NCBI RefSeq assembly: GCF_015767245.1 | Contig: NZ_JADOTV010000006.1 | Location: 62,001-126,000, forward strand | Reading direction: 5' to 3' | Source: Aureivirga sp. CE67 | GTDB taxonomy: Bacteria > Bacteroidota > Bacteroidia > Flavobacteriales > Flavobacteriaceae | Length of the DNA stretch: 64,000 bases | Shown: positions 1 through 64,000 of the stretch, piece by piece | Position numbering within the stretch: the stretch's first letter is position 1 | How the letters are laid out: every line of letters begins with the position of its first letter | Program-made: the position numbers and the translations under genes | The notes under the pieces: model-generated | The model's input: the letters and a program-made list of their open reading frames with translations, nothing else | What the model was told of the DNA's origin: nothing | The model's database searches: none

Positions 1-1
1 T

Positions 2-577
2 TCGGCGGAAACTCTAAAAATAGGATTTGATCGTTTATCAATGCTTTCCAGAATTAAAAAACTTGGTTTACCAGTGATTGATTTTAATGTTGTAACAAAA
101 TCAAATCATTTAAAAAATATAAAAATAGATTTTCCTTTTGTAGTCAAGGTTGGAAATTATCATGGAGGATTTGGAAAAGTTTTGGTAGAAAATGAAAAAC
201 ATTGGCAAGATATTCAAGATTTACTTTTTGTAACTGAAAACTATATCAGTATCGAACCTTATATTAATTATGTTCGAGATATTCGTTATATCGTAATTCA
301 AGATAAAATTTGGGCAATGTCTAGAAAAGGGAAGTTTTGGAAAGCCAATATAGAAACTACGGATTTTATAGAAATCAAACCTTTAGAGTCGATTAAAAAT
401 CAACTTTTAAAATTGCAAAAGGAATTACAGGCTGATATCCTAGCAATTGATATTTTAGAAGAAGAAAATGGAAAACTTCACATTGTAGAATATAATGATA
501 TTCCAGGAATATCCGGTTTTTCAGATGCTTTGAAACATGAATTAGCAGATGTGTTGAGACGAAAAATGAATGATTAA
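2..577 (+). CDS. ATP-grasp (RimK-like) ligase, 5' end cut by window
   Basis: The reading frame is open from base 2 to the stop at 577, so the gene starts upstream; an internal ATG at 41 is probably not the start. Visible ATP-grasp features are a FVVKVG strand, a glycine-rich loop (GNYHGGFGK), an RDIRYIVI strand, and a C-terminal acidic metal-binding part with DILEEENGKLHIVEYND. This is the RimK/glutathione-synthetase type of fold, in which a carboxylate is activated by ATP and joined to an amine; the substrate cannot be read from the sequence. It converges on a minus-strand gene across a shared terminator at 609-645. The family call is fairly sure, the substrate unknown. Confidence 0.8.
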   Translation, partial: SAETLKIGFDRLSMLSRIKKLGLPVIDFNVVTKSNHLKNIKIDFPFVVKVGNYHGGFGKVLVENEKHWQDIQDLLFVTENYISIEPYINYVRDIRYIVIQDKIWAMSRKGKFWKANIETTDFIEIKPLESIKNQLLKLQKELQADILAIDILEEENGKLHIVEYNDIPGISGFSDALKHELADVLRRKMND

Positions 578-608
578 TACTCTTTGAAAAATTAAAATAT
601 AAAAACAA

Positions 609-645
609 AAAAAGCATAACGTAAATTCTACGATATGCTTTTCTA
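609..645. terminator. bidirectional hairpin terminator
   Basis: The stem AAAAGCATA (610-618) pairs with TATGCTTTT (634-642), with an inner CGTA/TACG pairing. A-rich and T-rich flanks serve both strands. It lies between convergent genes ending at 577 (+) and 664 (-). Confidence 0.75.
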
Positions 646-663
646 TTTTATGTGTGAAAATTA

Positions 664-1815
664 TTATTTACAATGTTCTTTGTAAGCCTCAATAACTAAA
701 GGATGCTCATCTTCAAGTAAAATTGCTTTGGATAAATCTTTACAAACTTTCTTTTTTTCAGCCTTTGGTAGCTCTTTTTCTTTTGAAGCTAAAATCTGAA
801 CTCCATTTGAGTTTGATAAAGTTTTCGCATTTCCAAATTGATATTTTCTAATTATTGAAAAAGCTCTGTTAGAATATGCTTTTGTATAATAAGGTTCAAT
901 TTTTATTGCTTTATTAAAATCTTCAATTGCTTCATCAAAATCAAAACTATTCAATTTCATTGTTCCTCTTGCAAAATAAGCTTTTGCCCAATTTGGATCT
1001 TCTTTAATGACTTTATCTAGTTTTTTTATTGCTCCTTTCAGATTTCCTTGATTATATAATTCTTGAGATTTATTGTATAATTTAAATAGTTTTTCTGTTT
1101 TCTTATCAGCTTTATACACACCATTTTCATAATAGTTTTTTCCTTGAATTTCTCCAGTAGAGTAGTAGGAGATATTTTCTCCATCTATTTTTCCATTTTT
1201 GAAAGTACTCTGTTGTTTCAATCTTCCATTTGGGTGATACATTTCCCAAACACCTACTTCTTTTCCATTTTTAAAAACACCTTTTTGTTTCAAAATTCCG
1301 TTTTTGTAAAATAACTTTTCAGTTCCATTAGAGATCCCGTTTTCATATTCTACAATAGAAGAAGTAACTCCGTTTTTATAATATTGCGTCCTTTTTCCTT
1401 TTAAAGTTCCGTTAGATAAATATCCTTCTCCTTCCTTTTTTCCATTAATATAATAATCAATGAAAGGACCTGTATAAGGTTGATCAGCATCTTTTAAATG
1501 CCAAACCCCATTTTTTCTAGTCATAGATTTTGTAGTTGGAATAGCTTTGATGCTATCCGACCTTTTTTCAAATTCTTTTGTGTAGATATAAATAATCCCA
1601 TCAAAGTCTTTATAACCTTTTTCTGTGATTAATTTTTTGTCTTTTACAACTTCCATTTTTTCAATCTCATATTCCATCAAATCCCCAAAACCTTTTTGAG
1701 GTTCTTCAATAATAGGAATTGAGTCGACGATATATAAAATTTTAGCTTCTTTATTTTGTGAAAAAACCAATAAGGTCATAAAAAAGATTACTATAAATGC
1801 TTTTAATTTTTTCAT
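664..1815 (-). CDS. secreted YwqK/MORN-like and TPR repeat protein
   Basis: A 383-residue protein with an N-terminal signal peptide (about residues 1-19). Roughly residues 110-230 hold several repeats of the form xYYxNGxxxGxxxxYxNG, which match the YwqK antitoxin-like/MORN-variant family common in Bacteroidota. Residues about 240-330 form two TPR motifs (AKAYFARGTMKL, TKAYSNRAFSII). The repeats suggest an envelope scaffold or protein-interaction role. No enzyme motif is seen, and the family name antitoxin does not mean that a toxin is present; none is visible next door. A TATATTTG -7 element on the minus strand at 1894-1901 is a plausible promoter. Confidence 0.8.
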   Translation of the reverse strand: MKKLKAFIVIFFMTLLVFSQNKEAKILYIVDSIPIIEEPQKGFGDLMEYEIEKMEVVKDKKLITEKGYKDFDGIIYIYTKEFEKRSDSIKAIPTTKSMTRKNGVWHLKDADQPYTGPFIDYYINGKKEGEGYLSNGTLKGKRTQYYKNGVTSSIVEYENGISNGTEKLFYKNGILKQKGVFKNGKEVGVWEMYHPNGRLKQQSTFKNGKIDGENISYYSTGEIQGKNYYENGVYKADKKTEKLFKLYNKSQELYNQGNLKGAIKKLDKVIKEDPNWAKAYFARGTMKLNSFDFDEAIEDFNKAIKIEPYYTKAYSNRAFSIIRKYQFGNAKTLSNSNGVQILASKEKELPKAEKKKVCKDLSKAILLEDEHPLVIEAYKEHCK

Positions 1816-1893
1816 ATTCTATTCATGTTTTTTATTTAATATTATTAGCTATAATTTTAATCGAAAACTAGTTCAAATCATAGCAATATTGGT

Positions 1894-1901
1894 CAAATAT
1901 A
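1894..1901 (-). promoter_or_regulatory. candidate -7 element (TATATTTG) for the YwqK/TPR gene
   Basis: The minus strand reads TATATTTG, matching the Bacteroidota TAnnTTTG element, about 79 bp before the start codon at 1815. There is no good TTG 19 bp upstream, so the call rests on one half of the promoter. Confidence 0.4.
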
Positions 1902-1938
1902 AATAAAATTTAAAAAGAGAAAATAGTAGCGTAAGTCT

Positions 1939-2427
1939 TTATTTTATTAGGTTCAGAGCAGATTTTCTGTTTAAGATTATCAAAATTGCACTAAAAACCA
2001 AAGTTAAAATATGATTGATATTGGAAACATTACAATCATCAGAATAAATCGAACCAGAGTATTTGTGTATGTGCCAAGGGAATATGTTTTCAAAAGTTGG
2101 AAGATTCCATCCTAAAAGTTTATTTATAATTCCAGGAGATAAATCAATAATGTCAGGAAAAATACAACCAAATAAGACTGCAGAAACTAAAATTCTAAAT
2201 TCTTTTTTAACACTTTTAATACATAATAAAATAATAAAAAGTCCAAGAATCACATCGATTTTGGAATTTATAGGATAACAATGTGGTGTATAATCCAACA
2301 CTCCATGAGATAAAACACCAAGTAAAAATCCAGACCCAATTTTCAGTACTCTGTTTTTCTCTAAGTTTTGATGACTCATTGCAGCAATAATTCCTACACC
2401 AACGGAAAGATGAAATAAGACATTCAT
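1939..2427 (-). CDS. integral membrane protein, YdjM-like (DUF457-type) putative hydrolase
   Basis: A 162-residue protein with about four hydrophobic segments. Conserved-looking polar motifs sit at membrane edges: His6 in the first helix, SHGVLDYTPH, FPDIIDLSP and PWHIHK. This pattern of His and Asp in a small membrane protein resembles the YdjM/DUF457 family of putative metal-dependent membrane hydrolases. It starts 16 bp after the stop of the 158-residue two-helix protein upstream on the same strand, so the two are likely co-transcribed. No biochemical function is established. Confidence 0.6.
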   Translation of the reverse strand: MNVLFHLSVGVGIIAAMSHQNLEKNRVLKIGSGFLLGVLSHGVLDYTPHCYPINSKIDVILGLFIILLCIKSVKKEFRILVSAVLFGCIFPDIIDLSPGIINKLLGWNLPTFENIFPWHIHKYSGSIYSDDCNVSNINHILTLVFSAILIILNRKSALNLIK

Positions 2428-2443
2428 TTATGAAAGTATGTGT

Positions 2444-2920
2444 TTACTTAAATTGTTTTTCTATAGTTTTTATTATGGAATCAAGATTTGGCTCTAATGG
2501 TTTTTGATTTATAAAATAATCAACTTTATAAATAATCATAGGAATAAATAAGGATAGAGCACACAGAATGTATACGATTACGCTTTTTGGATTATTATAA
2601 ATATTAAGAAAAATTATTACAGAAAGAATAGGATAACACAAAGCATAAATTAGACCTTTAGAAGATGCTTTATTTGATTCTGCTTTTAGTTTTATATTTA
2701 ATTCTTTGTTATTGTCTTTTTCTGTAATGAAACCAGTTATTTCAACAGGAGGAGAACTAAAAGTTCTCAAACTAATTTTCTCTTTTTTGATAGTTCCTGT
2801 ATAAAGTTTTTTACCAGAAACAGCTGTCAAAAAGGATTCTTTTCCATTCAATTTTTCTAATCTATCTATAATTTCTGAAGTATCTAAATGCGACTCTATT
2901 TTTAAATCCTTAACTTCCAT
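2444..2920 (-). CDS. two-helix membrane protein of unknown function
   Basis: A 158-residue protein not assigned to a family. The first 90 residues are soluble and charged (begins MEVKDLKIESHLD). Two adjacent hydrophobic helices follow at about residues 92-130 and a short charged tail ends the protein. The fold suggests a cytoplasmic N-domain attached to the inner membrane. It lies 16 bp upstream of the YdjM-like gene and is probably in one operon with it. Confidence 0.7.
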   Translation of the reverse strand: MEVKDLKIESHLDTSEIIDRLEKLNGKESFLTAVSGKKLYTGTIKKEKISLRTFSSPPVEITGFITEKDNNKELNIKLKAESNKASSKGLIYALCYPILSVIIFLNIYNNPKSVIVYILCALSLFIPMIIYKVDYFINQKPLEPNLDSIIKTIEKQFK

Positions 2921-2972
2921 TGCAATAAAATTAATTCTTTGGTTTTATCTAAAGTAGCAATATATTCTTTTT

Positions 2973-3701
2973 TTAATGAACGTCAATTCCATCAAAATAA
3001 ATTTCTGTAATAGCCGTATCATCGTATTTTTCTCCTTTATAAACTCCAAGAATTTCAAATTTTAAAACAAGATCATTTCCGTCTTTATTATGTCCAAAAG
3101 TTCCAATTTCGAAATATTGATTAGCTTTAGAATCTTCCAATTCTAGAATCCCAAAAACTTCACCATTTATATAAAGTTTTAATTTTTTGACACGATTATT
3201 GTTTTTCCAAGCATAATCAGACTTTACATAACCATTAGAAATAATAATTGTTGTAATTCTTGGGCTGTTATTTTTAAAGTGATATTCTAAAAACTCCCCA
3301 ATTCCACTATCTTTTTTCCCTTCTACCCAAGCAGTTTTATAACTAAGATCATTTGCAGATTTTGCGGAATAATTATTTTTGTTTTGTGAGGTTAATTCTG
3401 AAGAAGCAGTTATTTTATAATTTCCACCACCGCAATACCAACTACATCCACTTGGTTCTATTTCCCAAACATTTGTTACAACTTCACCATATTTTTCTAA
3501 TAATTTATTTAATTCTTTATTTTCTTTATCCGTAAGATTTTTTTGTTTTAATAATTCCCATTGTCTTTCAATTTCTTTCTCCGTTTTAGAACTCAAATCA
3601 GGTGTGAAAAATTTAGATGGTTTGAAAGTCTTAAGATTATTCTGTGCAAATGTATTTGTTGAAAAAAACAATAGAAGAAAAAAGGTGAAAATATATTTCA
3701 T
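2973..3701 (-). CDS. secreted protein with NADase-type glycan-binding-like domain
   Basis: A 242-residue protein with a signal peptide (cleavage expected after TFAQ, about residue 19). After a charged helical stretch comes a beta-rich domain starting ITASSELTSQNKNNYSAKSA, followed by LSYKTAWVEGKKDSGIGEFLEY. That string closely follows the discoidin-like NADase-type glycan-binding domain pattern (TAWVEGxxxxGIGE). The domain normally binds sugars on secreted or surface proteins. A Cys pair in SGCSWYCGGG could form a disulfide. The family is recognised by pattern only. Confidence 0.7.
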   Translation of the reverse strand: MKYIFTFFLLLFFSTNTFAQNNLKTFKPSKFFTPDLSSKTEKEIERQWELLKQKNLTDKENKELNKLLEKYGEVVTNVWEIEPSGCSWYCGGGNYKITASSELTSQNKNNYSAKSANDLSYKTAWVEGKKDSGIGEFLEYHFKNNSPRITTIIISNGYVKSDYAWKNNNRVKKLKLYINGEVFGILELEDSKANQYFEIGTFGHNKDGNDLVLKFEILGVYKGEKYDDTAITEIYFDGIDVH

Positions 3702-3732
3702 TGGTTTTTATTTTTTAAGGAAGAGTTTTTTG

Positions 3733-3768
3733 AAAAAAATCGGTTGTAAATATCTTATACAACCGATT
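3733..3768 (-). terminator. terminator of the 186-residue secreted protein gene
   Basis: Perfect 11-bp stem AATCGGTTGTA/TACAACCGATT (3738-3748 and 3758-3768). On the minus strand it is followed by seven T residues, just after the stop at 3790. Confidence 0.85.
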
Positions 3769-3789
3769 ATTAAATATTTGAGTTATTTC

Positions 3790-4350
3790 TTATTTAATTC
3801 TATGCTCACACATGATATCATAGTAAAATAAAATAGCAATAGCCTCTTTAATGTTTTTTTGACTATACTCATTATCCTTTAAAAAAGAGGTAAAAGCTCT
3901 AGCTAATAAATACGGACTAGGTTTTTCAGGAAGAGAAGTATCATTGTTTATTCTCTGAAACTCAGTTAAAGTAGTTTTAACATCTTTATTTTTACAATTT
4001 TTGATGATATAATTATAAAAATCACCATTAAAATCAATAGCATATTTTTTTGATTTGTCTTTTGCAGGATTTAAAATCCATATTTTTTTGAAAGACTCAT
4101 TTTTTGTGAATTTCTGTAAAGTAGATAAACTGTTTGTTTCATTGATGATATTTGGATTTACTTTTCTTTCCACCAATTCTGTCATAAATTCCTTATAAGC
4201 CAAATCATCTTTAGCGTTTGGATAGTATTTTTTAAGAACAACATCAAATTCACTCACTAATTTATTGACATGATTAAGATCTGATTTGTTTATTTGAGCA
4301 CTTAAAATTGAAGTACTTAATAATAAGAATAAAATAAAAATTCTTTTCAT
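3790..4350 (-). CDS. secreted protein of unknown function
   Basis: A 186-residue protein with a clear signal peptide (MKRIFILFLLLSTSILSAQ). The mature part is helical and lysine-rich, with no recognised motif. It has its own terminator downstream, and a 53-bp gap separates it from the beta-barrel-like gene upstream. Placement in the periplasm or outside follows from the signal peptide; nothing more can be said. Confidence 0.7.
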   Translation of the reverse strand: MKRIFILFLLLSTSILSAQINKSDLNHVNKLVSEFDVVLKKYYPNAKDDLAYKEFMTELVERKVNPNIINETNSLSTLQKFTKNESFKKIWILNPAKDKSKKYAIDFNGDFYNYIIKNCKNKDVKTTLTEFQRINNDTSLPEKPSPYLLARAFTSFLKDNEYSQKNIKEAIAILFYYDIMCEHRIK

Positions 4351-4403
4351 ATTGGTTGATTTAAATTGATTTTTGATTATTTAGTAAAAAAACGAATATT
4401 ATG

Positions 4404-5096
4404 TCATTCAAATAGCACATAGCCGACTTTTATTCCTAAAATCATATTTATAGAAGAACAATTACCAATATTTTTTGCGTAAGTGTCAGGAGTAGATTCA
4501 TCAAATTCAGGAATTATATTATCTAATTCGATTTGAGAAATGTCAGATTTTGTACTTGAAAAACGAATTCCAACTCCTCCATAAAATTCAAGAACAAATC
4601 GTTTTTTAAATATATAAACAGTTCCAGCTTTTAAAGAAAAAGCATCTACTTTTCTTCTTAGTTGGTATTTTTTTTGGTAATCATAACCATTAATACTGAT
4701 ACTATCTTTCACATTATATCTTTGAAATTTATTCATATATTCCAAACTGAGATAAGACATACATTTGTCACTTCGTTCATCTGTACCTTTATAAGTATAA
4801 AGTTTGATACTTGGTTTAAATAAATATCCTTCACCATTTAATTTATGAACATAAATATCTTTGAAATAAGTTCCGGCTTCTATTTCTAAGGAAACATTTT
4901 TATAAACATTTATTTCAGATCCAAGTCTTAGAGAAGGATTATCAAATATATCAATCAAACTCAGAGGAGAAAGTTTAACCATCATTCTAGGGTTATCAAA
5001 ATCCTCTTCTTCTTGTGCATAAAGTTGGCTTGTGATAAAAATTGAAAACATCATAAAAAAGATGCTTTTGAAAAATTTCTGATTCATATTTTGCAA
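4404..5096 (-). CDS. outer-membrane beta-barrel-like protein
   Basis: A 230-residue protein with signal peptide MNQKFFKSIFFMMFSIFITS...YAQ; the start could be either of the first two Met codons (the second at 5087). The rest shows alternating hydrophobic/polar strands (LEIEAGTYF, FVLEFYGGVGIRFSS, INMILGIKVGYVLF) and ends in an aromatic residue followed by Glu. The pattern fits a small outer-membrane beta-barrel of the DUF3575/OmpW-like kind. The strand pattern is clear but the family is not. Confidence 0.65.
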   Translation of the reverse strand: MQNMNQKFFKSIFFMMFSIFITSQLYAQEEEDFDNPRMMVKLSPLSLIDIFDNPSLRLGSEINVYKNVSLEIEAGTYFKDIYVHKLNGEGYLFKPSIKLYTYKGTDERSDKCMSYLSLEYMNKFQRYNVKDSISINGYDYQKKYQLRRKVDAFSLKAGTVYIFKKRFVLEFYGGVGIRFSSTKSDISQIELDNIIPEFDESTPDTYAKNIGNCSSINMILGIKVGYVLFE

Positions 5097-5516
5097 TTTA
5101 TATTAGGAATTTTCAGGCTTAAATGTTTGTAAATTTCTTTCTTAAAAAAGTAAGGAAACTACTCATTTAAGAGATGCAATTTTTAAACATTATATTTTTT
5201 AAATTTTTGATAAAACTATCACTTTTACCTATAATATTCAAGAAAAATAGTTTCAAATAGTGAATTGTTTTAATATGAAATCAGTTAGATATTAACACAA
5301 ATTAAAATATTAATTCTTACTCTTTCAAAACCAAACAACTCAAACAAAACTATAATCAATACATTTCTAAAATTCATTCTTCTTCCTAAAATCATCAAAA
5401 CCAAAACCTTAAAAAACCTAAAAATTAATTCCATAAACTTTTATGTTAAAGCCTTCATATTTCTTAAATTTGTGGGAATTTAAATTTTGAATAAAAAATT
5501 CTTAAAAACAGAATCC
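5097..5516. other. non-coding interval upstream of fumC
   Basis: 420 bp of very AT-rich DNA between divergent genes. Besides the candidate fumC -7 element at 5465-5472 I see no gene, repeat or strong hairpin. Confidence 0.6.
5465..5472 (+). promoter_or_regulatory. candidate fumC -7 element (TAAATTTG)
   Basis: TAAATTTG matches the Bacteroidota TAnnTTTG element. The region 19 bp upstream reads TTATG, a weak match to the -33 TTTG. Transcription would begin near 5478, which leaves the TTG codon at 5487 almost without a leader and favours the ATG at 5517 as the start. Confidence 0.5.
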
Positions 5517-6914
5517 ATGAAATATAGAATCGAAAAAGACACAATGGGTGAAGTTCAAGTGCCTGCTGACAAATATTGGGGAGCACAAACAGAACGTTCA
5601 AGAAATAACTTCAAAATCGGAGCGCCTGCTTCTATGCCATTAGAAGTAGTTTACGGTTTTGCTTACTTAAAAAAAGCTGCTGCGCACGCAAATTTTGAAT
5701 TAGGTGTTTTAGAAGAAGGAAAGAAAGACTTAATTTCTCAAGTTTGTGACGAAATCTTAGAAGGAAAGCACGATGATCAATTCCCTCTAGTGATTTGGCA
5801 AACTGGTTCTGGTACACAAAGTAACATGAACACAAACGAAGTGATTGCAAACAGAGCGCAAGAACTTGCAGGAAGAGTTATCGGAGAAGGAGAAAAAGTA
5901 ATCCAACCAAATGATGATGTAAACAAATCACAATCATCAAACGATACTTTCCCAACTGGAATGCACATTGCTTGTTACAAAATGATTGTAGAAACTACAA
6001 TTCCAGGAATCGAGAAGTTAAGAGATACTTTAAAAGCAAAATCTGAAGCTTTCAAAGATGTTGTGAAAATTGGTAGAACACACTTAATGGATGCAACTCC
6101 TCTTACAATCGGACAAGAATTCTCTGGTTATGTTTCTCAATTAGATCATGGATTAAAAGCATTAAGAAATACTTTAGCGCACTTATCAGAATTAGCTTTA
6201 GGAGGAACTGCTGTTGGTACAGGATTAAATACTCCAGCTGGATATGATGTATTAGTTGCGGAGAAAATCGCTGAGTTCACAGGATTACCATTCATCACTG
6301 CTGAGAACAAATTCGAAGCTTTAGCTGCACACGATGCTATCGTAGAATCTCACGGAGCATTAAAACAAATCGCTGTTTCTTTAAACAAAATCGCTAACGA
6401 TATTCGTTTAATGGCTTCAGGACCAAGATCAGGAATTGGAGAATTAATCATTCCAGCAAACGAGCCAGGTTCTTCTATCATGCCAGGGAAAGTAAACCCA
6501 ACGCAAGCAGAAGCAATCACAATGGTTTGTGCGCAAGTTATGGGTAACGATGTTGCTATTACAGTTGGTGGAACACAAGGACACTATGAGTTAAATGTAT
6601 TCAAACCAATGATGGCTGCAAACTTATTACAATCAGCTCGTTTAATCGGAGATGCTTGTGTATCTTTCGAGGAGCACTGTGCTGTTGGTATTGAGCCAAA
6701 CCACCCAAGAATTAAAGAATTATTAAACAACTCTTTAATGTTAGTAACTGCTTTAAATACAAAAATCGGATACTACAAAGCTGCTGAAATCGCAAATACT
6801 GCACACGCAAACGGAACTACTTTAAAAGAAGAAGCTGTTCGTTTAGGATATGTTACTCCAGAGCAATACGACGAGTGGGTACGTCCAGAAGAAATGACAG
6901 GAAGTTTAAAATAA
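5517..6914 (+). CDS. fumC: class II fumarate hydratase
   Basis: A 465-residue fumarase C, which interconverts fumarate and L-malate in the citric acid cycle without an iron-sulfur cluster. Family signatures are present: [12 protein letters not shown] near residue 97, [10 protein letters not shown] near 139, [12 protein letters not shown], and the lyase signature [11 protein letters not shown] near 318. The start at 5517 ([13 protein letters not shown]) gives the usual family length; an in-frame TTG at 5487 would add ten residues but sits too close to the expected transcription start. GC is higher than in its neighbours, as expected for a well-expressed gene. It is monocistronic, with a UUCG-loop terminator directly after it. 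Confidence 0.97.
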
Positions 6915-6936
6915 TTAAATTTTCTATAAAATAATC

Positions 6937-6962
6937 AAATCCCTCTTCGGAGGGATTTTTTT
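6937..6962 (+). terminator. fumC terminator with UUCG tetraloop
   Basis: AAATCCCTC (6937-6945) and GAGGGATTT (6950-6958) form a 9-bp stem closed by TTCG and followed by a T run, 23 bp after the fumC stop. Confidence 0.9.
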
Positions 6963-7003
6963 ATGCTCAAAAATAAAGATGTTATTTTAAGTAATTATAT
7001 ATT

Positions 7004-7187
7004 TGGGCGAAACCATTTTTCTTCGTTTCCAAAAAACTCAGAAAAAGGTCGGGCTTTTCATTCCAAGTTTTGTTTTTCAAAAAAAAGAATTTCTACGTCA
7101 TCCGTGGGCTTCCGTTGGTCGCCTCCGTTTCCTAGAAATTCTAATTTTTTCAAAACAAAAGCTTTCCACTTCAATCCCTTTCGCAAG
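7004..7187 (+). repeat. modular intergenic repeat, copy 1
   Basis: Non-coding repeat with related copies at 37357-37525 and, inverted, at 43112-43222. In order: a hairpin-like first arm (CATTTTTC...GAAAAAGG), the core GGTCGGGCTTTTCATTC, a long imperfect inverted repeat (AAGTTTTG...CAAAACAAAAGCTT) whose loop holds CCGTGGGCTTCCG, and the end CCACTTCAATCCCT. About 50 bases of the first arm are almost identical to copy 3. Short open frames over this stretch are read-through of the repeat, not genes. Confidence 0.85.
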
Positions 7188-7286
7188 AAAAAAGTATGAT
7201 AGAAAATTTGAAAAAGACCAAAATTCATATTTGTTAAAGACTAAAACAAAGCTTAATTTTAGAAAACGAAATCAAAGAAAACAATC

Positions 7287-8345
7287 ATGAAAATATACGA
7301 TGTAATTGTAATAGGAGGAGGGCAATCAGGATTGTCAGTAGGTTATTTTTTAAGAAGATATAAATTAGATTATTTAATTCTAGATTCTGAAGAAAAAGCA
7401 GGAGGAGCTTGGCAATATACTTGGGATAGTTTAAAATTATTTTCTCCAGTTCAATTTAGTTCACTTTCAGGCTGGGGAATGCCAGAAGGAGAAAATGAAT
7501 ATCCAACAAAAAATGAATTTATAGAATATTTAAAAGCATATGAAAAAAGATACGATTTCCCTGTTCAAAGAAATGTTGAGGTTCATGAAGTTTTAAAAGA
7601 AAACGATGTTTTTAAGCTTAAAACAAACAATGGTGAATTTTATACAAAAACACTAGTAAGTGCTACAGGAACAGCAAAAAATTCTTTTATCCCGAAATAT
7701 AAAAACGATGAAAAATATTTAGGAAAACAGATACATTCCGTTACATATAAAAATGAAGAAGCGTTTAGAGATAAAAAAGTAATTATTATAGGAGGAGGGA
7801 ATTCTGGAGCACAGATTCTTGCGGAAGTTTCTAAAGTAGCAAAAACAAAATGGGTAACCTTGGAAGAACCATTTTTTCTTCCTGAAGAAATTGATGGGAG
7901 ATACTTATTTAATGAAGCAACACGAAAATTTTATAATCAACCATCAAAGGAGTTAGCGGGAATATCTTCAGAGAAAATCTCATTGAATAATATTGTGCAA
8001 GTCGAAAGTGTAAGAGAAGCAAAACAAAGAGATGTTTTTCATGCGGTAAGACCTTTTAAAGAGTTTTATGAAGAAGGTGTCGTTTGGGAAAATGGTGAAA
8101 AAGAAAAAATCGATGCTGTCATTTGGTGTACAGGATTTAAAGCAAATTTAAAACATCTGGATTCCCTTGGGATTAGTAATAATCATAAAATAGAAACAGA
8201 GCAAACCAGAGCTTTAAAAGAACCAGCTTTGTGGTTAGTAGGCTTTGGTTCTTGGACAGGTTTTGCTTCCGCAACTATTTATGGAGTCGGGAAAACTGCA
8301 AAAAGAACTGCTGCAGAAATTTCAGAATTTTTGAAAGAAGCGTAA
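7287..8345 (+). CDS. ArsO-like NAD(P)H/FAD flavin monooxygenase
   Basis: A 352-residue flavoprotein with two dinucleotide-binding motifs: GGGQSG at residues 10-15 (FAD) and GGGNSG at about 169-174 (NADPH). The string SLKLFSPVQFSSLSGWGMP and the later DAVIWCTGFK match the ArsO/CzcO-type flavin-containing monooxygenase group. These enzymes oxidise small substrates or act as reductases; ArsO itself is linked to arsenic operons. No ars gene is next to it here, so the substrate is open. It has no signal peptide and so acts in the cytoplasm. It is followed by the promoter of a small membrane protein. Confidence 0.8.
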   Translation: MKIYDVIVIGGGQSGLSVGYFLRRYKLDYLILDSEEKAGGAWQYTWDSLKLFSPVQFSSLSGWGMPEGENEYPTKNEFIEYLKAYEKRYDFPVQRNVEVHEVLKENDVFKLKTNNGEFYTKTLVSATGTAKNSFIPKYKNDEKYLGKQIHSVTYKNEEAFRDKKVIIIGGGNSGAQILAEVSKVAKTKWVTLEEPFFLPEEIDGRYLFNEATRKFYNQPSKELAGISSEKISLNNIVQVESVREAKQRDVFHAVRPFKEFYEEGVVWENGEKEKIDAVIWCTGFKANLKHLDSLGISNNHKIETEQTRALKEPALWLVGFGSWTGFASATIYGVGKTAKRTAAEISEFLKEA

Positions 8346-8410
8346 AATTTTGAAAATTCGTTTTCTTTGATTTTGCTAATCGAAAATTTTAATTTGAAAC
8401 ATTCTACATA

Positions 8411-8456
8411 TTTTGACCTATGTCAAAAGAAATAAAATTTGAGGAGATTAATTTTG
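8411..8456 (+). promoter_or_regulatory. Fnr/Crp-like palindrome plus -7 element
   Basis: TTTTGAC-CTAT-GTCAAAA (8411-8428) is a perfect 7-bp-arm palindrome of the Crp/Fnr type. TAATTTTG (8449-8456) matches the -7 consensus TAnnTTTG. No TTG lies at the -33 position. With transcription starting near 8461, the palindrome centre is at about -42, the class II activator position. Confidence 0.55.
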
Positions 8457-8480
8457 CCCTGAATTTATAAAGAATAGAGG

Positions 8481-8741
8481 ATGGGAAAAATTAAATCGGT
8501 AAACATGAAATTTGAATGGTTCAAATTCTGTTTGGTAATGCTTGTTTTTATGGTCGGGATGATAACATTAACGCTTTATGGAGTAGAAAGCTGGATTTTT
8601 TGGACAATTTACTTGATTGTTTGGTGGATTGTAGAAGCTAGAGTTGCAAAACATATTCATTTACATTGGTTTACTTGGGTTTTAATAATTGGAGGTTTGA
8701 GCGCATTAGATTTTTGGATTATAAACTTATTAATTCAATAA
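8481..8741 (+). CDS. small membrane protein (86 aa) behind an Fnr-like site
   Basis: An 86-residue protein with three hydrophobic segments (about residues 14-32, 35-50, 60-84) and a short charged start. Tryptophan-rich helices (WIFWTIYLIVWWIVEARVAKH) and the HIHLHWFTW stretch hold possible metal or haem ligands. No family was recognised. An alternative start is Met9 at 8505. The upstream Fnr/Crp-like palindrome suggests control by oxygen, nitric oxide or a similar cue; this is inference from the site only. The gene appears monocistronic. Confidence 0.7.
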   Translation: MGKIKSVNMKFEWFKFCLVMLVFMVGMITLTLYGVESWIFWTIYLIVWWIVEARVAKHIHLHWFTWVLIIGGLSALDFWIINLLIQ

Positions 8742-8978
8742 AAAACTAGTGTGTTGAAAATTATATATTTAACATTAATTAAATAATTTTAAAATAAAAA
8801 ACATTTTTAAAGTGCTGTAAATACTATAAAAGTCTGAAAAACAAGAGTGTTTTTTTACATTTTATTAAATGTAGTTTTAGGTTTAGTTAAAGAAAAAATA
8901 ATCTAATCCTTAGAATTTTGGTTAAAAATTTGTTAAATTGTGATGAATTTACAACTAATAATCAATTAAACTAATAAA

Positions 8979-9614
8979 ATGCTAAAAAATCTATTATTAC
9001 TCATTACAGCAATTCTTCTCATTTCATGTGGAGGAGAGAAAGAACCTAAACATCTCAAGAAATTACGAAAAAAAATTGTAGCTATTAAAGCTATTGATTC
9101 CGTAAATATTTTGGATGGAAACGAACTGAAACTTACTTGCTATGTAAAAGAAATTGAAAATTCGGTGTTTTTAGAAAACACGAAATCTTTAATTGGAATG
9201 GCAGTTTTAGAAAATTATCAATCGAACACATTATCGTCAAATTCTATTATTAAGATTTCGATTGTTGATGAAAATAATAAAACGGATCATTCAAGTTTAA
9301 AGTTTAGACAATTATTTAGAGCAAAAGAATATTATCAGAAAGCTCTGAGTCATTTGGAGCAGATCAAATCGCAAATAAAAGGAAACGAGAAATTAGATAC
9401 TTTATATAAGCAAGATAATTTTGTGGCGATGATGCAAAAACAACCTTTTGTGAATTCTATGGTGAGTGGCGTTAGAAAAGTAAAAAAATCGGAAGACAAA
9501 AACGAAGAGTATTATACAGCTACTCTTACTTTTTTCGATAAAGACACAGTTTCTTATAACTATGAAATTTTATACAACGATCAAGAAAAAATTGAATCTG
9601 TATTATTGAAATAA
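8979..9614 (+). CDS. lipoprotein of unknown function
   Basis: A 211-residue protein with a lipoprotein signal peptide ending LLISC-GGEKE. The mature part is mixed alpha/beta without a recognised domain. The Cys is followed by Gly-Gly-Glu-Lys rather than an acidic run, so it probably stays periplasmic. A strong 13-bp terminator follows and is shared with the convergent membrane-protein gene. Confidence 0.75.
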   Translation: MLKNLLLLITAILLISCGGEKEPKHLKKLRKKIVAIKAIDSVNILDGNELKLTCYVKEIENSVFLENTKSLIGMAVLENYQSNTLSSNSIIKISIVDENNKTDHSSLKFRQLFRAKEYYQKALSHLEQIKSQIKGNEKLDTLYKQDNFVAMMQKQPFVNSMVSGVRKVKKSEDKNEEYYTATLTFFDKDTVSYNYEILYNDQEKIESVLLK

Positions 9615-9632
9615 TGAAATTGAATATAAAAC

Positions 9633-9666
9633 AAAACCTCCTAAAATTAATTTAGGAGGTTTTTTA
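9633..9666. terminator. bidirectional terminator
   Basis: Perfect 13-bp stem: AAAACCTCCTAAA (9633-9645) with TTTAGGAGGTTTT (9651-9663), loop ATTAA, T run on both strands. It lies between convergent genes ending at 9614 and 9671. Confidence 0.92.
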
Positions 9667-9670
9667 TTTT

Positions 9671-10033
9671 TTAACTAAACCATTTCCAGGAATTGGAAAT
9701 TAGAATCAAAATTGCTGTAATGGACATTCCAACAGATAAGAGTTTTAGTCTTAATTTTTCTTTTTTAAATAAAATATAAATTGAAAGTAGGAATGCTAAA
9801 GCTCCAAAAACGATATAATTATAATAAGGTAATTGCTTCAGCCAAAAGAATGCTCTTGTTTTTCCTGAAACCAATTGATAGTCTTTGAATAAACTATATT
9901 GAATTATAATCGCTGTAATGATTCCGATACTACTCATTAAAATAGATAGTTTCGTAACGGATAATGTATTTTTATCTTTAAGTAATTGTGTTTCCATAAT
10001 TTTCATTTTTTGATGAATTTGATATTCTTTCAA
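9671..10033 (-). CDS. small three-helix membrane protein of unknown function
   Basis: Up to 120 residues; the start is uncertain because Met10 (10006) begins a more usual N-terminus (MKIMETQLL). Three hydrophobic helices are visible at about residues 29-47, 74-90 and 97-115. There is no recognised motif and no same-strand neighbour. Confidence 0.6.
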   Translation of the reverse strand: MKEYQIHQKMKIMETQLLKDKNTLSVTKLSILMSSIGIITAIIIQYSLFKDYQLVSGKTRAFFWLKQLPYYNYIVFGALAFLLSIYILFKKEKLRLKLLSVGMSITAILILISNSWKWFS

Positions 10034-10335
10034 TCAACTTTATAGTAAACGAATTATTATTATAATTAGTGTTTTACAATTCGTAATTATATTTATAAAA
10101 TTAACTTTTTTTATTACTATAAATACTTTTATATTTGGAAAATTATCGATTTTTGTTGAGAATATTAAATTTTTAACAAATTAATTTATTGTTGAATATT
10201 TAGGTAAATAAACTTTTAAACAGTAAATGGTTTGAAATCAAAAGGAAAAGTAAGGTTATTGTTTTAAACTTATAATTCGTTATGATGAATAAATTATTTA
10301 CGAATTAAAAAATATAATTGAAAAAGTATAAAAAA
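10034..10335. other. AT-rich intergenic interval with four AATTCGT half-sites
   Basis: No gene is seen. ACGAATT (10049-10055) faces AATTCGT (10078-10084) at one end of the gap. AATTCGT (10274-10280) faces ACGAATT (10300-10306) at the other. The two spaced inverted repeats frame the gap between divergent genes and may be regulator sites; chance is possible in DNA this AT-rich. Confidence 0.3.
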
Positions 10336-11310
10336 ATGAAAGCACCGTTTAGATTATCAGTTTTAAATATCATATTTCTTTGTATTACTGCATTGTTAGT
10401 GTTTATATTACAGATCTTAATAACAGGAATAAATGAATTTCATTTAGGTTTTGCATTTGGTTCTGTAATTGGCGTATTAATTACTCCAACTTTGATTGCT
10501 TTTATCGTATGGTTAATTCGAAAAAGAGAAAAGTACGCAGGTACATATACTTTTAATGTGATTCTACTATTAATGCTACTTGGTAATTTATCGGATTTTA
10601 TTCAAAGTTTTGCTATTCCTACTCCAAAATCAGATGAGAGTGTGATTGAGATGGTAAAAGATTTCAATGACAGTTATAATAATGAGGATTTTTCAGTTGT
10701 TGAGGGTTATGAGAAACTTACTTCTAATGTAAATAATAGTTTAGAAGAGTCTATAAAAAAAAGTACTGGAAAAGAGAAAGAGATTTTACTTATTAATTAT
10801 GAATTTTTGAAATTTTCTGAATTACAAACTTCAACTTGGTTAAAGACAATAACTAGATTAGAAGAACCGAATATTTTAGATTTAAAGGTTTTGATGAAAA
10901 CTAAAGATTATAAAGAACGAAAAGAGGTTTTTAATGAAGTTAGAATTGCCGCAATTAATTATCATGAATTTATAAATAATAGAGAAAGAATTTTAAATGA
11001 ATTAACCAAAGATATTGACAGATCTCACGAAGCTTATAAAATGTTTAGAGCAGGCTTTGACAGGCAAGTTAAAAAACAAGAAGAATATGTTGATGCTTAT
11101 ATAAAAGCGTACATTTCATACACAGAAAATTTAGTTTCTCTTATGGATTTTTTAGAAAAAGAAGATGGAAAGTGGATGATTGAAGAATCTGGAAATATAA
11201 AATTTGAAAATGATAAATTACAAGATTCATGTTATGAAATTATTATAAAAGCAACTCAAGATGAAGTTAATATTGCCGATTTGTCTGAGAAACTTTGGAA
11301 TTCAATGTGA
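10336..11310 (+). CDS. membrane-anchored protein of unknown function
   Basis: About 324 residues from the ATG at 10336; an in-frame TTG at 10318 would add six residues. The first 90 residues hold three hydrophobic helices. The rest is a soluble, highly helical, charged domain with many Lys/Glu pairs (ESIKKSTGKEKEILLINYEFL). No catalytic motif is seen. It opens a long plus-strand run of small unknown genes that continues to 23.2 kb. Confidence 0.7.
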   Translation: MKAPFRLSVLNIIFLCITALLVFILQILITGINEFHLGFAFGSVIGVLITPTLIAFIVWLIRKREKYAGTYTFNVILLLMLLGNLSDFIQSFAIPTPKSDESVIEMVKDFNDSYNNEDFSVVEGYEKLTSNVNNSLEESIKKSTGKEKEILLINYEFLKFSELQTSTWLKTITRLEEPNILDLKVLMKTKDYKERKEVFNEVRIAAINYHEFINNRERILNELTKDIDRSHEAYKMFRAGFDRQVKKQEEYVDAYIKAYISYTENLVSLMDFLEKEDGKWMIEESGNIKFENDKLQDSCYEIIIKATQDEVNIADLSEKLWNSM

Positions 11311-11371
11311 TTTTAGAATATGTTTAATAAATAGAATAAAAATAATTGTTTAGAAAAAAATATAATTAAAA

Positions 11372-11920
11372 ATGATCAAAAACGACGAATTACAGAAAAT
11401 TGAAATAGAAGGATTTATCTCATTTCCAGTGTGGAGAGGATTTCAAAATAGAGCTGGATTTTATGCTTCAAAAGTAGTGGGAGAAGATGTAGAATGTTCT
11501 TATTCTTATGGAATTGGAGGAGATTCTATAATTGATTTTGAAGGTCCAGAAATGTATCATCAAAATGCTTTTGACTATTTGATAGAAAATCAAGAAGAAA
11601 TTAAAGAGGTTTTATTAAATGCTTTGTTAGAAGAATATCCGGATATTCAAAGTTTATATGGTTATGAAGGAGAAGATAAAGAAAAATGGAGTCCAGATGT
11701 GACGGATGTGGAAGAGTTTAAAAAATTAATTGGTGTAAAAAGACTACATTTTATGCATGTTGAAAAAGATAATTATGCTTATGTTGGTTTTGAGTTTGGT
11801 TGCGAATGGGATGATGAGCATGGACTAGGAATTATGATGCATAAAAATAGAGTAATAAAAGTTGGTGGAGCAGATAGTGCTTTCATGAACTGGATTGCGG
11901 AAAGTGATTTAGATGATTAA
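11372..11920 (+). CDS. DUF2004/DUF6985-like protein
   Basis: A 182-residue soluble acidic protein. The C-terminal string FGCEWDDEHGLGIMMHKNRV, followed by GGADSAF, matches the conserved core of the DUF2004/DUF6985 group. Members are often found near polymorphic-toxin or accessory genes, where some are thought to act as immunity proteins. No toxin partner is visible here. A terminator follows at 11939-11974. Confidence 0.6.
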   Translation: MIKNDELQKIEIEGFISFPVWRGFQNRAGFYASKVVGEDVECSYSYGIGGDSIIDFEGPEMYHQNAFDYLIENQEEIKEVLLNALLEEYPDIQSLYGYEGEDKEKWSPDVTDVEEFKKLIGVKRLHFMHVEKDNYAYVGFEFGCEWDDEHGLGIMMHKNRVIKVGGADSAFMNWIAESDLDD

Positions 11921-11938
11921 TATAAATTAAAAATAAGA

Positions 11939-11974
11939 ACAAAGCATGCAGAGGTTTCTTTGTATGCTTTTTTT
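11939..11974 (+). terminator. terminator after the DUF2004/6985-like gene
   Basis: AAAGCATGCA (11941-11950) pairs with TGTATGCTTT (11961-11970, one G-T pair), followed by a T run. It falls before the ATG at 11987 and rules out an earlier start for the next gene. Confidence 0.8.
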
Positions 11975-11986
11975 ATTAGAAAAAAT

Positions 11987-12715
11987 ATGAATAAGAAATT
12001 ATATATTTTGCTTTTAACAATGTTTGTATTGTTAAGTTGTAAAAAGGAAAAGATCAATAATTTGATCCAAATGGGAATAAAAGGTAAGGCCAAATCTATG
12101 GAGGTTTTAAATTTGAATTTTCAAAACACACCTGAAGCTTATGTTGTACCAAAAATTGTTTTTGAATTTAATGAAAAAGGATTTATTACTGAAGAAACAG
12201 AATATGATGACAATGGGGTGCATAATAGAATTCAATACGAATATGATGAAGAAAATAATTATTTAGGTAAGAAAATATTAGATGAAAATCTAGAAAAAAT
12301 TGGTGAATGTATTTCTGTAGGTAATTTGCCAAATAAAAGGGAGGAAGATTGTACGGTAAAAAATAGTATTTATAAAACTTCGAGATTTCTAGAAGGAAAT
12401 GTTTATACAGAATTATATCTTTACAGAAACGAACAAGAGGAATTTGAACAATATAAAAAAGAGATAATTCATTTTGATAAGAAAATGAATATGACTTCTA
12501 AAGAGAGCTATGGTTTTTCTGACGAGGTTGATTTCACAAATCATTACCAATATAATTCAAAAGGTATTGTTCAAAAAATTGTAATAAAGGATAAAAACGG
12601 GAAAATTATTGAAGATTTGGATTATAATTGCATGGAAGTAGATGTAGAAGGAAATTGTATTCAATATAAAATTTCGGATGGTACAGAAATTAAATATAAC
12701 ATTGAATATTATTAA
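11987..12715 (+). CDS. lipoprotein with YD-like repeats
   Basis: About 242 residues from ATG 11987, chosen because the signal peptide MNKKLYILLLTMFVLLSC-KK begins there and a terminator lies over the longer frame. The mature protein carries imperfect repeats such as FEFNEKGFITEETEYDDNG, IQYEYDEENN and HYQYNSKGIV, which resemble YD/RHS-type beta repeats of secreted proteins. Expected at the periplasmic face of a membrane. It is followed by a two-helix membrane protein gene after 6 bp, so the two are likely co-transcribed. Confidence 0.75.
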   Translation: MNKKLYILLLTMFVLLSCKKEKINNLIQMGIKGKAKSMEVLNLNFQNTPEAYVVPKIVFEFNEKGFITEETEYDDNGVHNRIQYEYDEENNYLGKKILDENLEKIGECISVGNLPNKREEDCTVKNSIYKTSRFLEGNVYTELYLYRNEQEEFEQYKKEIIHFDKKMNMTSKESYGFSDEVDFTNHYQYNSKGIVQKIVIKDKNGKIIEDLDYNCMEVDVEGNCIQYKISDGTEIKYNIEYY

Positions 12716-12721
12716 ATAATA

Positions 12722-13249
12722 ATGACAGATAAAAACGAAAAAATTAAAATTAGTTTCATAGAATTACTTATATATTTTGGACCTATAATATTATTCATCT
12801 TTATACCAATGTATCGTTTTTATAGGGTTTTGAAAAATAACAATTTTGATTTTTTATATAGTTATGAAATGATTATAGAAGATAAGTTCGTTGTTGTTTT
12901 TACGATTCTATCTTTCGTTATTTTCGTTTCTAAACTTTACTTTTTAACATTTAAGAAAATTAACACAGCTTTAGATGAAAAAGAATTTAAGGAAATTGTG
13001 AATGAAACTAAATCAAAATTAGAATGGAAAATACGAAGTCAATCTAAAAATAAAGTTATAGCTGAATCTAATTCGAGTTCTTTTTTTGAAAGTAGAGAAA
13101 TTGTAACAATTATCAGAAAACCAAATTATATATTGATTAATAGTAGAACAACTCCTGACAATCCGAAAATAATTAGTTCTTATGGTGGTAATTGGAATAA
13201 TGTAGCTACTTTTAAAAATGAAATGAAAAAATATTTGAAAAATAAATAA
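12722..13249 (+). CDS. membrane protein of unknown function
   Basis: A 175-residue protein with two hydrophobic helices (about residues 14-34 and 58-76). A basic helix and a small beta-rich C-terminal domain follow. It lies 6 bp after the YD-like lipoprotein gene and 2 bp before the GNAT gene, so it sits in a tight operon. No family is recognised. Confidence 0.7.
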   Translation: MTDKNEKIKISFIELLIYFGPIILFIFIPMYRFYRVLKNNNFDFLYSYEMIIEDKFVVVFTILSFVIFVSKLYFLTFKKINTALDEKEFKEIVNETKSKLEWKIRSQSKNKVIAESNSSSFFESREIVTIIRKPNYILINSRTTPDNPKIISSYGGNWNNVATFKNEMKKYLKNK

Positions 13250-13251
13250 CG

Positions 13252-13782
13252 ATGCTATTATTTGAAACAGAAAGATTAGAAGTTAGACAATTAAATATTA
13301 AAGATTTTGATTATTTCAAGGAATTGGTGACTGCTCCAGAAATTATAGATCCTGTTCCTGTGAAAAGATGGTCAGATGCAGAAGTAGAAGAAAGATTTGA
13401 AAATTTTACTAATTATCCTGTAAACCCAAATGAAAAGGAAACTGTTATTTGGGGAGTTTTTGAAAAAGGAAATGAAGAATTGATTGGTTTAAATGGATAT
13501 TTGACGAATGATGAAAATCAGAGAGAAATTGCTTACAGGTTCCGAAAACCTTATTGGGGAAAAGGATATGCAACAGAGCTTGCTAAAAATATGATTGTTT
13601 TCTGTTTTGAAACTTTAGAAAATCAAGTTTTGACTGCTGATGTTTTTATTGAAAATATTGGTTCTGTAAAGATTTTAGAGAAATTCTTTAATCCAGTAAG
13701 AGAGTTTTATAATGAAAAAGATGGATGTATGGATCGAAGATATATTTTAACAAAAGAAGATTGGATTAATAACAAAAAATAA
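13252..13782 (+). CDS. GNAT family N-acetyltransferase
   Basis: A 176-residue protein of the RimJ/RimL-type GNAT group: an N-terminal FETERLEVRQLNIKDFDYF motif, IGLNGYLTND, and the acetyl-CoA-binding stretch YRFRKPYWGKGYATELAKNMI. It transfers an acetyl group from acetyl-CoA to an amine; the acceptor is unknown. It is 2 bp after the previous gene and 4 bp before the DoxX-like gene. Confidence 0.85.
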   Translation: MLLFETERLEVRQLNIKDFDYFKELVTAPEIIDPVPVKRWSDAEVEERFENFTNYPVNPNEKETVIWGVFEKGNEELIGLNGYLTNDENQREIAYRFRKPYWGKGYATELAKNMIVFCFETLENQVLTADVFIENIGSVKILEKFFNPVREFYNEKDGCMDRRYILTKEDWINNKK

Positions 13783-13786
13783 AAAA

Positions 13787-14134
13787 ATGAAAACTAATAA
13801 AATATTAAAAACTATTTTGATTTGGTTACCATCGTTGATTGTTGCATTATTTTACATTCCGAATGCGATGGACAAATTATTAAACCCAAATCAAACAGGG
13901 AAAATCGTGCAAAGTAGTGCTGTGATGATAACTGCAGGAATTTATATTTTGTTGAGTTTAGCTTTGTTTTTATACAATAAAACAATGATTTTGGGTTCTT
14001 TTCTTCTTTCACTTTACATGGTGAGTATTATTTCAATTCATTTATACAAAGGAAAACCAGCAGAGATATTAATTCTACTTTTGATGTCTACTATTTTTGC
14101 TGCGTATATTCGAAAACCTCAGTATTTTAATTAA
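13787..14134 (+). CDS. DoxX-like membrane protein
   Basis: A 115-residue protein with four hydrophobic helices and the early FYIPNAMDKLLNP motif typical of small DoxX-like/DUF4870-size proteins. Such proteins are often linked to redox or thiol stress, but function is not established for this subgroup. It is packed between the GNAT gene (4 bp) and an ATP-grasp gene (1 bp), which implies co-transcription. Confidence 0.65.
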   Translation: MKTNKILKTILIWLPSLIVALFYIPNAMDKLLNPNQTGKIVQSSAVMITAGIYILLSLALFLYNKTMILGSFLLSLYMVSIISIHLYKGKPAEILILLLMSTIFAAYIRKPQYFN

Positions 14135-14135
14135 G

Positions 14136-14912
14136 ATGTATTATATAGTTCAAAAAAATGTATTTCGAGATCCGAGATATGATGAAATATTTCATGTTTT
14201 AGATTCTTTGAATTTGCCTTATGAAGAAGTTATTTTTTATCCAAATAGCAATGAATTTTTCTTAGAAACAGATAGAAAAGATGTTTTTGTTTATGGTTCT
14301 GTGAAATTAGCCAAAGTTTGTGCTGATTTTGATTGGAATCCAGGTTCTTTTTACGGAGGAAATCATGAGTATGAAAAATACGCAAAAGGTTTTGGTGAGT
14401 ATATTTTAAATCATGGAAGTTTTATTACACAATTTTCAGACTCATTTTCTTGGGAAGAAAATCAGAAATACTTTATAAAACCAAGTATAGATGCTAAAGT
14501 GTTTACAGGAAAAGTTTTTACAGAGTCTGAATGGAAAGATTTTACTTATGAAACTTTAAACAATAATGAAAATACAAGAATTACAGCAGAAACATTGATT
14601 CAAGTTTCTAAATATCATAAAATCATCAAAGAAGCAAGAGTTTGGATTGTTAATCAAAAAGTAGTGACAAGTTCTTATTATTTATTTCATGATCAAGCAG
14701 GATTTGAAGAGAATGTTTCAAATGAGGGCTTAGATTTTGCACAGAAAATGGCAAAAATATACAATGTCGCAGATGCTTATGTAATGGATGTTTGTGAGAC
14801 TTTTGAAGGTTGGAAAATTGTTGAAGTGAATTGTATAAATAGTGCAGGTTTTTACAAAGGAGACGTAAAGAAAATTATACTTGTATTGGAAGAAATGTAT
14901 GCTGAAAAATAA
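14136..14912 (+). CDS. ATP-grasp domain protein (DUF4343-like)
   Basis: 258 residues from ATG 14136, one base after the DoxX-like stop; the longer frame would run into that gene. Motifs are KYFIKPSIDAKVFTGKVF (ATP-binding lysine strand), KEARVWIVNQKVVTSSYY, and the metal-binding end YVMDVCETFEGWKIVEVNCINSAGFY. This is the stand-alone ATP-grasp/DUF4343 type, probably a carboxylate-amine ligase. The substrate is unknown. Confidence 0.75.
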   Translation: MYYIVQKNVFRDPRYDEIFHVLDSLNLPYEEVIFYPNSNEFFLETDRKDVFVYGSVKLAKVCADFDWNPGSFYGGNHEYEKYAKGFGEYILNHGSFITQFSDSFSWEENQKYFIKPSIDAKVFTGKVFTESEWKDFTYETLNNNENTRITAETLIQVSKYHKIIKEARVWIVNQKVVTSSYYLFHDQAGFEENVSNEGLDFAQKMAKIYNVADAYVMDVCETFEGWKIVEVNCINSAGFYKGDVKKIILVLEEMYAEK

Positions 14913-14937
14913 AACAAATTGCTTTTAAAAAAATAAA

Positions 14938-15936
14938 ATGAAAAAAACTTTATTAATAATATTTTTACTGCTTTTTTCTTTAAAATCATTTTCTTGTGTT
15001 TGTATTGTTGAAGAAATTTCTGAGGGAATTTATAATAATCACGAACTTATTTTTAGTGGAGAAATACTAGAAGTAGAAGAGTGTAATCGGTTTGGAGAAC
15101 AAGAATATCTAATAAAAGTATTAGAAAGATATAAAGGGAATATTGGAGAGAAATATATAGCAACAAATATCTGTGGATCATCATGTAGTCTGTTAGTAAA
15201 AGAAGAAAATAAGTTACTGTTTATTGTAAATTCGCCTTTTGGAGAAATATCTCAAAGTATATGTGCTAGTTATAGTTACACTTATTTTACAAAAAATAGC
15301 ACTAATGAAGAAAATCAAAGTTTTTTGGAATGGCATCAGGAAAATATAGATTTTCTAGAATCTAAACAAAATAATGAAATTCAAGTATCTTCTTTTGGAT
15401 TATATTTTGGAAAAGTTCTTTGGTGGGTTTATTTATTTTTAGCTTTAGTTTTATATGTTTTGTTTTTACGATTTTTAATTAAGAAAAAATATTATAAAAC
15501 GTTTATCATTCTATCATTTTCTGTACTTATGAGTCTTGCTTTTTATTTTTTGCAATGGTATTTTTATGGGAAAGCAAATTTCTATGAAACAACTTCAGGA
15601 CAAGGTAGGTCAAACTTAGCTGTAACTTTTTTGCCGCTGATTATTTTAAATATTCTCCTTTGGAAATGGAAAAAAACGAATTTTTTAGAAGTACTATTTG
15701 TTAATTTTCTAGTTTTAACTCTCTTTCCTTTACTAAATTTTCTTATGCATTTGAGTTTATATTTCATATTTGAAAAATATTTAGGTTTTAATGATGAAAT
15801 TTTATGGAAGTTCTCAAACATCATGGAAATGGATTATTATTTCTATTTTGAAATAGTGTTTCTTACAGTTTCTTTTGTGATTGCTTTATTAATTAGTTTG
15901 TTGAAATATTTCATCAGAAGAAAAAAGAATTTTTAG
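14938..15936 (+). CDS. membrane protein with secreted NTR/TIMP-like N-domain (paralogue 1)
   Basis: A 332-residue protein. The signal peptide ends at about residue 19 and the mature chain would begin Cys20-Val-Cys22, the C-x-C start of TIMP/NTR-like domains. ELIFSGEILEVEE, LIKVLERYKG and later Cys residues fit that fold. From about residue 155 to the end are five or six hydrophobic helices. The likely layout is a periplasmic or external NTR-like domain tethered to the membrane. The neighbouring gene 44 bp downstream is a diverged paralogue. A metalloprotease-inhibitor role is only suggested by the fold. Confidence 0.65.
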   Translation: MKKTLLIIFLLLFSLKSFSCVCIVEEISEGIYNNHELIFSGEILEVEECNRFGEQEYLIKVLERYKGNIGEKYIATNICGSSCSLLVKEENKLLFIVNSPFGEISQSICASYSYTYFTKNSTNEENQSFLEWHQENIDFLESKQNNEIQVSSFGLYFGKVLWWVYLFLALVLYVLFLRFLIKKKYYKTFIILSFSVLMSLAFYFLQWYFYGKANFYETTSGQGRSNLAVTFLPLIILNILLWKWKKTNFLEVLFVNFLVLTLFPLLNFLMHLSLYFIFEKYLGFNDEILWKFSNIMEMDYYFYFEIVFLTVSFVIALLISLLKYFIRRKKNF

Positions 15937-15979
15937 AAGAAGAGATTTTGTATTTATGTACTTTTGAGAAAAAATTGAA

Positions 15980-16939
15980 ATGAAAAGAAACTTATTTTTA
16001 CTTATAATCTTTATTACACTTTCTAGTTTTAAAATACTTGATTTAGATCATTGTTATGAGCCAACTATTGTTAATGATGAAATTTATAAAGAATATGAAT
16101 TGATTTTTTCTGGAGAAGTTGTAGAAGCTCAAGACTTAAACTTTTTTGGAAATCAAAATTTTAAATTAAAAATATTAGATAGGTTTAAAGGAGAAATAGG
16201 TGGGTTTATTAATGGAGTCTGTAATGGTCAATTTTTAAAAAAAGGAGATAAAGTTTTGATTATTACTAATCCAGTTTTTGGTGAGATCTCTGAAGATTTT
16301 TGTATTACACCAAGCTTTGTTTATTATACGGAAGATTATGATGGGTATTTAAAAGATTATGAGAAAAACTTAGAATATTTTAGAAGTAAAAATAATAATG
16401 AAATTAAAAATTCATCTCAAAAATTAGATAGAGAAAAGCTATTATTTCGAATTTCGCTTTATGGTGTAATAGCTGTATACTTTTTACTTTTATTTTATCT
16501 TTTTAAAAGAAAAAAATATGCTTTTTTTATAGCGGTTTTATTCACTATTCTTTCAAGTTTGACTTTTTATTTAAGCCTTTGTTATTTTGGAAATGATAGT
16601 GGAAAGTTAGTGATGATATTATTTTTAATGAATCCATTTTTAGCTAATTTTCTCTACAGTAAACTTCAAAATCAAAAAAGTAAATTTCATCATTTATTTC
16701 TCATCAATTTATTTATAATATTTTTTGGTTTACTTATTTATTTCGCTGTAATTCATTTTTTAATTGAATCCGGTTATTTTAAATCTAATACTTTCAAACT
16801 AGGAATTTTAGATAAGTTTAATTTGTTATTTGAAAAAACTATTTTTCTATTTCAATTTTTTTTAATGTGTGTGGTTTATGCGTTAATAGTTACAATTTTA
16901 TCAAAATTGATAATTTGGATAGGAAAGAAATTCAAATGA
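15980..16939 (+). CDS. membrane protein, NTR/TIMP-like paralogue 2
   Basis: A 319-residue paralogue of the preceding gene with the same layout: signal peptide, short beta domain (ELIFSGEVVEAQDLNFFG, KLKILDRFKGEIG, NPVFGEIS), then five or six helices. Shared strings such as LIFSGE, FGEIS and FRSKNNNEI/LESKQNNEI show common descent. It lacks the C-x-C start (only one Cys, near residue 25), so the N-terminal active ridge of TIMP-like domains would be lost. Confidence 0.65.
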   Translation: MKRNLFLLIIFITLSSFKILDLDHCYEPTIVNDEIYKEYELIFSGEVVEAQDLNFFGNQNFKLKILDRFKGEIGGFINGVCNGQFLKKGDKVLIITNPVFGEISEDFCITPSFVYYTEDYDGYLKDYEKNLEYFRSKNNNEIKNSSQKLDREKLLFRISLYGVIAVYFLLLFYLFKRKKYAFFIAVLFTILSSLTFYLSLCYFGNDSGKLVMILFLMNPFLANFLYSKLQNQKSKFHHLFLINLFIIFFGLLIYFAVIHFLIESGYFKSNTFKLGILDKFNLLFEKTIFLFQFFLMCVVYALIVTILSKLIIWIGKKFK

Positions 16940-17002
16940 AAATGGTATTGTTTTTGACTAAAAATTATAAGGGAATTCTTATTAAAATAAATCAAAAATG
17001 CC

Positions 17003-17650
17003 ATGAATAAAAAATACTTTAAAGCCCAAAAACTGATAAAAATAAATCAACTTCTTTTATTAGTTTTTTGTATAATCTTTACAAATAGTCTATTTTCTCA
17101 AATCAAACCTGCTCCGAGTTTTTTCGATTTAAAAGATTTTGAAATTGCTTATTATTATCAATTAAAAAAAGTATTATATAAAGAAATTCAAAATCCGATT
17201 ATTAAAATTCAATTATTGCCAAATTCAAAACCAGAGTCTTTATTGGTGATTGAAAAAAATGAAGATTCAGAGAAGTATTTTATGACTTATACTGAAGCAA
17301 AAGAAAAGATTTGGTACAATAAAAACTGGAAAAATGTTGAGGTTTCTGACAAAGGAATTCTTATAAGTAAAGAAGTTTTTGAATGGATTAGTAAATTGTT
17401 TAAAAAAACAATTAATGGAGTAAGTCTGGAAGTAATTGATAATTCCGAAAATTTTGGTTTTACACATGAAGATAAATATTTCATTTCTTTTTATGAAAGC
17501 ACAGTTCTTTTGGAAGTTTTTAATCCAAAATCCGAAAAACCTTTGTTAGTTGAAATTATTCAAGAGTTAATAAAATTGATAAAAATCGAGAAAGAATTAG
17601 AACAAATACCAGATAGCTTAAAAGCTAAAATAGAATTATATTTAAATTAA
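17003..17650 (+). CDS. secreted protein of unknown function
   Basis: A 215-residue protein with a hydrophobic segment at about residues 14-32 ending NSLFSQ, a likely signal peptide after a long charged start. The mature part is alpha/beta with no known motif. It sits 5 bp before a small soluble protein gene and is likely co-transcribed with it. Confidence 0.65.
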   Translation: MNKKYFKAQKLIKINQLLLLVFCIIFTNSLFSQIKPAPSFFDLKDFEIAYYYQLKKVLYKEIQNPIIKIQLLPNSKPESLLVIEKNEDSEKYFMTYTEAKEKIWYNKNWKNVEVSDKGILISKEVFEWISKLFKKTINGVSLEVIDNSENFGFTHEDKYFISFYESTVLLEVFNPKSEKPLLVEIIQELIKLIKIEKELEQIPDSLKAKIELYLN

Positions 17651-17655
17651 AAAAC

Positions 17656-18003
17656 ATGTATAAAAAAGAATGGCAAAAGATTTTGGAGAATTCACCGGAA
17701 TCTTTAAAATATAAAGAACTTTTAGAATTGATTTGTGAAGAGGATGTTATTATTAACTATTTTCCTTTTACGCAACTTTTTTCTATTAGATTAAGTAAAA
17801 ATTCTAAATATCCTTTTGAAACTGAAGGTATGCCAGTTATTACAGAATTTAATCATTTATATTCTCTTCCATTAAAAGGAAGAGAGAATATTAAAAAGAA
17901 AAATCACGATAATGTTTATGTAATTTCAAATTCGAAAATGGAAATAATAGGATATGGAGATGCAAAAACTACTGTTGAAATTTTAAAATCAATTTTAGAA
18001 TAA
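17656..18003 (+). CDS. small soluble protein of unknown function
   Basis: A 115-residue cytoplasmic protein without signal peptide or membrane helix. It lies 5 bp after the preceding gene. No family is recognised. Confidence 0.65.
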   Translation: MYKKEWQKILENSPESLKYKELLELICEEDVIINYFPFTQLFSIRLSKNSKYPFETEGMPVITEFNHLYSLPLKGRENIKKKNHDNVYVISNSKMEIIGYGDAKTTVEILKSILE

Positions 18004-18073
18004 AAATGTCGTTTTTTTACAATCCTATTTTAAAGAAAGTATTGAATTTTGTTTCAAACTAAAATATTTAAAT

Positions 18074-18352
18074 ATGAAAAATAATATTGTAGCTGTTTTA
18101 AATATAAATCCAGATTCGGAGAAAGAATTTATGAGATTTGCTAAAGAAATGATTCAGAAGAGTAGAGAAGAAGAAGGATGTTTGATGTATAAATTGTTTA
18201 AAGGAGTAGAAAGTGAAAACGAATATATTTTCTACGAAAAATATCAAGACGAAAAATCAATAGAAATTCATAATACATCAGAACATTTTAAAGCTTTTAT
18301 TTCTGTAATTGGTCCGATGTTATTGAAAGAACCAGTAATTGAAATTTATTAA
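18074..18352 (+). CDS. antibiotic biosynthesis monooxygenase (ABM) domain protein
   Basis: A 92-residue dimeric alpha/beta-barrel type protein. The pattern VAVLNINPDSEKEFMRFAKEM, REEEGCLMYKLFKG, EYIFYEKYQDEKSIEIHNTSEHFKAF matches the ABM/YgiN-like family. Members act as small quinone monooxygenases or bind haem or other small molecules. The stop overlaps the start of the AraC gene (TAATG), so the two are translationally coupled. The regulator may sense the substrate handled by this protein. Confidence 0.85.
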   Translation: MKNNIVAVLNINPDSEKEFMRFAKEMIQKSREEEGCLMYKLFKGVESENEYIFYEKYQDEKSIEIHNTSEHFKAFISVIGPMLLKEPVIEIY

Positions 18353-19152
18353 TGATTGAAAGTAATTTTTATAAACCAGTTTCATTTTTATCAAAATATA
18401 TTGATCGATTTTATATTGTAGAAAAAACGATGGATTCTCCTTTTGAACTTCCATTGATTTTTCCTGGAACTGGTTTGGAATTACTTTTTCATTTGAATGA
18501 ATCTTTGACTTTTAAAGGAGAAAAATTATCTAAAATCCACACTGTTTGTCCAAGGAAAATATTCAATTTTGATAAAACAAAAACATTGAATTTCGTTTCT
18601 ATTCGCTTTAAAAGTGGTGCTTTTAGGCATTTTACTTCCGTAGATTTTTCTGATTTAAATGATCATTTTCTTTCTGCTATGGATTTATGGGGGAAAGATG
18701 GAGAAGAATTATTAGAACAATTAAAAAATAAAACAGAAAAAGGAGAAATTATCAAAATATTTGAGCAATTTTTAATTGAAGTTTTTGAAAAAAATCATCA
18801 AGTTAAAAATGATAAATGGGATGAGATTATTGATGATTTGTATTATAATTTTAATAAACATTCCATAAAAGATTTTGCTGAAAAATACTCCTTAAGTCTA
18901 CGTCAATTTGAGAGAAATTTTAAAAAACAATTTGGACTTACAGCAAAAGAATTTCAGAAAATTGCACGATTTCAATATGTAACCAAACAAATTCTATTTT
19001 CCAAAAAATCAGATTATTTATTTACAATTTTAGATAATGGTTATTTCGATCAAAGTCATTTTATAAAAGAATTTAAAACTTTGACAACAAAAACACCTAA
19101 AGAATACTTTAAAGATACTAATTTTGAGAATCATTTATATTTTGAATCTTAA
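18352..19152 (+). CDS. AraC family transcriptional regulator
   Basis: A 266-residue protein. The N-terminal half is a DUF6597-like sensor part (FYKPVSFLSKYIDRFYIVE). The C-terminal part, about residues 160-255, carries two helix-turn-helix motifs (SIKDFAEKYSLSLRQFERNFKKQFG and the SHFIKEFKTLTTKTPKEYF signature). It overlaps the ABM gene by one base, so it probably controls that gene in response to a small molecule. Confidence 0.88.
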   Translation: MIESNFYKPVSFLSKYIDRFYIVEKTMDSPFELPLIFPGTGLELLFHLNESLTFKGEKLSKIHTVCPRKIFNFDKTKTLNFVSIRFKSGAFRHFTSVDFSDLNDHFLSAMDLWGKDGEELLEQLKNKTEKGEIIKIFEQFLIEVFEKNHQVKNDKWDEIIDDLYYNFNKHSIKDFAEKYSLSLRQFERNFKKQFGLTAKEFQKIARFQYVTKQILFSKKSDYLFTILDNGYFDQSHFIKEFKTLTTKTPKEYFKDTNFENHLYFES

Positions 19153-19153
19153 T

Positions 19154-19702
19154 ATGAAACCAAAAACAACGAAAATAAAACTAATTATAGGTCTTTTTCT
19201 TTTTACAAATTTAATTTTCGCACAAACTAGTTTTACAATAAACAATGAAAACGAAATTGAAGAAAAAATAAAGAAAACTTTCAATATTGATGATGAAATT
19301 CATATTTCTAATGTTTTAAATCCTCAAAATCATAATGAAGATGGTTTGTATTCTGTTTATACACATTACCATCTTAAAGATAAATATTTTTTCAAAGAAG
19401 GGAATATTATAGAATGTTTTACCCAACTTCCAAAAGACTCTAATGTCATTTTTCAAAAAGTTTTAAAATTAGAGGTAAGTAAAAATGAAATGAAAATTTA
19501 TTTGAAGAAAGTTTATAAATTATATAAATCGAACATTGATCATGAAGAGTATTTAAGTCTTAAAACTCCTGTTGTAATTCCAAAAAATACTTCGATAGAG
19601 GAATGGAAGAAGCAAAGAAAAAAAGCTGAAAAAATGGAGTTAAAGGAAATAAAGAGAAATTTTAAATCTGCTTATAAAAATATTTTGAAAGGAATTGATT
19701 GA
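19154..19702 (+). CDS. secreted protein of unknown function
   Basis: 182 residues from ATG 19154, directly after the AraC stop; a longer frame would overlap that gene. The signal peptide ends NLIFAQ near residue 24. The mature part is lysine-rich with no known motif. Confidence 0.7.
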   Translation: MKPKTTKIKLIIGLFLFTNLIFAQTSFTINNENEIEEKIKKTFNIDDEIHISNVLNPQNHNEDGLYSVYTHYHLKDKYFFKEGNIIECFTQLPKDSNVIFQKVLKLEVSKNEMKIYLKKVYKLYKSNIDHEEYLSLKTPVVIPKNTSIEEWKKQRKKAEKMELKEIKRNFKSAYKNILKGID

Positions 19703-19771
19703 TTTTTAATTAAATAGGAATAGTTTTTGATTATTTATTAAAATTTTATAAAAACTTAAAATAATTGATAA

Positions 19772-20869
19772 ATGAAAAAGCTAAAATTTGCAAAAGACGA
19801 AGGAACTTTATTTTATAAAGAGCTAAGAAAAAGGGTCGATTTATATTTTGAAGAAAACAATATTTCTAAAACAGGGAATAATACTTTTATTTTCAAAATG
19901 ATTTTATACTTCACATTAGATATTTTGTTTTATTATTTAATGATTACTTCTAAAACGGATGTTTCTTTTTTCGTTTATTATCTTCTGATGGGATTTTCTG
20001 TTCTTCTGACTGCTTTCAATATTTCACATGATGCTTCTCATGGAGTTGCTGTGAAAAGTAAGTTTTGGAATAAGATTTTATTTCAAATTAGTTTTAATCT
20101 TCAAGGAAACAATGCTTATGTCTGGGGAAAAAATCATACAGAATCTCATCATTTATATACAAACGTAGAAGGAAGTGATATTGATGTTTTGAACAATCCG
20201 ATTTTTAGAATGACTGAAACACAAGAGCGAAAATGGTTTCATAAATATCAGGTTTTGTATGCGCCATTTTTGTATTTATTATATTCTATAAATTGGTTTT
20301 TCTTCCGAGAGACATTAATGCTTTTTAACTATTCTAGTCGAACGATAAAAATTGTTATTCCAAAAATAGAAATTGTAAAACTGATTGTTTTTAAACTGCT
20401 CTATATAAGTTATATGATTGTAATTCCAATATTAGTTTTACCATTTTCTTGGACGTATATTATCGCTGCATTTATCTTAAATCATTTTATTGTTTCTTTG
20501 ATTTTCGTTGGAGTTCTGGGAGTTTCTCATGTTTCAGATTATGTACATCATCCACAATCAGATGAAGATGGAAGATTGAATATGAGTTGGCCAAAATTAC
20601 AAATGTTGACCTCGATAGATTATAATGTCGATAGTATTTTGTGTAATTGGACTTTAGGAGGATTTAATGCGCACGCACTTCATCATCTTTTGCCAGATGT
20701 TTGCCATATTCATTATATAAAGATTCTACCGATTTTTAGAGAAGTTGCCAAAAAACATAATATTGATTATATGGAAATGAATTATTCAGAAGCTTTGGCT
20801 TCGCATTTTCGTCAATTAGTAAAAATGGGTAATTCAGATACAATCGAAAGAAAAATCTATGAGAAATAA
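19772..20869 (+). CDS. membrane fatty acid desaturase (first of tandem pair)
   Basis: A 365-residue integral membrane desaturase with the three histidine boxes: HDASH (86-90), HTESHH (122-127) and HALHH (about 301-305). They bind the di-iron centre that inserts a double bond into an acyl chain using O2 and reduced electron carriers. It lacks the cytochrome b5 domain of front-end desaturases. The next desaturase starts 11 bp before its stop. Regiospecificity cannot be read from sequence. Confidence 0.88.
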   Translation: MKKLKFAKDEGTLFYKELRKRVDLYFEENNISKTGNNTFIFKMILYFTLDILFYYLMITSKTDVSFFVYYLLMGFSVLLTAFNISHDASHGVAVKSKFWNKILFQISFNLQGNNAYVWGKNHTESHHLYTNVEGSDIDVLNNPIFRMTETQERKWFHKYQVLYAPFLYLLYSINWFFFRETLMLFNYSSRTIKIVIPKIEIVKLIVFKLLYISYMIVIPILVLPFSWTYIIAAFILNHFIVSLIFVGVLGVSHVSDYVHHPQSDEDGRLNMSWPKLQMLTSIDYNVDSILCNWTLGGFNAHALHHLLPDVCHIHYIKILPIFREVAKKHNIDYMEMNYSEALASHFRQLVKMGNSDTIERKIYEK

Positions 20870-21911
20870 ACATATTTATGTAGAATCGGACAGTAAATTA
20901 TTAATTGAAATTCGAAAAAGAATTAAAAAGGATTTAGATAAAAATCCATTATTGTTCAAGACTGTTTTTTCGTTTAAAGTTGTTTTCTATTTTGGAGCTT
21001 TTTTCTTTTTTTATTTTATGTTGTTTCAAAATATTTCTATAGAATATTTCTTTCTGAATTATATTTTGTTAGGAATTACTTTGCTTTTAATGGCATTTAA
21101 TTTTGCTCATGATTTTTCACATAACACAGTTTTTAAATCCAAAAAATGGAATAATTTCGGATTTACATTAATTTATTGCTTGGTAGGAGCACACGCTGAA
21201 GCTTGGAAAGAAAGACATGTCAATTCGCATCATTTTGCACCAAATGTTCAAGAATATGATTCGGATTTACAGATTACAAATTTGATTCGAGTTTCTCCAG
21301 AAATGCAATATAAATGGTTCCATAAATTTCAGTTTCTCTATGCTCCAATTACTTATACAAGTTATTCTTTATATTGGATTTTTATTAAGGATTTCGTGCT
21401 GTTTTTTCATAAATTAAAATCAAAAACTCTTAATCTGAAATACTCATTTTCCTTTATTTTTCAAAAATCTTTTTATGTAGTTTATATTTTAATTCTTCCA
21501 ATGATGTTTTCATATCAAAACTGGAGGCTGGTTTTTCTAGGTTTTATCATTATGCATATGGTAAAATCTATAATATTACTTTTTACATTTTTTATGACAC
21601 ATCATGTAATGGAAACCGAATATCCAGAAACAGATGAAAATGGGATGATTCAAACTTCTTGGATGATGAACCAAGTTTTAAGTTCTAACGATATGCATCC
21701 TTTTAGTTATGTGGCAAATTTTATTTTAGGAGGATTTAATAATCATATTGCTCATCATTTATTTCCGAATATTCATCATATCTGGTATCCGAAACTAAAT
21801 AAGATTTTGTATGAAATTTTAATTGAAAATGGTATAAAACCAAATCAAACTTCCTATGTAGGAGGAATGATTTCGCATATGAAATTGTTGAAGAAATTTG
21901 GAAAGGAATAA
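20859..21911 (+). CDS. membrane fatty acid desaturase (second of tandem pair)
   Basis: A 350-residue paralogue of the previous gene, with boxes HDFSH (84-88), HVNSHH (120-125) and HIAHH (about 296-300). It overlaps the first gene by 11 bp, so the two are co-transcribed and probably coupled. The pair could act in sequence or have different chain or position preferences. The large loop between boxes 2 and 3 differs most between them. Confidence 0.88.
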   Translation: MRNKHIYVESDSKLLIEIRKRIKKDLDKNPLLFKTVFSFKVVFYFGAFFFFYFMLFQNISIEYFFLNYILLGITLLLMAFNFAHDFSHNTVFKSKKWNNFGFTLIYCLVGAHAEAWKERHVNSHHFAPNVQEYDSDLQITNLIRVSPEMQYKWFHKFQFLYAPITYTSYSLYWIFIKDFVLFFHKLKSKTLNLKYSFSFIFQKSFYVVYILILPMMFSYQNWRLVFLGFIIMHMVKSIILLFTFFMTHHVMETEYPETDENGMIQTSWMMNQVLSSNDMHPFSYVANFILGGFNNHIAHHLFPNIHHIWYPKLNKILYEILIENGIKPNQTSYVGGMISHMKLLKKFGKE

Positions 21912-22012
21912 TCTTTTTTAATTTTTATGAAAATAAATGTTAATGAAATGATAAAAATATAATTTTGAATAAAATATGAATTAATATTGCTCGTGATTTA
22001 ATTAAAAAATAA

Positions 22013-23194
22013 ATGATGAAAAAACTACTACTTCTATTTGTTCTTATTTCATTTCAAATAAGTTGTGCACAAAATGAAAAAGATAATTCAGGTCTAAAAT
22101 TTTATATTGATAAAGACGTAACAAATGCAAAAGACGAACCGGCTAAAGAAATCATTAAACTTTGGAAAGATTATTTAGAAACAGGGAAATTTCGTGAAGA
22201 AAACTCGCCATTTTGGTCTTATGAAAATATGAATAGACCAGATGAATATCTTTGGGCAATTGGTGTTCCCAGTTTAAAATCTAGAGATTATGAAGTTCAA
22301 TGTAAAATTGTTGGAGTTTTTCCTGTAGAAAATGGTTTTTATACACTGAAAAGTGCTTTTTCTCATTTGGATGAAAACGGAGAAATAAATATAGACGCAA
22401 TTGTTTCGGTGTATGCTAAGAAGTTTGGAGATAAATATTTATTGGTGAATAGCGCAGAATATTTGAAAACAGTTTTGGATCATTATAAAGTCGGAAGTAT
22501 CAATTATTATGTGCACCCTTTTCATAAATTTGATAGAAAACAAGCTGAAGAAATGAATGTATTTAATCAGTTTATGGTAAAAGAATTCAATACCGAACCA
22601 ATCGAATTTGATTATTTTGTAGCAAATAGTGCTAGAGAAATTGTTGAGGTTTGGGGATATGAATATATGAGTAAAATGTATATTCCTGCACAAACAGGCG
22701 GTGTTGCTAGTATTACGAATAAAATTATCTATGCAGGAAATAATTCTGAATATTATCCGCATGAATTGGTTCATATTTATACTTTTGCTTTGGTTCCAAA
22801 AGATTATCATTTTTGGATAGGAGAGGGAATTGCAACTTTTTATGGAGGAAGTGGAGGAAATTCTTTGGACTGGCACTTAGGAAAGTTGAAAAAGTTCTTA
22901 GCTGAAAATCCAGATTATGATCTGTCAGACATTGATAAATTAGGAATTCAAATTCCGAACGGAGAATATCAAACAGATTTTCGATATGTAATTGGTGGAT
23001 TTTTGATGAAGAAAATTTATGAAAAATATGGAGTTCAAGGATTTATAGACGCTCTACAAATTGGAGGTGGAAGCGTAAAAGAATTTCATAAAAAAGCTTC
23101 AAATGAAGATTTCTTTAATTTTTTAGAAGAAAAGTTAGATTTTAAAAAAGAGAATTTTGATGCTTATATCAAGGAAGAAATGTATAAAATCTAG
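22013..23194 (+). CDS. gluzincin-type metallopeptidase lipoprotein
   Basis: 393 residues with a lipoprotein signal peptide (lipobox FQISC, Cys18). The zinc site HELVH (His250, Glu251, His254) and a third ligand Glu271 in WIGEGIATFYGG give the HExxH...E spacing of M1/gluzincin-like peptidases, as in the peptidase MA-like group. The N-terminal 200 residues form a separate domain. It acts in the periplasm or on the outer membrane. The first two codons are both ATG; either is possible. A long hairpin terminator follows. Confidence 0.82.
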   Translation: MMKKLLLLFVLISFQISCAQNEKDNSGLKFYIDKDVTNAKDEPAKEIIKLWKDYLETGKFREENSPFWSYENMNRPDEYLWAIGVPSLKSRDYEVQCKIVGVFPVENGFYTLKSAFSHLDENGEINIDAIVSVYAKKFGDKYLLVNSAEYLKTVLDHYKVGSINYYVHPFHKFDRKQAEEMNVFNQFMVKEFNTEPIEFDYFVANSAREIVEVWGYEYMSKMYIPAQTGGVASITNKIIYAGNNSEYYPHELVHIYTFALVPKDYHFWIGEGIATFYGGSGGNSLDWHLGKLKKFLAENPDYDLSDIDKLGIQIPNGEYQTDFRYVIGGFLMKKIYEKYGVQGFIDALQIGGGSVKEFHKKASNEDFFNFLEEKLDFKKENFDAYIKEEMYKI

Positions 23195-23227
23195 AGTGAT
23201 TTTTTTGAAAAATAAAATATAGAAAAT

Positions 23228-23280
23228 AAAAGGTTTGTAAATTTTAATGAGATTGAATAGAATTATTTACGAACCTTTTT
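23228..23280. terminator. bidirectional terminator
   Basis: AAAAGGTTTGTAAAT (23228-23242) pairs with ATTTACGAACCTTTT (23265-23279, one G-T pair) between convergent genes. The loop is 22 nt. Confidence 0.75.
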
Positions 23281-23309
23281 AGTATATTCTATAAATTAAT
23301 AATCAATAC

Positions 23310-23525
23310 TTATTGATTGATGTGATTCATTTTGTTAGATTCTTTATTTTCGATATCTTCTTGTGTAAGAGTTCTATTTTTTGGAGCAATAGCCCAATTT
23401 ATTTCTACACCTTTTTTGTCGTTTTCTTTTCGAGCTTCACGTTTTTCGTTTTTGATTCTTTTTTTAAGAGCTTTTGCTTTTTCTCTTTCTTTTTTACTAA
23501 ATGTAATTTGCGATTTTGATGCCAT
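23310..23525 (-). CDS. small lysine-rich protein of the cold-shock/helicase module
   Basis: 71 residues from Met at 23525 (MASKSQITFSKKEREKAKAL); a longer frame would overlap the helicase gene. It is strongly basic (SKKEREKAKALKKRIKNEKR) and ends with an acidic tail. Similar small lysine-rich proteins sit next to cold-shock genes in Bacteroidota; their role is not known but RNA or ribosome binding is likely. It lies 10 bp after the helicase stop. Confidence 0.75.
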   Translation of the reverse strand: MASKSQITFSKKEREKAKALKKRIKNEKREARKENDKKGVEINWAIAPKNRTLTQEDIENKESNKMNHINQ

Positions 23526-23535
23526 ATTTGTTTTT

Positions 23536-24693
23536 TTAGTTAATAAAAGTATAAGCTGTTCCAACTTTTCCAGCTCTTCCAGTTCTTCCAATTCTATGAA
23601 TATAACTATCCATTGTCATAGGTAGTTGGTAGTTAATTACGTGCGTAACATTATTGATATCAATCCCTCTAGCAGCCACATCAGTTGCAACTAATATTTT
23701 AGTTTTTCCAGTCTTGAAAAGATCAATAACTTTACTACGATAATTTTGTGATTTACCTCCATGAATTGTATCTGAAAGCATACCTGAATTTCTTAGTTGT
23801 CTACTAATTTTATCTGCTGTGCGTTTTGTTTCTGCAAATAAGATTACTTTTTTAAAAGCTTTATCATTTAAAAGATCTAATAAAACATCAAATTTGTTTT
23901 CACCTTGCTCAACTTTAATAATATCTTGATGAACATTGTCGCTAGATTTTGTTCCTGAAGTTACATTAATTCTAATAGGAGATTTTACAAACTCTCTAAT
24001 TAAAGATTCTTGAGATTTATCTACTGTTGCAGAAAATAAAATAGTTTGTGATCTTTTTGCAGTCGCATTTGAAATTTTTCGAACATCATTAATAAATCCC
24101 ATATCTAACATTCGATCAAATTCATCTAAAACAAGTATGGAAGTATTACTTAATTTTAAAGCTTTTCTTTTAACTAAATCATTCAGTCTACCTGGAGTAG
24201 CAACAATAAATTGATTTTTTCGCTTAGCTTTAATAATATCTTTATTGATATTTGTCCCTCCAATAAAACAAGATGAGATAAATTTTAATCCTTTTGTTAA
24301 TGAATGATATTCATCTTGAACCTGAAGCGCTAATTCTCTTGTAGGAACAACAACAAGTGCAGAAATGTTTTTATTTTCAAGCATTTGATGAATAATAGGA
24401 ATTAAAAAAGAACCTGTTTTTCCAGTTCCTGTAGCAGCAATTCCAATTAGATCTTTCTTTGAAATTAAAGATGGTATTGATTTTTCTTGTATTTCAGTTG
24501 GTTTTTTATAGCCTTTATAAATAATGTTTTTTTCTAGCTTATGATGAAGATTTAAATCTTTGAAAGTTATAGAAGAAATGTATTTTTTTTCTTTTTTGAA
24601 ATTTGCTTTTTTTACAAGAGTTTTTGGGTCTATTGAGGAAACCATTTTTTTTCGATTTCCACGATTTCTATTTTTTGTTTTTTTTTGTTGCAT
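23536..24693 (-). CDS. DEAD-box RNA helicase, RhlE-like, without C-terminal extension
   Basis: A 385-residue helicase. Motifs are Q (Gln69), Walker A AATGTGKT (86-93), PTREL, DEFD (190-193, in place of DEAD), SAT (221-223) and HRIGRTGR near 366. The N-terminus is basic (KKTKNRNRGNRKK). The protein stops right after the HRIGRTGR block (AYTFIN), so it lacks the tail seen in RhlE and CsdA. It probably remodels structured RNA at low temperature. It lies downstream of a cold-shock protein gene on the same strand. Confidence 0.92.
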   Translation of the reverse strand: MQQKKTKNRNRGNRKKMVSSIDPKTLVKKANFKKEKKYISSITFKDLNLHHKLEKNIIYKGYKKPTEIQEKSIPSLISKKDLIGIAATGTGKTGSFLIPIIHQMLENKNISALVVVPTRELALQVQDEYHSLTKGLKFISSCFIGGTNINKDIIKAKRKNQFIVATPGRLNDLVKRKALKLSNTSILVLDEFDRMLDMGFINDVRKISNATAKRSQTILFSATVDKSQESLIREFVKSPIRINVTSGTKSSDNVHQDIIKVEQGENKFDVLLDLLNDKAFKKVILFAETKRTADKISRQLRNSGMLSDTIHGGKSQNYRSKVIDLFKTGKTKILVATDVAARGIDINNVTHVINYQLPMTMDSYIHRIGRTGRAGKVGTAYTFIN

Positions 24694-25041
24694 TTAAATA
24701 ATTTAAAATGAAGTATTCATTATTTACTATAAACTAATTATAGCTTAACACTTTGTTTTCTTAAGTGTTTTTAACAGTAAACCTTAAATTTAAAATACAA
24801 TTGAAAAAAATAGAGACTTATATATTGAGGTAATATACTTTACTATTTATTTAATATTAAGTGAAAATGAAATGTTTAGTTGATTCTAAACTTAAAACTT
24901 AATTGAAAGCGAGCTGTTTTTGAAAAAAACAGCATATTTACTGTTAATGAGAACCTATTTGAAAATAGGATTTTGTATTACGACTAAATAATAAAGAAAT
25001 CCTTTTTGGAAATCTTTATTATCTATTATACTAAATTAAAT
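24694..25041 (-). other. structured leader between csp and helicase genes
   Basis: 348 bp without a gene. A 9-bp-stem hairpin, GCTGTTTTT/AAAAACAGC (24913-24921 and 24925-24933), lies in the probable helicase 5' leader. The csp terminator hairpin lies at its far end. I found no clear TAnnTTTG promoter. Confidence 0.45.
24988..25022 (-). terminator. hairpin after the cold-shock gene
   Basis: ATAATAAAGA/TCTTTATTAT arms with an inner CC/GG pairing, 20 bp after the csp stop. The T tail is weak, so it may be leaky and allow read-through into the helicase gene. Confidence 0.5.
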
Positions 25042-25236
25042 TTAGTCTATTACTTGAACGTTGATAGCGTTTAAACCTTTTCTTCCTTGTTCAGTTTCGA
25101 ATTGAACTTTATCGTTCTCTCTAATTTCATCAATTAAACCTGAGTTGTGAACAAAAATATCTTCACCTGATCCTGAAATTTTAATAAATCCAAATCCTTT
25201 TGTTTCATTGAAAAATTTTACTGTACCTACTTGCAT
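25042..25236 (-). CDS. cold-shock protein (CspA family)
   Basis: A 64-residue single CSD-fold protein with RNP1 KGFGFIK (13-19) and RNP2 DIFVH (26-30). It binds single-stranded nucleic acid and melts RNA structure. It has an unusually long leader: the consensus promoter at 25457-25486 puts the transcript start about 210 nt upstream, like the long 5' UTR of cold-shock mRNAs. It lies upstream of a DEAD-box helicase and a lysine-rich protein on the same strand. Confidence 0.96.
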   Translation of the reverse strand: MQVGTVKFFNETKGFGFIKISGSGEDIFVHNSGLIDEIRENDKVQFETEQGRKGLNAINVQVID

Positions 25237-25450
25237 CTTTTTATGTTTTAAATTGTTAAATATTGTTTGTGTTAAAGAAGTACTCCTAGAAATTATAATT
25301 TACAATAAAAATATTGTTTTGAATAATTTCAATGTTTTTAAACACTTAAAAAAAATAAAGTAATGGTGAAATAAAAAAATAAAGAAGAGAAAAACTCAAA
25401 AAACTAATTACTAAAATACTACCCTAAAATTGAAAAGGTGCTCTACTTGA
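25237..25450 (-). other. long untranslated leader of the csp mRNA
   Basis: About 210 nt between the predicted transcript start and the csp ATG. It has no open frame, is A/T-rich, and contains short complementary tracts. In cold-shock genes such leaders act as temperature-responsive structures; that role here is inference. Confidence 0.5.
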
Positions 25451-25456
25451 ACAATG

Positions 25457-25486
25457 CAAATGTAAGATGTTTTTTTAGATAAACAA
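25457..25486 (-). promoter_or_regulatory. csp promoter, TTG-N19-TACATTTG
   Basis: On the minus strand TTG (25484-25486), exactly 19 bp of spacer, then TACATTTG (25457-25464). This matches the Bacteroidota housekeeping promoter consensus at both elements. Confidence 0.85.
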
Positions 25487-25621
25487 TATTTTTATTTAAA
25501 AATAGTTTTGTTTTTTTAAAATAATTGAAAAATTAATCTTTTTTTTTAATGAAAATAAATTAGTAAAATACAGATGTATTAGATCATTCATCATACATTT
25601 TAATTTAACTTTTTTAAATAA

Positions 25622-25744
25622 ACATTATCACGTTTGATTTTGTATAAGAGCATAGAGGTTGTCAAGTTCCGCTCTTGAGAGGGGCTAGGGGGTGTGCTTT
25701 AGATGAAACTAAATTCCCTCATAAGATTTTAAACGTGATAATGT
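25622..25744 (+). repeat. MITE-like element, full copy A
   Basis: 123 bp bounded by perfect 14-bp terminal inverted repeats ACATTATCACGTTT / AAACGTGATAATGT. Inside is the core TTCCGCTCTTGAGAGGGGCT followed by AGGGGGTGTG, then AATTCCCTC. The full copy at 63247-63367 has the same layout in the same orientation. No open frame is present, so movement would need a transposase from elsewhere. Confidence 0.85.
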
Positions 25745-25818
25745 CTAATATAAAAAAACTTTTTTTTAAATAAGAAATAAACAAGAATGAAAAAAAAAAA
25801 TATTTAAATTTGAAAAAT

Positions 25819-26358
25819 ATGAAAAAATACTATTCTAAAATTAGTCTAATAATTCTCTTAGTAATAAGTTGTAATTCAAAAGAAGAAAACATCAAAATTC
25901 CAATCAAATATGATTTTAATAATTTGAAATTACATTTAAATTCTTCGATAAATGCTCCAGAATCAAAAATTGATTGGCGTTGGGATTATATGAGTTCTAA
26001 TAATGGAATACCTGATAGTATTGGAGTTGAACATTATTTTAATATAAATCAACCATCTTTTAAATATTTGTATGAAGAAACACTACCAAGTATTTCTATA
26101 AAAACAGATAAAAATTTGATTAAAGAATTTTATATAGTAACTATTTTTCATTTAGAGGATAGTTTGATTCAAACCAAAAAAGAAGTTTTGAATAATTTAT
26201 CAAGGTATGGCTTATTAAAAGAAGAAGGAGTAATTGAAAAATTAATAGAGAAGAATTCTTATAAAAAAGAATATGAGAATTATTTTGAAGAAATTAGTTT
26301 TAAAATTAATCTTAAAACCTATAGCAGATTAAATTATAAAATTTATACAAAAAAATAA
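25819..26358 (+). CDS. lipoprotein of unknown function
   Basis: 179 residues from ATG 25819 (a TTG lies 9 bp earlier). The signal peptide ends LLVISC-NSKEEN. The mature domain is alpha/beta and charged, without a recognised motif. It lies 3 bp before the next gene, so it heads a tight group of three unknown genes. Confidence 0.7.
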   Translation: MKKYYSKISLIILLVISCNSKEENIKIPIKYDFNNLKLHLNSSINAPESKIDWRWDYMSSNNGIPDSIGVEHYFNINQPSFKYLYEETLPSISIKTDKNLIKEFYIVTIFHLEDSLIQTKKEVLNNLSRYGLLKEEGVIEKLIEKNSYKKEYENYFEEISFKINLKTYSRLNYKIYTKK

Positions 26359-26361
26359 CCT

Positions 26362-27132
26362 ATGATTGAAATTCTCGTATTTATTACTTTAGCATCTTTA
26401 ACTATTGTTGGTTTTACTATTTATGAAAACTATTTTAAGAAAAATAAATACAAAGACTTTAAAGATGATTTGCTTTTTGACCCTGAAACAAATACATCAA
26501 TGACTTTGGAAGAAGCAGAATCTGATTTGTTGATAGAAAAAGAGAATAAGGAACCGTTGTCTGAGGAATATTTTGAAGATTTGAAGTATGATGATGAAAG
26601 AGAATTTTTTAAAATTCATGATTTTTATAGAGTTTCAGAAGATTATAAAAAAATAACTTTTAGTAATGCTCAATTCAGGTTTTTAGAAAATTCGATGTTG
26701 CTTTCTCAATATACTGATTGGCGAGTTAGTAATACTTTTAAAAATATAAAACAAGAAAAATATGTGAGTTTGATATTTGTTTCTACGCATGAAAACCATG
26801 AGGAATCAGGTATTTCAGATAATCAATTATTTTTTTGGTTGAAACTTCGAAATACTTCAGGGCATTATGTTTTTAAAGAAAAAACAATAGGAGATAAGAT
26901 TACTTCGCTTTTTGATTCGGATAATAGTTTGATAAAATCTAAATATAAAGTTATTCCGATAAAAAAATATAGCTCTACATTACAGATAAAAAAATTAGTC
27001 CAAAAATTTGAATCTATAAAAAATGTTGAATTTGAAATATATGAAGATAATTTATTTATAAAAACAACAAGAACATGTAATTCAGAAGATCGTTTTGTTA
27101 TAGAAAATGTACTAAAAGAAATGAAATTTTAA
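26362..27132 (+). CDS. membrane-anchored protein of unknown function
   Basis: 256 residues with one N-terminal hydrophobic helix (about 2-20), a very acidic linker, then a soluble domain (about 75-256). No known motif. It is flanked at 3 bp on both sides by genes of the same group. Confidence 0.7.
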   Translation: MIEILVFITLASLTIVGFTIYENYFKKNKYKDFKDDLLFDPETNTSMTLEEAESDLLIEKENKEPLSEEYFEDLKYDDEREFFKIHDFYRVSEDYKKITFSNAQFRFLENSMLLSQYTDWRVSNTFKNIKQEKYVSLIFVSTHENHEESGISDNQLFFWLKLRNTSGHYVFKEKTIGDKITSLFDSDNSLIKSKYKVIPIKKYSSTLQIKKLVQKFESIKNVEFEIYEDNLFIKTTRTCNSEDRFVIENVLKEMKF

Positions 27133-27135
27133 ATT

Positions 27136-27483
27136 TTGGATGTTTTAGATAAAAGATATATTTGGTTAAGAGCTGCTGCTTTTAATGAAAAAGAAAATGA
27201 ACGATTTTTGTATGATTATAATAACAAGACGTTTTTTATAAAAAGATTTGAAGACGAGAACAATTTTAGATTTTATTTGAGTGAGAATAAAAATATCGTT
27301 GAAATACCTAAGTTTTCTGAAGAAACAAAAAAGGAAATTGAGTTTTTTAAAAAAGAATATAAATCTATAGAGTGTATCGAAACAAAAATGAATGAAATGG
27401 TTTATTATAATAATAAAATTTATATAAAACCTCTAGAATTATTAATAAATCAATTAAAAATACTAAAAATAGAAATTATTTAA
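27136..27483 (+). CDS. small soluble protein, TTG start
   Basis: 115 residues, rich in Asn/Glu/Lys/Tyr, with no recognised family. The only start that covers the conserved-looking N-terminus (LDKRYIWLRAAAFNEKENER) is a TTG at 27136, 3 bp after the previous stop. Co-transcription with the two genes before it is likely. Confidence 0.6.
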   Translation: MDVLDKRYIWLRAAAFNEKENERFLYDYNNKTFFIKRFEDENNFRFYLSENKNIVEIPKFSEETKKEIEFFKKEYKSIECIETKMNEMVYYNNKIYIKPLELLINQLKILKIEII

Positions 27484-27617
27484 CTGAATAAAATTCATGG
27501 TGTTTTTATTAAAAAAAATGATTATAAAAAGCTTTTGATAAAAAATAAAGTTCGTTTTAATTAAAAAAATATGTATTTTAGATAATATTACTCAAAAACA
27601 AAATCTAAAAATACCGA

Positions 27618-28238
27618 ATGAAGTTATTTAATTTTTTTAAAAAAAATAAAAAAGATATTGATACAGAAAAAGAAGAAAAACCAAATCCGAAAATAATAAG
27701 CCGAGAACAGATTGCAAAAGGAAATAATTTTCACAAGTTCTTATTAGAACCTACTAATGAAAATTTTCTGATAGTGCAAGAAGAAGTGTTTAATCATCCT
27801 AATTATGATCCGTATTCGGATGACTTAAACAAAATGGAAAAGCTATTAAAAGAGAAAAAATACGATCAGGTTGTAAAAAATATCAATACAAATATTTTAC
27901 TTTCACCAAAAGCACATTTTTATTTAGCGTTTGCTTTTAAAAAGCTTGGAGATGAAAATGCAGAGAATGCTGAAACTTATATTTTTCAGACAATTGTTGA
28001 AAGTATCAAGAAAACAGGGGATGGAACTAAGGAAAATCCATATCGAGTGACTCGAATTTCTGACGAAAGAGATTTGATTCAATATTTAAAAGATGATTTT
28101 TCTAGACAAACTTTAATTGAAGAAGAAAACAATGTTTATGATTTGATTAGTTGTGATTCTGGGAAACAAATTTATTTTGATGTTACTCGACCTTATGCTC
28201 GATTAGAGCAACTGATGAGTTTGAAAACGGGGAGCTAA
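27618..28238 (+). CDS. soluble helical protein (TPR-like) of unknown function
   Basis: 206 residues beginning MKLFNFFKKNKKD. A middle helical stretch (LLSPKAHFYLAFAFKKLGDENAENA) resembles a single TPR unit. A C-terminal beta-rich part follows. The start resembles cytoplasmic DUF4919-type proteins, but I am not certain. A terminator follows at 28251-28287. Confidence 0.65.
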   Translation: MKLFNFFKKNKKDIDTEKEEKPNPKIISREQIAKGNNFHKFLLEPTNENFLIVQEEVFNHPNYDPYSDDLNKMEKLLKEKKYDQVVKNINTNILLSPKAHFYLAFAFKKLGDENAENAETYIFQTIVESIKKTGDGTKENPYRVTRISDERDLIQYLKDDFSRQTLIEEENNVYDLISCDSGKQIYFDVTRPYARLEQLMSLKTGS

Positions 28239-28250
28239 ATATTTATATAA

Positions 28251-28287
28251 GAGAATAAGAATAATTGTAATTCTATTCTCTTTTTTT
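28251..28287 (+). terminator. terminator after the TPR-like gene
   Basis: GAGAATA/TATTCTC arms with extra AGAAT/ATTCT pairing, followed by seven T residues. Confidence 0.75.
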
Positions 28288-28468
28288 GATTTATTAAAAT
28301 AAATTATCTCAAACCTTTTTGTTCTTATTATACTTTAAATATAGAATTATTGAATAAAATAGCTTTTTTTGTAAAGATATTATAATTTGTTGTGACAGAA
28401 TGTTAATTTAGTAGCTTAAAATTTTGATTGAAAATTAAGCCCCCTATTAGATAATTGATTACTGAAAT

Positions 28469-29143
28469 ATGAAAAAAGAGATTGTTCAGTATTATGATAA
28501 ACTTGCTTCAGAATATGATGAAGATAGGTTTTCGAATACATATGGAAAATACATTCACCAACAAGAACGAAAAGTTTTAGAGAAATATTTAGATAAAAAT
28601 AATATTGAAAACAACTTAGATATTGCTTGCGGTACGGGTAGAATATTGGATTTTTCTGCTACAGGAATGGATATAAGTCAAGAAATGGTAAAGGTTTCTA
28701 AAGAAAAATATCCTGAAAAAAACATTATACAAGGAGATGCAGAAACGATTCCTTTTGAGGAAAACTCATTTAAAAACATTACTTCCTTTCATCTTTTTAT
28801 GCATTTAGATTTGGAAACTACAAAGTCTATTTTGACCGAAGTTCATCGAGTTTTGGAAAAAGATGGTTTGTTCATTTTTGATATTCCTTCTGAGAAAAGA
28901 AGAAAGTTGACAAATTATAAAAGTGAAAATTGGCATGGCGGGAATCAGATTACTTTAAAAACTATAGAAAAAATAATTACTGATAATTGGGAAGTTAAAG
29001 CTTTTCATGGAATTGCTTTTTTTCCAATACATAGGATTCCGATTAGTTTTAGATCAAAATTTGTGAAATTTGATAGTTTTTTATGTAATTCGACATGGAA
29101 AGAATATAGTTCTCATTTAATATTTGTTTTGAAAAAATGCTAA
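28469..29143 (+). CDS. class I SAM-dependent methyltransferase
   Basis: 224 residues with the SAM-binding motif LDIACGTGRILDF, then GMDIS and the motif IIQGDAETIPFEENSFKNI. It transfers a methyl group from S-adenosylmethionine; the acceptor is unknown. It overlaps the VanW gene by 7 bp, so the two are a coupled pair. Confidence 0.9.
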   Translation: MKKEIVQYYDKLASEYDEDRFSNTYGKYIHQQERKVLEKYLDKNNIENNLDIACGTGRILDFSATGMDISQEMVKVSKEKYPEKNIIQGDAETIPFEENSFKNITSFHLFMHLDLETTKSILTEVHRVLEKDGLFIFDIPSEKRRKLTNYKSENWHGGNQITLKTIEKIITDNWEVKAFHGIAFFPIHRIPISFRSKFVKFDSFLCNSTWKEYSSHLIFVLKKC

Positions 29144-29841
29144 GAAAATTACTCCCGAAAAAAATTAAAATACAACTTCATCTACTAAAAAATGAACTTT
29201 CAGACTTTAAAAATGGATATACTTTTAAATTTGCAAAACCAGATATTAATATCAAATTTTATGATCATTCGATTTCAATAAAACAACAATTGAAACCAAA
29301 TGATTCCAAAAAACATAATTTGTCTTTGGCAATTGAAAAAATTGAATCGGTAGAAATAAAACCAAATCAGATTTTTTCTTTTTGGAAAATTGTAGGGAAT
29401 CCATCAAAGAAAAATGGCTTTGTAGAAAGTCGTTCTATTGTTGATGGAGAAATTAAAAGTACAATAGGAGGTGGTCTGTGTCAGCTTTCAGGACTGATTT
29501 ATTATATCAGTCTTTATGCGAACTTGAAGATTTTAGAAAGACATAATCATTCTTTGGATATTTATACTTCTGAAACTCGTTTTACGCCTTTAGGCTCGGA
29601 TGCTACAGTTGCTTTTGCATACAAGGATTTGAAAATTAAAAATACATTATCAAAACCAATTAATTTTCAGTTTCAAATAGAAGAAGAATATTTGACAATA
29701 GTTTTAAATCATTCAGATCAGATAGAGAAAATGGATATTGTGTTTAAAGAAAAAGAACTGGAAAATAATTTGATTGAAGTTTTTACGTGGCTTAATGGTA
29801 AGATTAATACAAAATCTATTTATAAAAGACATGATCTATAA
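29137..29841 (+). CDS. VanW family protein
   Basis: 234 residues with the VanW core: QIFSFWKIVGNPSKKNGF, VDGEIKSTIGGGLCQLSG, and ILERHNHSLD. VanW is found in some vancomycin-resistance clusters but its reaction is unknown. There are no vanHAX genes here. The methyltransferase partner overlaps its start by 7 bp. Confidence 0.88.
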   Translation: MLRKLLPKKIKIQLHLLKNELSDFKNGYTFKFAKPDINIKFYDHSISIKQQLKPNDSKKHNLSLAIEKIESVEIKPNQIFSFWKIVGNPSKKNGFVESRSIVDGEIKSTIGGGLCQLSGLIYYISLYANLKILERHNHSLDIYTSETRFTPLGSDATVAFAYKDLKIKNTLSKPINFQFQIEEEYLTIVLNHSDQIEKMDIVFKEKELENNLIEVFTWLNGKINTKSIYKRHDL

Positions 29842-29968
29842 GATAAAAGAGCAATCTAAATAATATTCATTTTTTAGAAGTTAATTCCGTTTCTATTTTA
29901 CATAATATTTTTAATGCAGTTTTCTATTTAGTTTTAATTTTAGCATCATTATTTAATATGAAAAAAAC

Positions 29969-29982
29969 TCAATCATGATTGA
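29969..29982. promoter_or_regulatory. perfect 14-bp palindrome upstream of the S9 peptidase gene
   Basis: TCAATCATGATTGA is self-complementary, 65 bp before the candidate -7 element at 30047-30054. It may be a dimeric regulator site; no regulator is known. Confidence 0.35.
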
Positions 29983-30046
29983 ATAATAAACAGGTAAAAT
30001 TCAAAGAATAAAATGTTTTTTGGTTTATGAATATAATTATTAATAA

Positions 30047-30054
30047 TAAATTTG
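30047..30054 (+). promoter_or_regulatory. candidate -7 element (TAAATTTG) of the S9 peptidase gene
   Basis: TAAATTTG matches TAnnTTTG and leaves a leader of about 20 nt before the ATG at 30081. The -33 position reads TTTA rather than TTTG. Confidence 0.45.
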
Positions 30055-30080
30055 GTTTTTAAATTATTTAATAAATAAAA

Positions 30081-32183
30081 ATGAAAAGAAAAATTGTTAG
30101 TGCATTGTTATTAGTGAGTTCGACATTAATATACGCTCAGAAATTTGAAAAAATTACGATTGCAGAAAAAGAATTTACAGAAACTTTCCACGAAAAGTAT
30201 GAAATAGAAGATAATTATCGTTGGCTAGAAAATGTTGATGATGAAATTGTAAAAGAATGGGTGAAACAACAAAATAAACTTTCAAATAGATACCTTGAAA
30301 CATGTTCTAGAAAAACAAATGCCTTTAGAGCAATTGGTATGTATGATGATAATGAGTATGAATATCATAGACCTTTTAAAAAAGGGACTGTATATTTTGG
30401 ACTTCATTCAGATAATCATTTAAAGGAAAAAACACTTTATTTTCAACCATCAAGAAATAATGATTGGGTGAAAATTGTAGATCCTACTTATATAAAAGGA
30501 GAGGGGAGAGCTAGAATCAAATCTTATTCTGCAAATAAGGAAGGGAAATATGCTGCTTATCTTTATTCTAGAGATGGTGGAGATTGGCGAGAAGCAAGAA
30601 TTTTTGATTTAAAAAGAAGAATACATTTAGATGAAACGTTAAAAGACTTAAAATTTACATCTACTTATTGGGCTGGTGATGGTTTTTATTATAAAAAGTT
30701 TCCAAGAAAATCAAGATTTGATGTTTCAGAAGCACCACAAATTTATTTCCATAAAATTGGAACTTCACAAGAGGAAGATAAATTAATTTTTGAAAGAAAA
30801 AATAAACCACATATTCAGTTATCATTGAGTAGCGTATATAGTGAAAGATATCTTTTTATTGAAGAATTAGATGAACAAAAAGGAACTGTAAGTTATTATT
30901 ATTTTGATCATAATGAAGAGGTTCCAAGAATTAGACCTTTAGCTAGAAATTTAAAGGTGATGTTATCTGTTTTAGGGGAAAATCCATCAAATGGAGATTT
31001 AATTGTTTCTGTTTTTGACGAGAAAACGGAAAAAACTATTATTGTAGCTATAGATTTGAAAAATCCTAGAAACTGGAAAGAAATTGTTCCAGCATATGAA
31101 AATAGTAATTTTATTAGTGCTGAAGTAACATCCAATGGGATTTTAGTTGTGTTTAAAGAAAACCTAAGATCTGTACTGACTTTTTATAATTTCCAAGGGG
31201 AAATAAAATATTCAGATCCGCAACCTTTAGCAGCAACAGTTAGCCGAGTAATGGAGGGAGAAACAGATAAAGATATTTTATATACGATTACTTCTTATAC
31301 GGTTCCAAATGTGATGTACGAATTAAATACAGAGAATTTTAAAAAGGAATTAAACCAGAAAACTACAGTTACTTTTAATGCTAAAAATATAAAATATAAA
31401 GAAATAATGGTTCCTACTCGAGATGGGAAAAAGGTGCCAGCAATTATGGTTTATGATTCTGAAAAAATAGAAGAAGGAAAAGCAAATCCAACTTTGATAG
31501 AAACTTATGGAGGTTTTGGAGTTCAATCTAACCCTTATTTCAAACCAGAAGTTGTACATTTTGTAAAAAAAGGTGGTATTTATATTAATGCTTATGTAAG
31601 AGGAACTGGAGGTTTTGGTCAAGATTGGATAGATGGAGGAAAAAGATTGAACAAGCAAAATACAATAAATGATTTGATTGATGTTTCAGAATATTTGATT
31701 TCTGAGAAAATTACTTCAAATGATTTATTAGCAATAAAAGGAGGTTCTCATGGAGGGTTTGTTGTAGCTGCAGCAAGTGTGCAAAGACCTGATTTGTATA
31801 AAGCAGTTGTTTCTGATGTGCCAGTAATTGATATGTTGAGATTTGAAGAGTTTTCTGTAGGGCAGTATCATATTGATGAGTTTGGTAGTATAAAAACAGA
31901 AGTAGGATTTAATAATTTAAAGAGTATTTCTCCATATCATAATATTATAGAAGATGTAAATTATCCAGCAACGTTAATTGTAACTTCTGATAATGATCAG
32001 AGAGTTCCGCCGTTTCATTCTTATAAATATGCAGCAAAATTATTAGGGAGGGAAGCTCAAACAAATCCAATTTTACTAAAAGTTGAAAAAAATGCAGGAC
32101 ATTATGGAGGAACGAATGAATTTAGAGGAGTCAAAGATAAAGCAGATTCTTATGGGTTTATTATGCATACTTTAGGAATGTGA
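30081..32183 (+). CDS. secreted prolyl oligopeptidase family (S9A) peptidase
   Basis: A 700-residue protein with a signal peptide (MKRKIVSALLLVSSTLIYAQ), a beta-propeller part (about 80-420) and an alpha/beta-hydrolase domain. The catalytic triad is Ser556 in GGSHGG, Asp639 in SDNDQRVPP and His674 in NAGHYGG. Family members cut after proline in short peptides. The signal peptide puts it in the periplasm or outside. It shares a terminator with the convergent T9SS protein gene. Confidence 0.93.
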   Translation: MKRKIVSALLLVSSTLIYAQKFEKITIAEKEFTETFHEKYEIEDNYRWLENVDDEIVKEWVKQQNKLSNRYLETCSRKTNAFRAIGMYDDNEYEYHRPFKKGTVYFGLHSDNHLKEKTLYFQPSRNNDWVKIVDPTYIKGEGRARIKSYSANKEGKYAAYLYSRDGGDWREARIFDLKRRIHLDETLKDLKFTSTYWAGDGFYYKKFPRKSRFDVSEAPQIYFHKIGTSQEEDKLIFERKNKPHIQLSLSSVYSERYLFIEELDEQKGTVSYYYFDHNEEVPRIRPLARNLKVMLSVLGENPSNGDLIVSVFDEKTEKTIIVAIDLKNPRNWKEIVPAYENSNFISAEVTSNGILVVFKENLRSVLTFYNFQGEIKYSDPQPLAATVSRVMEGETDKDILYTITSYTVPNVMYELNTENFKKELNQKTTVTFNAKNIKYKEIMVPTRDGKKVPAIMVYDSEKIEEGKANPTLIETYGGFGVQSNPYFKPEVVHFVKKGGIYINAYVRGTGGFGQDWIDGGKRLNKQNTINDLIDVSEYLISEKITSNDLLAIKGGSHGGFVVAAASVQRPDLYKAVVSDVPVIDMLRFEEFSVGQYHIDEFGSIKTEVGFNNLKSISPYHNIIEDVNYPATLIVTSDNDQRVPPFHSYKYAAKLLGREAQTNPILLKVEKNAGHYGGTNEFRGVKDKADSYGFIMHTLGM

Positions 32184-32211
32184 TAGAAGTTCAGCAACAA
32201 AAAATTAATAT

Positions 32212-32249
32212 AAAAAAAACTCCAATGAATTTTCATTGGAGTTTTTTGT
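32212..32249. terminator. bidirectional terminator
   Basis: ACTCCAATGA (32219-32228) pairs with TCATTGGAGT (32233-32242). A run before and T run after serve both convergent genes. Confidence 0.9.
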
Positions 32250-32273
32250 TTAAGATATAGTAGAAAAAAACTA

Positions 32274-35200
32274 TTATTCGATAAATAATTTTTTCGAAAT
32301 AATAGAATCTCCAGCTTTAAACTTCAAGATATACATACCAGTTTTTAAAGTTTGGTATGGTAAATTAATTTCAGATGCAATAGAATTTGTATTCCAATTT
32401 TGAACTTTTTGTCCTAAAGAATTGTAAAGCTCAACATCAGAGATAGAATGTCCTGTGTTTTTAATTATAATTTCTTTAGTATTTGATTTTGTGAAAATTG
32501 TAAAATCTTTTTCAGAAACGATATCATCAACATTTAATCCCCAAGGAGAAGCAGTAATAAAGAATCTATCTTTATGTTCACCTTCTTCAAGGTTTACAGT
32601 TACATTTCCATTTAAATTATAAGCAATATGTTCTAATTCATCATATAGATAAATACTATAATCGATGTTTGTTTTCTCATGAATTGAAAAAGTGAAATCA
32701 CCATTCTTTTCAGAAACAATAGTTAAAGGAACTCTTGTTTCATATGCTATTGGTTCAATTCCTGTAATAACATATTTTTTCTCAGTATTTGGGAAATCCC
32801 AATAAACTTGAGTTGATGTAGGAGAAATGTTTTCTGAATCAGCTCCATAATCATGACCTGTTGTAAATCCTTCTTTGAAACCAACTGCAATTTGAGATTT
32901 GATTTCATTATTAGTCATATCATCAAATAAAATATTTAATTTTAATAGAGAAAGAGGAGAACTTCCATTTCTGAAGAAAACAGAATCATCATCATTTTCA
33001 AAATATGCTGTTCTTTGAGAATTATTTAAAACAACTTCTCCATCAGCTTTACCTTTCACCATAAAACCTTGCCCTATAGGGATATATTGTTTAGGAGCTT
33101 TCACGAAACTAGAAACATCTGTTCCATCATAAGAGCTTTGTACTGTAGCAGGAACTCCAGTAATCATATTAAGAACTGCATATCCTGACTGATATTCTTC
33201 AATTCCATGTCCAGTCCCTCCAATGTGATCATAAAAATAAATTGTTCCTTCAATTATTGTTGAATTATCATTGAAAAATTCTGTAGCATTTAAAGCAGAT
33301 GGATATGGATTTCCTATTAAAATTTCATTACCATTAGTAAGAGGGTGTTTATATTCTCCGTTGTTTGGACTTCCTTCAAATACAAAAGTTCTATCTACTC
33401 CTGCAAATTTCATAGTATATCCTAAACCAGGGTTTATTCTTCCATCTTTTTTCTTTGATATCCAATCAGAATATTGATTTGCATTTTCATAACTAAAAAT
33501 CCAATATTCAGCAATTCCAAAAGGAGAATCACTTCCATCATGTCCACCGATAAAGTTAATATCATTAAAATTACCTGAAGCATTCGAATCGTCAAATACT
33601 CCTGTAGAAGTTCCGTCTTTCATAACATCTAAAATAGAATAAGTGTCAGAATCAATTGTATGTACAGGTGAACTTAAATAATCCATCTGATAAATTGAAG
33701 AGTTTTCAATTTCTCTGTTTAATAGAATTTTACCTGTTCCTGAGTTAAAATCAGTTCCTTCATGAGATTGTATTAGTTGAGCACCATTTAATAAACGAAT
33801 TTCACCATCATTATGGATGTTTTTTGTAACTTCTAAACGTGTGTTTTCACCACCTACAAATCCATCATCTATTAATAATATTGCTCCAGGTTCAACGGTT
33901 AGAGTTCTTACTTTTGCATATCTTGTAATTCTTGCAGTCATTCCTGCAGGAATTAATAAATCTTTACATTTATCATCCTCTGATAAAAATACAGTATTAT
34001 CTGGTGAGTCAAAATCATTATTTCCACTACTTCCAGTTGCTTTAATAATATCTTTTCTATATCCTAAAGTAAATACTACATTATCTATTAATGAAGCTCC
34101 AACTCCAGAATTTTCCATTTGAATTGTCAATGTAGAATTTGTTGCATTATAAGCTGTTGAAATATCAATAGGAGATGTTTCATTAAAAATAATATCATCA
34201 GTAATACCATTTGATTTCAGTAAATATAAAGTTTTAGCACATCCATCAGGATCATTATAGCTTACTTCATTATCAAAACCATCAATTCTGTTGGTGTTTA
34301 TTGTAAAGGTTAATGTAGTCGGATTTGGAATATTTGTAAAATCAATTTTCCAATTTGTATCAAAAGTTCTATAATTATTTCCACTTTGATTTATAAATAC
34401 TACGTCATTTTTTGATTTATTTGTACCTGAAAAAATATAAGATCCTGTCGGGCTTATATTTAATTCTGTTGACTCAATAGAGTATAATTTGTTTTTAGCA
34501 TTTAAAGTAGATAGAGGTGCTGGGTTTGGAATATTTAGTAATTTTCCAACTCCAAGAACGTTATAGTCATAATCAGAATTATCTCCTTGATATTCTGTTT
34601 TAGTTCCTATATTGTATTTAGCTGAAAAGTGATTTTCTAAAATAGTTTCTTCAAGAGTATTCAAATCTCTGTTATAAAAAACAACTTCAAAAACATGTCC
34701 TTTCAATAAATTTCCAAGATTTTTTAAAATAAACCCTCCTTGCGCAGGTGGTAATGTCGTAGTTACTGCTGTACCATTAATTTCATTAACAGTCATGTTC
34801 AAGGGTGCAAAAGGATTTCCAGCAACAGTACTTTCAATAGATATTTTTAAAATAGTAGGATTTACTTGATCTAATTGACTTTGAAGAGTTGTAGGGAAGT
34901 TTCCTCCAAATGCGTTTTGATAACCAATTACATTATTACCACCTCCATTATCCATTACATAGTTTAATTCATATGAAGTACCACTGAATAAAGAAGATTT
35001 AGCTCCATTTGATTCGGCTTTAAGAACTACATACATTTCTCCTGTAATATAATTAGGATTAAAGAAGTCTAAAAATGTTCCAGAACTTTCACTTAATAAA
35101 TCTTGCCCATCAAAATAAACAGATGTTAAACCATTCGCCTCATCATGTCGTACTTCAGGAGTTTTAGTTAAATCTGTAGTTGTATAATTTACATTTGAAT

Positions 35201-35492
35201 AAATTCCTTTACTTTTCCATGTAGGTAAAGAGGAATTATCTGCCAAGGTTTCATCATTATCTAAATTAAATAAATCATTTGCATCCAGCCAAAGAACTAC
35301 ATCACCAGTGTCTTCAGTTGTGTCACCAACACCACCAGGTCCTTCGTCTTCTCCACCAGATTGTGTGACAGTAAATGGAGCAAAAAAGTTTTCGAAATTG
35401 TTTAAGGATTCATAACTGCCATAATTATGGGCAGATAGACTTAATATTTTTCCTAAAAGAAAAATAATAATCAAAAGTGGGGATTTTCTCAT
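32274..35492 (-). CDS. large T9SS-secreted surface protein
   Basis: 1072 residues with an N-terminal signal peptide (MRKSPLLIIIFLLGKILSLSA). About residues 65-290 look like a LamG/concanavalin-like lectin domain (VVLWLDANDLFNLDNDET). The middle carries beta-helix-like repeats, then the stretch ILIGNPYPSALNATEFFND common in Bacteroidota T9SS cargo. The last 80 residues (VELYNSLGQKVQNW, GMYILKFKAGDSIISKKLF) are a type A sorting domain, which directs export through the type IX system and surface attachment. The likely role is adhesion or polymer binding. No catalytic motif is seen. Confidence 0.88.
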   Translation of the reverse strand: MRKSPLLIIIFLLGKILSLSAHNYGSYESLNNFENFFAPFTVTQSGGEDEGPGGVGDTTEDTGDVVLWLDANDLFNLDNDETLADNSSLPTWKSKGIYSNVNYTTTDLTKTPEVRHDEANGLTSVYFDGQDLLSESSGTFLDFFNPNYITGEMYVVLKAESNGAKSSLFSGTSYELNYVMDNGGGNNVIGYQNAFGGNFPTTLQSQLDQVNPTILKISIESTVAGNPFAPLNMTVNEINGTAVTTTLPPAQGGFILKNLGNLLKGHVFEVVFYNRDLNTLEETILENHFSAKYNIGTKTEYQGDNSDYDYNVLGVGKLLNIPNPAPLSTLNAKNKLYSIESTELNISPTGSYIFSGTNKSKNDVVFINQSGNNYRTFDTNWKIDFTNIPNPTTLTFTINTNRIDGFDNEVSYNDPDGCAKTLYLLKSNGITDDIIFNETSPIDISTAYNATNSTLTIQMENSGVGASLIDNVVFTLGYRKDIIKATGSSGNNDFDSPDNTVFLSEDDKCKDLLIPAGMTARITRYAKVRTLTVEPGAILLIDDGFVGGENTRLEVTKNIHNDGEIRLLNGAQLIQSHEGTDFNSGTGKILLNREIENSSIYQMDYLSSPVHTIDSDTYSILDVMKDGTSTGVFDDSNASGNFNDINFIGGHDGSDSPFGIAEYWIFSYENANQYSDWISKKKDGRINPGLGYTMKFAGVDRTFVFEGSPNNGEYKHPLTNGNEILIGNPYPSALNATEFFNDNSTIIEGTIYFYDHIGGTGHGIEEYQSGYAVLNMITGVPATVQSSYDGTDVSSFVKAPKQYIPIGQGFMVKGKADGEVVLNNSQRTAYFENDDDSVFFRNGSSPLSLLKLNILFDDMTNNEIKSQIAVGFKEGFTTGHDYGADSENISPTSTQVYWDFPNTEKKYVITGIEPIAYETRVPLTIVSEKNGDFTFSIHEKTNIDYSIYLYDELEHIAYNLNGNVTVNLEEGEHKDRFFITASPWGLNVDDIVSEKDFTIFTKSNTKEIIIKNTGHSISDVELYNSLGQKVQNWNTNSIASEINLPYQTLKTGMYILKFKAGDSIISKKLFIE

Positions 35493-35626
35493 TATATCTT
35501 ATGTTAATTTTCCTGCAATTTAACAAAAAATACAATAAATTATAAAGGAAAATACAATGAATTACGAGAATGTGTAAGTATGATGTTTTGTGATTTAATA
35601 TACTGTTTTTTAATATGTTATGTTTT

Positions 35627-36073
35627 TTATAACGGATAAATAACTTGTTTTCCAACTTTGTTTACAAACATTTTGAACATTTTTTTTCTATTTTCCGTAC
35701 TTAAATACTCTACAATGTCGTTTTTTGTTGCATAAAATTTTTTCAAACACCAACTTTTAAAAACATGTTTATAGTTTTCTTTTGATTTTAAATAAGCTAA
35801 AGAAGTGTATTTATAAATATGATGTAGCTTATCAATTCTTTCAAAGTCTTTATTATTAAATATTTGCTCATTCTCAACGATAATATCCAAAATAAATTCC
35901 GGAGACCAATATCCTAAACCAGCTCTTGTTTTCCATTCAGGGTAAAACCAGTTTAAAAAATGTACAACTTCCTCATAAATTTCTGTATTTACATACTTTT
36001 CCTTAATTGTTTTCAAATCAGAATTTGAAGAGCAAAATTGAATATAATCTATATCGTCTTTTAAAGAATGCAT
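35627..36073 (-). CDS. soluble protein of unknown function
   Basis: 148 residues, helical and rich in Lys, Tyr and Trp, with no signal peptide (MHSLKDDIDYIQFCSSNSD). No family is recognised. It is divergent from the T9SS nuclease gene and 134 bp upstream of the large T9SS protein gene on the same strand. Confidence 0.6.
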   Translation of the reverse strand: MHSLKDDIDYIQFCSSNSDLKTIKEKYVNTEIYEEVVHFLNWFYPEWKTRAGLGYWSPEFILDIIVENEQIFNNKDFERIDKLHHIYKYTSLAYLKSKENYKHVFKSWCLKKFYATKNDIVEYLSTENRKKMFKMFVNKVGKQVIYPL

Positions 36074-36250
36074 AATAAAATGTTTCTAAAATGTTAAAAA
36101 TCAGTTGTTTATAGTGTTTTAAAGTTAAGAGATGAAATGAGATATCTAAATTAACTATTAGATAACCAAAATATTACCAAGAAAATCTTAAAAAGTATTA
36201 GTAAAATGTTAATTTAGCCTGCTTTTTAAAAATTATAAAAGACACTAAAA

Positions 36251-37315
36251 ATGAAGAAATTATTACTTAGATTATTATGCGTAGGAGGATTTTGTGTTCA
36301 AGGATTCTCGCAAGCTCCTACAGATTATTATTTTTCCGCTCACGGAAAAACAGGAGAAGATTTAAAAACTTCTTTATACCACATTATCAAAGACCACACA
36401 GAATTTTCTTACACTTCTTCAAGTACAGATACTTGGGATATTTTGAAAGAAGCCGACAAAGATCCAGAAAATGAAGACAATGTTATTTTAATCTATTCTG
36501 GTAGATCTGTGGATGCTGCTCAGGAATATAATAGTGGAAATGGTTGGACAAGAGAGCACGTTTGGGCAAAATCTAGAGGAGATTTCGGAACTTCTAAAGG
36601 AGCTGGAACAGATACGCACCACTTAAGACCTCTTGATGGAAGTGTAAATAGTACAAGATCTAACAGAGCTTTTGATAATTGTGATGATTGTTCTATGGTA
36701 ATTGACGGATCTTTTGAAACAGGTTCGTATACTGATACAAATCAATGGACTTTCGAACCAAGAGATGAGGTGAAAGGAGACGTTGCTCGTATGATTTTTT
36801 ACATGGCTACAAGATATGAAGGTGATAATAATGAGCCAGATTTAGAGTTAACACAAACTATTTTTTCTCAATATAACAAAGAACCTTTCCACGGGACTTT
36901 AGAGGCATTATTAGAGTGGCATCGTGAAGATCCAGTTTCTGATTTCGAGATGAATAGAAACAATGTGATTTACTCATACCAAGATAACAGAAATCCATTT
37001 ATCGATTTTCCTGAATTAGTAGAACATATTTGGGGTAATAAAATCGGAGAAAACTGGATTAACCCATTATCGGAAGAAGAGTTTGATTTCGAAAATGTAA
37101 AATTCTATCCAAACCCTACAACAGGAGCTATCTTTATCAATAATGTTGAGAAAGAATCTTCAGTAGAAGTTTATGATTTAGCTGGTAGAAAAATGATTTC
37201 TAAAAACTTGACTATCGGAGATAATAAAGTAGAATTACCAAAAGAAAAAGGAATTTATTTTATTACTTTAAAAACTCAAAATAGCCAAATCACAAAGAAA
37301 ATTGTAAAACTATAA
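36251..37315 (+). CDS. T9SS-secreted endonuclease I family nuclease
   Basis: 354 residues with a signal peptide (first 21 residues, ending GFSQ). The endonuclease I domain (beta-beta-alpha metal type) holds GWTREHVWAKSRG (catalytic His103) and THHLRP (122-127) followed by SVNSTRSN. It cuts DNA or RNA without strong sequence preference. The final 75 residues (FYPNPTTGAIFINN, VEVYDLAGRKM, GIYFITLKT) are a type A T9SS sorting domain. The enzyme is therefore expected outside the cell or on its surface, for nutrient or biofilm nucleic acid. Confidence 0.93.
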   Translation: MKKLLLRLLCVGGFCVQGFSQAPTDYYFSAHGKTGEDLKTSLYHIIKDHTEFSYTSSSTDTWDILKEADKDPENEDNVILIYSGRSVDAAQEYNSGNGWTREHVWAKSRGDFGTSKGAGTDTHHLRPLDGSVNSTRSNRAFDNCDDCSMVIDGSFETGSYTDTNQWTFEPRDEVKGDVARMIFYMATRYEGDNNEPDLELTQTIFSQYNKEPFHGTLEALLEWHREDPVSDFEMNRNNVIYSYQDNRNPFIDFPELVEHIWGNKIGENWINPLSEEEFDFENVKFYPNPTTGAIFINNVEKESSVEVYDLAGRKMISKNLTIGDNKVELPKEKGIYFITLKTQNSQITKKIVKL

Positions 37316-37356
37316 TCTAAAGTTTTATAAGATTTTTTTGTATTGAAAAAATACAA

Positions 37357-37525
37357 TTTGGGCAAAACCCTGTTTAAAAACAGGGTCGGGCTTTCCGCTT
37401 CAAGTTTTGTCCTTCTGAAAAAAGAATTTCTAAAGAATCCGTGGGCTTCTAAGGTCGCCTCCGGTTCTTAAGAAATTCTAATTTTTCAGAAAAACAAAAG
37501 CTTTCCACTACAATCCCTTTTGCAA
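37357..37525 (+). repeat. modular intergenic repeat, copy 2
   Basis: First hairpin ACCCTGTTT/AAACAGGGT (37367-37386), core GGTCGGGCTTTCCGCTTC, second long inverted repeat (AAGTTTTG...ACAAAAGCTT) with CCGTGGGCTTCT in its loop, end CCACTACAATCCCT. The first arm differs from copies 1 and 3, while the core and second arm match copy 1. It is downstream of the nuclease gene, same orientation as copy 1. Confidence 0.85.
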
Positions 37526-37685
37526 ATTCTCTTTCTTGCTAAATTTTACTTTTCCATAAAATTGTAATATAAACTTAATACTTAGTATCATATAAATGAA
37601 TGTTTTAATTTTAATTTCGATATTCGGTTATATGAGTTTTTTATATAATCCGAATGTTTAATTAAAAAACAACATAAAAGAAAAT
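37526..37685. other. remaining gap before a small unknown gene
   Basis: AT-rich, with no gene or strong hairpin seen. The promoter of the 92-residue protein gene must lie here but no full TAnnTTTG match was found. Confidence 0.4.
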
Positions 37686-37964
37686 ATGAGTACTTATAAG
37701 AATTTGATTTTAAAGAATATTTGTTATACAGAATTAGTTTATGGAAGAATTAACAAAAAGCTGAATTTAAATCTTTCCAAAAATGAAATAGAAAAAATGA
37801 TTTTAGATATTCTTACAGAAACATCAGAAGAAAACTTTATAAAAACTGGCAAAAATATCTATATCACAAATGAAGAAAGAAATATTCGTTTAACAATAAA
37901 CTCATTCACAAATAGAATAATCACAGTTGATAAATTGACGAAATTACATTTAAATAAAAAATAA
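37686..37964 (+). CDS. small basic protein of unknown function
   Basis: 92 residues, soluble, lysine/asparagine-rich, with no recognised motif. It lies 4 bp before a lipoprotein gene. Confidence 0.6.
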   Translation: MSTYKNLILKNICYTELVYGRINKKLNLNLSKNEIEKMILDILTETSEENFIKTGKNIYITNEERNIRLTINSFTNRIITVDKLTKLHLNKK

Positions 37965-37968
37965 AATT

Positions 37969-38385
37969 ATGAAAGAAAAATGGCTATTAAGTATTATTAC
38001 AGTTTTGTTTTTAAGTTTCATTTCATGTGATTCAGATGATTCGGAAGAGCTAGATGGTAAGTGGCAAGACATTATAAAAATCTCTAAAAAAGAATTAAGT
38101 ATTAATGCCGAATCTAATTCGGTACTTATTACTACAGAAGGAGCAAGCTGGTGGATTAATGGAATAAGTTTAAATGGAGATTCAAATTATGATTTGCAAC
38201 AACTGGATACTTCTCAAGATAATTTTATAATAGAAGAAAACGAGTTTAAGGTGGAAAGAAAAAATGCGAAAGAATTACACATTTTTATGACAGAAAATCC
38301 AACAGAAAACAAAAGATCTCTGATTATTAGTTTGCAAGCTGGAAATTATTTTGATGGAATAACAATAATTCAATCAGGAAAATAA
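37969..38385 (+). CDS. surface-type lipoprotein with BACON-like domain
   Basis: 138 residues. The signal peptide ends FISC and the Cys is followed by DSDDSEE, an acidic surface-export signal of Bacteroidota lipoproteins. The mature domain (LSINAESNSVLITTEGASWW, then SLIISLQAGNYFDGITIIQSG) resembles a single BACON-like Ig domain, which binds glycans or mucin in some proteins. No enzyme part. Fold by pattern only. Confidence 0.7.
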   Translation: MKEKWLLSIITVLFLSFISCDSDDSEELDGKWQDIIKISKKELSINAESNSVLITTEGASWWINGISLNGDSNYDLQQLDTSQDNFIIEENEFKVERKNAKELHIFMTENPTENKRSLIISLQAGNYFDGITIIQSGK

Positions 38386-38505
38386 TACTTTTCTTATCAA
38401 ACGAGATTTATTAAAAAATCTTCTATATTTGAACATCTGCTGCTATGAAATTTTATTTAAATATTTTTTAGTGTCAGGTGTTTTTATGATTTAAAATAAA
38501 TTGTT

Positions 38506-39336
38506 TTGATTGAAAAAGATATAATATACATTGATTGGAATTTATATTCAATATTAAAAAGCCCTAAACATTATCCACATATAAGACTAAAATCATTTTT
38601 AGAAGAAATTAAAGATAAATATTATTTAGTTTATTCAGATGCACATATTGGAGATTTAAGAAAAAGTAAGGATGATAATTTAAGAAAATTAGATCTTAAT
38701 TATTTATCAAAATGGACAAACGATATTGTACTAGTGAAATATTTTGGAAATGAAAATATTGTTATTGATAAAATTAATGCAGTTGACTTTTCAAATTCTT
38801 TTGATGAAGAAATCTTAGATAATTCATCTTTAAAACTGCATAAAAGTGTAGAGTTGATGAATGCAAAATATGGAGAGGTAAGAGATGATGTTTTACGGAA
38901 TTATTTCAAGACTGATCCTAAAAATGTATGTAATTTTTCAGTTAAACAAATTGAAGAATTATTAAGAAAAATGAAAATTTTTAATTCATTTAAAGATCTT
39001 ATAGAATTTAGATTAAAATTAAGAGGTAATACAGATAAAAATCCAATAACTTATATTGATTATTATATGGCAGCATACACTAGTTTAGATTTGATAGGTT
39101 TTTTTCCTGACGATATGAATAATAAAAGTAATTATTCTAATTTACTTAATGATTCTAAACACTCTGCATATGGGTCTTTATGTAAAGCTTTTATAACAAA
39201 TGATAAAAAATGTTTTCACAAATCTAAATTTTTATTTGAATACTTTAAAAGTGATTCAAAATTAATAAAGACTTGTGGCGTGAAGAATAAAATATTAGAT
39301 TATGAAAATGATCTACAAGAATTAGTAAATAATTAA
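38506..39336 (+). CDS. PIN-like domain protein (276 aa), TTG start
   Basis: 276 residues starting at TTG 38506; no ATG precedes the N-terminal core IIYIDWN, whose Asp10 fits the first PIN acidic residue. A second part, YSDAHIGDLR, and the end NDSKHSAYGSLCKAFITNDKK with a following KSKFLFEYF match the PIN-like nuclease pattern of D..H..Y and a TND. The usual Asp before the last acidic pair is Lys here, so activity is uncertain. An acidic 205-residue protein follows 12 bp downstream. It may be a toxin-antitoxin-like or RNA-processing pair, by inference. Confidence 0.65.
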   Translation: MIEKDIIYIDWNLYSILKSPKHYPHIRLKSFLEEIKDKYYLVYSDAHIGDLRKSKDDNLRKLDLNYLSKWTNDIVLVKYFGNENIVIDKINAVDFSNSFDEEILDNSSLKLHKSVELMNAKYGEVRDDVLRNYFKTDPKNVCNFSVKQIEELLRKMKIFNSFKDLIEFRLKLRGNTDKNPITYIDYYMAAYTSLDLIGFFPDDMNNKSNYSNLLNDSKHSAYGSLCKAFITNDKKCFHKSKFLFEYFKSDSKLIKTCGVKNKILDYENDLQELVNN

Positions 39337-39348
39337 ATTATATATGTT

Positions 39349-39966
39349 ATGGAAAAAACAGAAATCAAATCTGATTTATTAAAAGAGCATTGGGAGAATG
39401 CAAGTGAAATTTATTACTTTTTAGAAAAAGAATTAAAAGATTTAGACTATGAAGAAGACTATGAAAAACTCGATGAAATTATATTCGAAGCATGGGAGAA
39501 ATTTTATTCTGACTTTGTATTAAATCCAATAAAAGAAGATGTTTTAAAAATGTTTCATCATGCTCAAACATCTGATTTTGAATCAAAATCTTCTATGGAA
39601 GGAGAGACTAAAATTTATTCTGTTTATTATTATTTAGCTCAGTATTTTTCAATTGGTATTGCAACCTACGATCAAAGTGAAGATTTTCCTAGTTTTGAAT
39701 TTAATGATTTGAATATGACTCTTTATTATATTTTTGAAGAAATAGTTGAAGAATTAAATTTAGAAGGTTTTACAGAGGAAGATTTATTCGAAGAAAAATG
39801 TGATTATTATGATTTAGAAGTAGAGCTTTTAAGTGAATTTCTATCCGAATGTTGGAACGAAGTAAAAACGCAAACAAAACAAAATGTAAAAGCCTTTCTT
39901 TCCGAGGCAACTGGTTGTGGTGGTGAATATAGTTTAGATGAAAATAGAGAAATAAAAGAAAATTGA
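39349..39966 (+). CDS. acidic protein downstream of PIN-like gene
   Basis: 205 residues, very acidic (Asp/Glu-rich: KDLDYEEDYEKLDEI), soluble. The end FLSEATGCGGEYSLDENREI holds the only Cys-Gly motif. No family is recognised. The gene lies 12 bp after the PIN-like gene and its stop overlaps the start of a thioredoxin-like lipoprotein gene (TGATG). Confidence 0.65.
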   Translation: MEKTEIKSDLLKEHWENASEIYYFLEKELKDLDYEEDYEKLDEIIFEAWEKFYSDFVLNPIKEDVLKMFHHAQTSDFESKSSMEGETKIYSVYYYLAQYFSIGIATYDQSEDFPSFEFNDLNMTLYYIFEEIVEELNLEGFTEEDLFEEKCDYYDLEVELLSEFLSECWNEVKTQTKQNVKAFLSEATGCGGEYSLDENREIKEN

Positions 39967-40517
39967 TGAAAATCTACCTTAAGTATTTATTCGGATTAAA
40001 TTTTTTGATATTAGTTTCTTGTAATGAAAATAAATCAAATTTGTGCGATTTGACAAATTTCGAAAATAATAAAAACTATGAAGAACTGTATTTAAATTTG
40101 AATATTACTTATGATGATTTTGGTCCTTTGAATAAATGTGCAAAAGAACAAAATAAACCAATTTTAACAATTTATGGTTGTTATGCTTGCTTAGGAGATC
40201 GAAATGTAATTTGGGGTACTTTGGCTCATAAAGAATTAAAAAAAAATCTACAAGAGAAATTTTTAATTAGATATTATCATGTTGATTCCCGTACACCTTT
40301 GCCAGATTCAATTCAGGAAAAAACTAATTTTAAAACTATAGGGAAGTATTTTTCAGCTAAACAAATTATAAAGTATCAAAATAATTCTCAACCATTTTTT
40401 ACAATTACCGATTGGAAAGAATCAGATCTTACAGAACCTATAGGCTATGTTTCCAAAAATGAGTATTTAAAATTCAAACAATTTTTGGAAGATGGTTTGA
40501 GAAAATTTAATGATTAA
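39966..40517 (+). CDS. thioredoxin-like lipoprotein
   Basis: 183 residues from ATG 39966. The signal peptide ends LVSC (Cys19). The redox motif is Cys72-Tyr-Ala-Cys75 in ILTIYGCYACLGD. The following YYHVDSRTPLPDS and PFFTITD fit the C-terminal domain of DsbD-like thiol-disulfide proteins. It probably passes reducing power in the periplasm. It shares one base with the upstream acidic protein gene. Confidence 0.8.
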   Translation: MKIYLKYLFGLNFLILVSCNENKSNLCDLTNFENNKNYEELYLNLNITYDDFGPLNKCAKEQNKPILTIYGCYACLGDRNVIWGTLAHKELKKNLQEKFLIRYYHVDSRTPLPDSIQEKTNFKTIGKYFSAKQIIKYQNNSQPFFTITDWKESDLTEPIGYVSKNEYLKFKQFLEDGLRKFND

Positions 40518-40530
40518 AAAGATATACAAA

Positions 40531-41100
40531 ATGCAAAATCTAATAAGTTTTATAGAATCGAGAGTTTCTTTAGAAGAAAAAGATAAAGAAATAATTCAAA
40601 AGTATTTTGAAACTTCTGAAGTTGCTGCGCAAAAAACTCTTTTAGAAGCTGGAATGGTGGAGCAATACGTATATTTTATTTCTTCAGGAATTGTAAAAGG
40701 ATATCAAAATATAGATGGGAAAATGGTGATTCAACATTTAGTAGATAAGGATAATATTTTCACTTCTTTAGATAGTTTTATCTCTCAAAAACCTACAATT
40801 GATTATTATGAAACAATTACGGATTGTACTCTTTTTAAACTTTCGAAAAAAAACTTTGATGTTTTGCAAAATAAAACCAAATTTTGGCCATTATTTATCA
40901 AGAAATTAACAAGTGAACATTTGAGTTGTAAATTAAAGCGCGTACAAGATTTTCAGATGCTTACTGCAAAAGAACGCTACCTTAAATTTTTGAAAGAACA
41001 ACCAAATCTAGCACTCCATGTTTCGATAGAAAATATTGCTTCTTTTCTTGGAATGGAACCACAATCTTTGAGTAGAATAAGAAAACAAATCACTTTCTAA
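40531..41100 (+). CDS. Crp/Fnr family transcriptional regulator
   Basis: 189 residues from ATG 40531 (MQNLISFIESRV); an ATG at 40510 would overlap the previous gene by 8 bp. An N-terminal cyclic-nucleotide-binding type beta domain (VEQYVYFISSGIVKGYQNI) is followed by a C-terminal winged helix (IENIASFLGMEPQSLSRIRKQI). No Cys cluster for an iron-sulfur centre is present, so it is not a true Fnr. The downstream neighbour, an epimerase, may be its target. Confidence 0.85.
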   Translation: MQNLISFIESRVSLEEKDKEIIQKYFETSEVAAQKTLLEAGMVEQYVYFISSGIVKGYQNIDGKMVIQHLVDKDNIFTSLDSFISQKPTIDYYETITDCTLFKLSKKNFDVLQNKTKFWPLFIKKLTSEHLSCKLKRVQDFQMLTAKERYLKFLKEQPNLALHVSIENIASFLGMEPQSLSRIRKQITF

Positions 41101-41162
41101 CAAATGTTATTTTTATATTCCTACTAGCTACTGAAATTTGCTTAAACATTAATAAAATAAAG

Positions 41163-42179
41163 ATGAGCAAAGAAATATCATTAGTAACTGGTGGGAACGG
41201 ACATTTGGGAAATAATTTGGTTCGATTATTACTTTCTAAAAATCATCAAGTACGAACTACTGTAAGAAATATTGAAAATCGAGAGCCGTTTAAAGGTTTG
41301 GATTGCGAACTAGTGCAAGCAGATATTACAGATAGAGATTCTTTAAGAAAAGCATTTCAGGGAATTTCGAATATTTATGCTGTAGCAGCAAATTTTTGCA
41401 TGTGGGCGAAAAATCCGAAAACAGCTATTTATGATCATAATTTACAAGGAACCCAAAATGTATTTGATATTGCAAAAGAATATGGTGTGAAAAATATTGT
41501 TTATGTGAGTTCGGTTGCTAGTTTGGACTTTACAAAATTACCAGCACATGTAGATAATGGTTATAATAAAGACAGAAGAAATTGGTATTACAATTCTAAA
41601 AATGATTCGGATAAATTAGCTTTAAAACTAGGAGAGGAGTATGGAATTCGAACGGTTGTGGTGCTTCCGTCTGCGATGATTGGTGGAGAAGCTCATAAAT
41701 TAAGTTATTCCAACAATATTGTGATGCAAGTTTTACAAGGGAAAATTCCAGTAGATACAGGAATGACTTTAAATTGGATTGATGTGAAAGATGTCGCACT
41801 GGGAATGTATAATGCGATGCAAAAAGGAAGGAATTTAGAACGCTATATTTTGTCAAATGAAAAACATACTTCTTTGCAAGATACCGTAAAAATTGCTTCT
41901 GAAATTTTTCCGGAATTGAAATTAAAAATACCTAAAAAAGTTCCGAAATCATTATTGTATTCTATTGCAGGATTGATGGAGTTTGGAAGTAAAATTTCAG
42001 GAAAAGAACCTCAGTTGCAAAGGCATTATGTAGCTATGTTTTATGGTTTACATCAGGATTATGATATTTCTAAATCTAGAGAAGAATTGGATTTTAATCC
42101 GAAATCTTCTAAAGATGCTTTGGAAGATGCTTTGTATTATTTGAAACACGAATGGAAAGAGACAGTTAGTGGTAAATAG
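41163..42179 (+). CDS. NAD-dependent epimerase/dihydroflavonol reductase-like SDR
   Basis: 338 residues with the NAD(P)-binding GGNGHLG (8-14), a Tyr-Lys active-site pair in NWYYNSKNDSDK, and the extended-SDR layout. It is an NAD(P)-dependent sugar or carbonyl reductase or epimerase. The substrate is unknown. It follows a Crp/Fnr regulator by 62 bp on the same strand. Confidence 0.85.
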   Translation: MSKEISLVTGGNGHLGNNLVRLLLSKNHQVRTTVRNIENREPFKGLDCELVQADITDRDSLRKAFQGISNIYAVAANFCMWAKNPKTAIYDHNLQGTQNVFDIAKEYGVKNIVYVSSVASLDFTKLPAHVDNGYNKDRRNWYYNSKNDSDKLALKLGEEYGIRTVVVLPSAMIGGEAHKLSYSNNIVMQVLQGKIPVDTGMTLNWIDVKDVALGMYNAMQKGRNLERYILSNEKHTSLQDTVKIASEIFPELKLKIPKKVPKSLLYSIAGLMEFGSKISGKEPQLQRHYVAMFYGLHQDYDISKSREELDFNPKSSKDALEDALYYLKHEWKETVSGK

Positions 42180-42276
42180 AACAAATAACACATTTTTTAA
42201 ATTAAAAAATAAGAGTTAGTTTTTTCTAATTAATGAATATTTATTAATATTGCTTTCTGAAAAATTATTGGTTATT

Positions 42277-42295
42277 TATGTTAAAAAATAACATA
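42277..42295. promoter_or_regulatory. 19-bp inverted repeat upstream of the PilJ-like gene
   Basis: TATGTTA-AAAAA-TAACATA, perfect 7-bp arms, 41 bp before the start codon. Could be an operator or a leader hairpin. Confidence 0.35.
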
Positions 42296-42335
42296 TAAAT
42301 TAAAGAAAAAGTTAAAAATATAATTTTAGTTAATT

Positions 42336-43097
42336 ATGAAAGGAAAGTTATTATTAAGTATGGTCTTATTTAATATCTGTATTGGATATGCACAAATTAC
42401 AAATTTAGAGGCATTAAGACTCTCTAAAGCTCAGGATTTAATTTCTCAGCGAATGTTAAAATGTTATCTGATGATAGGCGCAGACGTTAAGAAAGAAGAA
42501 GCTGTTAAAGAATTAGATTTAGCCGCCTCTGAGTTTGAAGAGAACTATCTTTTGTTAAAAGAGTATGCTCCAACAGATGAAATGAAAAAAACCTTGGAAA
42601 ATGTTTATGGTTTATGGTCTGAATTTCGCATAAATATTGTTCAAAAGCCTTCAAAAGAAAATGCATCCCTTCTGTTGAGTCAGGCTGCGAGATTATTGCA
42701 GAGAACAGAGTTAACCGTTAAATCTATTGAAGATTATTTACGAATGTCAAATTCGTATTATATTACTAAAATTGGGGAACAGAGAATAATTTCTCAGAAA
42801 ATAGCGATTTATTATTTGGCATTTTATTGGGAGGTTCCGAATCCTCATATTGAGAAGGCATTACTGAAAGAAATTGAAAAATACAATGAATATTTAGGAA
42901 TTTTAAGCGAGTCTCTTTTGAACACGGAAGAGATTAATAAAGAGCTAGGTTTATTGAAAAAGCATTGGGATTTTTCAAAGAAAACGTTTGATCTTAATAA
43001 AGGTTATTTGATGCCGTCTTTAGTTATTGTTCAGACAAATGAGATATTGAATAAAATGGATACAGTTATGTCACTTTACATTGATGTATTGAAGTGA
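42336..43097 (+). CDS. secreted PilJ-like sensor-domain protein
   Basis: 253 residues with a signal peptide (ends IGYAQ, about residue 21). Two PilJ-like half-domains are seen: ALRLSKAQDLISQRMLKCY (22-45) and ITKIGEQRIISQKIAIYY in the second half. The IgSxRMlSQr pattern is that of type IV pilus chemotaxis-transducer N-domains, which sense small anions. Here it stands alone, without membrane anchor or signalling domain, so it may be a periplasmic binding protein. Confidence 0.75.
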   Translation: MKGKLLLSMVLFNICIGYAQITNLEALRLSKAQDLISQRMLKCYLMIGADVKKEEAVKELDLAASEFEENYLLLKEYAPTDEMKKTLENVYGLWSEFRINIVQKPSKENASLLLSQAARLLQRTELTVKSIEDYLRMSNSYYITKIGEQRIISQKIAIYYLAFYWEVPNPHIEKALLKEIEKYNEYLGILSESLLNTEEINKELGLLKKHWDFSKKTFDLNKGYLMPSLVIVQTNEILNKMDTVMSLYIDVLK

Positions 43098-43111
43098 TTT
43101 TGATTTTTCTG

Positions 43112-43222
43112 GCTTAGGGATTGTAGTGGCATCCTTTTGCTGCCTGCATTTTTGCAGCAAAAGATATAACGGAAAGCCCGACCTTTTTCTGAGTTTTTTG
43201 GAAACGAAGAAAAATGGGAAGC
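43112..43222 (-). repeat. modular intergenic repeat, copy 3 (inverted)
   Basis: Read on the minus strand: first arm CCCATTTTTCTTCGTTTCC to GAAAAAGG (nearly identical to copy 1), core GGTCGGGCTTTCCGTTAT, second hairpin CTTTTGCTGC/GCAGCAAAAG, end GCCACTACAATCCCT. The second arm is different and shorter than in copies 1 and 2, so arms are exchanged between copies. Confidence 0.85.
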
Positions 43223-43259
43223 TCCAATATAAAGTGAAAATTTAAGCTTAAAGCAAAAA

Positions 43260-43290
43260 AAAACCAGAGAATTAACTCTGGTTTTTCTTT
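43260..43290. terminator. lpdA terminator, bidirectional
   Basis: AAAACCAGAG (43260-43269) pairs with CTCTGGTTTT (43276-43285) with A and T runs on the two sides, just after the lpdA stop at 43307. Confidence 0.88.
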
Positions 43291-43306
43291 TTATATTTTG
43301 TGATTC

Positions 43307-44695
43307 TTATAAGTGAATTACTTCATCATAAGCATCCGCTACAGCTTCCATTACAGCCTCACTCATTGTTGGGTGTGGGTGTACAGCTTTTAATACTTCG
43401 TGTCCAGTAGTTTCTAATTTTCTACCTAAAACAGCCTCAGCGATCATGTCTGTAACTCCAGCTCCGATCATGTGACATCCTAACCACTCTCCGTATTTAG
43501 CATCAAAGATTACTTTTACGAATCCGTCAGGAGTTCCAGCAGCTTTTGCTTTTCCAGATGCAGAGAATGGGAATTTTCCAACTTTTAACTCATATCCAGC
43601 TTCTTTAGCTTGCTTTTCTGTCATACCAACTGAAGCGATCTCTGGAGTAGCATATGTACATCCTGGGATGTTTCCGTAGTCGATAGATTCTGTATCGATT
43701 CCAGCAATACGCTCTACACAAGTGATTCCTTCTGCAGAAGCAACGTGTGCTAAAGCTGGTCCTGGAACTACATCTCCGATAGCGTAGTATCCTGGCATGT
43801 TTGTTTTATAAGAAGAATCTACTAAGATTTTATCTCTATCCGTTACGATTCCTACATCTTCTAATCCAATTCCTTCTAAGTTAGATTTAATTCCAACTGC
43901 TGAAAGAACGATATCCGCTTCTAAAGTAACTTCACCTTTCTTAGTTTTTACAGTTGCAACAACTCCTTCACCAGAAGTATCTACAGACTCTACAGAAGAG
44001 TTAGTCATTACTTTGATTCCAGATTTCTTCATAGATCTTTCGAATTGTTTAGAAACGTCTTGATCTTCTAAAGGAACTAAGTTTGGTAAGAACTCAACAA
44101 TAGTAACTTCAGTTCCCATTGAGTTGTAGAAGTGAGCAAACTCCACTCCGATAGCTCCTGAACCAACAACAATCATTTTCTTTGGTTGCTCTGGTAAAGT
44201 CATAGCTTGTCTATATCCGATAACTTTCTTTCCGTCTTGTGGTAAGTTTGGTAACTCACGAGAGCGAGCTCCAGTAGCGATGATGATGTGATCTGCAGAA
44301 TATTCAGAAACAGTTCCGTCAGCAGCAGTTACGTCTACTTTCTTTCCTGGTTTGATTTTTCCAAATCCATCAATTACATCAATTTTATTCTTTTTCATTA
44401 AGAACTGAACACCTTTGCTCATTCCTTCAGCAACACCTCTACTACGGTTGATTACTGCTTGGAAATCTTTATCAATTGCTTCAGCTTTTAATCCGTAATC
44501 ATCTACATGTTTTAAATAATCATATACCTGAGCACTTTTTAATAATGCTTTTGTAGGAATACATCCCCAATTTAGGCAAATTCCCCCTAAATTTTCTTTT
44601 TCAACAACTGCAACTTTGAATCCAAGTTGTGATGCTCTAATTGCAGTCACATATCCACCAGGACCACTTCCTATAATGATAACGTCGTATTTCAT
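43307..44695 (-). CDS. lpdA: dihydrolipoyl dehydrogenase
   Basis: A 462-residue E3 flavoprotein that reoxidises lipoyl groups of the 2-oxoacid dehydrogenase complexes and glycine cleavage system, reducing NAD+. FAD motif GSGPGG (9-14), redox disulfide Cys40-Cys45 in GGICLNWGCIPTKA, second Rossmann GSGAIG, AIGDV, and the catalytic HPHPT at 439-443. No E1 or E2 gene is adjacent. Higher GC than its neighbours, as expected for a highly expressed gene. A candidate -7 element is at 44788-44795. Confidence 0.97.
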   Translation of the reverse strand: MKYDVIIIGSGPGGYVTAIRASQLGFKVAVVEKENLGGICLNWGCIPTKALLKSAQVYDYLKHVDDYGLKAEAIDKDFQAVINRSRGVAEGMSKGVQFLMKKNKIDVIDGFGKIKPGKKVDVTAADGTVSEYSADHIIIATGARSRELPNLPQDGKKVIGYRQAMTLPEQPKKMIVVGSGAIGVEFAHFYNSMGTEVTIVEFLPNLVPLEDQDVSKQFERSMKKSGIKVMTNSSVESVDTSGEGVVATVKTKKGEVTLEADIVLSAVGIKSNLEGIGLEDVGIVTDRDKILVDSSYKTNMPGYYAIGDVVPGPALAHVASAEGITCVERIAGIDTESIDYGNIPGCTYATPEIASVGMTEKQAKEAGYELKVGKFPFSASGKAKAAGTPDGFVKVIFDAKYGEWLGCHMIGAGVTDMIAEAVLGRKLETTGHEVLKAVHPHPTMSEAVMEAVADAYDEVIHL

Positions 44696-45357
44696 ATTTT
44701 AATTTTTAATAAAATTTTGTTTTGGATGAATTTTAAAAATTAATTTTTTGAAACATAAATTTAAAAAACTAAAAATTATTCATCGCACAAATTTACAGAA
44801 ATTGTACGGAAATTGAATAAAAGATTTTAAAAAAGATAAAGCTTTGATAGTTAGTGTGAAAGCGAAGTTTTTGTTGAGGAAATAATTTAGAGTTGTTATT
44901 GAAATATAATTTATAATGTTAAAAATAAATAGTTTATAAATAATTAAGGTTTGTTTTTTGAAAAATAAGAAAGTTCTATGAAAAATAAATTGCTATTTGA
45001 TGAATGTCTTTAGTGATATGCATTTTGAAAAATAATCTAGACTAAGAAACTTTATTGATTTGATAGATTATAAGATTAAAGATATATAGAATTTTTTTAC
45101 GAATATAAATTTTAATGGTTTTGAAATAATATTTTTTTATTAAAGATTTTATCAGTAATAATTATGATATTAATATTAAATATGTTAAATTTGAAAATAA
45201 AATACATGAAAAACTCTTTTTAAAATAGGTTTTTTGTGTTATATGAAAATTACTATAGACTTTAAATTGTTAAGAGGATTATGTTGCTTTTGAAAAAAAT
45301 ATACAATTTAAATTCCACTTTTGCTATTGAATTTTAATCCTTTAAATAAATATAATT
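44696..45357. other. long AT-rich intergenic region
   Basis: 662 bp between divergent lpdA and an acidic lipoprotein gene. Apart from the lpdA -7 element I see no gene, palindrome or repeat; the sequence is low-complexity A/T with scattered TTAA tracts. Confidence 0.5.
44788..44795 (-). promoter_or_regulatory. candidate lpdA -7 element (TAAATTTG)
   Basis: TAAATTTG on the minus strand; 19 bp upstream reads TTC rather than TTG. It gives a leader of about 85 nt. Confidence 0.4.
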
Positions 45358-46392
45358 ATGAAAAAAAACCTTACAAGATTACTCTATTTAGCAGCTTTTG
45401 CTATATTTTTTATCTCATGTGACAGTGAAGATGATGCAACTCAAGAAAATCAAGAAGAACAGCAAAATGAAGAAGAACAGCAACAAGAAGAAGAAGAAGA
45501 AGAAGAACAAGGTCAAGCTTTTTGTGAATTTGATTTAAATGATTTAATGGGAAGTTTTCCTTGGGTTAATGATTTGATAAATGAAAATGTTGTAGATGTT
45601 GAATTCTACACGGTAAATAAAGAAATGAGTAATGGTGAAGTGAAAGACTTTTATTACGTTGTGATTAAGGAATATAATGATTTTGTGTCTGATAATCATG
45701 GAACTTTTAATGTAGTTTCTAATAAAATTTATGATTGTTCTGGAAACCCTGTTTATGTACTAGCTTACCCAGAGGGTGATGAATTTTATCTTGATCCATA
45801 TAGATTATGTTATTCACCAGAAGTTGGAGAAGGATTTTTATGTTTACCATCTGAATTTGAATTAGTGGGTAATTTTTATACAAATCATTTTGATTTTACT
45901 ACTCCAATTGAAGATATTTCTTGGTTAAATGATAAGAAAAATGAATTAGAAAATTCAGGTAAAAATGGAATGATTGCTATGTGCAATGGTATAGGAGATA
46001 CTTATTATGTTGTAAACGATTGTTTAGAATGTACTACAATATTTAGATTTAAAGTATATAATTATAAAGGACAATTAGCTGGATATTGTGGGTATAATAA
46101 TTATGCTCCTTCTGCCGACGCTTTTTATAATTCATATTTAACTAATAATTTTGGTGGGATTGGAGAAAAATTGTACTATAATATTATAAATGAAAATAAT
46201 TGTGATGCTGGTGAAAATCAAGTGTGGGGGGAAAAGTATAAATATCATGGACAGACATATTATTTATTTTCTGATGAAACTATGACAATGTTTTCGGATT
46301 GTGAAGGAAATATAGTGCATGTATCAGGTATGATGGGAGGTGTGAATAACCCTTTTCCAGATTGGGCACAAGAAGCAGTTTTAGTAGAATAA
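45358..46392 (+). CDS. surface-type lipoprotein with acidic Gln/Glu linker
   Basis: 344 residues. The signal peptide ends FISC and the Cys is followed by DSEDDA, an acidic surface-export signal. A Gln/Glu-rich linker of about 30 residues precedes a beta-rich domain with paired Cys (YDCSGN, CNGIGDTYYVVNDCLEC). No family is recognised. A similar Q/E linker occurs in the PKD lipoprotein at 54639-55697. The gene ends in a bidirectional terminator. Confidence 0.75.
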   Translation: MKKNLTRLLYLAAFAIFFISCDSEDDATQENQEEQQNEEEQQQEEEEEEEQGQAFCEFDLNDLMGSFPWVNDLINENVVDVEFYTVNKEMSNGEVKDFYYVVIKEYNDFVSDNHGTFNVVSNKIYDCSGNPVYVLAYPEGDEFYLDPYRLCYSPEVGEGFLCLPSEFELVGNFYTNHFDFTTPIEDISWLNDKKNELENSGKNGMIAMCNGIGDTYYVVNDCLECTTIFRFKVYNYKGQLAGYCGYNNYAPSADAFYNSYLTNNFGGIGEKLYYNIINENNCDAGENQVWGEKYKYHGQTYYLFSDETMTMFSDCEGNIVHVSGMMGGVNNPFPDWAQEAVLVE

Positions 46393-46398
46393 AAAATC

Positions 46399-46431
46399 AA
46401 AACCTGTACTAGTTAAAGTACAGGTTTTTTT
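46399..46431. terminator. bidirectional terminator
   Basis: Perfect 12-bp stem AAAACCTGTACT (46399-46410) with AGTACAGGTTTT (46417-46428), loop AGTTAA, and T runs in both directions. Confidence 0.92.
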
Positions 46432-46555
46432 AATAATTCTTAACAAATAAATCAAACAAAAATCTTACACTAAGACTTTTAAAATGGACTTTTTCTTTTT
46501 CAATATTTTTTAGTCTTACTAATTTAAAAATATCTACTTTTTCTTTTTTCTTCAT
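46430..46555 (-). CDS. possible 41-residue basic protein
   Basis: A short frame on the minus strand, Met at 46555 (MKKKEKVDIFKLVRLKNIEK) to a stop at 46430, directly against the bidirectional terminator. TATCTTTG at 46558-46565 matches a -7 element, but it would leave no leader. Composition is like local genes, with no homologue recognised. It may be a real small gene or the end of a decayed one. Confidence 0.3.
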   Translation of the reverse strand: MKKKEKVDIFKLVRLKNIEKEKVHFKSLSVRFLFDLFVKNY

Positions 46556-46576
46556 AGCAAAGATATTATCTTACAT

Positions 46577-46591
46577 CGCCAAAAAATGACG
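46577..46591. promoter_or_regulatory. inverted repeat before the WYL gene
   Basis: CGCCA-AAAAA-TGACG, one mismatch, 10 bp before the WYL start codon. Possible self-regulating operator. Confidence 0.3.
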
Positions 46592-46601
46592 ATTTAATAT
46601 A

Positions 46602-47522
46602 ATGAATTACGAAATTGCAAATCGCTTCCGATTATTGATGGAACGATTATTACAAGAAAATTATCCTTCTAAATCCGAGCTAATTGAATTTCTAGAAAAA
46701 AAAGAAATTTATATTTCTGACAGAACTTTGGAGCGAGATTTAAGAGCTTTGAAATCCAATTTTGGAATCGATTGTCAATACGACCGATTGCATAAAGGAT
46801 ATTTTATTCCTGAAGAAATAAATTCGAAACAACAAATAAGTAGCCTTTTTCACTATTTGGAAATGGCATCTTCGGCTCAGTTTTTTACCAAAAGTATCAA
46901 TGAAACTAGTAAGACTTTGAATTTTATTGATTTTGATAAAGAACATCAATTTAAAGGTTTAGAGCATCTTCCGATCATCATGGAAGCTATTCAAGGGCAG
47001 AAGATTCTGAATTTTGTTCATTATAATTTTAAGAAAGAAAAAAGTACAGATTATAGTATTTCTCCAATAAAATTAAAAGCATATCAAAATCGTTGGTATG
47101 TAATTGGGCTTCCTACAAATAAGAAAGAAATTAGAGTTTTTGGGATTGATCGTATTTCAGATTTGAAAATTGGAAATAAGAAGAAAATTAATATTCAGAA
47201 ATATGAAGATCAATTGGATTTGTTTAATCATATTGTAGGACTAAACAGGCAAAATAAAAAGATTGAGTTGGTAGAAGTAGCTTTTTCGAAAATTCAATTA
47301 GAATATTTGAAAAGTTTGCCTTTGCATACCTCTCAAAAAATAACGGATAAAACCTATGAAGACAAAGTAATTGTGGAATATGTTTTAGCCATTAATTATG
47401 AGTTCAAAATGCAATTGGCACAATATGGTTCTAATGCAGTTGTTTTAAAACCAGATCATTTGAAAGAATCTATTATTTCGGATTTAAAGGAAACTTTGAA
47501 TAATTATGGTGTAGAAGTCTGA
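46602..47522 (+). CDS. WYL domain transcriptional regulator
   Basis: 306 residues. An N-terminal helix-turn-helix (RFRLLMERLLQENYPSKSELIEFL...SDRTLERDLRAL) is followed by a WYL domain with ISPIKLKAYQNRWYVIG and IRVFGIDRI, which binds ligands such as nucleic acid or nucleotide. The 3' end overlaps the convergent EamA gene by 19 bp. Target unknown. Confidence 0.88.
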   Translation: MNYEIANRFRLLMERLLQENYPSKSELIEFLEKKEIYISDRTLERDLRALKSNFGIDCQYDRLHKGYFIPEEINSKQQISSLFHYLEMASSAQFFTKSINETSKTLNFIDFDKEHQFKGLEHLPIIMEAIQGQKILNFVHYNFKKEKSTDYSISPIKLKAYQNRWYVIGLPTNKKEIRVFGIDRISDLKIGNKKKINIQKYEDQLDLFNHIVGLNRQNKKIELVEVAFSKIQLEYLKSLPLHTSQKITDKTYEDKVIVEYVLAINYEFKMQLAQYGSNAVVLKPDHLKESIISDLKETLNNYGVEV

Positions 47523-48397
47523 ATTTTTTTCTTTTTAAGTTTAAAATTCATGATAATCATTCCTAAGATGATAATTAGTCCACTTGCATAATGATAATGG
47601 TAAAGTTTTTCATCGAAAAGTAAACCTAAAACAGCTGTGAAAAGTGGAATAAGATTCATGAAAATTCCAGCTTGACCAGCACCTTTTATTTTAATTCCAA
47701 GATTCCAGGTGTAATAAGCAACGGCAGTACCTAAAGCTCCAACACCAACTGCGGCTAACCAAAATTCGAGGTTGTGAGAAAAATCGGTATTAAAACCATA
47801 AAATGGAATAGTAAAAGCATAGGTAATAACACAAACTAAGCTTGTAAGAAACGTAAAACTGGTATTTGAAAAATCAACAGAATAGATTTTAACCCAAACA
47901 TTATAAAAAGCAAAAACAACACATGAAATCAGGATGTATAAATCACTTTTACTGAAGGTAAGCATTCCTAAACCAGAGAAATTTCCTTTCAGAATTAAGT
48001 AAATTACACCGATAAAAGCGAAAATTACACCGATGATATGTTTGATTTCAAGTTTTGTTTTAAGTATAAAAAAGGATAGGAGTAGAGTCATCGCTGGGTT
48101 TAAACTGATAATAAGAGATGCACTAACAGCGGAACCTTTAATTAAACCTAAAAAGAAAAAATAATTAAAACCAAAAAGACCAATAACTCCAACGAGTATA
48201 ATTCCCCAAGCTCTTTTTTTAATTAATTTGAGACTTGGAAATGTTTTTAAAGAAATGAAAAATAATGTAATAGCACCAAATAGATATCTCCAAAAACCAG
48301 CTTCTACAAAATTTACTTGTTTAAGCATTATTTTGGCTAAATAATAATTTAAACCCCAAAAGAATGTTGCAATAATTAGATATATTGTAGCTCTCAT
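47504..48397 (-). CDS. EamA (DMT superfamily) transporter
   Basis: 297 residues with ten hydrophobic helices in two EamA repeats (WGLNYYLAKIMLKQVNFVEAGF in the first; GALGTAVAYYTWNLGIKIKGA in the second). It exports or exchanges small metabolites such as amino acids. The 3' end overlaps the convergent WYL gene. It is divergent from the TetR gene across 149 bp. Confidence 0.88.
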   Translation of the reverse strand: MRATIYLIIATFFWGLNYYLAKIMLKQVNFVEAGFWRYLFGAITLFFISLKTFPSLKLIKKRAWGIILVGVIGLFGFNYFFFLGLIKGSAVSASLIISLNPAMTLLLSFFILKTKLEIKHIIGVIFAFIGVIYLILKGNFSGLGMLTFSKSDLYILISCVVFAFYNVWVKIYSVDFSNTSFTFLTSLVCVITYAFTIPFYGFNTDFSHNLEFWLAAVGVGALGTAVAYYTWNLGIKIKGAGQAGIFMNLIPLFTAVLGLLFDEKLYHYHYASGLIIILGMIIMNFKLKKKKIQTSTP

Positions 48398-48497
48398 AAT
48401 ATTTGATGCAAAAATTTTACTTAAATTTACTACTATTTTGGTAACTTATTTGCATCTGAAAATCTTAAGATTTTAATAAAAAATAATAGTTCAAATA

Positions 48498-48528
48498 TTT
48501 GCATTTAATAGTAATACTATTATATTTG
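48498..48528 (+). promoter_or_regulatory. consensus promoter of the TetR-carbonic anhydrase operon
   Basis: TTTG (48498-48501), 19-bp spacer, TATATTTG (48521-48528). This matches the full Bacteroidota promoter consensus. Transcription should start near 48535, leaving a leader of about 12 nt before ATG 48547. Confidence 0.88.
48507..48521. promoter_or_regulatory. probable TetR operator inside the promoter spacer
   Basis: AATAGTA-A-TACTATT has perfect 7-bp arms and fills the -33/-7 spacer. A repressor bound here would block polymerase, so the TetR product may repress its own operon. Binding is inference. Confidence 0.6.
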
Positions 48529-48546
48529 CATATAAGTAAAGGAAAA

Positions 48547-49221
48547 ATGAAAGATTTATTTTCAAACATACAGATTAGAGTTAACGAAAATATTTATTTA
48601 AAGAATCCTGAGTCGAGTGATTTAGGAAAAAAAATCATATCTGGTAGTATTGATTTAATTGATGAGATAGGATTCGAATCATTTACTTTTAGAAAATTGG
48701 CAGTTTCTATATCTTCTACAGAAGCTTCTATTTACAGATACTTCGAAAGCAAACACAAATTATTATTATATCTTACAGCATGGTATTGGGCATGGATGGA
48801 ATACAAATTAGTATTTAATCTAATCAATATTAATTCTGCTGAAGAACGTTTGAAAAGAGCTGTTAAAATTGTAACAGAGCCAATAGAAGAGGATAGTAAT
48901 TTCTTGCATATTAATGAGGTAAAATTAAATAGAATTGTAATTTCAGAATCATCAAAAGCATATTTGACAAAAGAAGTTGATGAAGAACATAAAGAAGGTT
49001 TTTTCTCAGGTTATGAAAATATGGTGATACGTATTAGTAATGTGATTTTAGAAATAAATCCATCTTTTGTAAGTGCTAATATGTTAGTTTCTACGGTAAT
49101 TGAGGGTGCACACCATCAATATTATTTTGCGGAGCATTTGCCAAAACTTACTTCCGTTACTGAGGATAAAAATTGCATCACAAAATTTTATACCGATCTA
49201 GTTTTTAAAACAATTAATTAA
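48547..49221 (+). CDS. TetR/AcrR family regulator
   Basis: 225 codons from ATG 48547; an earlier in-frame start would lie inside the promoter. The N-terminal TetR helix-turn-helix is ISGSIDLIDEIGFESFTFRKL, then ISSTEASIYRYFESKHKLLLY. The C-terminal ligand domain is helical. It lies 12 bp before the carbonic anhydrase gene, in one operon under a promoter with a palindrome in its spacer. A regulator-first operon with self-repression is expected. Confidence 0.92.
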   Translation: MKDLFSNIQIRVNENIYLKNPESSDLGKKIISGSIDLIDEIGFESFTFRKLAVSISSTEASIYRYFESKHKLLLYLTAWYWAWMEYKLVFNLININSAEERLKRAVKIVTEPIEEDSNFLHINEVKLNRIVISESSKAYLTKEVDEEHKEGFFSGYENMVIRISNVILEINPSFVSANMLVSTVIEGAHHQYYFAEHLPKLTSVTEDKNCITKFYTDLVFKTIN

Positions 49222-49233
49222 TTAAATATAAAA

Positions 49234-49860
49234 ATGGCTGAATATATCACTCAATCTAAAGAATCTCAAGACAAGATTAATCCTGCATTAGCATTAGAAA
49301 TGTTAAAAGAAGGAAACAAACGTTTTTTAGATAAAAACAAAATTGATAGAAATTACTTAGAGCAAGTAAATAATACTGCAACAGGACAATATCCTTTTGC
49401 TGCAATCTTAAGTTGTATTGATTCAAGAGTTCCTGTAGAAATCGTTTTCGATCAAGGAATTGGTGATGTTTTCAATGCTAGAGTAGCGGGTAACTTTATT
49501 AATACGGATATCTTAGGGTCAATCGAGTATGCTTGTAAAGTTGCAGGTTCTAAATTAGTTGTTGTATTAGGGCACTCTGGGTGTGGAGCTGTAAAAGGTG
49601 CGTGTGATCACGTGGAGTTAGGAAATATTACTCCAATGTTAGATAACATTATGCCTGCTGTAGATGCTGTTGAGGAAACTGGAGATAGATCTTCAAGCAA
49701 CGGATCATTCGTACAGAAAGTAGTTGAGAAAAATGTTCATTTTAATGTGGATGGAATCTTAGAGAAAAGTCCAGTTTTAAAAGAAATGTACGATAATAAA
49801 GAGATTGACATCGTTGGAGCTGTGTATGATGTAGCTTCAGGTGAAGTTAGCTTTTTATAA
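49234..49860 (+). CDS. beta-carbonic anhydrase
   Basis: 208 residues. Zinc ligands Cys61 and Asp63 in CIDSR, and His114 and Cys117 in HSGCG, mark the beta class. It interconverts CO2 and bicarbonate. It lies 12 bp after a TetR gene. Use may be bicarbonate supply or pH, with control by the TetR signal. Confidence 0.95.
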   Translation: MAEYITQSKESQDKINPALALEMLKEGNKRFLDKNKIDRNYLEQVNNTATGQYPFAAILSCIDSRVPVEIVFDQGIGDVFNARVAGNFINTDILGSIEYACKVAGSKLVVVLGHSGCGAVKGACDHVELGNITPMLDNIMPAVDAVEETGDRSSSNGSFVQKVVEKNVHFNVDGILEKSPVLKEMYDNKEIDIVGAVYDVASGEVSFL

Positions 49861-50059
49861 TAAAAGATAAATCTAGAATAACTAGATTTGAACATATAGA
49901 ATTATTTCACGGTTGAATAAAAGAATATTTTTAAATGCATCATATTATAAAACGCTATTTAGATTGTGTTTAATATTGGTTCAACGTTCAATTGATGAAT
50001 ATTCTATTTATTTAATTTTTAAATATAAATTTTATATTTAAGGTTTTTACAAGGTTTGA

Positions 50060-50089
50060 AAAAAGGTTACTAGAAATAGTAACCTTTTT
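50060..50089. terminator. bidirectional terminator
   Basis: AAAAAGGTTACTA (50060-50072) with TAGTAACCTTTTT (50077-50089), a perfect 13-bp stem with GAAA tetraloop, between the convergent carbonic anhydrase and ferritin genes. Confidence 0.92.
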
Positions 50090-50115
50090 GTTTTCAAACT
50101 ATATAAAATTATTGT

Positions 50116-50631
50116 CTATAAATAATTTTTCATTCTTTCGTCGATGAATTGCTGTGCAGCTCCATCCATAAGGTGAATCATATCTAGAATATCTCTAAAT
50201 TTTTGTTCTTCCTCTAATTGTTCTGTTACGAACCATTGCATAAAGACTTCTGTTCCTACATCTCCAACTCTTCTACTTTCTTTAACGATGTTATAGATTT
50301 TCTGAGTAACAGAAATTTCCATGTCTAAAGCTGTTTCTACAACGTCTTTTAAAGATTCGTACTCATGATTGATGTTTGATACCTCTGGCGAAAAAGAAGC
50401 TCCACCATTGTCTAAAACATATTTAAAGATTTTCATCATGTGTTCTCTTTCTTCAAGAGCGTTTTTATAGAAGAAATCAGCTGATTGTAAATATCCGTTT
50501 TGATCACACCAAGAAGCCATCGCTAGGTATGCAGAAGAAGCGTGTTGTTCTGCAAATATCTGCTCGTTTAACAGTTCCATAATATCGGTATGGATACTTG
50601 TTTTTTGTCTAATTATATTTTTCATAATCAA
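50116..50631 (-). CDS. ferritin (FtnA type)
   Basis: 171 residues, four-helix ferritin. LLNEQIFAEQHASSAYLAMA, EEREHMMKIFKYV and TEQLEEEQKFRDIL hold the ferroxidase-site carboxylates and histidine. It stores iron as a 24-mer and limits Fenton chemistry. It is a single gene ending in a shared terminator. Start at MIMKN or the second Met. Confidence 0.94.
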   Translation of the reverse strand: MIMKNIIRQKTSIHTDIMELLNEQIFAEQHASSAYLAMASWCDQNGYLQSADFFYKNALEEREHMMKIFKYVLDNGGASFSPEVSNINHEYESLKDVVETALDMEISVTQKIYNIVKESRRVGDVGTEVFMQWFVTEQLEEEQKFRDILDMIHLMDGAAQQFIDERMKNYL

Positions 50632-50719
50632 TACTTTAGTTAGTGTACTAAATATAAAAATATAATTCTTATGATTTTGTTAATCTTTTTAATTTAAAGG
50701 TAGATTAAATCTAAATAAT

Positions 50720-51037
50720 TTATGCTAAAACTAAGCTTTCAGCTTCAAATATTTGACAAGTATTTTGAACAAGATTTTGTAAGTCTAAAATCTGAGGAAC
50801 ATCCAAAATAAAAAGGTGTTTTCTATTACACAAAGTCAAGATTTCGATATTTCTTGAATTAATAACAAGTTCCAAATATCTTGGAGAACTCATAAATCTA
50901 ATTTTGTGTTTTAAATGAAGAAATTCATGAAATGTAAGTGTTACAATTTTGTTTCCAAAATCGATATAAAATAATTGATTTTCAGCATCTTGATAGCTGC
51001 TAAAATAAGTTGATGTATGTAGTAATTCCATGTTCAT
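50720..51037 (-). CDS. small DUF6686-like protein
   Basis: 105 residues, soluble. The pattern LFYIDFGNKIVTLTFHEFLHLKHKI resembles the DUF6686 family of Flavobacteriia. No function is known. It lies upstream of ferritin on the same strand with 88 bp between. Start at MNMEL or MELL. Confidence 0.5.
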   Translation of the reverse strand: MNMELLHTSTYFSSYQDAENQLFYIDFGNKIVTLTFHEFLHLKHKIRFMSSPRYLELVINSRNIEILTLCNRKHLFILDVPQILDLQNLVQNTCQIFEAESLVLA

Positions 51038-51191
51038 TATGGAGCAAAAATAATTCTTATTAAGATTAGTTCCAAATAAAAAAGACTCTTAAATTGTTAA
51101 AATCCTCAATTTTTTTGTTTTTAATTGATTTTTATGAAAATAAATGTTGAATATTTAATTGTATATTCGAAACCATTAATTATTCGAAATA

Positions 51192-51644
51192 TTATAATTC
51201 AGCTTTTTTTACTTCGGAAAATTCAAATTCAATTGGGTTGATTTTAGTTTTCAAAAGAGAATGAATCTTACTCGGATTGATAAAACGATTTTCAAATCGT
51301 TCATTAATTAAATCAAAAGTATCTTTTTCTAAAATTTCCATTTGGCTATAGTCGACTTTATAATTCCAATACATCAATCTCCAAAGTAATTTTAAAATCC
51401 CTTTTTTATCCACAAGATTATATTTTTCTTCTGTTAGAATACAAATGGTTTCTGGAAAATTTTCAAAACTTTCAAAAGTAATTTCAAAAAGCTTTCCTTG
51501 ATACAAAGCTTTAATTTTCTTTATTTCTCTTACATTTAATTCGTTGATAATCTCAAAATTTTTCAATTCTCTATCCAAATCAAAGAGGATTTCAACATTA
51601 GAAATTCTCGAGTTTTTAAAATGTAAAATATAAGTATATTTCAT
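51192..51644 (-). CDS. soluble protein of unknown function
   Basis: 150 residues with no signal peptide, mixed alpha/beta with Leu/Glu/Lys-rich helices. No motif is recognised. It lies 28 bp after a lipoprotein gene on the same strand. Confidence 0.6.
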   Translation of the reverse strand: MKYTYILHFKNSRISNVEILFDLDRELKNFEIINELNVREIKKIKALYQGKLFEITFESFENFPETICILTEEKYNLVDKKGILKLLWRLMYWNYKVDYSQMEILEKDTFDLINERFENRFINPSKIHSLLKTKINPIEFEFSEVKKAEL

Positions 51645-51672
51645 TTCAATTTATTTTATTCATAAAACCAAA

Positions 51673-52131
51673 TTAATACTTTGTAGTTATGATTAAAATA
51701 TCTCCATCATGTCTTTTACACAGAATAGAATTATTCAAAACTTCTTTTGTCAATATTGTTACATTTTTGATTGCATTTGTATCAATTTTCACTTTTTCTA
51801 TTAGATTTTTTTTGATTGGAACTCCATCAATAACTACTAAACTGATATCATTGTTTAATGATAAACTATCTAATTTTAGATTTTTTAATTCATAAAATTC
51901 TACCTGTTTTCGTTGCGTGATTCTCAGTTCTCTATTTTTCTTGTCAATTTCAACTTTCTCAATATTATTTTTATCTAAAAAGAGAGTTTCTAAATTAGTC
52001 TTTTCCATATCAACCAATACTGTATATTTTGGTGTATATTTAGTTAAAATTTTATTGCGATCGTATTTAATATCTTTTGTTGCACAACTATATGTGAAAA
52101 TTAGTAAGAATAGAAGAAGTATTTTTTTCAT
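51673..52131 (-). CDS. lipoprotein of unknown function
   Basis: 152 residues. The signal peptide ends FTYSC. The mature part ends LVVIDGVPIKKN and GDILIITTKY, which resemble the plug-like piece of TonB-receptor proteins (VIDGVP..., GxIxITTK). It is probably a small periplasmic plug-related protein. Co-oriented with its neighbours. Confidence 0.65.
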   Translation of the reverse strand: MKKILLLFLLIFTYSCATKDIKYDRNKILTKYTPKYTVLVDMEKTNLETLFLDKNNIEKVEIDKKNRELRITQRKQVEFYELKNLKLDSLSLNNDISLVVIDGVPIKKNLIEKVKIDTNAIKNVTILTKEVLNNSILCKRHDGDILIITTKY

Positions 52132-52189
52132 AAGATTTTTTATTTTTTACAGCAATAAATATTCCGGAAAGGTTATTTCAAATATTTTG

Positions 52190-53311
52190 CTATTCATTTA
52201 GCATCAATTTTGCAATTGGATGGATAATTTCTTGTCTGAAATCTTCATTATAATCACAATTTCCTAAAACTACTATTCCAATTTTTTCTTCAGGAATCAT
52301 AATTAAATAACTTCTAAATCCTTTATCACCACCATAATGTCCAATTAATTTTTTTGAATTTATTTCGTTTAATTGAAACCCTAGACCGATATATGGATAG
52401 GAGCTGAAAGAAGAATTTATCATAGAAGTGTATAAATCTTTTGAGTCAGAATTTTCTAAATTTTGGAGAAAAGAAATCATCCATTTATTTAGGTCTTTAG
52501 TAGAAGTATTTAAAGTACTACTTGCTGCATGTTCTCTTGTATAAGGATAAGTATCTCTAATGTATATGCTTTTTGTTATCCAGCTTTTTGAATGTGGTGA
52601 AGTTTTTAATGAATCAGAAATATTAAAATACCTAAAATCACTATTGTTCATTTTATTTTTGTTCAAAATATTTTTTTGAACGAAATCTTCAAAAGTAGTA
52701 CCTGAAGCTTTTTCGATTACATAACCTAAAATATCATAGCCTAAATTACTATACTGATATTCCGTAGAAGATTTAGAATCTAGATCTAAATCAAGCTCTA
52801 AAACATACTCCTTTAAACTATTCTCAGATTGATTGTTATTATTCCAGTGATAATTACTAATATCAGGTAATCCAGAAGTATGATTTAAAAGATTTTTGAT
52901 AGTAATCTCTTTTACTCTTTCATCGTCATATTTAATTTCTGGAATTATTTCTATTAATTTATCATCAAGTGAAATTTTATTTTGTTCTACAAGTTTCATG
53001 ATAGCTTCAGCGGTAAATAATTTACTAACAGATGCTGTATGAAATACCGAATTTTCAGTAATAGGTTTTTTAGTTTCAATATTTCTAAAACCATATCCTT
53101 TGGCTGTAATTATAGAGTCATTTTTAACGATTCCTATAGAAATTCCAGGAATATTATATTCGTTCATTTTTTGAATTACTATAGAATCAACTTCTTTAAG
53201 AAAACTTGTTTCGGAATGATCAATTTTAAGATTTTGATTAAATGTTGAAGTGTCACACGATTGGAAAATTGTAGAGAATAAAACTACAATAACAAGAATA
53301 GATTTTTTCAT
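52190..53311 (-). CDS. class C beta-lactamase-like serine hydrolase lipoprotein
   Basis: 373 residues. The signal peptide ends FQSC (Cys19). Active-site Ser94-Val-Ser-Lys97 in HTASVSKLF, then YSNLGYDILG (YxN) and a HYGG motif in place of KTG. The layout is that of family S12 (penicillin-binding/esterase type). The substrate may be a D-amino-acid peptide or ester; resistance is not implied. Separated from the upstream LytS operon by its terminator. Confidence 0.88.
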   Translation of the reverse strand: MKKSILVIVVLFSTIFQSCDTSTFNQNLKIDHSETSFLKEVDSIVIQKMNEYNIPGISIGIVKNDSIITAKGYGFRNIETKKPITENSVFHTASVSKLFTAEAIMKLVEQNKISLDDKLIEIIPEIKYDDERVKEITIKNLLNHTSGLPDISNYHWNNNNQSENSLKEYVLELDLDLDSKSSTEYQYSNLGYDILGYVIEKASGTTFEDFVQKNILNKNKMNNSDFRYFNISDSLKTSPHSKSWITKSIYIRDTYPYTREHAASSTLNTSTKDLNKWMISFLQNLENSDSKDLYTSMINSSFSSYPYIGLGFQLNEINSKKLIGHYGGDKGFRSYLIMIPEEKIGIVVLGNCDYNEDFRQEIIHPIAKLMLNE

Positions 53312-53376
53312 TTTGTTGTAAATATTAGCTAATATACAGAATGTAAGAATTATTGAAAAAATAAATTTAAAACTTC

Positions 53377-53420
53377 AAAAAAAATAGGAGAGTAACACAA
53401 TTGATGTGAAACCCTCCTAT
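53377..53420 (-). terminator. terminator of the LytTR-ADC-LytS operon
   Basis: On the minus strand ATAGGAG pairs with CTCCTAT, with an inner CACA/TGTG pairing, then eight T residues. It is about 100 bp after the LytS stop at 53519 and marks the operon end. Confidence 0.75.
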
Positions 53421-53518
53421 ATAAACTCAAACATGTTAATGTTTAATAAAAACTAATTATGATTATAAAGTGTAGGACTCTTTTTTACTTTATTATAAAT
53501 TTTTGTTGAAACTATTAC

Positions 53519-54574
53519 TCAAAAAATCTTACCTAATTCCAATTTTACCTTAAAAACATTATCAATTATATTAATCTTTAAATCATGTTTGCTTGCATAA
53601 CTAACCTCTAACCTCTCTTTTACATTTTTAATTCCTAAACCACTATAACTTGGATCAGAATTTACTTTAGCATTTGTATTAATGCTATTTTCACATGTAA
53701 AATATATTTTTCCTTCGTGTTGTTTAATATTGATTTGTATCGGATGTTTTTTTCCATCGTCAAAAACTCCATATTTGAAACAATTTTCAATAAATGGCAT
53801 TAACAACATTGGTTCTATTTGTGTATTTTCATCTTCAATATTCGTCTCAAATGTCACTACGATGTCGTCATCTTTTATTTTTTGTGAATAAATATAGTTT
53901 TCGATATAATTGATCTCTTTTTGAATCGGTACCCAATTATTCTTACAATCATAAGTAACATAGCGCATCATATCAGCTAAAGTATTTATGTATTTTTCAG
54001 ATTTATCAGGAGAAAGTCGGATAATTGCATTCAAATTATTTAAAGCATTCAGAAAAAAATGGGGATTCATCTGAGAACGTAAAAATTTTGTTTCTGCCAA
54101 CAATCGTTCTTTCTCAATTTGAATCCTTTGTTTTTCATTTTTCGAAAAATCTAAAATCAGACGAATTGTAGTACTTCCAAAAAGAAAAATAATTGTAGGA
54201 ATTAAAAGACGAATGAACCTATTATTTGCTCTACCTGGAAATGAAAAAGTTCTGAATGTATTTTCTATTGGCCAAATTATAGATTGCAGCGTTTTCACAA
54301 TCCATAAATAAAAGAATGGCGTAATCACTATAATAGCAAGAATTATCAAAGAATAAATCACATATTTTTTTCTGGTAAAAAGTTTTGGTATTAATACAAA
54401 AGCATTGAAATAACTTATACTAGCAAAAGTTAATACCATACAAATTGATTGAAAAAGAGTTTTGAAATCATTACGATTATTAATCTCTAATAACTTAAAT
54501 ACAAGTAAGAAATATAGAATCCAAAAAATAACTTGGATAATCAGACTCGCTTTTTTATTTATGGTAAAGTTCAT
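53519..54574 (-). CDS. LytS-type sensor histidine kinase
   Basis: 351 residues. Four hydrophobic helices in the first 140 residues, then a coiled linker and the His_kinase domain with phospho-accepting His172 in MNPHFFLNALNN. The ATP part has LLMPFIENCFKYGVFD and GLGIKNVKERL. It has no large periplasmic domain, so any signal reaches its helices directly. It is the last gene of the operon; the LytTR response regulator is the first. Signal transduction to that regulator is expected. Confidence 0.93.
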   Translation of the reverse strand: MNFTINKKASLIIQVIFWILYFLLVFKLLEINNRNDFKTLFQSICMVLTFASISYFNAFVLIPKLFTRKKYVIYSLIILAIIVITPFFYLWIVKTLQSIIWPIENTFRTFSFPGRANNRFIRLLIPTIIFLFGSTTIRLILDFSKNEKQRIQIEKERLLAETKFLRSQMNPHFFLNALNNLNAIIRLSPDKSEKYINTLADMMRYVTYDCKNNWVPIQKEINYIENYIYSQKIKDDDIVVTFETNIEDENTQIEPMLLMPFIENCFKYGVFDDGKKHPIQINIKQHEGKIYFTCENSINTNAKVNSDPSYSGLGIKNVKERLEVSYASKHDLKINIIDNVFKVKLELGKIF

Positions 54575-54638
54575 AATTTTTTTAAAAAAATGTAGTGATT
54601 TAAAAATCTTAAACCACTACAAGGTAAAGAAAAAGACG

Positions 54639-55697
54639 TTAAAAAGGGTCTCCAGTCAGACTAAAAGAAGCTTTATTAATTAAATAATAGGCTCCAATCA
54701 TGTTTGATGGTGTTAAGTCTAAAGGATGATGAAATGGAATTGATTCCGTATTGGTAACAACTTCTGCTTCACCAAAAGTGATAGAAACGATACTTGGGAA
54801 TTGATCCGCTGTTTCAAAAATGCTATTTCCTGTTCCTGTTTTACCTAAAACAATGATTTCTCCATTTCTGAATTGTAAATTTTTAAGTGTCGATAATTCT
54901 ATCATCTCTTGTTTTGCAGCTTCATCAATTGTATAGTTTTCTGTATTTAGACTAACTTCCATCGTACCTCCTAGAGGATTTGTTCCGTCTCCATAGTAAA
55001 GAGGTTCTTCTCTAGTAAAATTGATTTCTCCCAATGTTTTAGGTAATCCTAAACCAATGATTCCTGCCCACATTGAAACCTCATCTGTTACTGGCATATA
55101 AACACAGTGCCAATATTCCACACCTTGATATTCTACAAGAATAAAAATGGCATTTTCTTTATAAGGTGTTGCATCATAATCCAATTTGTAAAAATCATTA
55201 ATGAAAGCAAAAACTAGCATACGACTTGGCATTTCAAATTCATCAGGAATCAAACTCTGATATGCAACTTCATTATCTGTTTCATAATACATGAAAATTC
55301 CATCATTTTCTAAATATTTATAAGGAACGTGTTCATATAAAGTATCAATCGTAATTTCAATACTTTTGGTGCTTTCTATTTCTCCATTAGATGCTGTCAA
55401 AGAGATAGGGAAAGTTCCATTTTCTGTAAAAGTTGCAATCGGATTTTCTTCTGCTGAATTTTGAGAAATAGCGTCTGGAAAAGACCATTCGTAATTTGTC
55501 GCATTTTCAGAAGAATTAATTAAAGTAACTACAGCTTTGTTTTGTTCTACAGCTAACTCAAAATCAAAATCTGCAGTTACAATTAATTGTGTTTCCTCTT
55601 CTTGTTGTTGCTGTTCTTCTTGCTGCGTATCATCATCTTCACTACAAGAAGCAAGCATAGCGAGCAATGCTATTACAATCAGTTTAAAGTTTTTCAT
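54639..55697 (-). CDS. PKD-domain surface lipoprotein with ADC-like domain
   Basis: 352 residues. The signal peptide ends LASC (Cys18) and the Cys is followed by SEDDD, a Bacteroidota surface-export signal. A Gln/Glu linker is followed by a PKD domain (about 40-118, NYEWSFPDA...ATFTENGTFPISLTAS). Residues 125-352 resemble the acetoacetate decarboxylase superfamily: Lys220 in GLPKTLGEI matches the Schiff-base lysine, and PYKE has a likely Glu. The usual second lysine is Thr221. It is paralogous to the next gene upstream and 64 bp before the LytS gene. Role unknown. Confidence 0.8.
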   Translation of the reverse strand: MKNFKLIVIALLAMLASCSEDDDTQQEEQQQQEEETQLIVTADFDFELAVEQNKAVVTLINSSENATNYEWSFPDAISQNSAEENPIATFTENGTFPISLTASNGEIESTKSIEITIDTLYEHVPYKYLENDGIFMYYETDNEVAYQSLIPDEFEMPSRMLVFAFINDFYKLDYDATPYKENAIFILVEYQGVEYWHCVYMPVTDEVSMWAGIIGLGLPKTLGEINFTREEPLYYGDGTNPLGGTMEVSLNTENYTIDEAAKQEMIELSTLKNLQFRNGEIIVLGKTGTGNSIFETADQFPSIVSITFGEAEVVTNTESIPFHHPLDLTPSNMIGAYYLINKASFSLTGDPF

Positions 55698-55721
55698 TTG
55701 GATTTATGTTTAATAGTTAAT

Positions 55722-56678
55722 TTATTTTTTTCCTAGTCTGAAAGGGATTTTATTAGATAAATAGTAAGCTCCAAGGATTTTACTTGGCTCTAAACCTAAT
55801 GGACTAGCATCTGTATTATTCTTTTGAGCGGACATATCAAATTCGATGTTTCCTTCACCACTTTTAATCACTACTTTACTAGGAAATCTTTCGGCTAAAT
55901 CAAAAATACTCCCGTTTCTTCCACCTGTCATCTCTATAACTTCACCATTCAGAATATTCATTTTTGGAATAACTGATAATTCATTTAATAATTCTTTTTG
56001 TTCATTACTCAATGAATGATTTTTTGTATCAATACTTAATGAAACTTTACCATTATTATGGTCTGTTACTTTTGCATTATATTCTGGGTCGTAACGGTAG
56101 AAATCGATTTCTCCCATAGTTTTCGGAAGTCCTAAACGATATTTTCCTGCCATCATAGATTCTCGGCTAGTTACTGGCATATAAACACAATGCCACATTT
56201 CTTGTCCTTTATATTTACCTAAAAGAAAAATAGAAGTTTCTTTATATGGTTGTGTTTCTGCGTCCATTTTGTAAAAATCACTGATAAATGTGAATACTAA
56301 CAATTGATCTGGCATCTCAAATTGCTCAGGTAAAAGTTTACGATAAAGATCTTTTTCATTCGTTTCGTAATACATGAATATTCCGTCGCTTTCTAAATAT
56401 GTATATCGATTTGTCTTTGTAGCATCAGGACCTTTTAATTCATCTGCTGTAAGATAACCGTCATTATTTGCGTCAAGTTGATCAAAGTTTTCTGAAAGTT
56501 TTTTTCTATTACTAGCTTCTTCCTTGCTTATTTTCTTATCATTATTCTTATCAAGAAATTTGATAATTCTCTCCGGATTAATCTTTTGATTTTTGTTTTG
56601 TCTTTGCGCAAAACCAACATTAGATACGCTGGACAAAATGACAACAACTAAGATTAAAATAACATTTGCTTTTTTCAT
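55722..56678 (-). CDS. EF-hand secreted protein with ADC-like domain
   Basis: 318 residues. Signal peptide (cleavage about Ala24). Two EF-hands: DKNNDKKISKEE (43-54) and DANNDGYLTADE (69-80), each with the 1,3,5,7,9,12 ligands. The ADC-like domain from residue 92 has Lys186 in LGLPKTMGEI and Glu147 in PYKE. Shared strings with the previous gene show that it is a paralogue with a different N-terminal module. Calcium may control it. The 150-bp gap upstream holds a tandem repeat with LytTR-like spacing. Confidence 0.82.
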   Translation of the reverse strand: MKKANVILILVVVILSSVSNVGFAQRQNKNQKINPERIIKFLDKNNDKKISKEEASNRKKLSENFDQLDANNDGYLTADELKGPDATKTNRYTYLESDGIFMYYETNEKDLYRKLLPEQFEMPDQLLVFTFISDFYKMDAETQPYKETSIFLLGKYKGQEMWHCVYMPVTSRESMMAGKYRLGLPKTMGEIDFYRYDPEYNAKVTDHNNGKVSLSIDTKNHSLSNEQKELLNELSVIPKMNILNGEVIEMTGGRNGSIFDLAERFPSKVVIKSGEGNIEFDMSAQKNNTDASPLGLEPSKILGAYYLSNKIPFRLGKK

Positions 56679-56776
56679 TTTTATATACGATTAAGATTTC
56701 TAACTATGTTTATTTCAGTTTTGTATAGACAAAATAATAGCTTTTTACGTTAGCCGAAAAGAAATTTAACTAACAT

Positions 56777-56811
56777 TCAGTAAATGGAAATCTATAATCA
56801 GTAAATGGAAA
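56777..56811 (-). promoter_or_regulatory. tandem 14-bp direct repeat, probable LytTR binding site
   Basis: TCAGTAAATGGAAA occurs twice (56777-56790 and 56798-56811) with a 21-bp period, two helical turns. LytTR proteins bind such spaced direct repeats. A TTATTTTG -7-like element is at 56730-56737 on the minus strand, so the repeat centres are near -60 and -81 from the transcript start. It lies between the regulator and the first effector gene. Confidence 0.65.
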
Positions 56812-56828
56812 GTTTGGGAAGAAGTATT

Positions 56829-57563
56829 TTAGAATCCCATTGATTTTAGTTGTTGTAAAACTTTTGTTCGGTAGGTTTTGCCAATTGGAATTTCAGTGAA
56901 ATCATTCAAAATAATCGTATAATTTTCTCTTCCTTTTATTTCAGATAAAGCTATTACATGACTTCGGTGTATTTGGATAAATAGGGGAGGGAGCTGCGCA
57001 GAAAGTTTTTTTAAACTTCCTAAGATGAGGTATGTTTTTTCTTTTGTAAAGTATTTTATGTATTCTCCGTCTGCTTGTAAACGGATTAATTCATTGAAAT
57101 AAATTTTATGAATTTCTGCACCAGTTTTTATTTTGATAAAATTATTTGGCTCAATTTCCATTAGTTCGAAAGCTTTTGCTTTTTCTTCCGTATTTAATTG
57201 AACTTTTAGTTTTTGAATCGCTTTGTCAAAACGATCTTCTGTAATAGGTTTCAAAAGATAATCCACAACATTTAATTCATAACTCTCTAGAGCATATTCA
57301 GAATAAGCTGTGGTAAAAATTACTTTAGGCTGAATTGTATTATTCTTTAAAAATTCAATTCCAGTTTCATTTGGCATCTGAATATCTAAAAAGATAAGAT
57401 CAATATTTTCGTCAGATTCTAAAATTTCTTTAGCAAGTGAAGTGTTCTTGTATTTTCCAATAACTACAAACTCTGGATAACTTTTTAAATAATCCTCAAT
57501 CAGTTCACGAGCAAAACGCTCATCATCTATAATAATACAGTTATATGTAGATTTTAAAGTCAT
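56829..57563 (-). CDS. LytTR family response regulator
   Basis: 244 residues. Receiver domain with acidic Asp13/Asp14 and phospho-acceptor Asp60 in FLDIQMP, then LLKPIT. The C-terminal LytTR DNA-binding domain (about 140-244) has ELIRLQADGEYIKYFT and FIQIHRSHVIALSEI. First gene of the operon under a consensus promoter. It likely binds the repeat at 56777-56811. Confidence 0.95.
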   Translation of the reverse strand: MTLKSTYNCIIIDDERFARELIEDYLKSYPEFVVIGKYKNTSLAKEILESDENIDLIFLDIQMPNETGIEFLKNNTIQPKVIFTTAYSEYALESYELNVVDYLLKPITEDRFDKAIQKLKVQLNTEEKAKAFELMEIEPNNFIKIKTGAEIHKIYFNELIRLQADGEYIKYFTKEKTYLILGSLKKLSAQLPPLFIQIHRSHVIALSEIKGRENYTIILNDFTEIPIGKTYRTKVLQQLKSMGF

Positions 57564-57611
57564 TTTATGGAAAATACGATAGATTAAATATTATTAAAAC
57601 TTACAAGTGGT

Positions 57612-57641
57612 CAAATATAAAAGATTTTCTCAACGATACAA
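57612..57641 (-). promoter_or_regulatory. consensus promoter of the LytTR operon
   Basis: On the minus strand TTG (57639-57641), 19 bp, TATATTTG (57612-57619). Transcript start near 57607, leader of about 44 nt to ATG at 57563. Confidence 0.82.
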
Positions 57642-57718
57642 GTTATAAATGAATCAATAAAATTAGAAAAGAAGGTTAACTATGATCTTAATTTATTTTT
57701 AAGATATTCAGATTATTA

Positions 57719-57750
57719 AATTCCCCTCTCGAGAGGGGTTAGGGGTGTGT
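57719..57750 (+). repeat. solo core of the MITE-like repeat (copy C)
   Basis: TTCCCCTCTCGAGAGGGGTT followed by AGGGGTGTG, as in the full copies, but without the terminal inverted repeats. It lies about 155 bp upstream of the LytTR regulator gene. Confidence 0.75.
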
Positions 57751-57817
57751 TATGGATTAAAAAAATCATCTTATTAGATTTAAAACTTTTTAATGAATAT
57801 AAGATTCTAATAAAAAA

Positions 57818-58168
57818 TCAGTTTTTAAAAACCATTTCATAAACTAAATCATCATCATTTTCATTCATGATTTTTAAAATAACATATTCTTCTTCTAGTT
57901 CAACTAAAGGTTTTAATATTAAAATTTTCTTTTCTTCATAATCAAAAACAAACATCTCAAGAGGATTGTAATCACCACTTAAATCTAAAAAGTCTAAAGA
58001 CCCCATTCCTTCAGGATCAGGATTAATTGCTTTATCATTTATCAAAAGATTCAGTTCCGAATCACTGTTGCTTTCAAGTTTTAATTTAAAATCAATAGTT
58101 ATTGTATCAATTTCTTTTAATTCTAATTCTGTTTTAAAATTAGCTGTTTCAAGATTAAATTTTTCCAT
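57818..58168 (-). CDS. small acidic protein of unknown function
   Basis: 116 residues, acidic, beta-rich, with no signal peptide and no recognised family. It lies 5 bp after the preceding gene, so the two are co-transcribed. Confidence 0.65.
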   Translation of the reverse strand: MEKFNLETANFKTELELKEIDTITIDFKLKLESNSDSELNLLINDKAINPDPEGMGSLDFLDLSGDYNPLEMFVFDYEEKKILILKPLVELEEEYVILKIMNENDDDLVYEMVFKN

Positions 58169-58173
58169 GTTTT

Positions 58174-59061
58174 TTAATTTTCAATGTAAGTAAAATCATC
58201 CTTAAGAGATTTTCTGTATTTAAATAAAGATAAACCAGAAGAACTTCTCATGCTTTCTGGAATGGGTTTGAATATAGAGTTTTTTCTTTTCCAAATTTCT
58301 TCAAAATGAGCTTCTAAAATTAGTTTTCCATTGTTTGTAAAACGTTTTACAATGACATTTTCAGAATTTCTATCAGAAGTGATTATTTCATGATGATATT
58401 GTTCTGGAGATCCTAGATGTGTTGAAAATAAAATAGAATCTTTTGTTTGAGTTTTTCCAAAATGTAAATTGAATTTTCGAATTGGAGCAATTTTTTCATT
58501 TGCTTTAGTTAAATCAAATAAAATTGTTTGATGAGCATTCCAAAAACCTGTAGAAATTTCTTTTGGTGGATTTGATGGATCATCAATATATTTTTCTTTT
58601 AATTTTAATTTTGAAAGAGCTTGATTGATATAACTAGTGTAAACTTCTTTTTTTAAATCAGGTCTACTAATAAAGCCTTTTACTAAGAATTCATGTTCTA
58701 AACCGAAATCACCTAAAAAACGTTTGTTTTTAGAATCAAAGCATTCAAATTTTACATAAGGAAAACATCTTTTGTAAAAAGGGATGTAAGCTCCAGCTCC
58801 AAGTTTTAATTCTTCTTTTTCTCTTAATTCTATTATTCGAGTACCATTACCAAAATATAAAGTATCACCATTTTTTAGTGAAAATTGATATTTGATTTCT
58901 TCCTCTCCAGCTAATGCTCCATCTTGGATTTCACAAATTGAACCAAAGGCTTTTTCTGTACTAGTATAGTAGTGTATATGCAAGAAAGGTATCAATCCAT
59001 TATCGTAAATTAGGAATATAATTAAAAGAATTAAGGAGGTTTTTTTAATTTTCTTTTTCAT
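58174..59061 (-). CDS. membrane-anchored protein of unknown function
   Basis: 295 residues with one N-terminal hydrophobic helix (about 8-30), then a soluble alpha/beta domain (strings such as GDTLYFGNGTRIIELR, TILFDLTKAN). No motif is recognised. The next gene starts 5 bp after its stop. Confidence 0.65.
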   Translation of the reverse strand: MKKKIKKTSLILLIIFLIYDNGLIPFLHIHYYTSTEKAFGSICEIQDGALAGEEEIKYQFSLKNGDTLYFGNGTRIIELREKEELKLGAGAYIPFYKRCFPYVKFECFDSKNKRFLGDFGLEHEFLVKGFISRPDLKKEVYTSYINQALSKLKLKEKYIDDPSNPPKEISTGFWNAHQTILFDLTKANEKIAPIRKFNLHFGKTQTKDSILFSTHLGSPEQYHHEIITSDRNSENVIVKRFTNNGKLILEAHFEEIWKRKNSIFKPIPESMRSSSGLSLFKYRKSLKDDFTYIEN

Positions 59062-59212
59062 GAATTTTCAAATGTTTTATATTTTTAACCAAACTGAAAT
59101 GTATAATATATACTCTTACAATGCTTGCATCTAAAAGAAGCAACATCTTCAAAACTTTCTGGAGCACCATGTTTTCTGAAATTAACTCAAATACTTTTCC
59201 TATTTTCCTAAT

Positions 59213-59749
59213 TTAAAAACAATAATTTTGTTCATGGATTAAACTAATACCTGCTTGTCGGTAGCATTCTAAAAAACCTCCAGGTCGTTTAGTCTGAAAA
59301 CCTAATTTGTTTAACTTGATGTCTTCCTCTCTAGAAATCCAAGCAACTCCAGGATATTGATAAATAGCTTTTTCGATAAGATCTTTATCTTTTATTTTTA
59401 TAAGTTCTTCTCTAAATTGTTTGATAGGAATTGTATGCTCCCAAACAGCCATAGAATATTTTCGATTATTAATTTCAACATGCCCCATTAAATTCCTTTG
59501 TTCCCAAATCAAATCGAAAGGATTAACCTTTATGTTTTTTTCGTTTAAATGATCTAAAACTTTTTGAGAAACATACGAAGCATGTGATCCAGTAAGAATA
59601 CGCAGTGCGATATCTAAACCTCCTTTTAGTGCTTTTTTATTTTCTTCTGGTGCATTTTGAATTTCAATAACATAAGATTGAATGATGCTTATAAAAGAAT
59701 TGACTAACGTTTTGTTTTTATCAATATGCTTCGTTTGTTCTATATTCAT
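59213..59749 (-). CDS. soluble protein of unknown function
   Basis: 178 residues, no signal peptide. His/Trp/Arg-rich patches (LIWEQRNLMGHVEINNRKY, MAVWEHTIPIKQFREE) are seen but no family is recognised. A degenerate core repeat lies just upstream at 59758-59785. Confidence 0.6.
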   Translation of the reverse strand: MNIEQTKHIDKNKTLVNSFISIIQSYVIEIQNAPEENKKALKGGLDIALRILTGSHASYVSQKVLDHLNEKNIKVNPFDLIWEQRNLMGHVEINNRKYSMAVWEHTIPIKQFREELIKIKDKDLIEKAIYQYPGVAWISREEDIKLNKLGFQTKRPGGFLECYRQAGISLIHEQNYCF

Positions 59750-59757
59750 TTTTTTAT

Positions 59758-59785
59758 TTTCCTCTTGAGGTGGGTTAGGAGTGTG
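59758..59785 (+). repeat. degenerate solo core repeat (copy D)
   Basis: CCTCTTGAGGTGGGTTAGGA followed by GTGTG, a worn form of the CCCCTCTTGAGAGGGG...GGGGTGTG core. It is next to the start codon of the 178-residue protein gene (minus strand). Confidence 0.6.
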
Positions 59786-59877
59786 ATGTTTTTATATTTT
59801 AATTTTCAAGTTGTTAAGAAATGAAAGCTTTTGATGAAAAAAACGATTATTGCTACAAGAGTGCTTAATCATTTTTA

Positions 59878-60549
59878 TTAATTACTCTCAATCAAATCTC
59901 CTTCCCATTTTCCTCTCATTGCTCCTTTGTCCAAACCTTTTTTCCAAGAACCAATTAATTTATTATCACTCACAGAAAATTCAATAAGACCTTCCATACC
60001 TTTATTTCGCCATTCTCCGCTAAATTCATCATTTTTAAAAGTACCTTCTAACATTCCTTTTCCTTGATATTGACCAAAAGTATATCCGTCAGGTTCGATT
60101 GTGATATTTAAAGTACCGAAATCCCCTTCAAACTTCATGTTTACTTGTGTTGCAACTTCTTGCGTATTATCTGAAACGAATTGTTTTGCCCAAGCATGTT
60201 CTTCATAAAAATATGCATCGTCATCTTGAAAATCTTCATTACCTTCTTTCAAAGTTTGAATTAAGAAATCTATATCCTCTTGTTCTAATTCATTAACACC
60301 AGTTGCTTCATTATCTTCAATGTAAACAATAACTTGATATACTTTATTATCTTGATAAAAATATGCAAAACCGTGGTCGTTTAATTCCGTTTCTTCTTCT
60401 TCAGATTCTTCCATTGCATCTTCAAACCACCAATATTCAACTGTTTCACCTTCCTCATCTATAGCTGTTGCCAATTCTAAAATAAGTTGTGCATTCTCAG
60501 TAAGTGTTGTGTAAAATGATTCTGCGTGGATGTCTGTTAAATGTTTCAT
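59878..60549 (-). CDS. acidic protein with MORN-like end
   Basis: 223 residues, very acidic in the first 130 (EESEEEETELNDHGF). The end has repeats GTFKNDEFSGEWRNKG and GSWKKGLDKGAMRGKW, of MORN-like form. No signal peptide. A perfect 12-bp palindrome overlaps its promoter. Confidence 0.65.
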   Translation of the reverse strand: MKHLTDIHAESFYTTLTENAQLILELATAIDEEGETVEYWWFEDAMEESEEEETELNDHGFAYFYQDNKVYQVIVYIEDNEATGVNELEQEDIDFLIQTLKEGNEDFQDDDAYFYEEHAWAKQFVSDNTQEVATQVNMKFEGDFGTLNITIEPDGYTFGQYQGKGMLEGTFKNDEFSGEWRNKGMEGLIEFSVSDNKLIGSWKKGLDKGAMRGKWEGDLIESN

Positions 60550-60567
60550 GTTTATAGTTAGTTTTTA

Positions 60568-60606
60568 TTTGAAATCGAGCTTTTTAAAAACTCGATTTCA
60601 AATGTA
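60568..60606 (-). promoter_or_regulatory. 12-bp-arm palindrome overlapping a -7 element
   Basis: TTTGAAATCGAG (60568-60579) and CTCGATTTCAAA (60591-60602) are perfect inverted repeats. On the minus strand TACATTTG (60599-60606) is a -7 match, so one arm overlaps it and the transcript start. It could be an operator or a 5' hairpin. Confidence 0.6.
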
Positions 60607-60752
60607 ATAGAACTAATTAAATATTTATAAAAAAGAGTGTTTTTTTGTTTAAAATTTAAAGATGAGAATTAAGTATTATTTAGTATTTAAATTTTAGGGT
60701 GCTATTTTTATAGATTCATTTTAATACTTTCTTAGTGGTTTAGAAATCATTT

Positions 60753-61271
60753 TTATTTTTTTAATCTCGAATAAATATCTACGCTCACATATTTATCATT
60801 TTTAATCTCGCAATCCCTCATAGTTCCTTCCAATTCAAAATCGATTTTAGACATTGCTTTTTTACATTTTACATTTTCAGAATCGACAAAACCTTCTATT
60901 CGATGAAGATTTAATTTTTCAAAACCGAAATTACAGATGATTTCCATTGCTTCTTTCATTATACCTTTACCCCAATAATCAGGTAAAAGCCAAAGTCCTA
61001 TTTCTGCTTTTTTATGCATTTTTGAAATATCATTTAAACCTCCTGCACCATAAAATTCTTCATTGTCTAATGAACAGATTGCAAACCACTTTTGTTCTTC
61101 TTTTGCAAACCATTCCATTTGTTCTTTTGTTTCTTCAAGACTATGAAAACTTACTCCATAATGCTTAATAACCTTTGAGTCTGAAAGACCTTTGTAAACA
61201 TTTTTAATATCCGAATATTCAATTTCTCGTAATAATATTTTTTTAGTTTTTAATTCAATTTTATTGTTCAT
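60753..61271 (-). CDS. GNAT family acetyltransferase (RimJ/RimL-like)
   Basis: 172 residues. LKTKKILLREIEYSDIKNVY start, GLWLLPDYWGKGIMKEAMEII acetyl-CoA part, NLHRIEGFVDSENVKCKKAM. N-terminal acetylation of ribosomal proteins, or small amines, is the usual role. Target unknown. Confidence 0.88.
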   Translation of the reverse strand: MNNKIELKTKKILLREIEYSDIKNVYKGLSDSKVIKHYGVSFHSLEETKEQMEWFAKEEQKWFAICSLDNEEFYGAGGLNDISKMHKKAEIGLWLLPDYWGKGIMKEAMEIICNFGFEKLNLHRIEGFVDSENVKCKKAMSKIDFELEGTMRDCEIKNDKYVSVDIYSRLKK

Positions 61272-61357
61272 ATTTCAATCTTTTATAAATAAATTTTAAT
61301 TGGATTTAATGTTTTTATTAAACGGAATTTCAATATGTTTTAGGTTTTTGAATTGTT

Positions 61358-62113
61358 TTATCTCTGCCACCCCTCAATTTTATAATTCTTTTCAAGAAGT
61401 TTTATATCTTCATTTGAATTGTTGGCTTTGTACCAAACTTCAAATCTTGCTGCATACGGTTTTCCCCAATCTCCTTCATAGATTGTAAAAGAATCATTTG
61501 TCTCATATTTAATAAGAGAATCATTAGAATGTCCAATAATCAATTCGCTTTTCATTCTTAACATACCTTCAGATAATCCATCATTTTTAGTTATTTCATA
61601 AGCTTTTAAATAGATTTTGCCACTATCTATTTTTGATAACCATATTTCATAATTATACAAACCAGGTTGAGAAGCATTATAGAGTTCGAAATCCTTATCT
61701 TTTGGAATACGGATTGGCTCTGGTTTATTTTCATCTGAAAATCCAAAAGTTTGCCCTTTAGGAATATTTATTTCTATATTATCTGGAATTTTCAATGAAT
61801 CTGCATAAAAATCATATGGGTGCAACCTAAAGATAATACCAAGTATGATAAATAATCCAACTAAACCTAACATTCCAGTTGAAATTATTTGAAGAATACC
61901 AGCTTTATAATTTTTCATAAAAATTCTAATTATTCCTGTAATTCCAGAAGCTAGAATGGCCAAAAAAGGTAGGTATAAACTAATATAGAAAATTATCTCA
62001 TTCTGAATGAAAATTGTAATTGTTCCAATAATCCCACAGAAAGCTGCGAAAAGTACTGGAACGAACCATTTTTCCTTATATGCTTTTATAATTTTTTTTA
62101 TTTCTTTAATCAT
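61358..62113 (-). CDS. membrane protein of unknown function
   Basis: 251 residues. Three or four hydrophobic helices in the first 95 residues, then a soluble beta-rich domain with no recognised motif (IPKDKDFELYNASQPGLYNYEIWLS). It lies 86 bp upstream of the GNAT gene on the same strand. Confidence 0.65.
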   Translation of the reverse strand: MIKEIKKIIKAYKEKWFVPVLFAAFCGIIGTITIFIQNEIIFYISLYLPFLAILASGITGIIRIFMKNYKAGILQIISTGMLGLVGLFIILGIIFRLHPYDFYADSLKIPDNIEINIPKGQTFGFSDENKPEPIRIPKDKDFELYNASQPGLYNYEIWLSKIDSGKIYLKAYEITKNDGLSEGMLRMKSELIIGHSNDSLIKYETNDSFTIYEGDWGKPYAARFEVWYKANNSNEDIKLLEKNYKIEGWQR

Positions 62114-62255
62114 TTATTATTGAACTTTATATTATAACAAGAATTCTCGTTATTTCTATAAAATCTATAACCATAAAATTTCTTTGATAGTTTAGTTTTC
62201 ATAGCAGCAGATTTTCAAATGTAAATGAAAAAGAATGAATAAACAAAAACTAGAG

Positions 62256-62615
62256 TTATTCAACTGTTTCTTGATGCATCTTTCCCCAAGTTTCCAAACT
62301 ATCCATTAAAGGTTTTAGACTATATCCTACAGAAGTTAATTCGTATTCAACACGAGGAGGAACCTCAGCATAAACCGTTCTTTTTACAATTTGATCTTTT
62401 TCTAATTTTCTTAATTGCAGTGTCAACATTCTTTCGGTGATATTTGGAAGAAGTTTTTTTAGCTCACCAAATCGTAGTTTTCCATCCATTAAATAACAAC
62501 AAATAGATAAAGCCCATTGTCCACCTATTATATTTGAAGCATAGACTATTAAACATTCTTTTTCTAATGTTTTTTTGTTTTCAAAATGAGTCGATGATTC
62601 CTTGATTTTTGTCAT
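62256..62615 (-). CDS. HxlR family transcriptional regulator
   Basis: 119 residues, winged helix of the HxlR/DUF24 type: GGQWALSICCYLMDGKLRFG, PNITERMLTLQLRKLEKDQI, YELTSVGYSLKPLMDSLETWG. Many family members sense quinones or electrophiles by a Cys near the start; Cys22 (ECLIVY) is a candidate. It is divergent from a quinone reductase gene, its probable target. Confidence 0.92.
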   Translation of the reverse strand: MTKIKESSTHFENKKTLEKECLIVYASNIIGGQWALSICCYLMDGKLRFGELKKLLPNITERMLTLQLRKLEKDQIVKRTVYAEVPPRVEYELTSVGYSLKPLMDSLETWGKMHQETVE

Positions 62616-62666
62616 TACTTACATTTTTATTAGTACCTTACAATTGGTAGTAAATATAATGAATAT

Positions 62667-62686
62667 TACTTTAATAAGTACCTTTG
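62667..62686 (+). promoter_or_regulatory. HxlR-type operator over the quinone reductase -7 element
   Basis: TACT-TTAATA-AGTA (62667-62680) is a palindrome close to the TACT-N7-AGTA box of DUF24 regulators. TACCTTTG (62679-62686) is a TAnnTTTG -7 element and overlaps it by 2 bp. A regulator bound there would repress the reductase. Confidence 0.6.
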
Positions 62687-62712
62687 CACTGCGAATTTAA
62701 AATTTATTTAAT

Positions 62713-63243
62713 ATGAAAACGTTAATAATTGTAACACATCCTAATGTGGAAAATTCTAGAATTAATAAAAGATGGATTGAAGAGTTGCAAAAATACCCTG
62801 AAGACTTTCATATTCATCAATTATATAAAGCTTATCCAGATGAAAAAATTGATGTTGAAGCAGAGCAAAAACTTATAGAAGAATATGAAAAAATTGTTTT
62901 TCAATTTCCTTTTTATTGGTTTAATAGTCCTCCATTATTAAAAAAATGGTTAGATGAGGTTCTGACGTATGGTTGGGCATTTGGAAGTAAAAGTGGTTAC
63001 AAAGTTGCGGATAAAAAAATTGGTTTAGCAATATCTGTCGGAATAGATGTGGAAGAATATAATGAAGGTGCTAAATATAAATATACACTAGAGCAATTGA
63101 CAACTCCTTTTGAATTGACTTTTGATTATATAAAAGCTGATTATCGTCCTTTGTTTGCCTTTTATGGTTTAGAATTAAATACTTCTGATGAATGGATTGA
63201 AAAAAGTGTTCCAAAATATTTAGAGTATCTTAATTCTTTATAA
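62713..63243 (+). CDS. NAD(P)H quinone oxidoreductase (flavodoxin-like)
   Basis: 176 residues. LIIVTHPNVENSRIN at the start, FQFPFYWFNSPPLLKKWLDEVLTYGWAFG in the middle: the MdaB/KefG type. It reduces quinones by two electrons. It is divergent from HxlR across a 97-bp gap, a common detoxification pair. Confidence 0.92.
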   Translation: MKTLIIVTHPNVENSRINKRWIEELQKYPEDFHIHQLYKAYPDEKIDVEAEQKLIEEYEKIVFQFPFYWFNSPPLLKKWLDEVLTYGWAFGSKSGYKVADKKIGLAISVGIDVEEYNEGAKYKYTLEQLTTPFELTFDYIKADYRPLFAFYGLELNTSDEWIEKSVPKYLEYLNSL

Positions 63244-63246
63244 TAA

Positions 63247-63367
63247 ACTTTATCACGTTTGATTTTATGTAAAATTATAAAGATTGTCAGTTCCCCTCTT
63301 GAGAGGGGCTAGGGGTGTGTTTTAGATTAATTAAAATTCCCTCAAAAGAATTTAAACGTGATAATGT
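63247..63367 (+). repeat. MITE-like element, full copy B
   Basis: 121 bp. Ends ACTTTATCACGTTT / AAACGTGATAATGT (one mismatch), core TTCCCCTCTTGAGAGGGGCT then AGGGGTGTG, then AATTCCCTC. It starts 4 bp after the quinone reductase stop, so it may also be its transcript end. Same orientation as copy A. Confidence 0.85.
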
Positions 63368-63453
63368 TTAATTTATAAATTTAAAAAAAAATAGAGTAGA
63401 AGATGTATTACTTATATCTTCTACTCTAAATTTTAGTTGTAACTATTTATTTT

Positions 63454-64000
63454 CTAGTTCAATGTTCTATTGTAATATGAAGTCAGCTTTTCTACTGCTT
63501 GGTTCACATATTGTTCTTGATCATATAAATCAAAATGTGTTGCATCTTTAATTTTAAATAACTCTTTATCTCCCTTAGCTCTGTCTACAGCAACTTCACT
63601 AAAATAAGCTGATAAAGCTTTATCACCAATAATCGCTAAAAAAGGTCTATCAGACATAAGTTCCATTTGCTCACTTGGGTTAAAGAAATAACGTGTATCC
63701 AATGACATTGCTGCTCTTAAAGGTGTATATGTTGGAAATTGTCCTCCACGTTTTGGATTACGATAATATTGAGCTGCTCTATTCCAAAATTCTCCCATTC
63801 CTGAGTTGTCAACAGGAATTCCGTCAACTAAAACTACTTCTCCTGTTTCAAAGTATTTTTGACGTGCCTCACTTCCCATTTTTATTTGTTGTTGAAACTG
63901 TGCTACTTTATCCCCTTTTAAAACATCAGCATATTGTGTAGCTCCACCTAAACCGTAGTCTATGAAATCAACAAATCCACTTACTGTTGCAACTGATTTT
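63454..64000 (-). CDS. alpha/beta hydrolase, 5' end cut by window
   Basis: The frame stays open to the right edge, so the gene begins beyond base 64000; about 181 residues are seen. FLAIIGDKALSAYF and KDATHFDLYDQ supply the acid and the catalytic His of an alpha/beta hydrolase. The nucleophile motif lies outside the window. Family is likely, substrate unknown. Confidence 0.75.
   Translation of the reverse strand, partial: KSVATVSGFVDFIDYGLGGATQYADVLKGDKVAQFQQQIKMGSEARQKYFETGEVVLVDGIPVDNSGMGEFWNRAAQYYRNPKRGGQFPTYTPLRAAMSLDTRYFFNPSEQMELMSDRPFLAIIGDKALSAYFSEVAVDRAKGDKELFKIKDATHFDLYDQEQYVNQAVEKLTSYYNRTLN

Follow-up and report, generated by a model that had tools for sequence, protein, structure and literature searches.

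RAYTs are thought to copy REPs to new sites, and a TA dinucleotide is duplicated by some IS5 groups. How REP-like families spread without a RAYT is an open question, and the excerpted text of one study does not settle whether particular proteins accompany palindromes that lack a tag (PMC3733652). In the portion available of another study, a DUF559 protein of Caulobacter, VsrA, is described as Vsr-like and as belonging to the PD-(D/E)XK superfamily (PMC12907096), and in Pfam DUF559 is still named a domain of unknown function. Here, we analyzed a window of 64,000 nucleotides from Aureivirga sp. CE67 in which two MITEs carry a REP-like core, and we propose that the partner of this core is probably a DUF559 nuclease.

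The original prediction described copies A and B as MITE-like elements of one length, with the same ends, core, and orientation and with no gene inside. Ends, core, and orientation are indeed common to both, while the predicted lengths differ by 2 bp (123 bp at 25622-25744 for copy A, 121 bp at 63247-63367 for copy B). Extending each end by one base gives elements of approximately 125 bp that both end in RACATTATCACGTTT and have TA on either side (Table 1). Their terminal repeats match over 14-16 bp, with one mismatch in copy B, and no open reading frame of at least 80 aa was found within either copy, in agreement with the absence of a gene.

Table 1. Positions of the elements and palindromic cores in the window, counted from its first base
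Feature	Positions	Strand	Details
MITE copy A	25621..25745	+	Ends RACATTATCACGTTT / AAACGTGATAATGTY; TA at 25619-25620 and 25746-25747
REP-like core in copy A	25667..25698	+	One substitution, one inserted G
Probable decayed MITE	57697..57795	+	Core 57723-57749 unchanged except for a TCGA loop
Decayed core	59759..59785	+	5 mismatches; no MITE profile match
MITE copy B	63246..63368	+	TA at 63244-63245 and 63369-63370
REP-like core in copy B	63291..63321	+	Exact consensus TTCCCCTCTTGAGAGGGGCTAGGGGTGTGTT

A genome search for the ends and the core had been proposed as a check, and both proved abundant. Using a MITE profile built from 17 full copies with the core masked, we searched 1.26 Mb of the 4.81-Mb genome and found 39 matches (E ≤ 0.01), as against none at this threshold in reversed sequence (best E = 2.9). 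Of the 25 copies in which both ends could be located, 16 had TA on either side (TA frequency 0.118); in AT-rich DNA a 2-bp duplication of TA is weak for any one copy, and no empty-site junction resolves it to the base. The core occurred 164 times genome-wide at up to 3 mismatches (185 times with a shorter pattern), and the same pattern read backwards had no match at up to 3 mismatches. Because forward searches returned 164 cores and 39 MITE matches while the backward and reversed searches returned none, the pattern of copies A and B is not due to chance.

Another proposed check, for a transposase gene with matching ends, led to an interrupted full-length IS relative on contig C43 (ends ACATTACCACG...CGTAATAATGT), which is the only full-length copy we read, none being read intact. 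Its two open pieces matched HTH_Tnp_4 (PF13613; 4 × 10−6, 26.7 bits against a cut-off of 27) and DDE_Tnp_4 (PF13359; 4 × 10−13), and we refer to the element as IS5-like and of the DDE type; the match of the transposase to the NCBIfam model IS5_4 was weak (19 bits, cut-off 140). Left ends of the IS were identical over 110 bp at the ends of eight contigs and differed by one base at a ninth, as is expected of a recent multi-copy IS collapsed by assembly. Beyond the first 11 bases the IS and MITE ends show resemblance only, and the inner end sequences differ. Since an IS5-like DDE transposase gene with related ends is present in the genome, copies A and B are MITEs: they are short and gene-free, have terminal inverted repeats and TA flanks, and belong to a family with many genomic copies. 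A mini-element of approximately 76 bp on contig C5 (around 1442-1517 of locus L045) has similar terminal inverted repeats and a different interior, lacks the core, and may represent another type of MITE belonging to that IS group.

The core is a separate REP-like unit, taking REP in the wide sense. The unit common to solo cores is ANTT-CCCCTCTTGAGAGGGGYTAGGGGTGTG-TT, with a one-sided tag, GGGGTGTG. Consistent with the REP-like label first given to it, the core is palindromic, high in copy number, and extragenic: 90 of 98 placeable cores were intergenic relative to mechanically called open reading frames (16 of 114, at locus edges, were set aside). Solo cores lay once between divergent genes and 11 times between convergent genes, even though the sample contained 15.6 kb of divergent gaps and only 6.1 kb of convergent ones. 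Among 44 close arrangements, outward-facing pairs were the most frequent (18), and they did not consistently combine a short-spacer with a long-spacer core (LS 5, SS 5, SL 4, LL 4). A hairpin with a 6-bp stem is predicted. As RNA, its + strand was no more stable than shuffled sequence (z −0.44) and the other strand reached z −2.9; as DNA, the values were modest relative to shuffles (z −1.9 and −2.5). A search of Rfam around copy B gave no match over a family cut-off, and two matches below the cut-off both lay outside the element.

Two cores in the window had been listed as solo cores lacking the MITE ends. This is true of the decayed core at 59759-59785, while the core at 57723-57749, which has one mismatch (TCGA for TTGA), is probably part of a decayed MITE, because the sequence around it has a weak match to the MITE profile (E = 0.0031; flank identities 0.69 and 0.73). 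In the 1.26-Mb sample, allowing up to 3 mismatches and leaving the loop and the spacer base unconstrained, we found 30 cores within MITEs and another 30 elsewhere, confirming that the core also occurs alone. The suggestion that full copies are nested, with one element carrying the core of another, is likewise supported. We scored the flanks of 48 solo cores, preselected for a lack of significant MITE flanks, and in aggregate they showed little or no resemblance to those of MITEs (left flanks 16.1 vs 15.9 ± 0.5 in shuffled sequence and 15.7 in the reversed control; right flanks 16.4 vs 15.5 ± 0.4 and 17.0). Decay from MITEs is thus true of some solo cores, including at least one of these 48 (C1:631), which bears a MITE remnant, and was rejected for the bulk. 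The two groups also differ in sequence, with a C:T ratio at core position 17 of 39:12 in MITEs and 22:25 in solo cores (p = 0.003). Within the 39 MITE copies mean divergence was 5.6% for the core and 17.3% for the ends (Wilcoxon p = 3 × 10−6), and a perfect core was kept in 8 of the 16 copies whose ends were at least 20% diverged; this could reflect selection, repair-driven homogenization, or old MITE subfamilies. A single uptake of the core by a MITE ancestor would account for the nested copies.

We next compared the genome with a sister species, the only other species of the genus in the comparison, which has 3 cores (up to 3 mismatches) against 164 here and itself contains a small number of MITE-like copies. 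From these copy numbers a gain of cores in the present genome appears the better reading, the alternative being loss in the sister. Within 792.5 kb of the sister genome, 15 of 122 unique cores could be assigned a position inside or between matching stretches, and the core was missing at 14 of these 15 sites. Thus, the comparison of filled and empty sites suggested with the original prediction gave core-less sites in the sister, though none for copies A and B themselves, the genes flanking copy B having no match there. Four MITE sites (C1:52023, C45:156031, L140, and L141) were longer by 126-131 bp than in the sister. Among solo cores, L003 resembled a simple insert of approximately 40 bp and L018 one of 30 bp, with smaller gaps close by; several other alignments of core sites were messy. 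At the one shared site, L017, the two cores had 3 differences in 27 and the flanks were 92% identical, so the core was conserved no better than its flanks.

Beyond the genus, we found the exact core pattern in 29 genomes of a 392-genome sample of the phylum, with 101 copies in this genome and no more than 14 in any other; in a 296-genome sample of the order, 9 had a core at up to 3 mismatches. Core-bearing genomes named among the matches listed include Mucilaginibacter, Pontibacter, Parabacteroides, Brocadia, and Nitrospirae. There were also 28 IMG/VR stretches with the core (L255-L282); some viral-classed contigs are core-rich, for example IMGVR_UViG_2636415943_000003, with spacings of 116 and 230 bp. 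The MITE-flanked core pattern had no match in the contig collection, from which the window's own or a very near genome may be absent. In a genome of another genus (G219, loci L182 and L188, near 1450-1580), two cores lie centrally within a longer sequence that the loci have in common and whose inverted ends are imperfect (CAATGACG / CGTCATT...ATTG); this may be an unrelated MITE that has acquired the core. Among the matches listed in a mainly open-access literature, with subscription journals mostly outside it, no relevant publication contained the core sequence.

The original prediction also likened the core to REP elements moved by RAYT transposases, and here our results point elsewhere. The only Y1_Tnp gene over the Pfam cut-off in the genome (C46:126756-127127, L061; match at C46:126945) is RAYT-like (NHFH, WQ, YIKNNP), and its 3.2-kb locus contains no core. 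It has instead a GTAGGGA...TCCCTAC insert inside its coding sequence, as described in the accessible part of PMC6006769 for TnpA subclass 2.4, which the gene fits. In other genomes, the core was absent at 30 Y1_Tnp loci (those listed among many matches in 50 genomes, one locus per genome) and was not found at 14 of 17 Y1_Tnp matches in 12 further genomes. Y1_Tnp matches occurred in 26 of 26 core-bearing and 21 of 24 core-less genomes, so that their presence does not separate the two. Small custom profiles detected one RAYT, approximately 3 kb from the core, across 146 foreign core loci with a total of 240 cores. The core has neither a GTAG nor a CGTC tag. A RAYT partner is therefore not supported by the Y1_Tnp loci examined here and elsewhere, and the recurrent neighbor of the core is a DUF559 gene.

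We surveyed open reading frames of at least 100 aa within 1.5 kb of cores at 172 foreign loci fetched for the exact core. The largest family encodes DUF559 proteins of approximately 130 aa and was present at 19 of the 172 loci at a median of 10 bp from the core; the second-largest cluster was present at 8. Neighboring cores and DUF559 genes occur in several bacterial phyla. Cores bordered the gene on either side within 200 bp, or lay at both of its ends, in 11 of the 23 core loci containing DUF559, and in seven of these both tags were aimed at the gene. At least 14 of the 36 core-bearing genomes had a DUF559 match no more than 250 bp from a core. In the present genome, the DUF559 gene at C12:279579-279950 has cores 55 bp upstream, overlapping the stop, and 104 bp downstream, all in one orientation. 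In this region (L125 1686-2121) the core at the stop encodes the last residues of the protein, HTPSPSQEGN, and PSQEG(N)-like tails are present in the DUF559 proteins of L350, L375, and L413. Presence of DUF559 does not discriminate between genomes (32 of 36 core-bearing vs 22 of 24 core-less): four (G025, G049, G307, and G544) have cores and no DUF559 match, and in G219 and G269 the sole match lies within a frame of more than 1,000 aa.

A second DUF559 gene of this genome (C5:56829; L532, G000:C5:56130-57850) is bracketed by pairs of approximately 110 bp of a different palindrome, CCCCTCCTTTTGAAGGAGGGG-TT-GGGGGTGGT, with the tag GGGGTGGT; a search of the 1.26-Mb sample, of which the C5:56829 locus is not part, gave no match to the pattern of this palindrome family. 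We then examined 61 stand-alone DUF559 loci taken by score and not by core proximity (36 of their 60 source genomes having been chosen as core-bearing). A repeat shared between the flanks was detected in 31 (above the 99th percentile of mismatched pairs; 17 above the null maximum) and not in the other 30; the same test on Y1_Tnp loci gave 23 of 40 above the 99th percentile and 6 above the null maximum. Among 21 further loci of the nearest homologues in the order, one being this genome's own gene, a flank repeat was found in 12 and not detected in 9. Four of the 12 have a tagged palindrome, for example a short-stem form bearing the same GGGGTGT tag. This pairing of DUF559 with palindromes is the new part of our findings: among the matches listed in a mostly open-access literature, judged by title and abstract start, none linked DUF559 to a palindromic repeat. 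Adjacency alone cannot tell a nuclease that moves a repeat from one that binds it or lives beside it.

We built a tree of 80 DUF559 proteins by a quick method (131 columns); of its 25 core-labelled rows 18 had been chosen by core, and among the 60 genomes that supplied the remaining rows, 36 had been selected for bearing cores. Core-flanked proteins clustered on this tree, requiring 7 changes against 21.5 with shuffled labels (none of 500 shuffles reached so low a value); 24 of the 25 fell in one group of 34 rows with modest support (86). Counting rows not chosen by core, as read from the tree, a core was present in 6 of 16 inside this group and 1 of 45 outside. In the 296-genome order sample, the three closest homologues outside this genome were in G077, G030, and G246, all among the 8 other core-bearing genomes (up to 3 mismatches); the G077 gene is flanked by a variant palindrome of the core, the G030 homologue has a stop, and that of G246 lies in a 572-aa frame. 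Pfam matches to DUF559 ranged from 1 × 10−28 to 1 × 10−31, and the sequence matched NGO0050 in the PDB (3hrl, 1 × 10−14). Residues invariant over ten sequences include E31, Q51, D60, E71, D73, and H77. For L327, a core-flanked member from another genome, the AlphaFold model (pLDDT 83) matched the folds of 3hrl (E = 5 × 10−7), the catalytic domain of I-Bth0305I (3r3p, E = 7 × 10−4), and, more weakly, Vsr (1cw0, E = 0.11).

Taken together, we favor as the probable explanation two layers, MITEs moved by an IS5-like element and a REP-like core partnered by DUF559. An IS5-like DDE transposase (ends ACATTATCACG) would insert at TA and move MITEs such as A and B in trans, as their anatomy and the sister comparison suggest. 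A MITE ancestor would have taken up the core, which it now carries along, and the core would also spread alone as an insert of 30-40 bp. The DUF559 nuclease of approximately 130 aa, with its Vsr/I-Bth0305I-like fold, would be the core's partner: its adjacency, tree clustering, and fold are consistent with an enzyme that recognizes the palindrome or its hairpin and cuts or nicks it. Repair after such a cut may copy the core unit to new sites, so that the nuclease would move the repeat much as RAYTs act on REPs, by a different chemistry.

Other explanations can be weighed against this one. DUF559 may be a passenger, a mobile nuclease gene that inserts into existing palindromes or is carried between them while another agent moves the repeats. 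The 153 of 172 core loci without DUF559 of the shared cluster would fit, as would a homing-type fold able to use the repeat as a landing site; we still consider this unlikely, if worth keeping in mind, given that different DUF559 genes go with different palindromes and that proteins with the core type are concentrated in one part of the tree, whereas a passenger need not track its repeat. The core may instead be an ordinary REP whose RAYT/TnpA-REP tyrosine transposase is now lost or distant. A palindrome with a one-sided tag, mostly intergenic, commonly in outward pairs, and in high copy speaks for this, as do Y1_Tnp matches in every core-bearing genome examined; these matches are nearly as frequent in core-less genomes, however, and the core-less Y1_Tnp loci, the GTAGGGA repeat in this genome's own RAYT-like gene, and a tag that is neither GTAG nor CGTC make this explanation quite improbable.

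The remaining alternatives concern the cores themselves. Cores may be functional sites, for example sites of protein binding or terminators, that selection maintains and whose spread is only incidental; their conservation beside decaying MITE ends and the excess of solo cores in convergent over divergent gaps speak for this. No T run follows the hairpin in the window's four cores, though, and the Rfam result around copy B, the core of L017 diverging no less than its flanks, and the 14 core-less sites of the sister also count against it; we regard it as very improbable as a full account. It can coexist with the other explanations, and our weights for the alternatives therefore need not sum to one. 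We give the slightest credence to the view that all cores come from MITEs, solo cores being old MITEs whose flanks decayed while selection kept the core. It draws on the lower divergence of the core than of the ends, the perfect cores in strongly diverged copies, the MITE remnants at the window's 57723 core and at C1:631, and right flanks of solo cores that score 2 sd above shuffled sequence, though below the reversed control. Against it stand the 48 solo cores without a clear aggregate MITE signal, the 30- and 40-bp inserts relative to the sister, and cores in many phyla next to a MITE-flanked pattern that had no match in the contig collection.

Extending the two-layer explanation beyond this genome, we consider it an evenly balanced question whether there is a second, RAYT-independent kind of REP, in which DUF559 nucleases of Vsr/homing type, each with a cognate G-tagged palindrome, spread units of approximately 30-130 bp across Bacteroidota and several other phyla, with the ability to hitch-hike inside a DDE-transposase MITE. 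A pairing in which different nucleases go with different repeats offers a partner amenable to purification and testing, and the carriage of one mobile repeat by another would let a REP spread past its own copying route.

Compared with described systems, copies A and B resemble IS5-family MITEs in being short and gene-free, in their terminal inverted repeats and TA flanks, and in the presence of a related autonomous element in the genome; they differ in bearing a central REP-like unit that is also found alone. TIRYT elements, as presented in part in PMC3733652, likewise have repeats flanking the gene of a small DNA-processing enzyme and a recurring G-rich motif (GGGGWSAS), but their partner is a tyrosine transposase, and GGGGTGTG does not fit that motif. 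VsrA of Caulobacter shares the DUF559 domain or fold, whereas the available portion of PMC12907096 describes no link to palindromic repeats, and the homing endonuclease I-Bth0305I shares the fold of the core-flanked DUF559 model. With REP, BIME, and REPIN sequences and their RAYTs (TnpA-REP) the core shares a palindrome of 20-40 bp with a one-sided tag, mostly intergenic, present singly or in inverted pairs, at high copy in this genome, and with a partner gene between copies. The core differs from these in its tag, GGGGTGTG in place of GTAG or CGTC, and in its neighbor, a DUF559 nuclease of PD-(D/E)XK type in place of an HUH tyrosine enzyme.
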